31,432 nt of DNA from IMG/VR virus record IMGVR_UViG_3300010885_011782, positions 1 to 31,432 of that record; one strand, given 5' to 3'. The stretch is from a virus. Shown in pieces: positions 1 to 31,432 of this stretch. The notes under the pieces are model-generated. The model was not told the DNA's origin and did not search any database. It was given only the letters and a program-made list of their open reading frames with translations. How positions within the stretch are numbered: the first letter of the stretch is position 1; every line of letters starts with the position of its first letter. A program made the translations under genes and the position numbers.

Positions 1-1
1 G

Positions 2-211
2 GATGCTTGGTTGGTACTTGCCAACGAAGTATTAATCGCATACAATGCTTGGCAAGCGGCATTGAACTCCAGTGCAGTTACTATCGGTATAGGTGATAAA
101 GGATGGTACTTTACTCCGGATGGCAATTTAACATTCCCAGATGGAACTGTACAAAAGACTGCCGGAGCCAGCAAGGGATTCGCTATTGCAATGTCAGTAG
201 CATTGGGTTAA
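2..211 (+). CDS. Phage structural (tail-fibre-like) protein, C-terminal end only
   Basis: The reading frame is open from the left edge of the window, so this is the last 69 residues of a longer protein whose start is not visible. The piece contains a short motif, GWYFTPDGNLTFPDGTVQ (about residues 35-52 of the visible part). Motifs of this kind recur in tail-fibre and other virion proteins of T4-like phages from aquatic habitats. It ends 27 bases before the next structural gene, which has its own late-promoter-like motif. The structural assignment rests on that motif and on the neighbours. The exact role is unknown. Confidence 0.55.
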   Translation, partial: DAWLVLANEVLIAYNAWQAALNSSAVTIGIGDKGWYFTPDGNLTFPDGTVQKTAGASKGFAIAMSVALG

Positions 212-212
212 C

Positions 213-220
213 CATAAATA
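213..220 (+). promoter_or_regulatory. T4-type late promoter motif (CATAAATA)
   Basis: CATAAATA matches 7 of 8 positions of the T4 late promoter element TATAAATA. It lies 18 bases upstream of the ATG of the structural gene at 239, with no sigma70-like -35 box. It is one of several such motifs placed directly ahead of virion or lysis genes in this window, which supports the call. It would depend on the phage late sigma factor and sliding clamp if it works as in T4. Confidence 0.55.
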
Positions 221-238
221 CATAAAGAGAGCGCAAAC

Positions 239-1024
239 ATGGCAATTAAAACAATCAATATTGGGCAGTACGCAAACGACGGATCTGGCGATGACCTACG
301 TAGTGCATTTACAAAAATTAATTATAATTTTGCGCTTTTAGGCACAGATATCCCTGTTGCAGAAGCAACAAATTTAGCAACACGTACTATTACTGTAACT
401 AATTCAAGTAAAACAGGTAGCGGTCCTTTTAATGTAACATTTACATTTAACCCTCTAACTGTTGCTCCAACTGTGAATCAGTACTACTATATCACAGGCT
501 GTGCGAATACTGCATACAATGGTCATTTTTATTGCACCGGTAGTAATACTGTAAGCATTACATTTACCTATCCAACAGATCCGGGCGTGTTTGCATTAAC
601 TACTCCGGTGTTAATTAGTAACAGTCTTGGTATTTTTAATAATAAAAATACAAATATATTAGAATTTAACAGTATTAAGAGTAGCGATAACAGTATTAAT
701 ATCGTTCCCGGAACTGACGGCACAATCGATTTAAAAAGCGGACTAGGTGTAGTTAACGATACTGCTCCTAGATTAGGCGGAGACTTATTATTGAACGGGC
801 ACGTTATTCGTGGAGACAATAATACAGGAGATGTCCAAGCTACTGTCTACGGTGTAAAGGTCGATGTATTAAATGCAATAGTTGGTTTATTATTACAAAA
901 TACTATATTCACCATTGACATGGGAAGGGTCGTTGGGAATTATACTACAATTAATTTAGACATGAGTTATATTAATTCGCCAATTTCAAATGGATTAGAT
1001 TTTGGTCGATTATCGTCAGTATAA
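239..1024 (+). CDS. Tail-fibre/baseplate-type structural protein
   Basis: A 261-residue protein. Its N-terminus (residues 4-33) carries the pattern INIGxxANDGxGDDLRxAFxKINxNF, which recurs at the start of tail-fibre-like virion proteins of T4-like aquatic phages and probably serves as an attachment or trimerisation segment. The middle is Thr/Asn/Ser-rich and beta-prone. Near residues 178-196 it has DTAPRLGGDLLLNGHVI, a motif common in phage fibre proteins. The start is the ATG directly after a purine-rich leader and a late-type promoter. It belongs to a run with the peroxidase-containing protein and the gene at 5330. Which part of the virion it occupies is inference. Confidence 0.7.
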   Translation: MAIKTINIGQYANDGSGDDLRSAFTKINYNFALLGTDIPVAEATNLATRTITVTNSSKTGSGPFNVTFTFNPLTVAPTVNQYYYITGCANTAYNGHFYCTGSNTVSITFTYPTDPGVFALTTPVLISNSLGIFNNKNTNILEFNSIKSSDNSINIVPGTDGTIDLKSGLGVVNDTAPRLGGDLLLNGHVIRGDNNTGDVQATVYGVKVDVLNAIVGLLLQNTIFTIDMGRVVGNYTTINLDMSYINSPISNGLDFGRLSSV

Positions 1025-1046
1025 TCCAAGCATAACGGATCAATAA

Positions 1047-4000
1047 ATGCTTAATATTTGGACACAGCCGTCAGGATACACTTGGTCAACTAATCAATTT
1101 GGATTTGATAATGGTGCAACCTATTTCGATCAACAACATACAATATTTGATGTTGGCCCTATTGTGGAGCGAATTAGTGTATTGTTACCATTACCTGTTG
1201 TTTTACCTACCGTAATTCCAACAACTGCAAATGCAGTACCATACGACGGTACTGGGCATCATCCTACTGCGCCTTTACGTAACAGTGCAGGATCTCCTTT
1301 CCTCCGATACCCTATAAACAGTTATATAGATAATGTATATGCTATGCGTACTGATTTGCCTAATGCACGTACAGTAAGTAATTTAGTAGTATGGGACCGC
1401 ATCAACGGCGGCGAACAATTTGATCCTTCTGGATACAGTGGATTCATGTATGCATGGGGACAATTTATAACACACGAACTAGAATTTGCTCGCGGCGGCA
1501 CTGTCGATATTAGCGTAACTGTTCCAAGCGACGATACAAATTTAACGCCCGGCAGTCGCATACCAGTTACCCGTAGTGCTGTTGTTTTTAATACTGGAGT
1601 TAATAACGTATTAGCAAATTTTATAAATGACACAACAGGCTGGATTGACGGAACTGTTATCTACGGTTTAGCATATCCTCCAGGAGTTCAACAAGGCTCA
1701 ACGGTGTTTCAGAATCCAGTTAATTTACGAGAAGGTGGAAGAAATGCCACTACTGGTAAATTGTTAACTTCGGGCAGTGGATTGTATGCTCCCGTTGATC
1801 CTGCTACAGGTATGTTTATTTTCGGAGACCCTAGAGGAACAGAAAATCCAGATCTAGCATCCGTACAAACTTTAATGATTCGAGAACATAACTGGCATGT
1901 TGCAAGATTAACTTTGCAAAACCCGGGTTGGAGTGGTGAACAATTATATCAACGTGCCCGTGCATTAGTGATTGCAGAAGAACAAATTATTACATACAAT
2001 GAATGGGTTTCAAAAGTAGTTGGAGCCGGTGCGATTCCGCCGTATACTGGATTTAAATCTAATATAGATGCTACTATAAGAATAGAATTTGCGGCAGCTG
2101 CCATGCGATTTGGGCATAGTATTGTGTCCGGCGCACAAGATAGAATAGACGAACAAGGTAATATTACTGAATCATTAACTTTGGGTCAAGCGTTCTTTTT
2201 AACACCTGCACAATTTGAACGTAATGGCGGCGCTGACGGATTTTTACGTAAGTTAGGTGCAGATATTTCAAACAAATTAGATGTATACATTATTGAAGAT
2301 TTACGTAATTTATTAAATGATCCACCGGCCGCATTAGATTTAGCAACTACTAATATCCAACGTGGGCGTGATTTAGGATTACCTAGCTTAAATCAAATGA
2401 GACAAATATTAGGGTTATCCGCGTATACAAGTTTTGAACAAATAACCACAGACGTTACCATTGCAAACGGATTAAGAGCGGCATACACTAACATAAACGA
2501 TATCGATTTATGGGTAGGAGGTCTGGCGGAAAATCGTGTTAACGGTGCAATGGTTGGGCCTACATTCCGTGCTATTATGATCGATCAGTTTACAAAATTG
2601 CGTGATGGCGATTCGCTATGGTGGGAAAATAAATTATGGAGTCCTGAAGATTTACAATGGATTAAAGGTACTACATTATCTGACATAATTTTACGCAATA
2701 CTAATACCCAGGCCATGCAAGCAGATGCATTTGTAGCCGTAGAAAGAGCAGATCTTTATAACGGAACTGTTCCAACTATATCAGCTAGAACATATCCTTC
2801 TGCATTAGGCGTTCCACCTGCACCAACTAACCCAATAACATTCTCAATAATCTCTGGTGCATTACCTCCAGGATTGGCGGTTGTTGGCAATACCATAAAA
2901 GGTATACCATACGGAGTTGTACGAGATACTACATACACATTTTGTATACGTGCTAGCGACGGGAAAGACATTGCTGACAGAACATTTAAGATTAAAGTTG
3001 CCACCGGTGGGCCGCCGGAATGGCAAACGGCTGGAGGATTATTACCAGTAGGTACAAATAATCAAAGGTACATACTAAACAATAGTTTTATTAATTATTC
3101 AATAGTTGCTAAAGATTTAGATAATCTGCCAGTTACATACTATATTGCCAGCGGTGATGGCGATCTTCCGCCCGGTGTAACATTAACTCCAACCGGTACA
3201 TTAACTGGATTTGTAAATCCAGTATTGGCTATAACACAAGCTGTAACTGGCGTCGGAGCATTTGACCAAGATTTATATGATAGTGGTTTTTATGATTTTG
3301 CTAGCAGACCTACTAACGGTTATGATTCATACATATATGATCAGCAAACTTTTGATTTTAGTACTCCAACATTGCCGCCAAAAAGTATTAATCAAAGATA
3401 CGAATTTATTGTTACTGCGGTATCAGGTAACAAAATAACTAAAAGAATGTTTGGTATTTTTGTGGTAAGTCCTGAATTATTAACTGCGGACGATGCGGCT
3501 ATTTCCGATGATACCACAGTATTCACCGCAGACGTTACACCACTTGAAGCACCGTTATTTGTTAATGATAGAAATTTAGGTATTGTTAGAGCCAATAATT
3601 ATATCACTCTTGAAATTAGCACATTTACAAGTAGTACAACTGTTAATCCCACTTTTAGTATTTTAAACTCTGCTCCCGCATGGATTGCATTTACGCAGTA
3701 TACGATCGATACCGCTGTTACATATTTTGGATCAATTTATATATGTACTACTGCTCATAAATCATCCGGTACCTTTAATGCAATAATTAACAATATCACG
3801 TATTGGGTTAAACAAGCGTTGCCTCCCGGGTTGGCATTTTCTCCGGTAGGATCGATTGTATACTTGGCAGGATTTATTCCCTTCCAAACTAATATTAGTA
3901 AAACATACACCTTCACTATACTTGGAACTAGAGTTGGCGAAGATGTTCAACCAGCAGTTACTAAAAAAGTGTTTACAGTAACAGTTATTGGAGAAATTAA

Positions 4001-5333
4001 TAATACTATTTCGTGGATCACCGGGCCTAACTTAGGTGAGATTCCAGCAAACTATAATAGTAATTTAAATGTACAAGCTACTGCTCAAGATTCAAGTGTG
4101 ATATTAATTTATAGTTTAGCAAGCCAACCATCAGAAATTGGACTACCTCCGGGATTAAGTCTAGATGTCACTGGAGAAATTACTGGAAAAGTTAATCAAT
4201 TTGGTGTTGCAAATATTTCAAGAATAACTACTTTTGAAAACGGTAATTGGTATTTGGATAGGCATTTTACCACAATTGACGTTAACCATCAATATGACAT
4301 TATTGGAAAAAGAGGTTTAATATTATTTGATCAAGACACAGGTTTTAATATTGACCGTGGTACTACTACATTTGATAGGATTTATAAATTTACAATTCAA
4401 GTAACTGACCAGTACGGGTATGCTATAAGCAAGCAACAATTCCAATTAAAAGTAAGTACTCCTAATCAGATATTGTACTCTAATATTAGAACACAACCAT
4501 ATTTAAAACCTACGCAACGTAGTTTATGGACTACATTTATTAACGATCCTACTATATTTTCAATTAACAGTATATATAGACCAGCTGATCCAAATTTTGG
4601 AACCAGAACAGATTTAGGTATGCTGGTATATGCTGGTATTGAAACCAAACAAGCGGCGGCTTATGTTGGGGCGATGGGGTTAAACCACAAAAATAAAAGA
4701 TTCCGTTTTGGATCTATAAAAAAAGCTGTGGCTAAAATAAACAATATAACTGCTTACGAAGTAATTTACGTAGAAATGATGGACCCATTAGAAGCTAACG
4801 GAAATGCGTTGCCAAATACTATCAAGTATAATACATCGCGCAGTTTAAAAACTACAGCAGATATTAGTAACGCCATATTAGTCGGCGCTGTAGGGAATAA
4901 CATTGCCGAGCTTGATGCTAATATTGCAACCATGAATCTTGCAGAATCTTGGTTAGACCGCCCTATTGATAATGTTACTGTAGATAGTAATGCGTTTCAC
5001 GTAAGTGACACAACTACGAACACATTCTACCCTAGCAGTATTACCAATTGGCAACGCAATATTGAAAACGTAGGCTTGGCAGAACGTAACTATTTGCCCG
5101 TTTGGATGCGTACAATCCAGCCAGGCGAAAAACAACAACTAGGATTTAAATTGGCTGTTCCGCTATGTTACTGTAAACCAGGCACAGCTGACAGCATAAT
5201 TTTAAACATAAAACACAGCGGTTTTGACTTTAGAACACTGGATTATACAGTGGACCGCTACATAATAGATTCTGTGGACGGATATTCAAACGATAAATAT
5301 CTAGTGTTCAGAAACGATAGGATAACCGTATGA
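1047..5333 (+). CDS. Giant virion-type protein with animal haem peroxidase domain and He_PIG-like repeats
   Basis: 1428 residues. Residues of about 65-580 match the animal haem peroxidase family (myeloperoxidase/peroxidasin type). Visible hallmarks are the distal-histidine motif WGQFITHELEF with H143, the catalytic GDPRGTENPDL segment with R263 and E266, the REHN helix after it, the proximal-histidine motif RFGHSIV with H357, and NIQRGRDLGLPS with N436. The Asp that forms a haem ester in mammalian enzymes is Thr here (T142), so covalent haem attachment at that point is not expected. About four putative Ig/cadherin-like (He_PIG) modules follow, with LPPGL cores near residues 606, 705, 924 and 1030, then a unique C-terminus. 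No signal peptide is visible. It sits between fibre-like genes and overlaps the next one by 4 bases, so it is probably a virion component. The peroxidase call is strong. Enzymatic activity, and how haem would be acquired, are unknown. Confidence 0.88.
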   Translation: MLNIWTQPSGYTWSTNQFGFDNGATYFDQQHTIFDVGPIVERISVLLPLPVVLPTVIPTTANAVPYDGTGHHPTAPLRNSAGSPFLRYPINSYIDNVYAMRTDLPNARTVSNLVVWDRINGGEQFDPSGYSGFMYAWGQFITHELEFARGGTVDISVTVPSDDTNLTPGSRIPVTRSAVVFNTGVNNVLANFINDTTGWIDGTVIYGLAYPPGVQQGSTVFQNPVNLREGGRNATTGKLLTSGSGLYAPVDPATGMFIFGDPRGTENPDLASVQTLMIREHNWHVARLTLQNPGWSGEQLYQRARALVIAEEQIITYNEWVSKVVGAGAIPPYTGFKSNIDATIRIEFAAAAMRFGHSIVSGAQDRIDEQGNITESLTLGQAFFLTPAQFERNGGADGFLRKLGADISNKLDVYIIEDLRNLLNDPPAALDLATTNIQRGRDLGLPSLNQMRQILGLSAYTSFEQITTDVTIANGLRAAYTNINDIDLWVGGLAENRVNGAMVGPTFRAIMIDQFTKLRDGDSLWWENKLWSPEDLQWIKGTTLSDIILRNTNTQAMQADAFVAVERADLYNGTVPTISARTYPSALGVPPAPTNPITFSIISGALPPGLAVVGNTIKGIPYGVVRDTTYTFCIRASDGKDIADRTFKIKVATGGPPEWQTAGGLLPVGTNNQRYILNNSFINYSIVAKDLDNLPVTYYIASGDGDLPPGVTLTPTGTLTGFVNPVLAITQAVTGVGAFDQDLYDSGFYDFASRPTNGYDSYIYDQQTFDFSTPTLPPKSINQRYEFIVTAVSGNKITKRMFGIFVVSPELLTADDAAISDDTTVFTADVTPLEAPLFVNDRNLGIVRANNYITLEISTFTSSTTVNPTFSILNSAPAWIAFTQYTIDTAVTYFGSIYICTTAHKSSGTFNAIINNITYWVKQALPPGLAFSPVGSIVYLAGFIPFQTNISKTYTFTILGTRVGEDVQPAVTKKVFTVTVIGEINNTISWITGPNLGEIPANYNSNLNVQATAQDSSVILIYSLASQPSEIGLPPGLSLDVTGEITGKVNQFGVANISRITTFENGNWYLDRHFTTIDVNHQYDIIGKRGLILFDQDTGFNIDRGTTTFDRIYKFTIQVTDQYGYAISKQQFQLKVSTPNQILYSNIRTQPYLKPTQRSLWTTFINDPTIFSINSIYRPADPNFGTRTDLGMLVYAGIETKQAAAYVGAMGLNHKNKRFRFGSIKKAVAKINNITAYEVIYVEMMDPLEANGNALPNTIKYNTSRSLKTTADISNAILVGAVGNNIAELDANIATMNLAESWLDRPIDNVTVDSNAFHVSDTTTNTFYPSSITNWQRNIENVGLAERNYLPVWMRTIQPGEKQQLGFKLAVPLCYCKPGTADSIILNIKHSGFDFRTLDYTVDRYIIDSVDGYSNDKYLVFRNDRITV

Positions 5334-6649
5334 CAAACCCAACATCAAGTTTAATTAATTTTGGCTCAATTGACGCCACTTACCCTGTTGCAGGGCAAGA
5401 TAATAATAGCCAAGGATTTAGAGATAATTTCGGAGCTATCAAATCAGGTCTAGGACAAGCTAGTACTGAGATCACTGCTTTGCAACAAAATTCCGCATTT
5501 TTAAATGCTAGTAATAATTTTGGTGGAAACACAATTACTAATGCAATTTTTAATCAATTTTACGGAACGTTTACATCGCTAGGTACAGTTAGTACTAATC
5601 AAGACATTAATTTACAAATAGGCCCTGTACAATCGGTATACCTATCAAATAATGTTACATTAACATTTAGAAATTGGCCAGCAAGCGGTTCTTATGGCAT
5701 GGTTCGAGTTTTTGTATTCAGCGATGGTAGCGGAGTTCGTCAACCAGCTTTTGCAACTGCCGCAGGCACAACTCTTAGATACGATACAGCCTTTCCAACA
5801 TTACCTAATTCAGTAACACCTGGAATTGTAGTGGGCGGAGAAAAAGTATCTAGCGTTACAGTATCAAATCCAGGTTCTGGTTATACAAGTGGTGTAGCTG
5901 TTGGATTTAGTGGCGGTAGTCAACAGGCAACTGGATCAACTGCAACTGCAACTGCAAATTATAAAGTTGTTAGTGCAACAGTTATCGGTGGATACCCTGG
6001 AAATGCTTATGCTGTTAACGACACTATTACAATTAATGCCAACACCAATGTGGTATTAAGCGTTTCAAGTTTAAATTTAACATTTACCGCAAATACAACG
6101 AACGGTAATGCATCGTTAACTAATATTTCAAATATATTAAATTTAGGAGCTGGCGTTGCAGTCAGTGGAACTGGTATTCCAGCTAACGTAGAAGTTAGTT
6201 CTGCAGGAGTACAAGGTTCAGTAGGTAGTTACTATATTAATTTAGTATCTGGCGCTGACCATACTACCCCAGTAAACTGTACAGCTACTAATACTGCAAC
6301 CACAGTAACTTATGTAAGTTCAACTGGACCTATCGGTACATTAACTGTTACTAACGGCGGAACATTTAGTTCTCCTATCGTCGGGTCTTATGATACTAGT
6401 GCTATTATTGGAGTAGGTTACGGTGCTCGTTTAGTACTAAGTTTTGGTATTAATGTTGTTACTGTTACATACGGTGGCAATGGTTATACAGCAACTCCGG
6501 CGGTTACATTCACAGGTGGCGGCGGCACAAATACTGTAGCAAGTGCTTCAATTACCACAGGCACTACTAATAATCCAAAAGTTATCGAAGCATCTAGTTA
6601 CGACGGCGGTACTACTGTCTACATGCGTTTTATCGGCGAGTATGATTAA
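5330..6649 (+). CDS. Tail-fibre-like structural protein with Gly-rich beta repeats
   Basis: 439 residues, starting at an ATGA overlap with the peroxidase gene. The N-terminal 70 residues (NxxxxLINFGSIDATYPV, then a helix with FRDNF) are typical of virion proteins in T4-like aquatic phages and resemble in layout the N-terminus of the protein at 239. The remainder is Ser/Thr/Gly-rich and low in charge. It has repeats built around GSGYT/GNGYT followed by a short beta strand and a Gly-rich stretch (near residues 183-210 and 380-415). Such repeats are common in fibre tips and adhesins. Close coupling to the upstream gene suggests the two products are made together, perhaps as parts of one appendage. 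The receptor, if it binds one, is unknown. Confidence 0.7.
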   Translation: MTNPTSSLINFGSIDATYPVAGQDNNSQGFRDNFGAIKSGLGQASTEITALQQNSAFLNASNNFGGNTITNAIFNQFYGTFTSLGTVSTNQDINLQIGPVQSVYLSNNVTLTFRNWPASGSYGMVRVFVFSDGSGVRQPAFATAAGTTLRYDTAFPTLPNSVTPGIVVGGEKVSSVTVSNPGSGYTSGVAVGFSGGSQQATGSTATATANYKVVSATVIGGYPGNAYAVNDTITINANTNVVLSVSSLNLTFTANTTNGNASLTNISNILNLGAGVAVSGTGIPANVEVSSAGVQGSVGSYYINLVSGADHTTPVNCTATNTATTVTYVSSTGPIGTLTVTNGGTFSSPIVGSYDTSAIIGVGYGARLVLSFGINVVTVTYGGNGYTATPAVTFTGGGGTNTVASASITTGTTNNPKVIEASSYDGGTTVYMRFIGEYD

Positions 6650-6879
6650 TGCATCCATTAGTTACTAATTTGTCCGATCTTAAAGATTCCGAGCTATATG
6701 CTCGGATACATGATCTTACCAAAAAGTACTATATGACTAGAAATCCAGATTTACAATGGCAAATGGCTGGCGTGTTAGACGACCTAAGGTTAGAAGCTAG
6801 GACTCGTGCGGCACGTCAGACAGCCGAAATACAAAAATCGAACAATCAAAGCCTTGACAGTTTAATTAAACTCAGTTAA
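6649..6879 (+). CDS. Small conserved phage protein of unknown function
   Basis: 76 residues, starting at the A of the TAATG junction with the preceding stop codon, so it is likely translationally coupled. The sequence is mostly helical and charged, with a central segment LTKKYYMTRNPDLQWQMAGV. Similar short proteins with this segment occur in T4-like phages of aquatic bacteria, and I know of no assigned role. No membrane segment, signal peptide or catalytic motif is visible. Position at the end of the structural operon makes an assembly role possible, but that is a guess. Confidence 0.6.
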   Translation: MHPLVTNLSDLKDSELYARIHDLTKKYYMTRNPDLQWQMAGVLDDLRLEARTRAARQTAEIQKSNNQSLDSLIKLS

Positions 6880-6889
6880 ACTATAGGCT

Positions 6890-7402
6890 ATGCGCCTAGA
6901 CAAGTATTCCAATCCTGTATTCAACGAACAAGATCTTTTTGATTCCTTATATAAAGGTTATCAATTTTTAGTATCAGATACATTAATAGTTGAAAATCGT
7001 TCGGAAAATATCACACACTTAGAAGCACAACTTGGTTTTAAATTCTTAGAACCGTATGAAACTCATTACGAAATCAACGATTACGATCTAGCTTGCCAAT
7101 CTAATTGGAACATGCCTGATGAGTACAAAACATTAGATATTGAAGCATGGATCTGGGAACAAACTCCGCCTTGGGATCCCCAACATACTAGGGTATCCGA
7201 AGAATTGGCGGCTTTTAAAGAACGCAACATGATAGATTTATTACGTTGGTTAAAGTATTTTGTCGACACTTGTAGAGCTAACAACATAGTATGGGGTGTA
7301 GGCAGAGGTTCAAGTGTGGCCAGCTATATATTGTATTTGATAGGTGTACACAAAATTGACAGTATACAATATAATTTAGACTGGCAGGAATTCCTGAGAT
7401 AA
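6890..7402 (+). CDS. Stand-alone fragment resembling DNA polymerase III alpha subunit (DnaE)
   Basis: 170 residues. The last 65 or so align well by eye with the start of the DnaE palm. A helix (WLKYFVDTCRANNI) leads into GVGRGSSVASYILYLIG, matching the GPGRGSGAGSLVAYALG nucleotide-binding loop of bacterial PolIII. Then comes SIQYNLDWQEFL, matching DPLxFDLLFERFL. The frame stops exactly where DnaE continues with the catalytic Asp motif PDFDxD, so none of the three catalytic aspartates is present. The first 100 residues are unfamiliar. It therefore cannot be a polymerase by itself. It could be a trimmed relic, a nucleotide-binding regulator, or a decoy subunit. It is flanked by small genes and precedes a GroES-like gene. 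Homology is fairly confident; function is unknown. Confidence 0.65.
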   Translation: MRLDKYSNPVFNEQDLFDSLYKGYQFLVSDTLIVENRSENITHLEAQLGFKFLEPYETHYEINDYDLACQSNWNMPDEYKTLDIEAWIWEQTPPWDPQHTRVSEELAAFKERNMIDLLRWLKYFVDTCRANNIVWGVGRGSSVASYILYLIGVHKIDSIQYNLDWQEFLR

Positions 7403-7429
7403 GTACTAATATAATCCAAGGAGATTTAT

Positions 7430-7648
7430 ATGGCAAATAACACAACAAGACAAGTATATCGAACCATGCAAGGCAAGGAAATCGATATGGGCAAACTTAT
7501 TGCTCAAAATGAAATGAGTGTTGCTGTCGGCAATATGAAAGTAAATGCTCGCGGTGATCAATTAGGCGCCGGTGGGCAAATTATTAAGACCAGAGAACAA
7601 CTTGCCGCAGAACGGGAAAAATCGAACGATTCAACAGGTGGCGTATGA
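7430..7648 (+). CDS. Small conserved phage protein of unknown function
   Basis: 72 residues preceded by a strong AAGGAG ribosome-binding site 8 bases before the ATG. It has the pattern YRTMQGKEIDMGKLIAQNE followed by VGNMKVNARGDQLGAGGQI. To my knowledge this is a conserved family in T4-like phages of marine bacteria, with no assigned activity. It is basic to neutral, without membrane segments or cysteines. It overlaps the GroES-like gene by 4 bases (ATGA), and the tight linkage suggests coordinated expression with the co-chaperonin. Confidence 0.65.
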   Translation: MANNTTRQVYRTMQGKEIDMGKLIAQNEMSVAVGNMKVNARGDQLGAGGQIIKTREQLAAEREKSNDSTGGV

Positions 7649-8058
7649 GTGTAGTAAAAGGTAATTTAAAACCAATCAAAGACAATATCCTAATTACGGA
7701 TATGAACTTTGAAGAACAACGTACTGCTAGCGGCATTGTTGTACTAAGTGACGACGGTAAAAGTGAAGGAATTAAACCACGCTGGGGTCGCGTTTGGGCT
7801 ATCGGGCCAGATCAGCATGATGTTGAGATCGGAGATTGGATTTTAATTGAGCACGGCCGTTGGACACGTTCAGCGCAAATCGAAAGAGAAGATGGCGAAA
7901 TTATAAAAATTCGCCGGGTAGATACAAAGTGTATTATGATGAAATCCAAAGAAGCCCCTCCAAGTGAAATTACAGTAGGTATTACTTCAGCGCAACACGG
8001 ATCTGTTTACGATCCTAGCGATTTTACAGCACCAATGTACGAAGGCCAAAGAGGGTAG
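7645..8058 (+). CDS. groES: GroES/gp31-like co-chaperonin
   Basis: 137 residues, of which about 6-100 fit the Cpn10 (GroES) beta-barrel pattern. It opens with LKPIKDNILI, has a segment at the mobile-loop position with TASGIVVLSDDGKSEG, then GRVWAIGP, then the GDWILIEHG strand, and ends with an IRRVDTKCIMM strand. T4 encodes the analogous gp31, which replaces host GroES so that GroEL can fold the major capsid protein. This protein is longer than host GroES (about 97 residues) because of a C-terminal tail of about 35 residues. Start and spacing are set by the ATGA overlap with the upstream small gene. An intrinsic terminator follows directly. Fold assignment is fairly sure; partnership with host GroEL is inference. 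Confidence 0.75.
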   Translation: MSVVKGNLKPIKDNILITDMNFEEQRTASGIVVLSDDGKSEGIKPRWGRVWAIGPDQHDVEIGDWILIEHGRWTRSAQIEREDGEIIKIRRVDTKCIMMKSKEAPPSEITVGITSAQHGSVYDPSDFTAPMYEGQRG

Positions 8059-8076
8059 TAATAATACTTTTTGAGC

Positions 8077-8106
8077 AATAGGGCTATTGACTAGCCCTAT
8101 TTTTTT
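8077..8106 (+). terminator. Intrinsic terminator after the GroES-like gene
   Basis: A perfect 10-bp stem (AATAGGGCTA paired with TAGCCCTATT), a 5-base loop TTGAC, then a run of T residues to 8106. It closes the operon ending with the co-chaperonin. Its loop doubles as the -35 box of the next promoter. Confidence 0.9.
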
Positions 8107-8115
8107 CTATATAAT
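8087..8115 (+). promoter_or_regulatory. Sigma70-type early promoter nested in the terminator
   Basis: TTGACT at 8087-8092 and TATAAT at 8110-8115 are separated by exactly 17 bases, giving 11 of 12 consensus matches. The -35 hexamer occupies the loop of the preceding terminator and the -10 follows its T tract. A start near 8122 would give a short leader with AAGGA ahead of the ATG at 8135. It would drive the two small genes, the clamp loader and dCMP deaminase using host RNA polymerase. Confidence 0.82.
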
Positions 8116-8134
8116 AAACAAAAGGATCTCTCAT

Positions 8135-8275
8135 ATGTTTATACTAACCGCAATCTTAACCCTAGTATCAGTTTACTTTGCCAAACGCGAATACGAAAAT
8201 TATCGAATGGGCTGGGCTATGTTTTGGGCCAGTTTAGTTGGCTATGATTTACATTCTTTACTTAACTACCTATAA
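8135..8275 (+). CDS. Small putative membrane protein
   Basis: 46 residues. I chose the ATG at 8135 because it has an AAAGGAT ribosome-binding site 6-7 bases upstream and lies just downstream of the predicted start of transcription. An upstream in-frame non-ATG start at 8087 would lie inside the promoter. Residues 2-15 are hydrophobic, a charged stretch (AKREYENYR) follows, and a second weaker hydrophobic segment spans residues 25-37. It is the first gene of an early operon, a place where phages often put small host-takeover or membrane proteins. No family is recognised. Confidence 0.55.
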   Translation: MFILTAILTLVSVYFAKREYENYRMGWAMFWASLVGYDLHSLLNYL

Positions 8276-8282
8276 GGATAAT

Positions 8283-8507
8283 ATGGACACACCTAATATA
8301 CAAGAAATTTATGATCGTTACATGAAATTTACAGACGATATGGTTGGAGAATACCAAAGCGTATTAGAAATTGCGGCTGTAATGTTAGCACAATCATTAA
8401 GCATTTATAAAACAACAATGAATGATGAAGATTACAATCGTATGGTTGATAACATTTCATCTGCCAGGGATAAAGTCCAGAAATTTGAAAGGCCAAATTT
8501 ACAATGA
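8283..8507 (+). CDS. Small conserved helical protein upstream of the clamp loader
   Basis: 74 residues from the ATG at 8283, which has AAGGAT 5 bases before it. A longer in-frame start at 8238 lies within the preceding gene and lacks a good site. The protein is acidic and helical (EIYDRYMKFTDDMVGEYQ, then LAQSLSIYKTTMNDEDYNRM). I believe similar proteins occur in other marine T4-like phages, without known function. It overlaps the clamp-loader gene by 4 bases (ATGA), so the two are translationally coupled. It is far too short, and lacks motifs, to be the missing small clamp-loader subunit gp62. Confidence 0.65.
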   Translation: MDTPNIQEIYDRYMKFTDDMVGEYQSVLEIAAVMLAQSLSIYKTTMNDEDYNRMVDNISSARDKVQKFERPNLQ

Positions 8508-9421
8508 TTGAATTATGGGTAGACAAATATCGTCCGACTAAGTTGGAAGGATATGTATGGCGTGATAGCGCACAGCGTAAACAAGTCGAAAGCTGGGTTA
8601 ATGAAAAAAGTATTCCACATTTACTGTTAAGTGGTACTCCAGGTATCGGCAAAACTACTATGGCTAAGATTTTAGTCAATGAAATCGGTATCGAATCAGC
8701 TGATTTGTTAGAAGTTAATGCAAGCCGTGAGACTGGTATTGATTTTATTCGCAATAAAATTGTTCCATTTATCAGCAGTATTGCTTGGGGTCCGTTTAAA
8801 GTTGTATTACTAGACGAAGCAGATCGACTGAGTCCGCAAGCACAGGATAGTTTAAAAGGTATTATTGAACAATATTCAGCATACGCTAGATTTATTCTAA
8901 CTTGTAACAATGCAAACATGGTTGTTCCGGCGCTACATAGTCGTTGCCAGCAGTTTCACTTTACTAAGTTAGATCAAACAGAGTTTACAGTTCGTGCGGC
9001 AACTATTTTAGGCGAAGAAGAAGTAGAGTTTGATTTAGAAACCTTAGACTTATACGTTAGTTCCACTTATCCAGATTTGCGTAAGTGTATCAACTTGCTA
9101 CAGCAAAATACCAATAGTAAACAACTGCACAGTCCGCATAAAGAAGATGCAGGTAGTTTAGATTACAAGTTTGAAATGGTTGAATTGTTTAAAGCAGGTA
9201 AGATCCAAGAAGCACGTAAACTACTATGCAATAAAGCTAGACCGGAAGAAATGGGTGAGATTTATCGCTGGATGTATGATAATATCGAAATCGTCAGTAA
9301 GGATCCTGCACTACAAGATAAAGCTATCATCATTATTAAGCAAGGACTGGTAGACCACACGCTAGTAATTGATCCAGAAATCAACTTGGCGGCAACACTA
9401 ATCAGAATTGCTAACCTATGA
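8504..9421 (+). CDS. 44: Sliding-clamp loader ATPase subunit (gp44-like)
   Basis: 305 residues with the AAA+ clamp-loader layout. The N-terminus ELWVDKYRPTKLEGYV is the classic RFC/gp44 opening. Walker A is GTPGIGKTT (residues 44-52), Walker B is VVLLDEAD (100-107), sensor 1 lies in FILTCNN (130-136), and the SRC arginine-finger motif is at 146-148. T4 gp44 is 319 residues and forms a 4:1 complex with gp62 that opens the gp45 clamp onto DNA for replication and late transcription. Here dCMP deaminase overlaps its end and no gp62-like gene adjoins it, unlike the T4 order 45-44-62. It is transcribed from the strong promoter at 8087. Confidence 0.93.
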   Translation: MIELWVDKYRPTKLEGYVWRDSAQRKQVESWVNEKSIPHLLLSGTPGIGKTTMAKILVNEIGIESADLLEVNASRETGIDFIRNKIVPFISSIAWGPFKVVLLDEADRLSPQAQDSLKGIIEQYSAYARFILTCNNANMVVPALHSRCQQFHFTKLDQTEFTVRAATILGEEEVEFDLETLDLYVSSTYPDLRKCINLLQQNTNSKQLHSPHKEDAGSLDYKFEMVELFKAGKIQEARKLLCNKARPEEMGEIYRWMYDNIEIVSKDPALQDKAIIIIKQGLVDHTLVIDPEINLAATLIRIANL

Positions 9422-9861
9422 AACAAAGATTAATCGATGCATATATGACTACTGCGGAAACTTTCGCAGAACTCAGTCATGCTCGTCGCTTACACGTTGG
9501 GGCTATTGTAGTTAAGGATGACAGGATTATCAGTATTGGTTATAATGGCATGCCAGCAGGTTGGGATAACGATTGCGAAGATCAAACATACGATGAAGAC
9601 GGATTTCACATTACACTAAAAACTAAACCAGAGGTATTACATGCTGAAACGAATGCCATTGCGAAACTTGCTAAATCTAACGAATCTGGTTTGGGTGCTA
9701 CTATGTTTATTACCCATGCTCCATGTCTGGACTGTGCCAAACTTATCTACCAAAGTGGTATTAGCCACGTTTTATACCGTGACGCTTATAGGGATATTGG
9801 TGGCGTCACGTTTCTCGAGAAATCGGGAATCGAAGTCACACAAGTAAAAAAGGGCCCGTAG
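9418..9861 (+). CDS. cd: dCMP deaminase
   Basis: 147 residues of the zinc-dependent cytidine/dCMP deaminase family. The zinc site is complete: H75-A-E77 (ligand and proton shuttle) and P102-C103-x-x-C106. The N-terminal half has LHVGAIVVKDDRIISIGYNGMPAGWDNDCE, typical of phage dCMP deaminases, with C53 possibly adding a second metal ligand. The enzyme makes dUMP for thymidylate synthesis and so raises dTTP for phage DNA. It begins at an ATGA overlap with gene 44 and its stop codon lies in the loop of the terminator. Length is slightly below T4 Cd (193 residues), from a shorter insertion region. Confidence 0.92.
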   Translation: MKQRLIDAYMTTAETFAELSHARRLHVGAIVVKDDRIISIGYNGMPAGWDNDCEDQTYDEDGFHITLKTKPEVLHAETNAIAKLAKSNESGLGATMFITHAPCLDCAKLIYQSGISHVLYRDAYRDIGGVTFLEKSGIEVTQVKKGP

Positions 9862-9869
9862 GCCCTTTT
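9847..9869. terminator. Bidirectional intrinsic terminator between dCMP deaminase and phoH
   Basis: AAAAGGGCC (9848-9856), loop CGTA, GGCCCTTTT (9861-9869): a perfect 9-bp stem. There are T residues after it on the plus strand and six A residues before it, so it has a T tract on both strands. It separates two convergent genes. The dCMP deaminase stop codon spans the loop-stem junction, showing tight packing. Confidence 0.88.
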
Positions 9870-9894
9870 GTTGACAATCTAAAGTATCGCTACT

Positions 9895-10614
9895 TTATTC
9901 TCCATAAACCGCTAACACCTCCTTCACGGCATTATGGCGTTCGATGTCCTTGGCGTCAAATCGAATGATGTCGATATGTTCCAAATATTCCTTTTGTTCG
10001 AGTAGATTACAAAAATCAATCAGACCATTATCGCTCACTCGGTCTGCTTGTGCTAGATCGCCTGTCACCACCATCTTGGAACCCTCTCCTAAACGGGTTA
10101 GTAGCATTTTCATTTGATTCTGTGTAGCATTTTGCATTTCATCTGCAACTATGTATGCGTTTTTAAATGTACGTCCTCGCATATAAGCGAGTGGGCTTAT
10201 TTCAATAGTACCTTCCTCCAGCATATTTGCTATTTCTTTTTTCTGATAATATTCGCCCAATACATCGAATATAGGTCTCGTCCATGGCGCCATTTTTTCA
10301 TTTAAGTCGCCTGGTAAAAAGCCTAAATCCTCATCTACGGACACGGCGGGTCTTGTTACCACGATTCTATCAACTTTACCTTCCTGAAACAATTTAATCC
10401 CGTACTGCACAGCCAGCATGGTTTTACCCGTACCGGCAGGGCCAATAGCAAGTACTATGCTAGTATGCTCTGCGTACAATTTTTGTAGATATAGTTTCTG
10501 ATTAGCGTTACGTGCATTAATACTCACACGTTGCTTTTTTGCCGGAAGATACGGCTGGAAATCAATGATATTAACTTCTGATGTAAAACGCTTTTTCACT
10601 CGTTGTTTACTCAT
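9895..10614 (-). CDS. phoH: PhoH-like P-loop ATPase
   Basis: 239 residues, the only leftward gene of the window. It has Walker A GPAGTGKT (58-65), a VVTRPAVSVDEDLGFLPG segment (85-102) diagnostic of the PhoH family, Walker B IVADEMQN (155-162), and MVVTGDLAQAD (181-191). This is the ATPase core, matching host PhoH (about 350 residues) without its N-terminal extension. PhoH is widespread in marine phages. A helicase or RNA-related ATPase role is suggested by family membership, but its job during infection is unsettled. The ATG is preceded on its strand by AGGAG with 8-base spacing, lying in a hairpin. Family call is very secure. Confidence 0.95.
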   Translation of the reverse strand: MSKQRVKKRFTSEVNIIDFQPYLPAKKQRVSINARNANQKLYLQKLYAEHTSIVLAIGPAGTGKTMLAVQYGIKLFQEGKVDRIVVTRPAVSVDEDLGFLPGDLNEKMAPWTRPIFDVLGEYYQKKEIANMLEEGTIEISPLAYMRGRTFKNAYIVADEMQNATQNQMKMLLTRLGEGSKMVVTGDLAQADRVSDNGLIDFCNLLEQKEYLEHIDIIRFDAKDIERHNAVKEVLAVYGE

Positions 10615-10622
10615 CTAGTTTG

Positions 10623-10683
10623 CTCCTACTCTTATAAAAGTAGGACTTGTAGTGACCGCCCTTGATGACTACAGAGGTCCTAC
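10623..10683 (-). promoter_or_regulatory. phoH leader with mutually exclusive hairpins over the ribosome-binding site
   Basis: Read on the minus strand, three related segments occur in order: GTAGGAC (10683-10677), GTCCTAC (10646-10640) and AGTAGGAG (10630-10623), the last containing the Shine-Dalgarno sequence. The middle segment can pair with the first (7 bp, extended by 6 bp TGTAGT/ACTACA) or with the last (7 bp TCCTACT/AGTAGGA, 8-base loop), which would hide the ribosome-binding site. This is the layout of a two-state translational switch. The pairing is seen directly; the switching is inferred. Confidence 0.55.
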
Positions 10684-10688
10684 ACTAT

Positions 10689-10696
10689 TATTTAAC
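10689..10696 (-). promoter_or_regulatory. Possible late-type promoter motif for phoH
   Basis: On the minus strand the sequence is GTTAAATA, 6 of 8 matches to TATAAATA. Transcription starting a few bases downstream would begin at the first arm of the phoH leader hairpin. I see no convincing sigma70 -35/-10 pair for phoH in this gap. The motif is weak and could be chance in AT-rich DNA. Confidence 0.3.
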
Positions 10697-10739
10697 GAAT
10701 ATGCAAAATAATAAACTAATACGTTATGATTTCGAACCA

Positions 10740-10747
10740 GCTAAATA
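10740..10747 (+). promoter_or_regulatory. T4-type late promoter motif (GCTAAATA)
   Basis: GCTAAATA lies 25 bases before the ATG at 10773. It is part of a 13-base string CTAAATAAGTATA that also occurs ahead of gene 43 at 28228. It would drive the operon that ends with the lysis genes. Confidence 0.55.
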
Positions 10748-10772
10748 AGTATAGAAAACTCTGGAAGACATT

Positions 10773-11408
10773 ATGCACCATGACATATTAGACGTGATAC
10801 AAAACGTTCAAGAACTATACGAAAACAACAGTAATCTAGCCGCTTTAAAAGACTTTGAGCGTGTGCTAGATGAAATGGATATGTACGTATTTAAAAACTG
10901 GATCGACGGTGAATTAGCTTACGGCCCACGAGTTGATCGCCATTGGATTACAGCAGGTTTTATGTGGCCAAAAGATAAAATGCCAGATCCAGAAGCAGGT
11001 AAAAGATTACTAGAACTAGGATGCCGAGTCACATATCAAAAAAGCCACTTAATAGAAGCACGTAAAATACGTAAACAAGAAGACATACGCCCAGGAACAA
11101 AGAAAGGTAAATTAGATCGCAAGCCTGTATGGGTGGTAGAAGTAACTATGCCTAAGAAATTAGTGTTTGATGTATACAAAGGTTACATGAACAAGATGCG
11201 CGAAGAGATGGGTGCTGACGGATTACAAACCAATACTCCAACTCCATTAGATACTACTGCCGCGCAACAAATTAGTCCTATGCCAAGCGCACCTCCAATG
11301 GGTGGAGCACCGGGTGGAGCTGGTGGAGCACCTACTCCAGGAGCAGGAGGTGGAGCACCTATGGGAGCACCTCCAGGCGGCGCCGCACCTATGGGGGCAC
11401 CAGCATAA
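10773..11408 (+). CDS. Conserved T4-like phage protein with Pro/Gly/Ala-rich tail
   Basis: 211 residues. Residues 1-140 form a conserved domain with MHHDILDVIQNVQELYE, VLDEMDMYVFKNWIDGEL, RHWITAGFMWPKDKMPDP and LDRKPVWVVEVTMPKK. I believe this family occurs across marine T4-like phages without a firm function. Residues 165-211 are low complexity, built from PMG/APGG/GAP units. A virion or assembly role is plausible from its position first in a late operon, just ahead of another conserved protein and the lysis genes. The ATG lies 25 bases after a late-type promoter motif. I do not assign an activity. Confidence 0.7.
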   Translation: MHHDILDVIQNVQELYENNSNLAALKDFERVLDEMDMYVFKNWIDGELAYGPRVDRHWITAGFMWPKDKMPDPEAGKRLLELGCRVTYQKSHLIEARKIRKQEDIRPGTKKGKLDRKPVWVVEVTMPKKLVFDVYKGYMNKMREEMGADGLQTNTPTPLDTTAAQQISPMPSAPPMGGAPGGAGGAPTPGAGGGAPMGAPPGGAAPMGAPA

Positions 11409-12151
11409 TGAATATCGCCGAAGCATTACGAGCCAATGATTTAAAACATTTAGTAAAAAATGTTTTTGATATCGATTCGCACAAAAGTAAAATTGGTAAC
11501 GATAGGGATATTGTTGTACTATCATTTACCGTAGAAAGTAAAGACCCTGCGGATGATTTAGAAAGATTTTTTGAAATGGGTTATCAATTTGTCATGGATG
11601 CTGAGGCAACTAGCGGCGAAATGGATGACGGCAAATATCGTGTGTTTGTAGAAATTGAACGCAGTAAACATATTGCAGAGCAAATTGTAGAACTTGTTGA
11701 AGGTCTTAAAAAGATTACAGGTATAGAAGACATGCGTTTTAGATACCACAAAGAATTTAAAAGCGAAGAAGCAACAGAAGAAAATCTAGCCGCTAAGATT
11801 CCATCGGATCCTAATAGCTATGATCAGCAAGTACAGGAAAGTACTTTAAATAATTTTAGTAATTTTTTCCGGGACAGTTATGTAGACGACATTAGTTTAC
11901 TAGGAGAAAATATTAAATTTAAACGTATATATAAAGATCCTATTGAACTTAAAATTGTTGATTTTGGAAACAAGCACGACATATATGATTCAATAACCGG
12001 TGCAATAAGACTAGAAGGTAAAGATATATCAGAATCTTTATTTTTAACCAAATACATCGGAGATTTTAATATTACCAAAATTGGTAATCAATACGTCTTT
12101 GAAAAAAATAATCATGCACTAATATTGGAGAAAGCACATGTCGGATTTTGA
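11408..12151 (+). CDS. Conserved phage protein of unknown function
   Basis: 247 residues, starting at the last base of the preceding stop (TAATG), so coupled to it. The first 115 residues look like a compact alpha/beta domain (VVLSFTVESKDPADDLERFFEMGYQ, then YRVFVEIERSKHIAEQIVELVEGLKKI). The second half (from about 140) is a separate beta-rich region ending in FNITKIGNQYVFEKNNHALILEK. No catalytic motif, signal peptide or membrane segment is visible. The close pairing with the gene at 10773 suggests the products act together, perhaps in the virion. The 3' end overlaps the endolysin by 14 bases. Confidence 0.65.
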   Translation: MNIAEALRANDLKHLVKNVFDIDSHKSKIGNDRDIVVLSFTVESKDPADDLERFFEMGYQFVMDAEATSGEMDDGKYRVFVEIERSKHIAEQIVELVEGLKKITGIEDMRFRYHKEFKSEEATEENLAAKIPSDPNSYDQQVQESTLNNFSNFFRDSYVDDISLLGENIKFKRIYKDPIELKIVDFGNKHDIYDSITGAIRLEGKDISESLFLTKYIGDFNITKIGNQYVFEKNNHALILEKAHVGF

Positions 12152-12767
12152 ATTTAATTTTACTAAAGAAAAACTAGCACAGATTATTCCAGGTAATCCT
12201 AATTTGGATCATTGGTATGAATCACTTTGTGAAATACTTCCAGACTATGATATTAATACAGTACAACGTGTATCTGCTTTCTTAGCGCAGTGCGCACATG
12301 AAAGTGGCGGCTTCCGTGCTATTAAAGAAAATTTAAATTACAAAGCAGAAAGTCTTTGTAAAGTATGGCCACGTTATTTTCCTAACATAGATGTTGCTCG
12401 TCAGTATGCACAGCAACCAGAAAAAATTGCCAACAGAGCATACGCAAACCGTATGGGTAACGGGCCGGAAGAAAGCGGCGATGGTTGGAAATTTTGCGGC
12501 CGTGGACTTATTCAATTGACTGGTAAAGACAACTATAGTCGTTATGCGGCTAGTACAGAACAATCCTTAGATGAAGCTAGCGAGCACTTAACAACTTTTG
12601 AAGGGTGTGTACAAAGTGCGGCTTGGTTCTGGGAAGCAAACAATTTAAATCAATACGCAGACAGTGGTGACATCCTAACAATGACCAAACGTATTAACGG
12701 TGGTACATTAGGTTTAGAAGATCGCCAAAAACATTACGCACACGCAATACAAGTACTACAAGGATAA
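12138..12767 (+). CDS. Endolysin, glycoside hydrolase family 19 (chitinase-like lysozyme)
   Basis: 209 residues, one GH19 domain. Key features are FLAQCAHESGGF with catalytic acid E55 in the HES motif, the GNGPEESGDGWKFCGRGLIQLTG substrate-cleft block (about 106-129), and the late INGGTLGLEDR block (about 186-196). GH19 enzymes in phages cut peptidoglycan between the amino sugars. There is no signal peptide, so export to the cell wall needs a holin, and a candidate lies downstream at 14156. Genes for an i-spanin and lipoproteins follow immediately, forming a lysis cassette. It overlaps the upstream gene by 14 bases. Confidence 0.9.
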   Translation: MSDFEFNFTKEKLAQIIPGNPNLDHWYESLCEILPDYDINTVQRVSAFLAQCAHESGGFRAIKENLNYKAESLCKVWPRYFPNIDVARQYAQQPEKIANRAYANRMGNGPEESGDGWKFCGRGLIQLTGKDNYSRYAASTEQSLDEASEHLTTFEGCVQSAAWFWEANNLNQYADSGDILTMTKRINGGTLGLEDRQKHYAHAIQVLQG

Positions 12768-12770
12768 GCC

Positions 12771-13223
12771 ATGGGGCAATTTACTTGGATGTTTAGCATT
12801 ATACCAGATGCAATACTCAACTGGGTCTACTGGTTTATTATTGCGTTAGGTGTTACAGGAATGTTTGCTGGATGGTTTGGCAAATTTATTCCTATGTACG
12901 GACGCTATATAGGTTTTATTAAACCAGTAGGCATTGCACTAGTAATACTAGGTGTGTGGCTACGTGGCGGCTATGATACAGAATTAGCATGGCGGGCAAA
13001 AGTTGCAGAAGCTGAAGCAAAGGTAGTAGCCGCAGAAGCTAAATCTAAAGAAACAAATACTGTTATACAAACTGAATACAGAGACAAAGTCAAAACTGTC
13101 AAAGAAGTACAAATAGTTGTACAAGAACGCATTGTTAAAGAAGCCGCAAAAATGGATGCAGAATGTAAAGTTGATGCAGAAGCTATTAGTATTTTAAATC
13201 AAGCCGCAGGAGGTAAGAAATGA
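12771..13223 (+). CDS. Probable i-spanin (Rz-like) with two N-terminal membrane segments
   Basis: 150 residues. Residues 15-38 and 49-66 are hydrophobic, giving two membrane segments separated by a short loop (GKFIPMYGRY). From about residue 72 to the end it is an Ala/Glu/Lys-rich coiled coil (VAEAEAKVVAAEAKSKETN, then YRDKVKTVKEVQIVVQERIV) ending near a cysteine (C129 region) and NQAAGGKK. Inner-membrane spanins have this coiled-coil periplasmic part but normally a single N-terminal anchor. The extra membrane segment is odd and would require an N-out topology. It lies between endolysin and a lipoprotein that overlaps its end, the usual Rz/Rz1 order. Function is inferred from architecture and position. 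Confidence 0.65.
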   Translation: MGQFTWMFSIIPDAILNWVYWFIIALGVTGMFAGWFGKFIPMYGRYIGFIKPVGIALVILGVWLRGGYDTELAWRAKVAEAEAKVVAAEAKSKETNTVIQTEYRDKVKTVKEVQIVVQERIVKEAAKMDAECKVDAEAISILNQAAGGKK

Positions 13224-13486
13224 AATATATTATCATTGCACTAGTATTGTGTTTATCAGCTTGTGCTACTAGTGTTCCGGTTACTATGAATTTCCCACAA
13301 GTTCCTGAAGAGTTAAAAGCATCTTGCCCAGATTTAAAAACTATTCCCGAAGGTACTACTAAACTAAGCGATGTTGTTGGCAATGTTACTGCAAACTACG
13401 GACAGTATCAAGAATGTAAAATTAAGATAGATGCTTGGACACAGTGGTACAACAGCCAGAAGAAAATATTTGAGGGCATCAAATGA
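13220..13486 (+). CDS. Probable o-spanin (Rz1-like lipoprotein)
   Basis: 88 residues with a lipoprotein signal: basic start, hydrophobic IIIALVLCL, then the lipobox LSAC with lipidated Cys at 15. The mature part has CPDLKTIPEGTTKLSDVV and then ECKIKIDAWTQWYNSQKKIFEG. This layout is seen in small lipoproteins next to Rz-like genes in many phages. It starts at an ATGA overlap with the coiled-coil membrane protein, so the pair should be made in equal amounts and join inner and outer membranes for the last step of lysis. A classical Rz1 is proline-rich; this one is not, which lowers certainty. Confidence 0.65.
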   Translation: MKYIIIALVLCLSACATSVPVTMNFPQVPEELKASCPDLKTIPEGTTKLSDVVGNVTANYGQYQECKIKIDAWTQWYNSQKKIFEGIK

Positions 13487-13884
13487 AAAAATTATTAGTA
13501 ATTTTAGCAGTATGGAGCTTATCGGGTTGTGCATTAATCGATGCATATATGATGGCTAGATTTGACAACAATGAATACATGTTGATTAACCGTGTACGTA
13601 CACAAGCAAACTTAGGAGCTGCCAAATGCGGTAAACCCGAAGTAGTTGAAGAAGTAGATAGTATTTGGCGTACCACTGTAGAGTTAAAAAATTACACTCA
13701 AAGTATTCCGCACAACGAAGAAGCTACTAAAATGAGCGCAGAGTTAGCAGAAATTGTTAAAGGGCTAAGTGATCGTTATAAAGGCACTGAACCAGTTAGC
13801 ATAATGTATTGTACTACAAAATTTAGCAGTATTGAGCGCAATGCTGTTACAATTCAAAACGTTATAGGGAAGAAACCAAGATGA
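13483..13884 (+). CDS. Second small lipoprotein of the lysis cluster
   Basis: 133 residues with a lipoprotein signal peptide and lipobox LSGC (Cys at 16). The mature part is helical with two further cysteines (near 46 and 106), for example FDNNEYMLINRVRTQANLGAAKCG. It overlaps the preceding lipoprotein gene by 4 bases. Two consecutive lipoprotein genes after an i-spanin is unusual. This one may be an alternative o-spanin, a regulator of lysis timing, or a superinfection or surface-modifying lipoprotein. No family is recognised. Confidence 0.6.
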   Translation: MKKLLVILAVWSLSGCALIDAYMMARFDNNEYMLINRVRTQANLGAAKCGKPEVVEEVDSIWRTTVELKNYTQSIPHNEEATKMSAELAEIVKGLSDRYKGTEPVSIMYCTTKFSSIERNAVTIQNVIGKKPR

Positions 13885-14129
13885 GCGTAGAACAACAATT
13901 AGAAGCCTTGTTTAACACAGGCGATCCAAGTTTACAAGACTTAGCTACCCGTGCAAACGATTTAAAAAATGCCCTAGCTAGCGGACAAATTAGCAAAGGC
14001 GAATTTATGGAAATGTTGCAGGATTTAGCCCACGAAAAGAATATTAACGAATCGGCACACGATTTACAAGTAAAAATAGCAGTTAACGCGGCTTTAGAAG
14101 CATTAGTTAATGTAGCAAGTATGTACTAA
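13881..14129 (+). CDS. Small helical protein of unknown function in the lysis cluster
   Basis: 82 residues, soluble and helical throughout, with no signal peptide or cysteine. It begins at an ATGA overlap with the lipoprotein gene and its stop codon overlaps a late-promoter-like motif for the holin. The pattern ASGQISKGEFMEMLQDLAHEKNI resembles a short helix-turn-helix hairpin but not a DNA-binding family I can name. Its position between lipoproteins and holin makes a lysis-timing role conceivable; this is speculation. Confidence 0.55.
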   Translation: MSVEQQLEALFNTGDPSLQDLATRANDLKNALASGQISKGEFMEMLQDLAHEKNINESAHDLQVKIAVNAALEALVNVASMY

Positions 14130-14132
14130 ATA
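14125..14132 (+). promoter_or_regulatory. T4-type late promoter motif (ACTAAATA)
   Basis: ACTAAATA overlaps the stop codon of the preceding gene and lies 23 bases before the holin ATG, which has a good AAAGGAG site. It would give the holin its own late transcript, separate from the endolysin-spanin operon. Confidence 0.5.
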
Positions 14133-14155
14133 ATAGTAAGACAAAGGAGCGAACT

Positions 14156-14737
14156 ATGTCAGAAGAAAAAGAAAGCGGTGGAGCCGAATGGATGCAAAAA
14201 TTATGGCGTCCAGCAATGGGTTGGATGTACATGATAATTTGTCTACTGGACATGGCAATATTTCCAGTATGTTGGTCAATATTACAAGCAGTAATGCATG
14301 TACCTATTACACAATGGAATCCCCTAACTCTACAAGGAGCGGGTTTATTTCACATTGCCATGGGCGCAGTATTAGGTATTAGCGCATTTGGACGCACACA
14401 AGAAAAACTAGCAGGAACTGCGGCTAATCCAACGTCGACACCAACAACCGGAGGTTTTAGCAATGGCAACACAACGGCGCCAACAACAGGATTTTCGAGC
14501 GGGGCAACAGCATTTGGCTCGGCGCCAACAGGAGGCTTCGGTGCCACCGGCGGTGGTTTTGGGGCAACAACATCTCCAGCACCAAGTAGCTTTGGCGGAG
14601 GCGGGTTTGGAAGCACACCTACAGCGCCAGCAACAAGCACGAGTTTTACACCACCAGCAAGTTGGGGTTCAACACCAATAGCAACAACAGCAAGTGGCAA
14701 AAAGATTGTCCCACAAGACGATCAGCCAGCAATTTAA
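14156..14737 (+). CDS. Probable holin with long FG-rich low-complexity tail
   Basis: 193 residues. The first 85 resemble phage holins of the three-helix type: a charged N-terminus (SEEKESGGAEWMQKLWRPAMGW), a hydrophobic segment (about 20-45) and a second one (about 60-78), ending in GRTQEKLAG. From residue 86 on it is a Gly/Thr/Ala/Ser/Pro-rich stretch with many FG, GF and GFG units, ending with KKIVPQDDQPAI. Holin C-termini are usually short and charged, so a 105-residue uncharged FG tail is striking. The gene follows the endolysin-spanin cluster and has its own late motif and a strong AAAGGAG ribosome site. Holin identity is inferred from topology, sequence resemblance and context. Confidence 0.65.
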   Translation: MSEEKESGGAEWMQKLWRPAMGWMYMIICLLDMAIFPVCWSILQAVMHVPITQWNPLTLQGAGLFHIAMGAVLGISAFGRTQEKLAGTAANPTSTPTTGGFSNGNTTAPTTGFSSGATAFGSAPTGGFGATGGGFGATTSPAPSSFGGGGFGSTPTAPATSTSFTPPASWGSTPIATTASGKKIVPQDDQPAI

Positions 14738-14747
14738 GGAAAATAAA

Positions 14748-14957
14748 ATGAAAAAATTATTAGCACTAATAGCACTATGCGTGGCCAGCACAGCATTTGC
14801 CGGTGGGGAAACTAAAGAAGTTTGCACACCAAAAGTAGACAAAGCAGGCAAAGCAGTAACAGATAAGAAAACTGGTAAGCAAGCCGAAGATTGTAAAAAA
14901 ATCAAAGTACACAAAAAAGTCGAAGGCGATAAGGTACCAGACGGCAAGAAAAAGTAA
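14748..14957 (+). CDS. Small secreted Lys-rich protein
   Basis: 69 residues. I place the start at the ATG at 14748, preceded by AAGGAAA 6 bases upstream. It opens a clear Sec signal peptide (MKKLLALIALCVASTAFA, cleavage after AFA at about 18). The mature part of 51 residues is very rich in Lys and contains two cysteines (near 25 and 49) that could form a disulphide, with CTPKVDKAGKAVTDKKTG in between. It should act in the periplasm. It ends the lysis operon ahead of the terminator at 14971. No family is recognised. A bacterial protein of similar style could be its source. Confidence 0.6.
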   Translation: MKKLLALIALCVASTAFAGGETKEVCTPKVDKAGKAVTDKKTGKQAEDCKKIKVHKKVEGDKVPDGKKK

Positions 14958-14965
14958 TCAATTTC

Positions 14966-14994
14966 TTGACAGGCTTCGTTTAATATAGTATAAT
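14966..14994 (+). promoter_or_regulatory. Consensus sigma70 promoter for the DnaJ-deformylase-Clp operon
   Basis: TTGACA (14966-14971), 17 bases, TATAAT (14989-14994): a perfect 12 of 12 match with ideal spacing. The -10 lies inside the loop region of the terminator hairpin at 14971-15019. Transcription should begin near 15001, within the right arm of that hairpin. It implies host-polymerase (early) expression of the downstream operon. Confidence 0.88.
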
Positions 14995-15019
14995 TAATAC
15001 TATAAACGGAGCCTTTTTT
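14971..15019 (+). terminator. Intrinsic terminator overlapping the dnaJ promoter
   Basis: AGGCTTCGTTT pairs with AAACGGAGCCT (11 bp with one G-T wobble). After a 3-base bulge, ATAGTAT pairs with ATACTAT around the loop AATTA, and six T residues follow (15014-15019). It would end transcripts coming from the lysis operon. Transcripts started from the embedded promoter lack the left arm and cannot form it. Confidence 0.82.
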
Positions 15020-15025
15020 ACGACT

Positions 15026-15883
15026 ATGACTGATTATTACCAAACCCTAGGAGTTAGCGAAACAGCTAGCCCAGACGAAATAAAAAAAGCATATCGAAGC
15101 TTGGCTAATAAACATCACCCAGATAAAGGTGGTGATCAAGCCAAATTCAAAGATATTAGCGTTGCCAACGATATACTAGGCGATCCACAAAAACGTGCCG
15201 AATACGATCAACAGCGAAGATTTGGCGGTGGCCCACAAGTAAGATTTACCACCGATGGATTCGATCCGTTTGGTGCAATGTTTGGACAACAATTTCCGCA
15301 AGGGCATCCTTTTGGAGATATATTTGGACAAGTGCATCGACAACAGCGCAGGAATCGAGATCTTAATATTCAATGTCAAATTACATTGTTAGACAGTTTT
15401 CAAGGTAAACAGTTAGAAGCACAATATCAATTGCCTAGTGGAAGACAACAAACTGTAGTCATCAATGTTCCGGCCGGTATAGATCACGGAGCAACTATCC
15501 GTTATCAAGGTCTAGGAGATGACAGCATGCCGGGCGCACCTCGTGGTGATTTAAACGTTACTATCTTAATCCAGCCTGATCAAAAGTTTGAACGCAGAGG
15601 GGAAGATTTATATACCACTATAGATATAAGCCCAATTGAAGCAATACTAGGTTGTAGAAAATCTGTAAAGACTATTACAGGTTCTACTATAGAATTAGAA
15701 ATTCGTCCAGGGGTAGAAACTGGGGTTGAATTTGCCAGTGCTGGGCAAGGGTTTCAAAATATAAATCATCACGTTAAAGGTCGATTCGTTACTGTAGTAA
15801 AAATAAAAACCCCAGTAGTAAAAGATCCCGAGTTGATTGCTAAACTGAGGGAATTAGATGTTCTCATTAGTCAAAGATCCTGA
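15026..15883 (+). CDS. DnaJ/CbpA-type Hsp40 co-chaperone
   Basis: 285 residues. The J domain occupies residues 1-66 with the HPD motif at 31-33, which stimulates Hsp70 ATPase. A short Gly/Phe-rich linker follows (about 67-105, FDPFGAMFGQQFPQ). The two C-terminal substrate-binding beta domains then span 110-280, with VPAGIDHGATIRYQGLGDD and RGDLNVTILIQPD as landmarks. There is no CxxCxGxG zinc finger, so it is type II, like CbpA. It is expected to work with host DnaK. Unlike T4, which relies on host DnaJ, this phage brings its own and expresses it from a consensus early promoter, ahead of deformylase and a Clp unfoldase. No good Shine-Dalgarno is seen before the ATG. Confidence 0.9.
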   Translation: MTDYYQTLGVSETASPDEIKKAYRSLANKHHPDKGGDQAKFKDISVANDILGDPQKRAEYDQQRRFGGGPQVRFTTDGFDPFGAMFGQQFPQGHPFGDIFGQVHRQQRRNRDLNIQCQITLLDSFQGKQLEAQYQLPSGRQQTVVINVPAGIDHGATIRYQGLGDDSMPGAPRGDLNVTILIQPDQKFERRGEDLYTTIDISPIEAILGCRKSVKTITGSTIELEIRPGVETGVEFASAGQGFQNINHHVKGRFVTVVKIKTPVVKDPELIAKLRELDVLISQRS

Positions 15884-16346
15884 TCCAATACTAAAACAAA
15901 AAGCAGAGCATTGGGATTTTACCCAACACGTTAATGCCGCAGTAGTTGAGCGAGAGATGCTTGACACTATGAATTCGTTTAATGGTATTGGGTTAGCCGC
16001 TAACCAAGTTGGATTATTGCGCAGAGTGTTTGTTATGAAATTGCAAGACGGCAGAGAACTAGGTTGCTTTAATCCTTGGATCATGTTTGGCGACAACGAC
16101 AAGATCGACGACGAAGAAGGCTGTTTAAGTTTTCCAAACCTTTGGCTTAAAGTAGCACGTCACAATAAAATTACCGCCAGCTATCTTGACAATACTGGAA
16201 AACCATGTATAATAGAACTTGAAGGCCTAGACGCTAGATGCTTTCAACATGAATTGGACCACTTGGATGGAATTACGTTTACAGAATATGTAAGCAATCT
16301 TAAATTACAAATGGCACGGAAAAAACAGAGGAAATTAAATGGTTGA
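15858..16346 (+). CDS. def: Peptide deformylase
   Basis: 162 residues with all three family motifs: GIGLAANQ (43-50, Q50), EEGCLS (86-91, C89) and QHELDHLDG (130-138, H131 E132 H135). The metal ligands and catalytic Glu are therefore intact. It removes the N-formyl group from new proteins. Phage deformylases are known from marine T4-like phages, where they may serve rapid maturation of phage or host proteins. It is similar in length to bacterial Def. It overlaps the DnaJ-like gene by 26 bases and the Clp gene by 8, so the three are translationally linked. Confidence 0.94.
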   Translation: MFSLVKDPDPILKQKAEHWDFTQHVNAAVVEREMLDTMNSFNGIGLAANQVGLLRRVFVMKLQDGRELGCFNPWIMFGDNDKIDDEEGCLSFPNLWLKVARHNKITASYLDNTGKPCIIELEGLDARCFQHELDHLDGITFTEYVSNLKLQMARKKQRKLNG

Positions 16347-18627
16347 ACCAAGCGACAATTTGCAACTAGTATTCGAAAAAGCAATCGAAACTGCAAAACA
16401 AAATAATCACGAATACTTAACAATTGAACATTTATTGTTTGCTATGCTATGTGAGGAAGCATTTTCAAATACTATCCAAGGTTATGGAAGCGACCCAGAT
16501 TTCATTAAAAAGAATCTCGAGCATTATTTAAAAAATAAATGCGATGAAATTACTGCGGCAGGCCCTGTAGCTAAACCTAAAAAGACCCAAGCAGTTGAAC
16601 GTGTGCTTAACAAAGCATTTACACAAGTATTGTTTAATGGGCGTCAAAAGATTGAACCTGCTGATGTATTCCTTGCTATGATGGGCGAGAAACGCAGTTG
16701 GGCACATTTTTATATTGCACAAGCAGAGATTGACAAAGATAAGTTTGCTGATTATTTGAATAACAGCATTGAAACTCAAGATGAAGAAGAACCTGACATG
16801 GGTTCTGCACAAGGAAACAAAGCTCTGAAAGCATTTACTACTAACCTTAACGAGCAAGTTAAGAAGAACAAAATCGATCCTGTAATTGGACGAATTGATG
16901 AATTAGAAAATGTTGCACTGGCCATGGGACGTCGAAGTAAAAACAACGTAATCCTTGTTGGAGACCCTGGAGTAGGTAAGACTGCTATTGCAGAAGGACT
17001 TGCATACAACATTGTTAACGGTGCAGTTCCTGATTTCCTTAAAGAATACAGTGTTTACAATCTAGATATTAGTGCTATGCTTGCAGGTAGTAAATATCGT
17101 GGAGATTTTGAAGAACGATTTAAGATGGTTCTTAAAGGACTTGCTACAAAAGGCAAAACTATTTTGTTTATTGACGAAGCACATATGATTAGTGGTGCAG
17201 GTTCAGCAAGCAATAGTGCTAACGATTTGTCTAACATGATGAAACCAGCACTAAGCAAAGGCACTATTAAAGTTATTGCTAGTACTACATGGGAAGAGTA
17301 CCGTAAGCATTTTGAAAAGGACCGTGCATTAATGCGCCGTTTCCAACGCATTACTGTTGACGAGCCTACCCAAGAAGTAACATTACAAATCCTTAAAGGA
17401 ATTAAAAAGTATTACGAGCAATTCCATAATACAAAGATCAAGGATGATGCACTACTAACTGCAATTAAGCTAAGTGTAAAATATCAATCAGATAAAAAGT
17501 TGCCGGATAAAGCAATTGACTTGATTGATGTAGCATGTTCACGCTTTAATTTAAAACTAGCAGAAGATCGTGTTGTTTCTTCCGAAAGTATCCAATACGA
17601 ACTTTCTAAAATGATTAACATGCCAGAAGAGCAGGTCGCAGAACAAGAAAGTGAAAATCTTGTTAATTTAGAGTCCAAGTTGTCTACAGAAATATACGGT
17701 CAGGATCTTGCTATTACAGAAATCGTCGATAAGATTATGGTTGCACAAGCTGGCCTTAAATCAGAAAACAAACCTGTCGGTAGTTTTGTGTTCATGGGAC
17801 CGACTGGAACTGGTAAGACTGAAACTGCTAAATCTCTAGCTAAAAACTTAGGCGTTAAGTTACTACGTTTTGATATGAGTGAATATCAAGAGAAGCACAG
17901 TATCAGTAAGTTGATCGGTAGCCCTCCAGGTTATGTTGGCTTTGAAGAAGATGCCGGCCAATTAATTACACAGATTCAAGAAGCTCCTAATGCTGTATTA
18001 TTGTTGGATGAAATTGAAAAAGCCCATCCGGATGTGATGACAGTATTGCTACAGTTAATGGATAACGGTTCTATTACAGGATCTAATGGTAAGAAAGCAG
18101 ACTGCCGTAACATTATCCTTATCCTTACTACTAATGCCGGTGCAAGCGATGCTGAAAAGAACGCAATTGGTTTCGGCGGGCAGGAAAAAGAGTACAGCGA
18201 CAAAGATTTGAAGAAGTTTTTAACTCCTGAATTCCGTAATCGTTTAGATGGCATTGTTACATTCAATAAACTTGGTAGAGATACTATGGTTAAGATTGTT
18301 AACAAGTTTATTGACCAAGTTAAAGAGCAAGTTAAGGACAAAGCAGTACGTATCAAAATCGATAAAGAAGCTGTTAATTGGCTTATCGATAAAGGATTTG
18401 ATGCTAAAATGGGGGCTCGTCCATTACAACGTGTTATTGACAAGGAAATTAAACGTGACCTTGCTAAACTTATGTTGTTTGGAGAATTAAAGAAAGGCGG
18501 CTGGGTAACTATTACCATCGACGATGATAAAATTGCTCTTGCTGTAAAACCTAAAACTCCTAAATTACCGTTTGCGGCTTCCGAGTCAGCGAACATAAGT
18601 ATTGTAGATGATATACAAGGAAACTAA
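16339..18627 (+). CDS. ClpA-like AAA+ unfoldase (Clp ATPase)
   Basis: 762 residues, close to E. coli ClpA (758). It has an N-terminal Clp repeat domain (1-145), a first AAA+ module with Walker A GDPGVGKT (208-215) and Walker B ILFIDEAH, and a second with GPTGTGKT (487-494), VLLLDEIE and the ClpA/B signature SEYQEKHSISKLIGSPPGYVG. The long coiled-coil M domain of ClpB is absent, so it is of the ClpA/C kind. Residues 610-612 are IGF, at the position of ClpA's IGL ClpP-docking loop just before FLTPEFRNRLD. No clpP is seen in the window, so the likely partner is host ClpP. It could redirect host proteolysis or remodel phage proteins. Confidence 0.92.
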   Translation: MVEPSDNLQLVFEKAIETAKQNNHEYLTIEHLLFAMLCEEAFSNTIQGYGSDPDFIKKNLEHYLKNKCDEITAAGPVAKPKKTQAVERVLNKAFTQVLFNGRQKIEPADVFLAMMGEKRSWAHFYIAQAEIDKDKFADYLNNSIETQDEEEPDMGSAQGNKALKAFTTNLNEQVKKNKIDPVIGRIDELENVALAMGRRSKNNVILVGDPGVGKTAIAEGLAYNIVNGAVPDFLKEYSVYNLDISAMLAGSKYRGDFEERFKMVLKGLATKGKTILFIDEAHMISGAGSASNSANDLSNMMKPALSKGTIKVIASTTWEEYRKHFEKDRALMRRFQRITVDEPTQEVTLQILKGIKKYYEQFHNTKIKDDALLTAIKLSVKYQSDKKLPDKAIDLIDVACSRFNLKLAEDRVVSSESIQYELSKMINMPEEQVAEQESENLVNLESKLSTEIYGQDLAITEIVDKIMVAQAGLKSENKPVGSFVFMGPTGTGKTETAKSLAKNLGVKLLRFDMSEYQEKHSISKLIGSPPGYVGFEEDAGQLITQIQEAPNAVLLLDEIEKAHPDVMTVLLQLMDNGSITGSNGKKADCRNIILILTTNAGASDAEKNAIGFGGQEKEYSDKDLKKFLTPEFRNRLDGIVTFNKLGRDTMVKIVNKFIDQVKEQVKDKAVRIKIDKEAVNWLIDKGFDAKMGARPLQRVIDKEIKRDLAKLMLFGELKKGGWVTITIDDDKIALAVKPKTPKLPFAASESANISIVDDIQGN

Positions 18628-19234
18628 AAGTCTTTTTTTAAAAAAATACCAGTATAAAGCTGTATTGGTATGCCCTGCCGCTGCCGGTTTCCGCGGCGGG
18701 GATTTTGAAACAGCACTTGCTGATTTAAAAAAATACGACTTGAACACTAGTTCAATATTTGGTTGGAAGAATAAAATCAAAACACCTGACGATTTACAAT
18801 ATAGTATATCGTTATGCGGAGATCTTAAAAATCTAAACAGTATTGAAACTAGAGTAGAAAGCCCATTTATCAGCGTATACACAAACAGTATAAAAGATAT
18901 TAATTTACTAGAAAAGCGATATGCGGATCATGTAAAATATATCAGCAAACCTGCAAAACCAGGGCAGTTAGAAGAGGGTGTAATAATGATGCCCAAGATG
19001 GACTTTGAATTTAAAGTAACTCTTGCGGCAACTAAAACAGAGTATAGCGCATTTGTACAATGGGCCGAAACCAACAGCAAAGTTAAGATTACAAAAAGCT
19101 GTAAACGTGATTTAAGTAAGAGCCGAAGTTGGGGCGGTACACATTTTTATGTTACTGGTGCCAATAATCTGCTCATGGTAAAGATGCATTTAGGCGGGTG
19201 TATTGCTAAAATACAGCGCATAATCAAAGAATAA
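18608..19234 (+). CDS. Protein of unknown function downstream of the Clp gene
   Basis: 208 residues, overlapping the end of the Clp gene by 20 bases, with the only sensible ATG at 18608. It starts basic (MIYKETKSLFLKKYQYKAV) and contains VLVCPAAAGFRGGDFETAL near residue 20. There is a second domain from about 122 with FKVTLAATKTEYSAFVQWAE and HFYVTGANNLLMVKMHLGG. The alpha/beta pattern may represent two repeats of a small fold. No known motif is seen. As the last gene of the chaperone/protease operon it might be an adaptor or target of the unfoldase, but that is a guess from position only. Confidence 0.6.
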   Translation: MIYKETKSLFLKKYQYKAVLVCPAAAGFRGGDFETALADLKKYDLNTSSIFGWKNKIKTPDDLQYSISLCGDLKNLNSIETRVESPFISVYTNSIKDINLLEKRYADHVKYISKPAKPGQLEEGVIMMPKMDFEFKVTLAATKTEYSAFVQWAETNSKVKITKSCKRDLSKSRSWGGTHFYVTGANNLLMVKMHLGGCIAKIQRIIKE

Positions 19235-19251
19235 TTTGCTAACCATATTAC

Positions 19252-19259
19252 GATAAATA
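19252..19259 (+). promoter_or_regulatory. T4-type late promoter motif (GATAAATA) inside a terminator
   Basis: GATAAATACT matches the T4 late motif at 7 of 8 core positions and extends into the ACT that often follows it in T4. It overlaps the left arm of the terminator at 19255-19288. The first gene downstream starts at 19309. Confidence 0.55.
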
Positions 19260-19288
19260 CTCTAACACCCTTGTGTTAGGGTATTTTA
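19255..19288 (+). terminator. Intrinsic terminator of the chaperone/Clp operon
   Basis: A stem of about 14 bp (AAATACTCTAACAC paired with GTGTTAGGGTATTT, one T-G wobble), loop CCTT, followed by TTTATT. It ends the operon that began at 14966. The late-type motif for the next operon lies in its left arm. Confidence 0.85.
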
Positions 19289-19308
19289 TTGATTAACGGG
19301 CTATTAAT

Positions 19309-19680
19309 ATGCGAATTAAAGATCTTTGTGAAAGTGCAGGCCAAGAGCTAGATAAGGATGTAAAACATCAGGATAAACACGGGCTAGGTTACGATTTAGC
19401 AGACGATTTGTTATTCTTCATGCATCACGATGATGATGCATATCGACGCCATACATATCCAAGCATTATGAAAGCCCGTGATCGCATGGCTGGAGACAAG
19501 CCTACAGATATGGCGTTATTCAGCGATGCTGTTAACGAAGTATATGAAAAGTATCGTAATAAATTCCACGATGTCAGAGCACTTCCAGAAAAACTAGACG
19601 AAGAAACCCTAGGTGAAATTTGTGCTCACATGCATGAACACGAAACTAAAAAGATCCAAGACGGTCATTACGAGGATTAA
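19309..19680 (+). CDS. Small phage protein with capsid-targeting-like N-terminus
   Basis: 123 residues, acidic and His-rich (HHDDDAYRRH near 45, HMHEHETKK near 108). The first residues MRIKDLCE-SAG fit the T4 internal-protein capsid-targeting pattern: Met, basic residue, short amphipathic helix, then an LxE site (L6-C7-E8) where the prohead protease gp21 would cut. The rest is helical without a family I recognise. It opens a long late operon in which several proteins share such N-termini. If the reading is right it is packaged in the head and perhaps delivered with DNA. That is inference from a short motif. Confidence 0.55.
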   Translation: MRIKDLCESAGQELDKDVKHQDKHGLGYDLADDLLFFMHHDDDAYRRHTYPSIMKARDRMAGDKPTDMALFSDAVNEVYEKYRNKFHDVRALPEKLDEETLGEICAHMHEHETKKIQDGHYED

Positions 19681-19682
19681 TA

Positions 19683-20903
19683 GTGTTACTCCGTGAATTA
19701 TTCCTTAAGGAAAATCAAGCAGGGCCGCATCCTACAACAGGTATAGCACTAGGCCGTGCTTTCAACCACCCGGAGCATTTTATTATATTCTACGGATTGT
19801 CTGGTATTAAGGAAGGCATACAGCATTTAGAAGATGCTGTTGGAGAAGACAAACAATTAAGGTTTAAATGGGACGGCAATCCTCAAATTTATTGGGGACG
19901 TGAAAAGAAGAACGGCCCATTAATTCTAGCAGGACATAACGGTTGGGCAAAAGGTGGTCGCGGTAATGGTACTACAATGGATGATTTTACTAGTCCTGCG
20001 GCTGTAGAGAATTTTATTCTTCATAAGAGTGGTGAAGGCGCCAAAGGAGAAGAAATAACTTCAGAGCGTCAACGATTTGCCAGCGAGTTTAGTAACCTAT
20101 ATCCTATTTTTGATGCGGCAACTCCTAAAGATTTTGTAGGATTTGTTTATGCCGATGCATTGTTCTTGCCTAGTACAAAACCAACAGCGCAGAATGGAAT
20201 TTATACTATGCATCCTAACCCGCATAGTAAATCAGAATACCATGTAGATGCAAACGGTACAGGGCCGTTGAATTTAGGCAAACGTATTCCTCGAGCACAA
20301 GCAATGGTTGTAGCACATGGAACATTTAAAACATTTGGTGCGCCAGATAACGAGCAACTACCAGTAGACGATTTTAGCAAATTTGATAAAAGTCCCGGTT
20401 TAATTGTAGTAAGTCCAATATACAATAATGAAAAACCTGATGTGGACATGACTAGCATTAACCAAGTTAAAGAAGTAGGTGGTTATATTGACCAGCACGG
20501 AGATAACATTCAAAACTTTGTAACACATATTCCTACCGGCGATAGACAAGGATTCTTTTATAAATTTTTGAACCAACGTAATTCAGCAAACGACTTTGAT
20601 ACAATTACGCCACAAATGTTTTATAACTGGATGGCACAACCTAACAAAGATGGTAAACCGCAAGTTAGCCTTAATAAACAACAAGATATTAAAAATACAG
20701 ATTTAAAATTCAATGCGTTAGCGCCTATGTTTCACTTGATGAAAATCATGCGTCATGCGCGACATGCTATCAATGATAGTGTAAATAGTAAACACAAGCC
20801 AGAATGTTGGGCAACTAATCCCGAAGGATTTGTACGGTATGCAGATCCAAAGAAATTCCAACACGGCCATGTTAAATTTCAAAATGCGGGGTGGAAAGAT
20901 TGA
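19683..20903 (+). CDS. Possible ligase-like nucleotidyltransferase with capsid-targeting-like N-terminus
   Basis: 406 residues from a GTG start 2 bases after the previous stop. The N-terminus MLLRELFLKE-NQAG again fits a T4-type capsid-targeting sequence with an LKE cleavage site. Residues of about 58-71 read LRFKWDGNPQIYWGRE, resembling the KxDG adenylation motif of DNA/RNA ligases. Later GFVYADALF (about 154) and EGFVRYADPKKF with HVKF near the end (about 380-400) could correspond to motifs III, IV and V. A phage family with a KWDG core is known to me only as an uncharacterised group. Assignment as an active ligase is uncertain because spacing and motif V are not canonical. If packaged, it would be an enzyme injected with the genome. 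Confidence 0.5.
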   Translation: MLLRELFLKENQAGPHPTTGIALGRAFNHPEHFIIFYGLSGIKEGIQHLEDAVGEDKQLRFKWDGNPQIYWGREKKNGPLILAGHNGWAKGGRGNGTTMDDFTSPAAVENFILHKSGEGAKGEEITSERQRFASEFSNLYPIFDAATPKDFVGFVYADALFLPSTKPTAQNGIYTMHPNPHSKSEYHVDANGTGPLNLGKRIPRAQAMVVAHGTFKTFGAPDNEQLPVDDFSKFDKSPGLIVVSPIYNNEKPDVDMTSINQVKEVGGYIDQHGDNIQNFVTHIPTGDRQGFFYKFLNQRNSANDFDTITPQMFYNWMAQPNKDGKPQVSLNKQQDIKNTDLKFNALAPMFHLMKIMRHARHAINDSVNSKHKPECWATNPEGFVRYADPKKFQHGHVKFQNAGWKD

Positions 20904-22390
20904 GTCAAGTAGCAATTATATTCGGGCGTTTTAATCCGCCACATAAAGGACATAAAGTTGCATGGAAACGTGCGGCTACTATTCCACATTGGTTTGTAGG
21001 CACTAACGAGTCAACAGTTGGTCCTACTGATCCATTGCCGTTTAATATTAAAGAAAAAGCAATGTTGGCAATATATCCCGAACTCAAAGGACATTTGATC
21101 ACACAGCAAAGTTGGTTTACCATGGCATCCGCTATATTTGAACGTTACGGCGATGTTGAATTAATTTGTGTAACAGATGAGGCATGGGTAGTTCCAGGTT
21201 TGCAAAAAGCCAACGGTAGAGAAGATCGTCACGGATACTATAAATTTTCTAACATTAGATTATTTCACAAGGATGTTGGAGCCGCAAAAGCAGACATGCG
21301 TAAAGGCAAAGCAAGCGATTTACGTGCTGCCGCATTAGCCGGCGATAGAGAAGCATTTACAAATGCCGCTGGCATATCGTCAGAAACTATGGTTGCCGGG
21401 CATCCATATTTTGATTTAGTAGTACATTATTTAAAACCATACGGTGCAAAAGCTGAAAAAGCAAATGCAAAGAAACTTGCGACCGCAGAACCAGTAAATA
21501 CAGTAGAACCACAGGAACCAGTTATGAAACAAGGACCAGCAAAAACAGAAGTAGCAGAATCAATGCACCGACGTGATGCGTATCAACGCGATGAATATAG
21601 TGCTCACCAAGGCTTTGGCCGAGCGCACAAAGAGTGGGACGAAGGTAACACTGAGCCGCCAAATAATTTTGCTATTCATATTAACGGCAAGAAGTGGAAA
21701 GTATTACCAGGCCATGGAACTTACGCAGATGATCACCGTGAACAAAAACAACATCGTCAATTACAAGATATGTGTGCTAAGAAGACAGCTTCTACAGGTA
21801 AAAAATGGACTGTTCATCCCACTGGTGAACAAGCAACTGTTGAAAGTGTAGCAGAAAGTAAAACTGTAAAAGCAGAAGCTCCTAAACCTCGTAACTTTGT
21901 TGCCAAGAATGCCATTAATACAGGTGCAGGCGCACATAAAGACAAAAAGAAAGCTGCCAAACAAGGCGATGTTAAACACAAAAAACAATTGGAATTTGCA
22001 GAAGGACGATTAGGGTCTAGTTTAAATTCAATGTTTGAAGAAAAGTTTCGTGCTAAATTAAAAGAAGCTGTGCTACGTGCTGATACGGCAAGTTCAATGC
22101 CTAACTTACGTATCCATCCAGATTTAGATAACTCTAGTCCATATAAAGCATACCGATACGGTGTTGCTATGGCAAGCCAACCCCGTGGTCCTGCTGACGA
22201 AAAAGGCCCGTTTGGTCAAAAGATGATTACTATAGGTTACACAGAAGCAGATAATGAAATTATACGTGCAACTGATAAAAAAATGCATTCTAAAAGTCAA
22301 GCTATGTCAGATGGTAAAAGTAAAGAATTAGATGATACCCATACAATTAGCCCAATTGCAAAACCTAAACGTAACCAATACGGTGTATAA
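20891..22390 (+). CDS. HxGH-type nucleotidyltransferase fused to head-protein-like modules
   Basis: 499 residues. Residues 7-170 look like the cytidylyl/adenylyl transferase superfamily: VAIIFGRFNPPHKGHKVAW with H18-K-G-H21, and ISSETMV (about 162) near where ISSTxIR is expected. NMN adenylyltransferase and related enzymes have this fold; the substrate is unknown. From about 200 the protein is charged and linker-like, with a module HINGKKWKVLPGHGTYADD (about 258) and the Lys-rich AHKDKKKAAKQGDVKHKK (about 345). The last 90 residues form a domain shared with the protein at 22704 (ending SPIAKPKRNQYGV). The start is ambiguous: GTG at 20891 or TTG at 20900, which overlaps the upstream stop. The fusion suggests a packaged enzyme. 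Confidence 0.6.
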   Translation: MERLSQVAIIFGRFNPPHKGHKVAWKRAATIPHWFVGTNESTVGPTDPLPFNIKEKAMLAIYPELKGHLITQQSWFTMASAIFERYGDVELICVTDEAWVVPGLQKANGREDRHGYYKFSNIRLFHKDVGAAKADMRKGKASDLRAAALAGDREAFTNAAGISSETMVAGHPYFDLVVHYLKPYGAKAEKANAKKLATAEPVNTVEPQEPVMKQGPAKTEVAESMHRRDAYQRDEYSAHQGFGRAHKEWDEGNTEPPNNFAIHINGKKWKVLPGHGTYADDHREQKQHRQLQDMCAKKTASTGKKWTVHPTGEQATVESVAESKTVKAEAPKPRNFVAKNAINTGAGAHKDKKKAAKQGDVKHKKQLEFAEGRLGSSLNSMFEEKFRAKLKEAVLRADTASSMPNLRIHPDLDNSSPYKAYRYGVAMASQPRGPADEKGPFGQKMITIGYTEADNEIIRATDKKMHSKSQAMSDGKSKELDDTHTISPIAKPKRNQYGV

Positions 22391-22707
22391 TGAGACAATA
22401 TAGAATTACCAGTGCAGATTTAAATCAAGACAGTCCCGACGACTGTTATATTGCGCCGAATGATCCTATACACGAAATGAAAGCAATAGCACACTTAGGT
22501 GGGCTAGGCGGTGATGCAAGATTACATAAATTACGTGCCGAACAAGGTAGTAACATAAGTGTTACTGGTAATGAAAAGGGCCGTATACAACGTGAAATGA
22601 ACATACAACCAGGCACAGATGAATGGTTTAAACTATGGTTCAGTCTTCCTAAATTTATGGAAGGCGAAAAAGCCGTAGGAACAGGATTTAGAGGTGTAAG
22701 AAAATGA
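22390..22707 (+). CDS. Small phage protein of unknown function
   Basis: 105 residues, starting at the last base of the preceding stop (TAATG). It has the opening MRQYRITSADLNQDSPDDCYIAPNDPI cut by acidic residues, a Gly-rich turn (AHLGGLGGDARLHKL), and PGTDEWFKLWFSLPKFM toward the end. The opening looks familiar from marine T4-like phages, but I know of no function. It is bracketed by two genes that share a C-terminal domain and overlaps the second by 4 bases, so it belongs to the putative head-protein operon. Confidence 0.6.
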   Translation: MRQYRITSADLNQDSPDDCYIAPNDPIHEMKAIAHLGGLGGDARLHKLRAEQGSNISVTGNEKGRIQREMNIQPGTDEWFKLWFSLPKFMEGEKAVGTGFRGVRK

Positions 22708-23057
22708 GAGCAAAAGAGTTTGTTAACGAAGCTAAAAATCAGGAAATACGCCGGGCTGTGAAATTAGCCGGACCTTACGCCAAGAGATACGATCAAATTG
22801 GAACTTATTATGATATGTATCGGTTAGGTGTTGCTATCGCCGGTGGCAAAGATACTCCTGCCGAAGGCCCTGCTAGAGATAATCCAACTGTTTGGATTAT
22901 GAGCGCAGAAGAAGACGAAAAGATTAAGGTAGCAGAAAAGGTTATGGGAATTAAAGGAACTATTGTTTCTCCTAAAGGTCAAAGTCAAGAAATGACTGAC
23001 TTAATTAATTCTACTAGCCCAATTGCAAAGCCTAAACGTAACAGGTACGGTGTATGA
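22704..23057 (+). CDS. Small putative internal head protein sharing a domain with the upstream fusion
   Basis: 117 residues. The N-terminus MRAKEFVNE-AKN is very like the capsid-targeting sequence of T4 internal proteins (MKTYxEFIAE-A), with a VNE cleavage site. Residues 25-117 match the last 90 residues of the protein at 20891. Shared features are a YRxGVAxA motif, a GP turn, spaced Glu/Lys helices, and the terminal SPIAKPKRNxYGV. The last 12 codons are almost identical at DNA level between the two. It is therefore a stand-alone copy of that domain, apparently with its own packaging signal. The domain's activity is unknown. Confidence 0.62.
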   Translation: MRAKEFVNEAKNQEIRRAVKLAGPYAKRYDQIGTYYDMYRLGVAIAGGKDTPAEGPARDNPTVWIMSAEEDEKIKVAEKVMGIKGTIVSPKGQSQEMTDLINSTSPIAKPKRNRYGV

Positions 23058-23260
23058 GATTGCGAGAATTATTAGCAGAAGCGGGCGAAACAAACGCAGG
23101 ATCTATAGCGTCTGTTCCATCTGCTATAGGAAATAAGCCCGGAAAAGGCGGTAAAGCACCTAAACAATTTAAAGTTAAGAGTGTAAGTGCTACTAATTCT
23201 AACGTAAACATATTCGGAGCAGTGGGTGAAAACCAGGCTGTCGCCGTAATCAAAAGATAA
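23054..23260 (+). CDS. Tiny putative internal head protein
   Basis: 68 residues, overlapping its neighbour by 4 bases. It begins MRLRELLAE-AGET, an excellent match to a T4-type capsid-targeting sequence with an LAE cleavage site. After cleavage a basic Gly/Lys/Ser/Asn-rich peptide of about 59 residues would remain (NKPGKGGKAPKQFKVKS, then VNIFGAVGENQAVAVIKR). Small basic peptides of this kind in T4 (internal proteins) lie with DNA in the head. The stop codon overlaps the next late-type promoter. No homologue is recalled. Confidence 0.55.
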   Translation: MRLRELLAEAGETNAGSIASVPSAIGNKPGKGGKAPKQFKVKSVSATNSNVNIFGAVGENQAVAVIKR

Positions 23261-23263
23261 ATA
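23256..23263 (+). promoter_or_regulatory. T4-type late promoter motif (GATAAATA)
   Basis: GATAAATATT overlaps the stop codon of the preceding gene and lies 20 bases before the ATG at 23284. It probably gives extra late transcription of the three large putative head-core genes downstream. Confidence 0.55.
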
Positions 23264-23283
23264 TTAGACAACGGAGTCCACCC

Positions 23284-24264
23284 ATGGCAAGAGAAGATCT
23301 ATACAAAACAGCACGTCAAAGTGCAAAACTATTCAAACTAGTTCAAGAAAATCAAGAACTAGAAAGCTGGGTATCTAAAAAGATTACCAAAGCGGCCGCT
23401 GATATTGAAAGCGTTTATCAGTACTTGAATTTTGAAAAACATTTCAACGAACAGGAAAAAGCAATTATGTCCAATACAAGTATCAGCGAAGCAACTCGCG
23501 AAGAATTGCGCGGTAAACTACTAGAAGCAAAAGCTAAAGTAGCCGCAATGAAAAAGAAAGCTGCCAAAGACAAATCTGAAAAGATGGACGAAGATAAAGA
23601 AATGAAAGTTGGCGATACAAAGAAAACACGTACCGGCGAACTAACAAAGACTAGTACTGGTGTAATACATAAGAACACCAGCTATCATGATGATGGTGAT
23701 GAGATTGCTTCTAATGCTAAATCAGGTAAAGGCATCAAGAGCCATGCTAAAGCACAGTCAGCCGCTGAGAAGAAAGAAAAAGCTCCAGCGCAAAAGATGT
23801 CTCCAAAGAGTGCTAAAACATGGGGTATGTCAAACAGCGAAAAGTTTGACAACCGTGACAAAGTAGACGAAGCTAAAGCCAAATGTTCATGTGAGAAATC
23901 AGGTAAAGCAAAATGCGCAGTACACGGTACTGTGGCAGAAGGCTTAAAAGGCGGTCAAAAGAAATTAGATAAAAACCACAACGGTAAACTAGACGGCCAA
24001 GATTTTAAAAAATTACGTGCTGAAAGAAAAGTTGACGAAACTGTAAGCCCAGAAAAAACTAAAGTTCGTGAAAGCATTGCTCGTGCTCGTGCATTGTTAG
24101 AAGCTGGCAAGAAGAAACCAAAGTGGTTAGAAAAAGCTGAAGTAGAAGCTGAAGAAAAATCAGGTCAAAAAGTTTCTAAGAAAGAAGAAAAGAAAGTTGG
24201 TATCGTCAAAGAGTCTACAGAGTTTGAACGTATGAAAACTTTGATGACACGTTTAAACGGATAA
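23284..24264 (+). CDS. Lys/Glu-rich, probable prohead core or internal virion protein
   Basis: 326 residues. Residues 1-55 form a helical domain (REDLYKTARQSAKLF, then ELESWVSKKITKAAADIESVYQYL) paralogous to the C-terminus of the next protein. The body is extremely rich in Lys and Glu. Residues of about 197-216 contain CSCEKSGKAKCAVHG, a possible metal knuckle. About 228-241 read LDKNHNGKLDGQDF, which fits the calcium loop of an EF-hand (D-x-N-x-N-G-x-L-D-x-x-D). LLE-A sites near 80 and 271 fit the prohead protease consensus. This composition is like T4 prohead core proteins that are digested during maturation. The role is inferred. Confidence 0.58.
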   Translation: MAREDLYKTARQSAKLFKLVQENQELESWVSKKITKAAADIESVYQYLNFEKHFNEQEKAIMSNTSISEATREELRGKLLEAKAKVAAMKKKAAKDKSEKMDEDKEMKVGDTKKTRTGELTKTSTGVIHKNTSYHDDGDEIASNAKSGKGIKSHAKAQSAAEKKEKAPAQKMSPKSAKTWGMSNSEKFDNRDKVDEAKAKCSCEKSGKAKCAVHGTVAEGLKGGQKKLDKNHNGKLDGQDFKKLRAERKVDETVSPEKTKVRESIARARALLEAGKKKPKWLEKAEVEAEEKSGQKVSKKEEKKVGIVKESTEFERMKTLMTRLNG

Positions 24265-24268
24265 TCCA

Positions 24269-24985
24269 ATGGATATGAAACGCATTTTACAGGCAATGGA
24301 CGGCGTTGCCACCAAACCTGTAGAAGGCGGTAATAACATGAAGAAATTTCTTCAAGTTGTTACAGAAGGTGCTAATCCACATAAGGTTACATTGCCGGTA
24401 CAAATGGCCATGCAACATTATTCCGAAGTTAAGACTGCGGCTCCAAAGCCAATTAAAGAAGTTAAAAAAACAGCAATGTCTGGTTTGTTACAGCAGTATG
24501 TTGTAGAAGCTGAAGAAGATTTGTTAGAAGAAAAAGCCGCACGTAAAGAAATTATCAGCGAACAAGCCCGTCGCATTGCAGATCGAGTTCTTGCAAAAGA
24601 ATCACGTGTTGATGAACTTAGTAATCGTGCGTTAGGCGACTATAAAAAGGCCGCAGGTGCTGATGCTAGGGCCGCTGACAAAGCAGGAGATTTTAAACGT
24701 GCTGACAAACGCTTTAAAGGCATTGTTAGTGCTACTAAAAAAGAATTTGCTAATGATCTTAAAGGTCATAAAAAACAAGATGTAAAAGAAGGTATTGATG
24801 CAGAAGGTGGCATGGCTCGTGAGCAATTAATTAGCATGGCACATCACGCTTTAGAACTGGCAAAACATTTAGAACCTGATACACAATTAGATGCTTGGGT
24901 CCAAACAAAAATTGGTCTAGCTAGTGATTATATTCAAACAGTCAGTGACTTTGTTAAATATGGTCATCAGGATGTAAACGATTAA
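24269..24985 (+). CDS. Probable prohead core or internal virion protein
   Basis: 238 residues, start at the ATG 4 bases after the previous stop (weak ribosome site, probably coupled). It has MDMKRILQAMDG, then at 24-35 MKKFLQVVTE-GA, which looks like a capsid-targeting sequence moved inward, with a VTE cleavage site. The middle is charged helix. Residues 183-238 (MAREQLISMAHHALELAKHL, then LDAWVQTKIGLASDYIQTVSDF) repeat the N-terminal domain of the preceding protein. Such domain sharing among neighbours suggests duplication within a set of head proteins. No catalytic motif is seen. Confidence 0.58.
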   Translation: MDMKRILQAMDGVATKPVEGGNNMKKFLQVVTEGANPHKVTLPVQMAMQHYSEVKTAAPKPIKEVKKTAMSGLLQQYVVEAEEDLLEEKAARKEIISEQARRIADRVLAKESRVDELSNRALGDYKKAAGADARAADKAGDFKRADKRFKGIVSATKKEFANDLKGHKKQDVKEGIDAEGGMAREQLISMAHHALELAKHLEPDTQLDAWVQTKIGLASDYIQTVSDFVKYGHQDVND

Positions 24986-24994
24986 GAGAACACT

Positions 24995-27880
24995 ATGGAC
25001 TTTAAAAAATTATTAGAAAATTTGGAAAGAATAGAGAACGAAGCTCTATTAGAACGTTATCATTTAAAAGATGTGGAAGCAACTGCTGACATCGATGATA
25101 AAGCAGAACGTTATGCCGCGTTAGCTAAATTGGCTAAGTCAGGTGGCTATGCTGGTATGTTTGATCCAGTATCTGGTAATTTTATCGATACGAATGGCAA
25201 TGCCGCTTGGATCGGTGCTTACAAAGCAGAAGTTCAACAACTAGCACAGCACAGATTAATTCCGCCAGCCGCAAGAGAAAAAACTAGTCACTTGCTAGGC
25301 CGTATGGGCATGGATGAAAAAGAAGCAGGATCTATCCAGAAAGATGTTCAGGCTAGAGAGCAAGCTATTGAAAAAGCAACGGGCTTTATCAATAAAGCGT
25401 TAGAAACATTTAAGTCGGCAACTCCTACTAAAACTAGTGAATCAAAAAATCTATCAGGTCTTGCACAAGCACTAACAGAATCGTTTGGTTATAACTTTGA
25501 AAATTTAATCGAAAGCATTAGCCAAGCAGATCACAAATATATTAAACAAGTTGTAGCATTAGTTAAAGATATAAAAAACGATGACGATGTTCCAGAATTC
25601 ATGGGCAAGTACAACATGTATATGCAACGCAGAGATATCCTAGTTGAACAAATTACTAAACTTGTTGCTAGAATTAAAGCAAAGCAAATAAAGAAAGAAT
25701 ACAGAGAAAGCCAAGGCAATACGTTAGGTTTAACAGAACGTACATATTTGTATTGGGAAGGCGGAAATCAATTACTAGAATTCCATCTTTATTATACACC
25801 TGCTGGCGAATTGATTGAATACAAATGGACTGATCGTGAAGATAAACCATTCGATACTGGCATCCTTCTTGAACAGAAAAAAGGTGAACCATTAGGATTC
25901 TGGGGGAAGATTGGCCAAGGTATAACTGATACTGGTCGCGGAGTTGCTAACGGTGCTACATTTGGTTACAACGATAATATTGTTGCCGGATTAAAATCAC
26001 TATTCAAAGGTACTAAGTATGCTGATGAATTACATCGCGAATTTCAAATTACCCAAGAAATTAAAAAACGTAGTCCTGTTTTATTCACTACTGGTAAACT
26101 TATAGGACAAGTTGCTAGTACTATGGCTGCTACAGCCGCAGGGGGTCCTATGGCAGGACTTGCATTAACAGCGGCGCAGGTTGGAGATTCGTTTACCGAC
26201 ACCACTGACAAGTGGCATGCACAGACTGATTATGAAAATCAACAAAAGAAGAAAAATGAACCTGTAGATCCAACTAAAAAGAAAAAATCAAAGCCTTTGG
26301 ATTCGCAGGGACATCCGCAGGGTGGAACACCAGATATGCCGCAGGGTGGAAATCCTAATGTAAAAACTAATACAGGCACAGGTGATCAGATTCAACAAGG
26401 AAGACCAGGTGGCGCTCCAGATCCAGAAGTTACAAAAATGCAACAGGCATTAATTGCCGCTGGTTTTTTGCCAAAAGGCGGCGCTACTGGTGTAATGGAC
26501 GGTACTAATAACGACCCAACTATTAAAGCCATTAAAGCATATAAAAAAGCAAAAGGACTTCCAAGTGATGCTGATGCGATTGCCGCGTTAGTAGGTGTTG
26601 CGGCTCGAGAAGTAGATACAGGTAAAGAACAAGCAAAAGAAAGTATTGTATATTCTAGCATGTCCGACGCCGAACGTATGGCTTACATGCGTGACAAATT
26701 AGCATTGTTAGAAGCAGGCGAAATAATAGCGGCTGAAGCATTACCATTTCTTGCTAGATTTGCTGTTGGTGAAGCTGGTTATGCAAGTATTTTAGCAAGA
26801 CTTGGAATTACTACCGCGGTCGATGCTGAAAGAATTTTAGCACCGTTAGCTAGAGTAAGTTCTATCGTAGGCAGAGGTGGCAGTGGCATACGAACAGTTA
26901 AAGTAGCAGGACAAGAATGGACAGAAGTTGGCGGCTTCTGGCATACCACAAAAGCTGGTAAAACATATACACAAAGTGCCCAACAACTTGCATCTGAAGT
27001 TAAATTAGAAGCTGAAGTGGCTGCTGGAAGATTGCATCCACCAGGACCACACACTCCAGGTGCTAATGCGCCACACACTCCAGGTGCTAATGCTCCAGGT
27101 GCTAATGCTCCAGGTGCTAATGCTCCAGGTGCTAACGGTTCAAATATTAATACTAATAATATTAACATAAACATCGGTGGACAGCCAGCTACAGCCGCAC
27201 AAGCCGCAACTGCGCTAGGTGTTCCGGCGGCTGAAGCGGCAAGTACTGTAGCGGCCATAACAAGAACTGCTCGTGGTACACAATTCTTGAGAAGAATCAT
27301 GCTTATGGCTCGTAGGGGTGTACGAGGAATAAGAAGATTTACATGGAGTAGAATTTTTATTACAACGGCTCTAGCGTTGACTGCGTTCCATTACATGTTT
27401 AATGACAATGGAGATCTTGTTCCAGAAGTTGGCACCGATGATCAGGACGATCCAACAGTAGTAGTTACTCCGCCAGTTACTCCGCCAGTTACTCCGCCAG
27501 TTACTCCGCCAGTTACTCCGCCAGTTACTCCGCCAGTTACTCCGCCAGTTACTCCGCCAGTTACTCCGCCAGCAGTTCAAGAAGTAGATGCAGATCTCGA
27601 AGAACTCAAACAATTGATTAAACAATATTTTGATGCGTTCCCAGCTGATCCTTTAGATCCAGCATTAAAAGCCGATATTGAAAAATTAGGTATTAAATTA
27701 CCAGCGGTGGAAGCAGGCACAGGTGACCAATCAGTAGGGAATGGTACTGGAACTAGGCCATCGTGGGCGCAAGGTCCATATGTTGATCCTTCTATAGTTG
27801 CTGCCGGGGAAAAGAATGGTAGTATCGATCCTTACAACGGTGGAGATGTAAATAGAACATCAGTAAGACAAGTTAGGTAA
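24995..27880 (+). CDS. Large modular virion-associated protein with PG-binding-like domain and proline repeats
   Basis: 961 residues. The start MDFKKLLENLERIENEALLE offers an LLE cleavage site near 20. Residues 1-270 are helical. An Ala/Gly hydrophobic stretch (about 370-395) follows, then Pro/Gly/Lys linkers. A domain at about 475-530 (VTKMQQALIAAGFLPKGG, then TIKAIKAYKKAKGLPSD) resembles a peptidoglycan-binding type 1 repeat. Next come tandem PGANA repeats, an Arg-rich helix (RRIMLMARRGVRGIRRF) leading into a hydrophobic FITTALALTAFHYMF (about 788-802), and nine TPPV repeats. This mix of wall-binding, basic membrane-inserting and extended segments would suit a protein that travels with DNA through the envelope, but no homologue with proven function is recognised. 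Confidence 0.55.
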   Translation: MDFKKLLENLERIENEALLERYHLKDVEATADIDDKAERYAALAKLAKSGGYAGMFDPVSGNFIDTNGNAAWIGAYKAEVQQLAQHRLIPPAAREKTSHLLGRMGMDEKEAGSIQKDVQAREQAIEKATGFINKALETFKSATPTKTSESKNLSGLAQALTESFGYNFENLIESISQADHKYIKQVVALVKDIKNDDDVPEFMGKYNMYMQRRDILVEQITKLVARIKAKQIKKEYRESQGNTLGLTERTYLYWEGGNQLLEFHLYYTPAGELIEYKWTDREDKPFDTGILLEQKKGEPLGFWGKIGQGITDTGRGVANGATFGYNDNIVAGLKSLFKGTKYADELHREFQITQEIKKRSPVLFTTGKLIGQVASTMAATAAGGPMAGLALTAAQVGDSFTDTTDKWHAQTDYENQQKKKNEPVDPTKKKKSKPLDSQGHPQGGTPDMPQGGNPNVKTNTGTGDQIQQGRPGGAPDPEVTKMQQALIAAGFLPKGGATGVMDGTNNDPTIKAIKAYKKAKGLPSDADAIAALVGVAAREVDTGKEQAKESIVYSSMSDAERMAYMRDKLALLEAGEIIAAEALPFLARFAVGEAGYASILARLGITTAVDAERILAPLARVSSIVGRGGSGIRTVKVAGQEWTEVGGFWHTTKAGKTYTQSAQQLASEVKLEAEVAAGRLHPPGPHTPGANAPHTPGANAPGANAPGANAPGANGSNINTNNININIGGQPATAAQAATALGVPAAEAASTVAAITRTARGTQFLRRIMLMARRGVRGIRRFTWSRIFITTALALTAFHYMFNDNGDLVPEVGTDDQDDPTVVVTPPVTPPVTPPVTPPVTPPVTPPVTPPVTPPVTPPAVQEVDADLEELKQLIKQYFDAFPADPLDPALKADIEKLGIKLPAVEAGTGDQSVGNGTGTRPSWAQGPYVDPSIVAAGEKNGSIDPYNGGDVNRTSVRQVR
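27056..27139 (+). repeat. 15-bp tandem repeat encoding PGANA
   Basis: Five copies of CCAGGTGCTAATGCT (the first and last slightly varied), the first separated from the rest by 9 bases (CCACACACT). They encode an extended PGANA linker within the large protein at 24995. A 15-bp unit keeps the frame, so copy number can change without disrupting the protein. Confidence 0.9.
27464..27571 (+). repeat. 12-bp tandem repeat, nine perfect copies, encoding TPPV
   Basis: Nine identical head-to-tail copies of GTTACTCCGCCA with no substitutions. They encode a proline-rich rod just after a hydrophobic segment. Perfect identity suggests recent expansion or ongoing slippage, and copy number may vary between relatives. 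Confidence 0.95.
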
Positions 27881-27884
27881 TAAT

Positions 27885-27911
27885 AAATGGCAAACTAAGG
27901 TTTGCCATTTT
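27885..27911 (+). terminator. Intrinsic terminator after the large head-operon protein
   Basis: A perfect 11-bp stem AAATGGCAAAC / GTTTGCCATTT with a TAAG loop and a short TTTT end. It closes the operon started at 19252. The T tract is short, so some read-through is likely. Confidence 0.78.
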
Positions 27912-27923
27912 CACCTCAAAAAT

Positions 27924-27952
27924 TTGACACAGAAAGATAATTAGTTTATAAT
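27924..27952 (+). promoter_or_regulatory. Consensus sigma70 promoter for dsbA-like gene and gene 43
   Basis: TTGACA (27924-27929), 17 bases, TATAAT (27947-27952): 12 of 12 matches. It lies 12 bases after the terminator stem. A start near 27959 leaves a leader with AGGAG before the ATG at 27974. No terminator separates the dsbA-like gene from gene 43, so it probably serves both. Confidence 0.88.
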
Positions 27953-27973
27953 AGGCAATATAGGAGATATTTC

Positions 27974-28231
27974 ATGTCAGGACGTTCATACGGTGCAGAA
28001 GAAAAGGCAAAACTAGAAAGATTAATCAGCGAAGGTTCTACAGTACTTCGTGAAATTGAAGATTTATCGGTAGGCTTAAAAGAAACAATCAAAGCAGTAG
28101 CAGAAGAACTTAATGTTAAACCCAGCGTTATCAGTCGTGCAGTTAAGATTGCACACAAAGGCAATTGGAGTGAACATAACGAAGATTTTGCAGAAATTGA
28201 AGCAATTTTAGATATCACTAAACGTATCTAA
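27974..28231 (+). CDS. dsbA: T4 DsbA-like double-stranded DNA-binding protein
   Basis: 85 residues, helical, charged. It matches the pattern I know from DsbA-annotated proteins of T4-like phages: GSTVLREIEDLSVGLKETIKAVAEELNVKPSVISRAVKIAHKG, a helix-turn-helix-like arrangement, then an acidic C-terminal helix. T4 DsbA (89 residues) binds dsDNA and is linked to late transcription. Here the gene has a perfect early promoter and lies directly before the DNA polymerase gene. That fits an early-made DNA-binding factor that prepares the switch to late genes. Identity rests on length, pattern and context. Confidence 0.72.
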   Translation: MSGRSYGAEEKAKLERLISEGSTVLREIEDLSVGLKETIKAVAEELNVKPSVISRAVKIAHKGNWSEHNEDFAEIEAILDITKRI

Positions 28232-28234
28232 ATA
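28227..28234 (+). promoter_or_regulatory. T4-type late promoter motif (TCTAAATA) upstream of gene 43
   Basis: TCTAAATA overlaps the stop codon of the dsbA-like gene. It is part of the 13-base string CTAAATAAGTATA also found at 10741. If used, it would give a leader of about 70 bases containing the hairpins before gene 43. A late-type promoter ahead of a polymerase gene is unexpected, so it may instead be part of another signal. Confidence 0.42.
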
Positions 28235-28254
28235 AGTATATAAAGAAAGGTCGG

Positions 28255-28299
28255 CGGGCCATAAACCGCACATTAGGTGTTTGTCAGCCCGAAATGACA
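28255..28299 (+). promoter_or_regulatory. Candidate translational operator hairpin of gene 43
   Basis: TGTCA (28282-28286) pairs with TGACA (28295-28299) around the 8-base loop GCCCGAAA, 3 bases before the AGGAG ribosome site (28303-28307). T4 gp43 represses its own translation by binding a hairpin with a 5-bp stem and 8-base loop at the same place. The loop's GCCCG can also pair with CGGGC at 28255-28259, allowing a pseudoknot. The loop sequence is unlike T4's. Function is inferred. Confidence 0.5.
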
Positions 28300-28312
28300 T
28301 ATAGGAGAAACA

Positions 28313-30979
28313 ATGAGCTATGTAGACGCATGGTTTGACCGCGATAATGACGTTATCAAAGTGGTCGAACGCAACAAGAAAGGTGAAAGGGAATTTAGAG
28401 ATATTCCTGTACGCCACACATTTTACTATTCAGATCCCCGCGGTAAGTATCAAAGCATTTACGGCGATCCTCTTGGCAAGATTGTAGTTAAAAGTACCAA
28501 AGAACTACGCAAAGAACAAGCCATACACAGCAATCAAAAGTTATTTGAAAGCGACATTAATCCAATCTTTTCGTGCCTAAGCGAAAACTATCTTAACGCA
28601 GATGCTCCAAAACTACATGCGGCATTTTTCGATATTGAGGTAGACTTCGATCCAGAGCGTGGCTATGCTAGCCCAGACGATGCATTTATGCCCATCACTG
28701 CGATTGCAGTTTACCTACAGTGGATGGAAACTATGATATGCTTGGCCATTCCTCCAAAGGGTGTTAAGATGGAGGATGCCAAGGAAATGGTTAAAGACTT
28801 TCCTAATACATACTTGTTTGAAAAAGAAGGAGAACTGTTAGACATGTTCTTAGACTTGATCAAAGATGCAGATGTATTAAGTGGTTGGAACAGCGAAGGT
28901 TTCGACGTACCGTACACAACTAACCGTATTACTAAAGTATTAAGCAAAGAAGATACCCGTCGGTTCTGTTTGTTTGATCAATTGCCAAAGAAACGTGAAT
29001 ATGAAAAGTTTGGTCGGCTTGCCACAACATATGACTTTATAGGCCGTGTACATTTGGATTATCTTGAACTGTATCGTAAGTACACATATGAAGAACGACA
29101 TTCATATAGGCTGGATGCTATTGCTGAATATGAATTAGGTGAGCGCAAGACACAGTATGAAGGCACATTGGATCAGTTATACAACAATGATTTCAGAACA
29201 TTTGTTGAATATAACATTAACGACTGTATGCTATTGGAAAAACTAGACAAGAAACTTAAATTCTTAGATCTCGCCAATACACTGGCACATGAAAACACAG
29301 TATTGCTACAAACTACGATGGGTGCTGTAGCTGTAACTGAACAGGCTATTATCAACGAAGCACATCGTAGAGGTTTCCAAGTTCCTAATCGTACTAAGAT
29401 GGACGATAGAGAAAGCAGTGCGGCCGCTGGTGCGTATGTTGCTTATCCCAAAGAAGGCATTCATGACTGGATCGGTTCATTAGACATTAACAGTCTATAT
29501 CCAAGTGCCATTAGAGCACTTAACATGGGCCCCGAGACTATCATTGGACAGTTACGACAAACAATGACTGATGAATATATCGAAAATAAGATGGCCAAGG
29601 GTTCTAGTTTTGCAGCCGCTTGGAAAGGTATGTTTGGCAGTATAGAGTACACAACCGTGATGAATCAAGAGATTGGAACTGAAATTACTATCGACTGGGA
29701 AAATGGTGATAGCGATGTGCTAAGTGCGGCTGAAGTGTATAAGCTGATATTTGACAGTCATCAGCCGTGGATGTTAAGTGCTAACGGCACAATTTTCACT
29801 TATGAAAAAGAAGGTATTATTCCTGGACTGTTAAAGCGTTGGTATGCTGAACGTAAAGAGATGCAGGCCAAACTCAAAGAGTGTATTAAAACAGGTAATA
29901 AAATTGAAGAAGAATACTGGGACAAGCGACAGCTCGTCAAAAAGATTAACCTTAATAGTTTGTATGGTGCCATTCTTAACAGCGGTTGTAGGTTTTTTGA
30001 TAAGCGTATTGGGCAGTCGACTACACTAACAGGTCGACAAATTGTTAAACATATGGCAGGTAAGGTCAATGAGATTGTAACCGGAGAGTATGATTATCGT
30101 GGTAAGGCAATTATCTATGGTGATACAGACTCCTGTTATTTTTCAGCATTTAAGACACTACAAAAAGATATTGACAATGGCAATATCGAATGGTCTAAAG
30201 AAAATGTAATTGCACTGTATGATAACATCGGCGAAGAAGTTAATACTACCTTCCCGCAGTTCATGTTGGATACATTCCATTGTCCAAAGACACGTGGGGA
30301 AGTTATCAAAGCAGGTCGAGAAATTGTTGGAAGTAAAAGTTTGTTTATTACTAAGAAGCGTTACGCCGTGTTGTACTACGACAAAGAAGGCAAACGTGCA
30401 GACGTAGATGGTAAGCCAGGTAAGATCAAGGCCATGGGCTTGGATCTAAAGCGTAGTGATACTCCAGAATTTATTCAAAACTTTTTAAGTGATGTACTTG
30501 AAATGGTACTGATGGGTAAGCCTGAACAAGAAGTTTTAGATGCAATCAGTGAATTCCGTCTAAGATTTAAAACTAGACCTGGATGGGAGAAAGGTTCTCC
30601 TAAACGTGCAAACAAGGTTACAGAATATCAAGCCAAAGAGGCCAAAGCTGGTAAGGCCAATATGCCGGGACATGTCCGTGCAAGTATTAATTGGAATACC
30701 TTAAAACGTATGTTCGATGACAAGTATAGCATGAACATTACAGACGGTGCTAAAGTTATTGTTTGCAAATTGAAAACTAATCCGCTTGGATTTACTAGCG
30801 TTGCATATCCAGTAGACGAATTGCGTTTGCCACAATGGTTTAAAGACTTGCCATTTGATCACGCAGAAATGGAACAGACTATTATCGATAACAAGTTGGA
30901 TAACTTGATTGGCGTACTAAACTGGGACGTTCGTAGTACAGAAGAAAAGAATACTTTTAATAATTTATTTGAGTTCTAA
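28313..30979 (+). CDS. 43: Replicative DNA polymerase, family B (gp43-like)
   Basis: 888 residues, near T4 gp43 (898). The proofreading exonuclease is complete: FDIEVDF (D107, E109), LSGWNSEGFDVPY and EYNINDCML. The polymerase has motif A SLDINSLYPS (D391), motif B KKINLNSLYGA (about 543-553), motif C YGDTDS (D604, D606), and TKKRYAV after it. All catalytic aspartates are therefore present. The C-terminus ends FNNLFEF, with aromatic residues such as are used for sliding-clamp contact in T4-like polymerases. It should work with the clamp loader encoded at 8504. A structured leader and strong AGGAG site precede it. A nucleotide-sugar dehydrogenase begins 1 base after its stop codon. Confidence 0.97.
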   Translation: MSYVDAWFDRDNDVIKVVERNKKGEREFRDIPVRHTFYYSDPRGKYQSIYGDPLGKIVVKSTKELRKEQAIHSNQKLFESDINPIFSCLSENYLNADAPKLHAAFFDIEVDFDPERGYASPDDAFMPITAIAVYLQWMETMICLAIPPKGVKMEDAKEMVKDFPNTYLFEKEGELLDMFLDLIKDADVLSGWNSEGFDVPYTTNRITKVLSKEDTRRFCLFDQLPKKREYEKFGRLATTYDFIGRVHLDYLELYRKYTYEERHSYRLDAIAEYELGERKTQYEGTLDQLYNNDFRTFVEYNINDCMLLEKLDKKLKFLDLANTLAHENTVLLQTTMGAVAVTEQAIINEAHRRGFQVPNRTKMDDRESSAAAGAYVAYPKEGIHDWIGSLDINSLYPSAIRALNMGPETIIGQLRQTMTDEYIENKMAKGSSFAAAWKGMFGSIEYTTVMNQEIGTEITIDWENGDSDVLSAAEVYKLIFDSHQPWMLSANGTIFTYEKEGIIPGLLKRWYAERKEMQAKLKECIKTGNKIEEEYWDKRQLVKKINLNSLYGAILNSGCRFFDKRIGQSTTLTGRQIVKHMAGKVNEIVTGEYDYRGKAIIYGDTDSCYFSAFKTLQKDIDNGNIEWSKENVIALYDNIGEEVNTTFPQFMLDTFHCPKTRGEVIKAGREIVGSKSLFITKKRYAVLYYDKEGKRADVDGKPGKIKAMGLDLKRSDTPEFIQNFLSDVLEMVLMGKPEQEVLDAISEFRLRFKTRPGWEKGSPKRANKVTEYQAKEAKAGKANMPGHVRASINWNTLKRMFDDKYSMNITDGAKVIVCKLKTNPLGFTSVAYPVDELRLPQWFKDLPFDHAEMEQTIIDNKLDNLIGVLNWDVRSTEEKNTFNNLFEF

Positions 30980-30980
30980 T

Positions 30981-31432
30981 ATGAAAATAATAATTGCAGG
31001 TTACGGATTTGTTGGCAAGGCAGTTGCTAATGTTCTTAAAGAGCATCATCATGCTGTCATTGTCGATCCACAGTATACTACAAATGAAATAAAATATCAT
31101 TTAGATGCTGATGCTATTGTCATTTGTGTCAACACTCCTACTGGGGAGAACGGTATTATCGCCGAGAATTTAGCAAACGTAATGGATCAAGTTCCAATAT
31201 ACATGCCTGTACTTGTTAAAAGTACTGTTACTCCATCAGTAGTCGATACATTTAAACAGCTATATCCAGATCATAGTATATGTTATAGTCCAGAATTTTT
31301 AAGAGCTAAAACAGCAGATCAAGATTTTTTAAATCAAAAATATGTTGTAATCGGCGGGGAAGATCCGGAAAGTTTTTGGCATGAATTATTTTTGCAAGTA
31401 TTACCTAATTGTAAAATAGTGTTTAACTGTAC
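30981..31432 (+). CDS. UDP-glucose/GDP-mannose dehydrogenase-like protein, N-terminal part
   Basis: 150 residues are visible, with the frame still open at the window edge. It has the Rossmann start MKIIIAGYGFVGKAVANVL, then ADAIVICVNTPTGENG, VLVKSTVTPSVVD and YSPEFLRAKTADQDF. These match in order the NAD-binding domain of UDP-glucose 6-dehydrogenase and its relatives, with SPEFLRxxxAxxD as the family signature. Compared with the usual GxGYVG start, the first turn here is GYGFVG, which fits. Such enzymes oxidise a nucleotide sugar to the uronic acid. In phages they may alter surface sugars or supply DNA or virion glycosylation. The C-terminal catalytic Cys is beyond the window. Confidence 0.88.
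   Translation, partial: MKIIIAGYGFVGKAVANVLKEHHHAVIVDPQYTTNEIKYHLDADAIVICVNTPTGENGIIAENLANVMDQVPIYMPVLVKSTVTPSVVDTFKQLYPDHSICYSPEFLRAKTADQDFLNQKYVVIGGEDPESFWHELFLQVLPNCKIVFNC

Follow-up and report, generated by a model that had tools for sequence, protein, structure and literature searches.

Well-known phage-tail enzymes break polymers down by hydrolysis or lysis. The closest described counterparts of the domain considered here are free-standing peroxidases, namely CyanoPOX of Cyanobacterium sp. TDX16 (8s6c), which folds with haem in E. coli (PMC11776367), and PoxA of Dictyostelium (DdPoxA; 6erc), which oxidizes iodide and thiocyanate and helps to keep bacteria out of fruiting bodies (PMC5787809). 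The closest described relatives of the protein that carries the domain are gp329 of the Agrobacterium phage Atu_ph07 and its orthologue in the Sinorhizobium phage Phosso. In the published account of the Atu_ph07 virion cluster, defined by mass spectrometry as CDS 284–329, gp329 is the last member (PMC6102473), and this boundary suggests that gp329 is present in Atu_ph07 particles.

The window analysed here, the whole 31,432 nt stretch of IMG/VR virus record IMGVR_UViG_3300010885_011782, contains at 1047–5333 on the plus strand (as for all features given below) an open reading frame of 1,428 aa, running from ATG to stop. Its product is a predicted Ig-scaffold virion protein with a peroxidase insert, and orthologues are found in relatives. 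An N-terminal arm and the first strand of a split Ig-like domain (aa 1–55, MLNIWTQPSGYTW...ERISVLLPLP; 1047–1211), continuous in sequence with the Ig domain of peroxidase-free alleles such as L036–L038, precede the peroxidase cassette (about aa 56–595; 1212–2831). The remainder of Ig-like domain 1 and more He_PIG Ig-like repeats follow (2832–4598), the repeats matching PF05345 in three stretches (E 2.4e-7 in a Pfam search of the 1,428-aa protein), and the protein ends in a conserved, putative virion domain (4599–5330) common to peroxidase-free phages, Atu_ph07 gp329 and the Phosso S8 protein. The original prediction had the peroxidase followed by Ig-like repeats; the repeats are indeed present, but the domain sits inside the first of them and is optional. 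A small CBM_5_12-like module (3678–3770), with a score below the Pfam cut-off, is missing in the nearest empty allele, L036. The Pfam search found no C-terminal RTX export repeats in the protein, whereas bacterial relatives of the peroxidase have them.

The peroxidase domain itself (aa 66–562; 1242–2732) matches the An_peroxidase family PF03098 over the whole profile (4–530 of 530) with an E value of 1.3e-109, and its top sequence matches among solved structures are 8s6c (E 9e-75) and DdPoxA (E 4e-62). Modelled alone with AF2 from an alignment of 71 sequences, it gave a pLDDT of 94.7 and a pTM of 0.94. The model superposes on CyanoPOX with a Foldseek TM of 0.92 and a VIA Z of 50.0 (rmsd 1.8 Å over 492 residues), and on DdPoxA, MPO and LPO with VIA Z of 45–40. 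Together with the residue conservation described below, these results make a stronger case for a complete animal-type haem peroxidase than had originally been claimed. In its profile, fold, distal and proximal residues, Ca2+ site and Glu the domain is a member of the peroxidase-cyclooxygenase superfamily; the branch of prostaglandin synthases (COX) and alpha-dioxygenases was ruled out (Z 30–34 against 50, identity about 20%). An earlier model of aa 1–690, built with 14 phage sequences, reached a pLDDT of 36 and was set aside, so the split in the Ig domain is proposed from sequence alone.

Active-site residues were compared in an alignment of 16 phage domains and 55 bacterial relatives, with 8s6c and DdPoxA. 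Q139 and the catalytic H143 on the distal side (1461–1478, which also encodes T142 and the Ca ligand E144), the catalytic R263 and the haem-ester residue E266 (1833–1844), and R354 and the proximal H357 (2106–2117) are invariant in all 16 phage and all 55 bacterial sequences. N436 is kept in every phage domain and, with R439 (2352–2363) and H357, forms a His-Asn-Arg triad as in DdPoxA (PMC5787809). The five residues singled out in the original prediction (H143, R263, E266, H357 and N436) had been correctly named, since each coincides in the alignment with a catalytic residue of 8s6c and DdPoxA, and they are kept in nearly all of the 55 bacterial relatives. A Ca2+ site, putative in that it is recognized by its residues alone (E/D144, T197, W199, D201 and T/S203), is likewise kept in 16/16 phage domains, and its loop, here T197-G-W199-I-D201-G-T203 (1635–1655), is conserved in the alignment and matches the CyanoPOX ligands Thr140, Trp142, Asp144 and Ser146 (PMC11776367). 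The Asp that forms a haem ester in chordate-type (family 1) enzymes is, as first noted, a Thr: T142 is fixed in all 16 phage copies, against Asp in 55/55 bacterial relatives. This Asp is not required throughout the superfamily, and DdPoxA, with Ile at the site, carries exactly one haem ester, through Glu (PMC5787809). Non-covalent haem, as originally suggested, may therefore be one option, but only one, since the ester residue E266 is invariant. By analogy with DdPoxA, an enzyme without the Asp ester would be expected to have a lower redox potential, which makes strong halogenation (Cl, Br) unlikely. Haem uptake in the bacterial cytoplasm appears feasible, because CyanoPOX loads haem in E. coli and the aligned phage domains contain no Cys. 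The peroxidase is under purifying selection (dN/dS 0.05–0.18 in diverged phage pairs) and is usually the best-kept part of the protein (68–82%, against 38–52% for most Ig regions).

Sequence comparison places the cassette, of ~540 aa, inside the first Ig-like domain and at the same site in every peroxidase-bearing phage. By BLASTN, window positions 215–1196 and 2850–3640 match positions 585–1552 and 1586–2376 of the peroxidase-free allele L038, where they are 33 nt apart, leaving extra DNA between 1197 and 2849 of the window; the junction was taken from BLASTN and the allele sequences, a global MAFFT alignment of the window with L036 having misplaced the gap. The cassette was found in 29 distinct IMG/VR contigs (67–100% identity), from uncultured viruses resembling giant phages that metagenomes have revealed, and the majority of relatives are without it. 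In one pair, L004 versus L091/L096, identity is 99.2% and 99.35% over the 7.9 and 9.9 kb on the two sides of the cassette, which is the difference between them, and this shows recent gain or loss. Among L014, L015 and L018 the peroxidase dS is 0.11–0.29 and the flanks are saturated, while L009 and L010 show the opposite pattern, so that peroxidase module and backbone are seen to recombine independently. About 64 further relatives were inspected for large insertions of other kinds at the Ig-1 site; nothing stood out besides the peroxidase and one small N-terminal domain of ~75 aa. Chance or contamination as the source of the arrangement was ruled out, synteny being kept across many contigs and several backbone types. 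In the tree the phage clade is nested among bacterial RTX peroxidases (100/100), with the S. lacustris sequence L122 as sister (97/75).

The neighbouring genes suggest where the protein belongs. The upstream product (239–1024) has an N-terminus like that of a baseplate wedge or tail fibre connector (phrog_677, E 1e-6); tail and fibre PHROG matches are weak here and strong in longer relatives, in line with the fibre-like flanks first described. The downstream gene (5330–6649) overlaps the peroxidase-gene stop, and its N-terminus is homologous to that of the gene which, in Phosso and Atu_ph07, comes after the subtilisin version. The order scaffold gene, next gene, clamp loader, PhoH, Clp and DNA polymerase is conserved with Rak2/Atu_ph07-like jumbo phages, and the N-terminal arm, He_PIG repeats and C-terminal domain of their scaffold are all present. 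By this analogy the scaffold protein is probably virion- or tail-associated in the peroxidase phages also, which agrees with the original assignment to a tail-region structural protein: the Ig scaffold is common to many phages and is syntenic with gp329 at the edge of the virion cluster. When the Atu_ph07 S8 domain was used to look for subtilisin versions from freshwater, Atu_ph07 itself was the only match. PF00082 matches in G001, G004 and G006 are separate ORFs of 526–531 aa, distant from the scaffold gene. A superoxide dismutase (SOD) gene lies 15–18.5 kb upstream in all six of the peroxidase contigs that reach that far.

Our working hypothesis, to which we give somewhat better than even chances, is that the gene product is a tail-associated virion protein of a Rak2/Atu_ph07-like jumbo myophage and bears an active, exchangeable, virion-displayed peroxidase that oxidizes the host envelope or its surroundings. 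A complete and putatively catalytically competent haem peroxidase would bud from the split Ig-like domain, occupying an enzyme slot on a common scaffold that would hold a subtilisin-like protease in the rhizobial phages and be empty in most relatives. Haem would most likely be acquired in the host cytoplasm before the peroxidase is built into the particle. At the next host, oxidation of small donors (iodide, thiocyanate, phenols, humics) or of surface polymers, driven by H2O2 that the phage SOD may supply, would alter the envelope or extracellular matrix near the adsorption site. The Atu_ph07 enzyme is N-terminal to the scaffold, unlike the insert in Ig domain 1, and this counts against the hypothesis. 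More tentatively, we suggest the broader proposition of a first virion-displayed haem enzyme, in a slot exchangeable between peroxidase, subtilisin and nothing, fed with H2O2 by the phage SOD and serving oxidative attack on, or remodelling of, the host surface, which would make it the oxidative equivalent of a tail depolymerase.

An unlikely but substantial alternative is that the peroxidase and phage SOD mainly clear H2O2 from the surroundings of the particle or from the infected cell, and so protect the virion or the burst against oxidative damage, instead of attacking the host surface. Phenolic or humic donors would be usable as reductants, and with the SOD gene in the same genomes a path from superoxide through H2O2 to water can be drawn; however, few copies per particle would be unable to clear bulk peroxide, an intracellular task would be served by a free cytosolic enzyme, and both the fusion to a tail Ig scaffold and the subtilisin-bearing orthologue are easier to reconcile with an external target than with the removal of peroxide in bulk. 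It is less probable still that the domain is a haem-loaded receptor-binding module, docking on a haem or peroxidase receptor or on matrix, with catalysis secondary. Presence/absence polymorphism and allele swapping resemble those of tropism genes, and ligand-binding domains of RTX adhesins bud from split Ig domains (PMC12077191), but mere haem binding needs none of Q139, H143, R263 and the Ca loop, which are invariant or nearly so, and the variable part of the domain is not the active-site side. The invariance of the distal catalytic residues makes a haem adhesin without catalysis the least probable of the three functions originally offered. We see little prospect for an enzyme that does its work inside the infected cell ahead of assembly, with host redox defence as one example of a target, and for which the structural parts serve only as storage: the protein is made in the cytoplasm and no export signal was seen, but the scaffold and C-terminal domain are kept in peroxidase-free phages and map to the virion cluster, and the bacterial relatives are secreted-type RTX proteins. 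That the cassette is inert decoration or a passing acquisition without selected enzyme function, as its absence from most relatives might suggest, is scarcely credible given the dN/dS values, the fully conserved active site and its occurrence in 29 contigs.

No GenBank phage was found with this peroxidase, and no phage haem peroxidase was found in a literature search that covered few subscription papers and preprints; a complete animal-type haem peroxidase in a phage tail protein is thus apparently the first reported for any phage. The virus-encoded haem peroxidase of Orpheovirus (A0A2I2L5A1) has a matching fold (Foldseek E 2e-35, 22% identity), but it is distant, belongs to a giant virus of amoebae and shows no Ig scaffold. 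The nearest sequences are the secreted-type RTX peroxidases of freshwater bacteria (Mycobacterium, Synechococcus, Bradyrhizobium and Acetobacteraceae; L111–L178), mostly at 40–48% identity, which differ in being stand-alone proteins with C-terminal RTX export repeats and an Asp-His-Asp distal motif, and without the Ig scaffold. CyanoPOX shares the fold, the catalytic and Ca ligands and the bacterial type, but is a free non-viral enzyme of about 35% identity with ester Asp80 in place of the phage Thr (PMC11776367). DdPoxA, at about 30% identity, resembles the phage domain in having lost the ester Asp and kept the Glu, but is secreted, glycosylated and eukaryotic. The split-Ig domains of RTX adhesins likewise bud a functional domain from an Ig-like domain cut in two, although these are bacterial and their domains bind rather than carry out redox chemistry (PMC12077191). 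Atu_ph07 gp329 and the Phosso protein share the C-terminal domain, Ig repeats, gene position and a matching next gene, but have an N-terminal S8 subtilisin (PF00082, E 1.4e-36) and no peroxidase inside Ig domain 1. Since both phages are cultured, the role of the scaffold is testable now, and phages that are otherwise 99% identical with and without the cassette form natural near-isogenic pairs in which its function can be asked directly. If our working hypothesis is true, these phages would have a redox route to the host surface, and the tail haem peroxidase would set a phage counterpart beside the chemistry of MPO, LPO and DdPoxA.

The open reading frame at 1047-5333 is one uninterrupted frame of 1,428 codons, and its product carries, as well as three He_PIG Ig-like stretches (Pfam), a peroxidase domain: in a profile search, residues 66-562 matched Pfam An_peroxidase over the whole profile (E 1.3e-109). 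The top PDB sequence matches are the Cyanobacterium sp. TDX16 peroxidase CyanoPOX (8s6c) and Dictyostelium PoxA (DdPoxA; 6erc). The structure predicted for residues 61-573 from 71 relatives (mean pLDDT 94.7, pTM 0.94) superposes on 8s6c with Z 50.0 (492 residues, 1.8 Å); for DdPoxA, MPO and LPO the superposition scores are Z 40-45. The original prediction of a complete animal-type haem peroxidase is thus borne out, and the residues that it named, H143, R263, E266, H357 and N436, are together with R439 the equivalents of His81, Arg199, Glu202, His294, Asn376 and Arg379, which line the CyanoPOX haem site (PMC11776367). The CyanoPOX Ca ligands Asp82, Thr140, Trp142, Asp144 and Ser146 (PMC11776367) correspond to E144, T197, W199, D201 and T203.

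Two IMG/VR scans found the domain in 29 distinct contigs at 67-100% identity. Across the aligned domains, 16 from phages and 55 from bacteria, there is no change at Q139, H143, R263, E266, R354, H357 or R439, and N436 is kept in all 16 phage and 53 of the 55 bacterial domains; the phage domain lacks Cys. Position 142, where Thr had been read in place of the ester-forming Asp, is indeed Thr in 16/16 phage domains, whereas all 55 bacterial domains have Asp. This need not mean lost function, because DdPoxA, which likewise lacks the Asp (Ile at the equivalent position), retains one ester, to Glu236, and oxidises iodide and thiocyanate at >1e8 M-1 s-1 (PMC5787809). For diverged phage peroxidase pairs dN/dS is 0.05-0.18, the ratio of one near-identical pair carrying no information. 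The phage peroxidase is real, conserved and selected.

The domain is an insert in the first Ig-like domain of a scaffold protein. Using the C-terminal domain as query, hundreds of relatives were retrieved; a complete peroxidase-free gene was present in 64 of the 72 loci examined and the peroxidase in 5, counts that are not frequencies, as the search samples nearest relatives and many of the 64 are near-copies of each other. In three peroxidase-free loci (L036-L038) the N-terminal arm continues directly into '...GVTFTVISGSLPPG', while in the window about 540 residues separate 'ERISVLLPLP' from 'ITFSIISGALPPG'; by BLASTN, window 215-1196 and 2850-3640 align to L038 585-1552 and 1586-2376. Locus L004 and its counterparts L091/L096 are 99.2% identical across the 7.9 kb preceding the site and 99.35% across the 9.9 kb following it, yet the site itself measures 1.77 kb against 0.17 kb; beyond the first 100 residues downstream of the insert, 792/796 residues are the same. 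Among L014, L015 and L018 the peroxidase dS is 0.11-0.29 and the flanks are saturated, whereas L009/L010 show the opposite. Hence the module passes from one phage backbone to another via recombination. Four contigs from several samples (L022-L025) all start, with their first base, at the same peroxidase codon, a shared assembly break within the recombining module. Two other optional inserts were seen: a small CBM_5_12-like module in a later Ig region (window 3678-3770), absent from L036, and, in many peroxidase-free relatives (N-terminus of L082 and L185-L202), a domain of about 75 residues ('VNSGNFIVGYQYVIQTVGTTDFTKIGA') close to the first Ig site.

The closest relatives of the window DNA polymerase (46-50%) are those of Sinorhizobium phage Phosso and Agrobacterium phage Atu_ph07. 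Each of these phages has one protein, annotated as a serine proteinase, that matches a peroxidase-free relative (L179:9241-12996 in Atu_ph07; L180:8977-12840 in Phosso). These proteins contain Peptidase_S8 (E 1.4e-36 and 2.1e-36), He_PIG repeats and the C-terminal domain of the window scaffold. The Ig scaffold accepts different enzymes, since the syntenic orthologues bear a subtilisin-like protease and the window protein a peroxidase. Also shared are the next gene, the clamp loader, PhoH, the Clp ATPase and DNA polymerase. Counting CDS from the published gp276, which correctly places gp288, gp312 and gp327, makes the Atu_ph07 scaffold gene gp329. Attai et al. (PMC6102473) report from ESI-MS/MS that CDS 31-76, 170-215 and 284-329 hold most virion proteins, gp329 presumably among them. 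Tail-fibre genes lie upstream of the peroxidase gene in longer relatives. Elsewhere in the window, the main polymerase is encoded at 28313-30979, and well away from it, at 6890-7402, is the gene of a short protein resembling DNA polymerase (phrog_11127, E 6e-38). The small product of 7645-8058 has matches in phage head-morphogenesis and GroES co-chaperonin families (phrog_931, phrog_3188), and 20891-22390 encodes a 499-residue protein with a cytidyltransferase-like N-terminus and a DUF7230-like patch.

The closest cellular relatives are RTX-type peroxidases (mostly 40-48% identity), many from freshwater Mycobacterium and Synechococcus and others from Bradyrhizobium and Acetobacteraceae. The phage sequences form a single clade (100/100) nested among them, with a Synechococcus lacustris sequence as sister (97/75), and carriage on a virion scaffold may have taken the place of RTX export. 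No GenBank phage (INPHARED), PHROG or named phage protein in BFVD matches the domain, the best named viral matches being from Orpheovirus and Yasminevirus; as far as the searched collections show, the phage peroxidase is undescribed.

At a distance of 15-18.5 kb upstream of the scaffold gene, some contigs encode an Fe/Mn superoxide dismutase (SOD) that has the ligand motif D-x-W-x-H (G001:C1:213516-213791, L253 18698-19258 on the minus strand; also in contigs G002, G003, G007, G008, G013, G019, G021 and G024); its gene adjoins a giant tail-fibre gene where inspected. The SOD gene is present in 6/6 peroxidase-positive contigs reaching that far and 3/9 peroxidase-free ones (Fisher p 0.028, uncorrected for relatedness). 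The two enzymes may cooperate, because SOD produces H2O2; the partnership is only suggestive, since further jumbo phages, such as PA5oct, have SOD too.

The peroxidase fold and family are already known; the novelty lies in where the haem enzyme sits, as an exchangeable part of a phage tail scaffold. We infer that it acts at the host surface. The peroxidase most likely acquires its haem inside the infected cell and is then built into the tail region; at the next cell, with H2O2, it would oxidise small donors or surface polymers. CyanoPOX takes up haem in E. coli (PMC11776367). By analogy with RTX adhesins, in which a split Ig domain projects binding domains (PMC12077191), the split Ig domain of the phage protein most likely holds the peroxidase off the tail axis.

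Follow-up and report, generated by a model that had tools for sequence, protein, structure and literature searches.

The hok mRNA of the hok/sok system carries a metastable 5' hairpin, and its folding pathway has been conserved by coupled covariations, according to work cited in PMC6733600. Transient structures also time translation in the leader of the MS2 maturation gene and in the aapA3 mRNA of H. pylori (PMC6733600). Closer to the phage considered here, late promoters of T4 adjoin hairpins that hide the Shine-Dalgarno (SD) sequence at genes e, soc, 49 and I-TevI, and genes 32 and 43 of T4 and RB69 are controlled by autogenous operators (PMC3014915). In translational riboswitches, as collected in Rfam, a shared strand takes part in either of two helices, and one of the two hides the SD; a review of post-transcriptional control in T4 points out that this phage has no functionally characterised riboswitch and suggests looking in related genomes (PMC3014915).

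The gene phoH is a widespread accessory gene in aquatic phages. PhoH proteins have been reported to be RNA helicases, some of them sequence-specific (PMC7824862), and the function of phoH in cyanomyoviruses is not known (PMC2984593). Our literature searches found no report of a phoH leader RNA. Here we analyze the phoH leader in a 31,432-nt stretch of DNA of a T4-like phage (IMG/VR record IMGVR_UViG_3300010885_011782), hereafter the window. The reading that we favor, with moderate confidence, is that the phoH mRNA starts with a conserved, phoH-specific bistable leader which would control translation as a metastable folding-pathway switch, with PhoH itself as the likeliest reader. By analogy, such a leader would work most like the metastable hok and MS2 maturation leaders, in a setting resembling that of T4 gene e. 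It is a member of none of the compared systems: the hairpin arm is kept, the anti-SD lies upstream, and there is no conserved aptamer.

Anatomy of the phoH leader and its late promoter

In the window, phoH is the sole clear minus-strand gene among structural, replication and chaperone genes, with plus-strand genes on both sides. Its leader occupies positions 10683-10615 of the minus strand and forms the predicted 5' part of the mRNA, running 5'-GUAGGAC (10683-10677), CUC, UGUAGU, CAUCAAGGGCGGUC, ACUACA, A, GUCCUAC (10646-10640), UUUUAUAAGA, GUAGGAG (10629-10623), CAAACUAG and AUG (10614-10612). We call ON the state in which helices P1 and P2 form and the SD is free, and OFF the state that combines hairpin E (S1:S1') with hairpin H2 (S2:SD). 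The elements are as follows, the lake clade being the group of leaders close to that of the window (see below).

10689-10694, minus strand: core of a T4-type late promoter, TAAATA, assigned from motif and spacing; predicted start at 10683
10677-10683, minus strand: S1, GUAGGAC, SD-like, at the predicted 5' end of the mRNA; its partner is S2 (ON) or S1' (OFF)
10668-10673, minus strand: 5' arm of P2, UGUAGU; 98.7% of the cells of the helix are paired, with a two-sided AU-to-GC change in 2 sequences
10655-10666, minus strand: P3 (AUC/GGU) with the apical loop AAGGGC; lake leaders hardly vary in AUC-N-GGCGGU, as seen in the alignment and a loop-unbiased scan
10649-10657, minus strand: S1', GGUC-A-CUAC, the alternative partner of S1 (hairpin E), overlapping the 3' arm of P2
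10648-10653, minus strand: 3' arm of P2, ACUACA, from the covariation alignment of lake leaders
10640-10646, minus strand: S2, GUCCUAC, the strand shared between S1 (P1) and the SD (H2)
10630-10639, minus strand: loop of H2, UUUUAUAAGA, the ends of which lengthen the S2:SD helix
10623-10629, minus strand: SD region, GUAGGAG, from the sequence and the S2:SD alignment
9895-10614, minus strand: phoH coding sequence, 239 aa (PF02562, E 2e-74; phrog_170)

The first hairpin consists of 7 bp between S1 and S2 (P1, GUAGGAC/GUCCUAC) and 6 bp of P2 (UGUAGU/ACUACA), 13 bp in all, around a 14-nt loop with AAGGGCGG. S2 is also complementary to the SD region (UCCUACU/AGUAGGA), which ends 8 nt before the phoH start codon at 10614. 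The three segments, the 13 bp and the 14-nt loop are exactly those of the original prediction, read off the minus strand, and the sequence confirms that S1:S2 and S2:SD exclude each other, as it had proposed. A third pairing had been missed: GUAG-GACC of S1 and the adjoining base pairs with GGUC-A-CUAC of S1' (10657-10649), which is found in the predicted minimum-energy fold and excludes the inner hairpin. Compared with dinucleotide shuffles, the first hairpin has a z-score of -3.2, the SD hairpin one of -3.9 (0/200) and the whole leader one of -3.1 (1/200).

The motif TAAATA lies at 10694-10689 of the minus strand and is followed by a 5-nt spacer and then S1. The T4 late motif TATAAATA spans positions -13 to -6, and its first T is poorly conserved in relatives (PMC1524935). 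Because the TAAATA core and the spacer match this geometry, the predicted +1 is position 10683, so that the first G of S1 should open the transcript. The two-state proposal would have fallen with a start downstream of 10677; the predicted start is upstream of that position. TAAATA or TAAGTA precedes phoH in 272 of 279 loci; among these 272, 244 have 5 nt between the motif and S1, and 25 have 4 nt. Within the window TAAATA is threefold rarer than expected (18 copies found, 53.7 expected), with several copies just 5' of genes, which fits a promoter motif avoided elsewhere. A second copy, on the plus strand (10742-10747), precedes the divergently oriented gene for a virion protein at 10773 (phrog_12928) by ~25 nt, and TATTTA, the reverse complement, recurs 5' of many related phoH leaders. 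The region between phoH and the virion-protein gene thus looks like two back-to-back late promoters.

A late promoter directly 5' of an SD-sequestering hairpin is the arrangement of T4 e, soc, 49 and I-TevI (PMC3014915), where the phage is likewise T4-like, and the phoH hairpin could accordingly be a gate that silences early read-through RNA while the late promoter yields a translated version. At T4 e, late transcription starts within the structure, so that the late RNA lacks the 5' arm, whereas the predicted phoH start, at S1 and upstream of all helices, retains both arms of the SD hairpin together with a competing 5' strand. Early read-through is also unlikely, because plus-strand genes flank phoH, which stands alone on the minus strand. 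We consider such a gate highly improbable.

Three features elsewhere in the window were recorded in passing. A terminator-like palindromic hairpin, AAAAGGGCCTACGGGCCCTTTT (9848-9869, minus strand), lies between the convergent phoH and dCMP deaminase genes and probably serves both directions. Among the structural genes, a 1428-aa ORF (1047-5333, plus strand) encodes a complete animal haem peroxidase domain (PF03098, E 1.3e-109) and, after it, an Ig-like stretch; it has no PHROGs match and is unusual for a phage. A 961-aa ORF (24995-27880, plus strand) has a weak peptidoglycan-binding match and a long PPVT repeat near the C terminus.

Distribution and covariation of the leader

A search of IMG/VR with the phoH protein gave 80 close loci, a more distant query added 80 others, down to ~60% identity to that query, and a loop-pattern search gave 119 stretches. 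After removal of duplicates, ~155 distinct phoH leaders remained, 118 of them close to that of the window ('lake') and 37 more diverged ('marine'); these names are handles for leader groups only and not habitat assignments from sample records. Judging from these sequences, many uncultured aquatic phages share the conserved leader. In the lake group it always lies immediately 5' of phoH, save where the contig ends first, and the marine leaders have the same architecture (late motif, 5 nt, S1, inner hairpin, S2, SD) in different sequences.

A covariance model built from 85 lake leaders had exactly one strong match per phage contig (20/20 contigs, up to 356 kb), the next matches being weak or on the opposite strand of the same site. 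Compared with other late leaders in the same loci, phoH leaders have a mean fold z of -2.75 versus -0.33, and their 5' end is paired in 98% versus 37%. Searches of Rfam at the gathering threshold and at E up to 5 found no family, only low-scoring chance matches. The leader is absent from the isolates checked, the nearest of which has a PhoH of at most 54% identity, and the architecture was not seen in the phoH leaders of Sinorhizobium phage Phosso and Agrobacterium phage Atu_ph07. A single loop-pattern match in bacterial genomes, without late motif or phoH, was judged to be due to chance.

The conserved loop bears on the proposal that a metabolite bound at AUC-N-GGCGGU stabilises the ON fold. 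The motif is near-invariant in 71 distinct lake contexts that were found with the loop left out of the search pattern, and, as in translational riboswitches, a shared strand alternates between two exclusive helices, one of which hides the SD, although S2:SD is the weaker and the overlap is lost in one branch (see below). The phoH leader differs from riboswitches in its single gene context, the lack of an Rfam match and the lack of a family-wide aptamer: marine relatives with the same architecture carry other loops (UGCAAA, UACAUU and others), and a loop that is kept in the lake clade yet changes between clades argues against a shared metabolite aptamer. The loop, at ~6 nt, is also small for an aptamer. 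The ligand site of the original prediction is thus not supported across the family, while the lake clade, where the loop is near-invariant, could still have one; as an explanation of the leader, a metabolite riboswitch appears improbable. Two other roles for the loop were tried and rejected. Trans pairing of GGCGGUC elsewhere in the window gave 3 matches with 1 mismatch allowed, against 2.15 expected, and one of these was the leader itself; a pairing of J1 (CUC) with the apical loop, read by eye on the alignment, is unsupported by leaders with CAC.

In a sequence-only MAFFT alignment of the 85 lake leaders, 98.9% of the P1+P2 cells are standard pairs and 4 pairs show two-sided changes, which 1/500 shuffles reach. 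Compensatory versions of P1 include GUAGGGC/GCCCUAC and GUAGAAC/GUUCUAC, and RNAalifold independently recovers the P1+P2 hairpin. For H2, 98.8% of the cells are paired and one pair has changed on both sides; pairs formed by the loop extend the helix inward by a mean of 3.14, versus 0.63 in loop shuffles (n=83, lake clade), and S1 cannot explain this extension. A palindrome selected at the DNA level or chance complementarity might be invoked for such segments. The excess of G-U over A-C cells, 163:5 for the first hairpin and 83:4 for H2, indicates selection on the phoH-strand RNA rather than on a DNA palindrome, and conservation in relatives speaks against chance. S1:S1' is paired in 97.8% of the lake cells but is near-invariant there and shows no covariation, so that the support for E comes from the wider set.

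For the wider family, we compared duplex energies of true segment pairs with those of pairs permuted between leaders, a test that does not model the tree. Among leaders at least 20 edits apart (n=16), z was -6.0 for P1, -5.0 for E and -2.7 for H2 (p=0.007), the p-values serving as guides because the tree is not modelled. No permutation of 5000 was as good for either P1 or E, as expected of coupled covariation under the same caveat about the tree, and E was significant within the GUAG-starting group alone (n=10; 0/5000 permutations as good, tree likewise not modelled). Control pairings were mostly flat, but S2 with phoH codons reached p=0.025 at 20 edits and 0.016 at 14 edits, near the value for H2. 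Covarying S1/S1' pairs include GUAGGGCA/UGCUUUAC, GUGUUCG/CGGACAC and GCAGGGAG/CUUCCUGC. On the PhoH tree, the split between GUAG and GCAG is one event, and several S1/S1' changes fall inside the GUAG clade.

On this comparative evidence, the three leader segments are not a product of chance: S1:S2 covaries strongly, S1:S1' does so as well, and S2:SD more weakly, H2 being the weakest helix. The conservation and covariation that the original prediction had proposed to look for in related phoH leaders are therefore present, if more weakly for S2:SD, and its two-state RNA is supported more strongly than could be seen from one sequence, since both alternative folds appear to be kept by compensatory change in the relatives. 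The alignments thus support two selected states, ON and OFF.

A hairpin at the 5' end of the ompA leader protects that mRNA from 5'-end-dependent decay. The main rival to a translational switch is that in phoH, too, only the 5'-terminal hairpin matters, guarding the late mRNA from such decay at +1, with the complementarity to the SD arising as a by-product of an SD-like S1. S1 stands at the predicted +1 in nearly all leaders, and no other element is as conserved or covaries as well as P1+P2. This 5' hairpin is retained even in a branch of three leaders (L226, L227 and L228), where it (GUAGUA/UACUAC) and an SD hairpin occupy separate strands, so that the two are compatible: here the anti-SD and S2 are separate segments and the S2/SD overlap is lost. 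This branch breaks the shared-strand rule, and thus not every member of the family has the switch. In Pseudomonas phage 30-2, a relative of PA5oct, the late-type phoH promoter is immediately followed by a simple 5'-terminal hairpin (GUAAAGAU...AUCUUUAUAC) whose sequence is unrelated, a further point in favor of 5'-end protection. What stabilisation leaves unexplained are the covarying S1:S1' pairs, which exclude P2, and the S2:SD covariation with its loop extensions. We consider it unlikely as the whole explanation, although it may be an additional role of this hairpin.

Predicted folding pathway and proposed control of PhoH synthesis

The competing folds are close in predicted energy. Across 106 lake leaders, the medians are -19.5 kcal/mol for P1+P2, -17.8 for P2+H2 (S1 free) and -22.3 for E+H2; P1+P2 and P2+H2 thus lie within ~1.5 kcal/mol of each other (median), and E+H2 is ~2.8 below P1+P2. 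As the chain of the window leader grows, the predicted fold passes from E at 36 nt to P1+P2 at 44-56 nt and to E+H2 from 60 nt. In prefixes ending before S2, the thermodynamic model has S1 paired in 97% of lake leaders (edit distance of 6) and 77% of marine leaders, and in 80% and 70%, respectively, at an edit distance of 14, the latter values being only moderately above the ~50% seen in shuffles. P1 is formed in all prefixes that run through S2. At full length, lake leaders are predicted mostly OFF (75% at an edit distance of 6, 40% at 14), whereas 87% of marine leaders are ON; either the resting state differs between the groups or the model misjudges the energies by a few kcal/mol.

An RNA thermometer and a transcription attenuator were considered as well. 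The original prediction had named temperature among the possible signals, and some lake leaders have a short U run after S2. The predicted accessibility of the SD stays level between 5 and 45 C (0.25-0.29 in the lake leaders, 0.20-0.23 in the window leader), which argues against a thermometer and does not bear out temperature sensing; no terminator-like site was called within the leader, and the marine leaders have no U run. Together with the DNA palindrome and chance complementarity discussed above, these explanations are largely refuted, and they are the least probable of those considered.

Under the favored folding-pathway switch, the late promoter would start the RNA at S1, and in the growing chain S1 would pair first with S1' (hairpin E). 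Once S2 emerges, S1 would move to S2, giving the P1+P2 hairpin with a free SD (ON). When the SD emerges in turn, S2 may pair with it and S1 return to S1' (OFF). Such a metastable translational switch would set when, or for how long, each phoH message is translatable, and the leader thus probably switches or times the amount of PhoH made.

This predicted pathway would resemble that of hok in mechanism, no sequence relation being claimed. In hok a 5'-terminal hairpin forms first and is then replaced, as the prefix folds suggest for phoH; in both, alternative pairings are kept by coupled changes, and the outcome in phoH, too, would be the availability of the SD. In contrast to hok, phoH is not a toxin-antitoxin gene and has no known antisense RNA, and S2 lies upstream of the SD, whereas the anti-SD of hok lies downstream. 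As in the MS2 maturation leader and aapA3, co-transcriptional refolding would open or close a time window for ribosome binding, although here the phage is a DNA phage with a late-type promoter, the leader is ~72 nt and the order of refolding is computed only.

A phage-encoded protein may read the leader, in line with the phage regulator of the original prediction, and PhoH, an RNA-helicase-like ATPase, would be the likeliest trans-acting reader, closing an autogenous loop. We rank it first among candidates since the leader is specific to phoH and RNA helicase activity has been reported for PhoH proteins; PhoH possibly controls its own synthesis, gene specificity being the sole and circumstantial argument. 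The autogenous operators of genes 32 and 43 of T4 and RB69 (PMC3014915) are likewise gene-specific structured leaders and involve nucleic-acid-related phage proteins. The phoH leader differs from them in having neither a pseudoknot nor a UAAC loop, in offering two alternative folds rather than one operator, and in being known from sequence alone. A bolder version, in which this is a new family of phage mRNA leaders with a conserved two-fold metastable pathway, and PhoH determines its own level by remodelling the leader of the late phoH mRNA, is doubtful.

Few RNAs show visible conservation of both their alternative folds, and the phoH leader comes with dozens of natural variants. A conserved RNA devoted to the control of this one gene would imply that the level or timing of PhoH late in infection matters, and the phoH leader may provide a handle on the RNA target of PhoH.

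What the first reader, a model, noticed from the sequence alone, without database searches (positions are those of the whole stretch)
19309..23260. Run of genes whose N-termini look like T4 capsid-targeting sequences
MRIKDLCE, MLLRELFLKE, MRAKEFVNE and MRLRELLAE each fit the T4 internal-protein leader (MKTYxEFIAE) with a gp21-type (L/I/V)xE cut near residue 8-10. A similar MKKFLQVVTE lies at residue 24 of the protein at 24269. This suggests a cargo operon: proteins carried in the head and injected with DNA, to act at the first moments of infection.
Basis: partly seen in the sequence, partly recalled or inferred. Interest (0 to 1): 0.78.

Follow-up and report, generated by a model that had tools for sequence, protein, structure and literature searches.

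The report
Phage cargo operon with capsid-targeting leaders
A run of genes in a freshwater T4-like phage encodes unrelated proteins that share a short, apparently cleavable front tag like the one phage T4 uses to load proteins into its head, so they are probably packed with the DNA and delivered into the next host cell.

Summary
A leader rule written from T4 (hydrophobic-x-[E/D/Q]-hydrophobic-hydrophobic-x-Glu at the N-terminus) matches 36 of 509 non-redundant operon proteins in related contigs (0.65 expected from shuffles) and 28 of 491 in held-out loci (0.66). In T4 the same rule picks six proteins, four of them known internal or gp21-processed head proteins. What follows the leader is unrelated from protein to protein. 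Relatives encode a gp21 protease beside gp22 and gp23. In several relatives the sequence right after the leader Glu copies the mature N-arm of gp23, in register with its predicted cleavage Glu; T4 61.1 and a cyanophage S-SM2 protein do likewise. A T4-type late promoter precedes the run. The cyanophage relative of the operon's cytidylyltransferase, found in S-SM1 virions, carries such a leader in all nine phages read. Best reading: gp21-processed capsid-targeting leaders on a modular cargo operon that includes a ligase-like enzyme (DUF6267). Corrections: genes 20891 and 22390 have no leader, and MKKFLQVVTE in 24269 is internal. Packaging, cleavage and injection in this phage remain inferred.

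The parts
19251..19259 (+). Late-promoter-like CGATAAATA, 58 nt upstream of the first leader gene
   Evidence: The GATAAATA core sits upstream of nearly all 19309 orthologues; the same motif precedes gene 5330 in the window and leader genes in G016; NATAAATA is the reported S-PM2 late promoter
19309..19680 (+). 123-aa protein of unknown function; leader MRIKDLCE|S, then variable linker, then conserved domain
   Evidence: leader conserved in orthologues (MRINELLE, MRIRELLE, MRIQELLE), linker variable with indels
19683..20903 (+). DUF6267 protein with nucleic-acid-ligase-like fold; leader MLLRELFLKE|N; invariant K62-W-D-G, E381-G-x-V and K398
   Evidence: PF19782 E=5e-10; alignment A1; AlphaFold pLDDT 88, residues 1-21 low confidence; best structural matches are RNA/DNA ligases, Z up to 7.5
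20891..22390 (+). Cytidylyltransferase/NMNAT-like enzyme plus DUF7230-like segment and C-terminal YG-tail domain; no leader here, leaders in orthologues
   Evidence: phrog_3041 E=1.7e-12; DUF7230 below cut-off; orthologues L021 MKLRQLFESKK and L087 MNLRELFESTH
22390..22707 (+). 105-aa conserved protein without a leader
22704..23057 (+). 117-aa protein: leader MRAKEFVNE|A plus YG-tail domain (ending SPIAKPKRNRYGV)
   Evidence: Strict rule match; tail domain on 58 proteins, 0.31 expected
23054..23260 (+). 68-aa basic mini-protein: leader MRLRELLAE|A, then a stretch that in relatives copies the mature gp23 N-arm, ending IKR
   Evidence: Strict rule match; orthologues align with gp23 from the predicted cleavage site on
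23257..23263 (+). Second late-promoter-like ATAAATA, 27 nt upstream of 23284
23284..24264 (+). Lys/Glu-rich protein with a weak EF-hand-like stretch (below Pfam cut-off); no N-terminal leader
24269..24985 (+). Protein with internal MKKFLQVVTE (residue 24) and a C-terminal stretch related to cyanophage proteins; possible internal cleavage site only
24995..27880 (+). 961-aa protein with peptidoglycan-binding-like domain and PVTPPV repeats; last large gene of the run before DNA polymerase
   Evidence: PF01471 E=6.7e-5, just over cut-off

Best explanation
The run is a late-expressed cargo operon. The short N-terminal leaders are capsid-targeting sequences: they dock unrelated proteins onto the prohead core (gp22-type scaffold), and the phage's gp21-type protease cuts after the Glu at residue 8-10, freeing the mature proteins inside the head before DNA packaging. 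The freed proteins (a ligase-like enzyme and small basic proteins; the cytidylyltransferase presumably by its own leader in relatives, or with its ligase-like partner) would then be ejected with the DNA. Supported by computation: the leader family, its spread over unrelated proteins, co-occurrence with gp21/gp22/gp23 in relatives, register with the predicted gp23 cleavage site, the late-promoter motif, and a virion-detected relative of the cytidylyltransferase with the same kind of leader. Inferred: targeting, cleavage, ejection and early action in this phage.
For: T4-derived rule 36/509 against 0.65 expected and 28/491 against 0.66; Glu is over-represented at the cut position in the operon (36 with Glu against 53 with seven other residues together; elsewhere 11 against 55). 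Positive control: in T4 the rule picks IPII, IPIII, gp24, Alt, plus gp2 and 61.1, of 252 ORFs. gp21-family protease in seven relatives' contigs and gp23 by profile in four; L-x-E at the predicted gp23 cut in every gp23 of the group read (LAE, LSE, LME). Register: T4 61.1 mature part has gp23 as its best T4 match (score 69, next 50; 0/2000 shuffles), S-SM2 protein 0/2000, L012, L070, L115 0/2000, L047 1/2000. Conserved late-promoter motif. S-SM1 cytidylyltransferase T4-GC190 detected in virions starts MKKFSAFLNE|A, and nine of nine cyanophage homologues read have F-[LI]-x-E|A. A protein of the head gene cluster starts MILRELFY(V/I)D.
Against: No virion proteomics of this phage group. The window is a fragment without gp21, so the protease is inferred from relatives. 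Two of six genes in the stated range lack a leader. 19683 and 19309 deviate by one residue from T4 spacing; 22704 has V where T4 has L/I. The gp23 cut site in this group is itself inferred from T4. The window's own mini-protein has only weak gp23 similarity (21/2000 shuffles as good, gp23 not the top match).
Confidence: 0.78

Rival explanations
1. The leaders bind the prohead core, but the proteins act in assembly (extra scaffold or core components, mostly degraded) and are not injected cargo.
For: A leader-like start (MILRELFYID) is on a protein of the head gene cluster between portal and the gp67-like gene; T4 core proteins are also gp21 substrates; the mini-proteins copy the gp23 arm.
Against: Two proteins are enzyme-like (ligase-like fold, cytidylyltransferase) with no obvious scaffold role, and the cyanophage cytidylyltransferase is found in finished virions.
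Confidence: 0.17
2. The similar starts are a by-product of translational coupling (ATGA overlaps force M-K/R starts) or of recent DNA copying between neighbouring genes.
For: 22704 and 23054 start in ATGA overlaps; M-R and M-K starts are the rule.
Against: 19309 has a 74-nt gap upstream and 19683 starts with GTG; the scored rule does not require K/R at residue 2; leader codons differ synonymously (AGA/CGA, TTA/CTA, GAA/GAG), as expected for selection on the peptide; overlap cannot place the Glu at residue 9-10.
Confidence: 0.02
3. The leader is a different targeting signal (for example to tail or membrane) that merely resembles the T4 one.
For: No localisation data exist for this phage.
Against: Register with the predicted gp23 cut and co-occurrence with gp21; the rule finds known head proteins in T4.
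Confidence: 0.03

Closest known systems
T4 capsid-targeting sequences (IPI, IPII, IPIII; similar processed leaders on Alt and gp24) cut by gp21
   Same: Short N-terminal leader with hydrophobic positions and a Glu cut site on unrelated proteins; gp21-type protease in relatives; T4-type late promoter
   Different: Many carriers grouped in one operon with enzyme-like proteins; mostly MRxRE(L/F) leaders of 8-10 residues; shared C-terminal tails not known from T4
Cyanophage virion cytidylyltransferase T4-GC190 (S-SM1 and relatives)
   Same: Follows a KWDG (DUF6267-like) gene in S-SM1 as in the window; F-[LI]-x-E|A leader; detected in S-SM1 virions
   Different: The window's copy has no leader; the freshwater operon has many more small leader-bearing proteins
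T4 gene 61.1
   Same: Leader MKTFKEFIKE followed by a copy of the gp23 mature N-arm and a basic tail, the same design as the 23054 family
   Different: 54 aa; no sequence relation tested beyond this design; function unknown
RNA/DNA ligases (Naegleria RNA ligase, T4 Rnl2, REL1)
   Same: KxDG motif and overall nucleotidyltransferase arrangement in the DUF6267 model
   Different: About 10% identity; structural match moderate; activity untested

Membership tests
T4-type capsid-targeted internal proteins | N-terminal leader of about 10 residues with the T4 pattern on otherwise unrelated proteins | tested here: met
   exact spacing for 22704 and 23054, one residue off for 19309 and 19683
T4-type capsid-targeted internal proteins | gp21-family prohead protease encoded by the phage | tested here: met
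   Met in relatives (polB 81-88% identical) and other contigs with the operon; the window is a fragment without that region
T4-type capsid-targeted internal proteins | Cleavage after the leader Glu by the protease | not testable with these tools
   Indirect support only: register with the predicted gp23 cut
T4-type capsid-targeted internal proteins | Presence in the virion and entry into the cell | not testable with these tools
   Only the homologue T4-GC190 in S-SM1 virions and NMNAT-like proteins in other cyanophage virions
Covalent nucleotidyltransferases (ligases) | Motif I KxDG | tested here: met
   K62-W-D-G invariant in 24 sequences; E381-G and K398 also invariant, placed as motifs IV and V by inspection only
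Covalent nucleotidyltransferases (ligases) | Ligase fold | tested here: inconclusive
   All 50 listed structural matches are ligases, but Z is 4.9-7.5 and Foldseek E is 0.065 or worse
Covalent nucleotidyltransferases (ligases) | Self-adenylylation and nick sealing | not testable with these tools
   Needs purified protein
NMNAT/cytidylyltransferase superfamily | HxGH nucleotide-binding motif | tested here: met
   IIFGRFNPPHKGH in 20891; PHROG match; TIGR00125 match below its cut-off

The most novel reading that the evidence does not exclude
The operon delivers a ready-made nucleic-acid repair and cofactor kit (a ligase plus an NMNAT-like enzyme) with the DNA, together with mini-proteins that copy the mature capsid arm, using an N-terminal targeting tag and shared C-terminal tails as a two-part cargo code.
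Probability: 0.25. Interest if true: 0.8.

Novelty: new variant of a known kind. Interest (0 to 1): 0.62.

Why it matters
It suggests that the T4 head-targeting code can be read from sequence across distant T4-like phages, so that virion cargo can be predicted in uncultured phages, and it offers a reason why cytidylyltransferases appear in cyanophage virions. It names testable cargo, including a probable ligase, and points to T4 gene 61.1 as a likely gp21 substrate.

Tried and rejected
Direct phage-database relatives of the window: none by megablast, none for 19683 by tblastn. PF03420 in the first, mostly short, contigs: none, explained by fragments since longer contigs have it. Pfam, PHROGs and NCBIfam give no function for 19309, 22390 and 22704 nor Pfam and PHROGs for 23054. 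YG-tail domain: AlphaFold model poor (pLDDT 68, pTM 0.44), fold search uninformative, collection scan impossible, one weak PHROG match among 46 members. Sequence search of solved structures for DUF6267 gave nothing of note. MKKFLQVVTE in 24269 rejected as an N-terminal leader. Translational-coupling explanation rejected. The strict rule finds nothing in S-SM1 and the looser one only GC190, so the strict rule misses cyanophage variants. No paper naming DUF6267 was found, and none in the held library linking capsid targeting to cyanophage cytidylyltransferase.

Full report
What is there. The window is a 31-kb virus record, a fragment of a T4-like phage from IMG/VR. Between a Clp ATPase gene and DNA polymerase B lies a run of co-directional genes. 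Six lie in the stated range: 19309, 19683, 20891, 22390, 22704 and 23054. Four start with the leaders quoted; 20891 and 22390 do not.

Is it more than chance? I wrote one rule from T4 (start, 1-3 residues, hydrophobic or Ala, any, E/D/Q, hydrophobic, hydrophobic, any, E) and scored ORFs against shuffles of residues 2-40. Window: 2 observed, 0.05 expected. Related contigs: 36 of 509 operon proteins against 0.65, and 11 of 1294 elsewhere against 1.46; several of those 11 are operon genes that my borders placed outside. Held-out loci around DUF6267: 28 of 491 against 0.66. Positive control: in T4 the rule returns six of 252 ORFs: IPII, IPIII, gp24, Alt, gp2 and 61.1. The first four are known internal or gp21-processed head proteins; gp2 is the DNA end protector. 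The counted proteins are related by descent, so they are not independent events; yet without the leader they fall into 11 groups lacking detectable similarity. The rule was fixed after seeing the window's leaders, so the held-out loci and T4 are the fairer tests.

Processing machinery. A gp21-family protease (PF03420) is found in contigs G016-G019, in G027 and G028, and, interrupted, in G030. gp22- and gp23-type genes lie beside it (gp23 by profile in four contigs). The predicted gp23 cut in this group reads LAE|S, LSE|S or LME|S, fitting the T4 rule L/I-x-E.

Register test. Members of the 23054 family continue after the leader Glu with TATAGATSAGNIATV and similar; gp23 continues after its predicted cut with SATAGATSAGNVATL. 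The alignments start at the same residue; gp23 is the best match in the G016 proteome for L012, L047, L070 and L115, with 0-1 of 2000 shuffles as good. The window's own copy is weak (21/2000, gp23 not the top match). T4 61.1 behaves the same way towards T4 gp23, and an S-SM2 protein towards S-SM2 gp23. This independently supports a cut at the leader Glu.

Timing. A GATAAATA-type motif stands upstream of nearly all 19309 orthologues, and NATAAATA sites precede other leader genes and virion-type genes in G016; permuted motifs were a noisy control there (25 sites against a mean of 10, maximum 25). NATAAATA is the late promoter reported for cyanophage S-PM2.

Known virion relative. In S-SM1 a KWDG protein gene (T4-GC71) is followed by cytidylyltransferase T4-GC190, which was detected in virions. 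All nine cyanophage homologues whose N-termini I read carry a leader ending F-[LI]-x-E|A. NMNAT-like proteins in other cyanophage virions are reported in a later paper, which also warns that abundant infection proteins might be carried over.

Cargo. 19683 is DUF6267. Its model is confident (pLDDT 88) with residues 1-21 at low confidence. The listed structural matches are ligases (Z up to 7.5, rmsd about 4), but Foldseek E-values are weak, so I call it ligase-like, not a proven ligase. K62-W-D-G, E381-G and K398 are invariant in 24 sequences. In the viral structure library it matches a 591-residue S-PM2 protein named cytidyltransferase-like, which suggests, without showing, that both domains are fused there.

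Modular tails. Fifty-eight proteins end in a shared domain finishing SPVAKPKRNKYG[IV] (0.31 expected), and 27 end in an IFGG..IKR tail (0.02 expected). Many combine a leader with one of these tails. Their role is unknown.

Judgement. Targeting and cleavage: likely (0.78). Ejection with DNA and early action: plausible by analogy with IPI and Alt, untested here. The system is a variant of the T4 capsid-targeting scheme, not a new kind.

Noticed in passing
window 1047-5333: A 1428-aa protein in a tail-fibre-like region holds an animal haem peroxidase domain (PF03098, E=1e-109, residues 66-562); about 73% identical copies in relatives G012 and G016, none found in 50,697 phage records.
   Followed up: partly
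window 20891-22390 and 22704-23057, and relatives: Shared C-terminal domain ending SPVAKPKRNKYG[IV] on 58 proteins, essentially without a family match.
   Followed up: partly
window 23054-23260 and relatives: A second shared C-terminal tail, IFGG..IKR(R), on 27 proteins of relatives; the window's copy ends GENQAVAVIKR.
   Followed up: no
L155 18966-19130 (T4 61.1): Leader MKTFKEFIKE followed by a copy of the gp23 mature N-arm: a likely, apparently unremarked, gp21 substrate.
   Followed up: partly
L212 (383-kb contig) and L230 (270-kb contig): The DUF6267 leader gene occurs in very large T4-like phage contigs.
   Followed up: no
L002 7445-7885, L019 13475-13912: A ferritin/Dps-like protein (FHWNVEGPLF), identified by eye only, is inserted in the operon of some relatives.
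   Followed up: no
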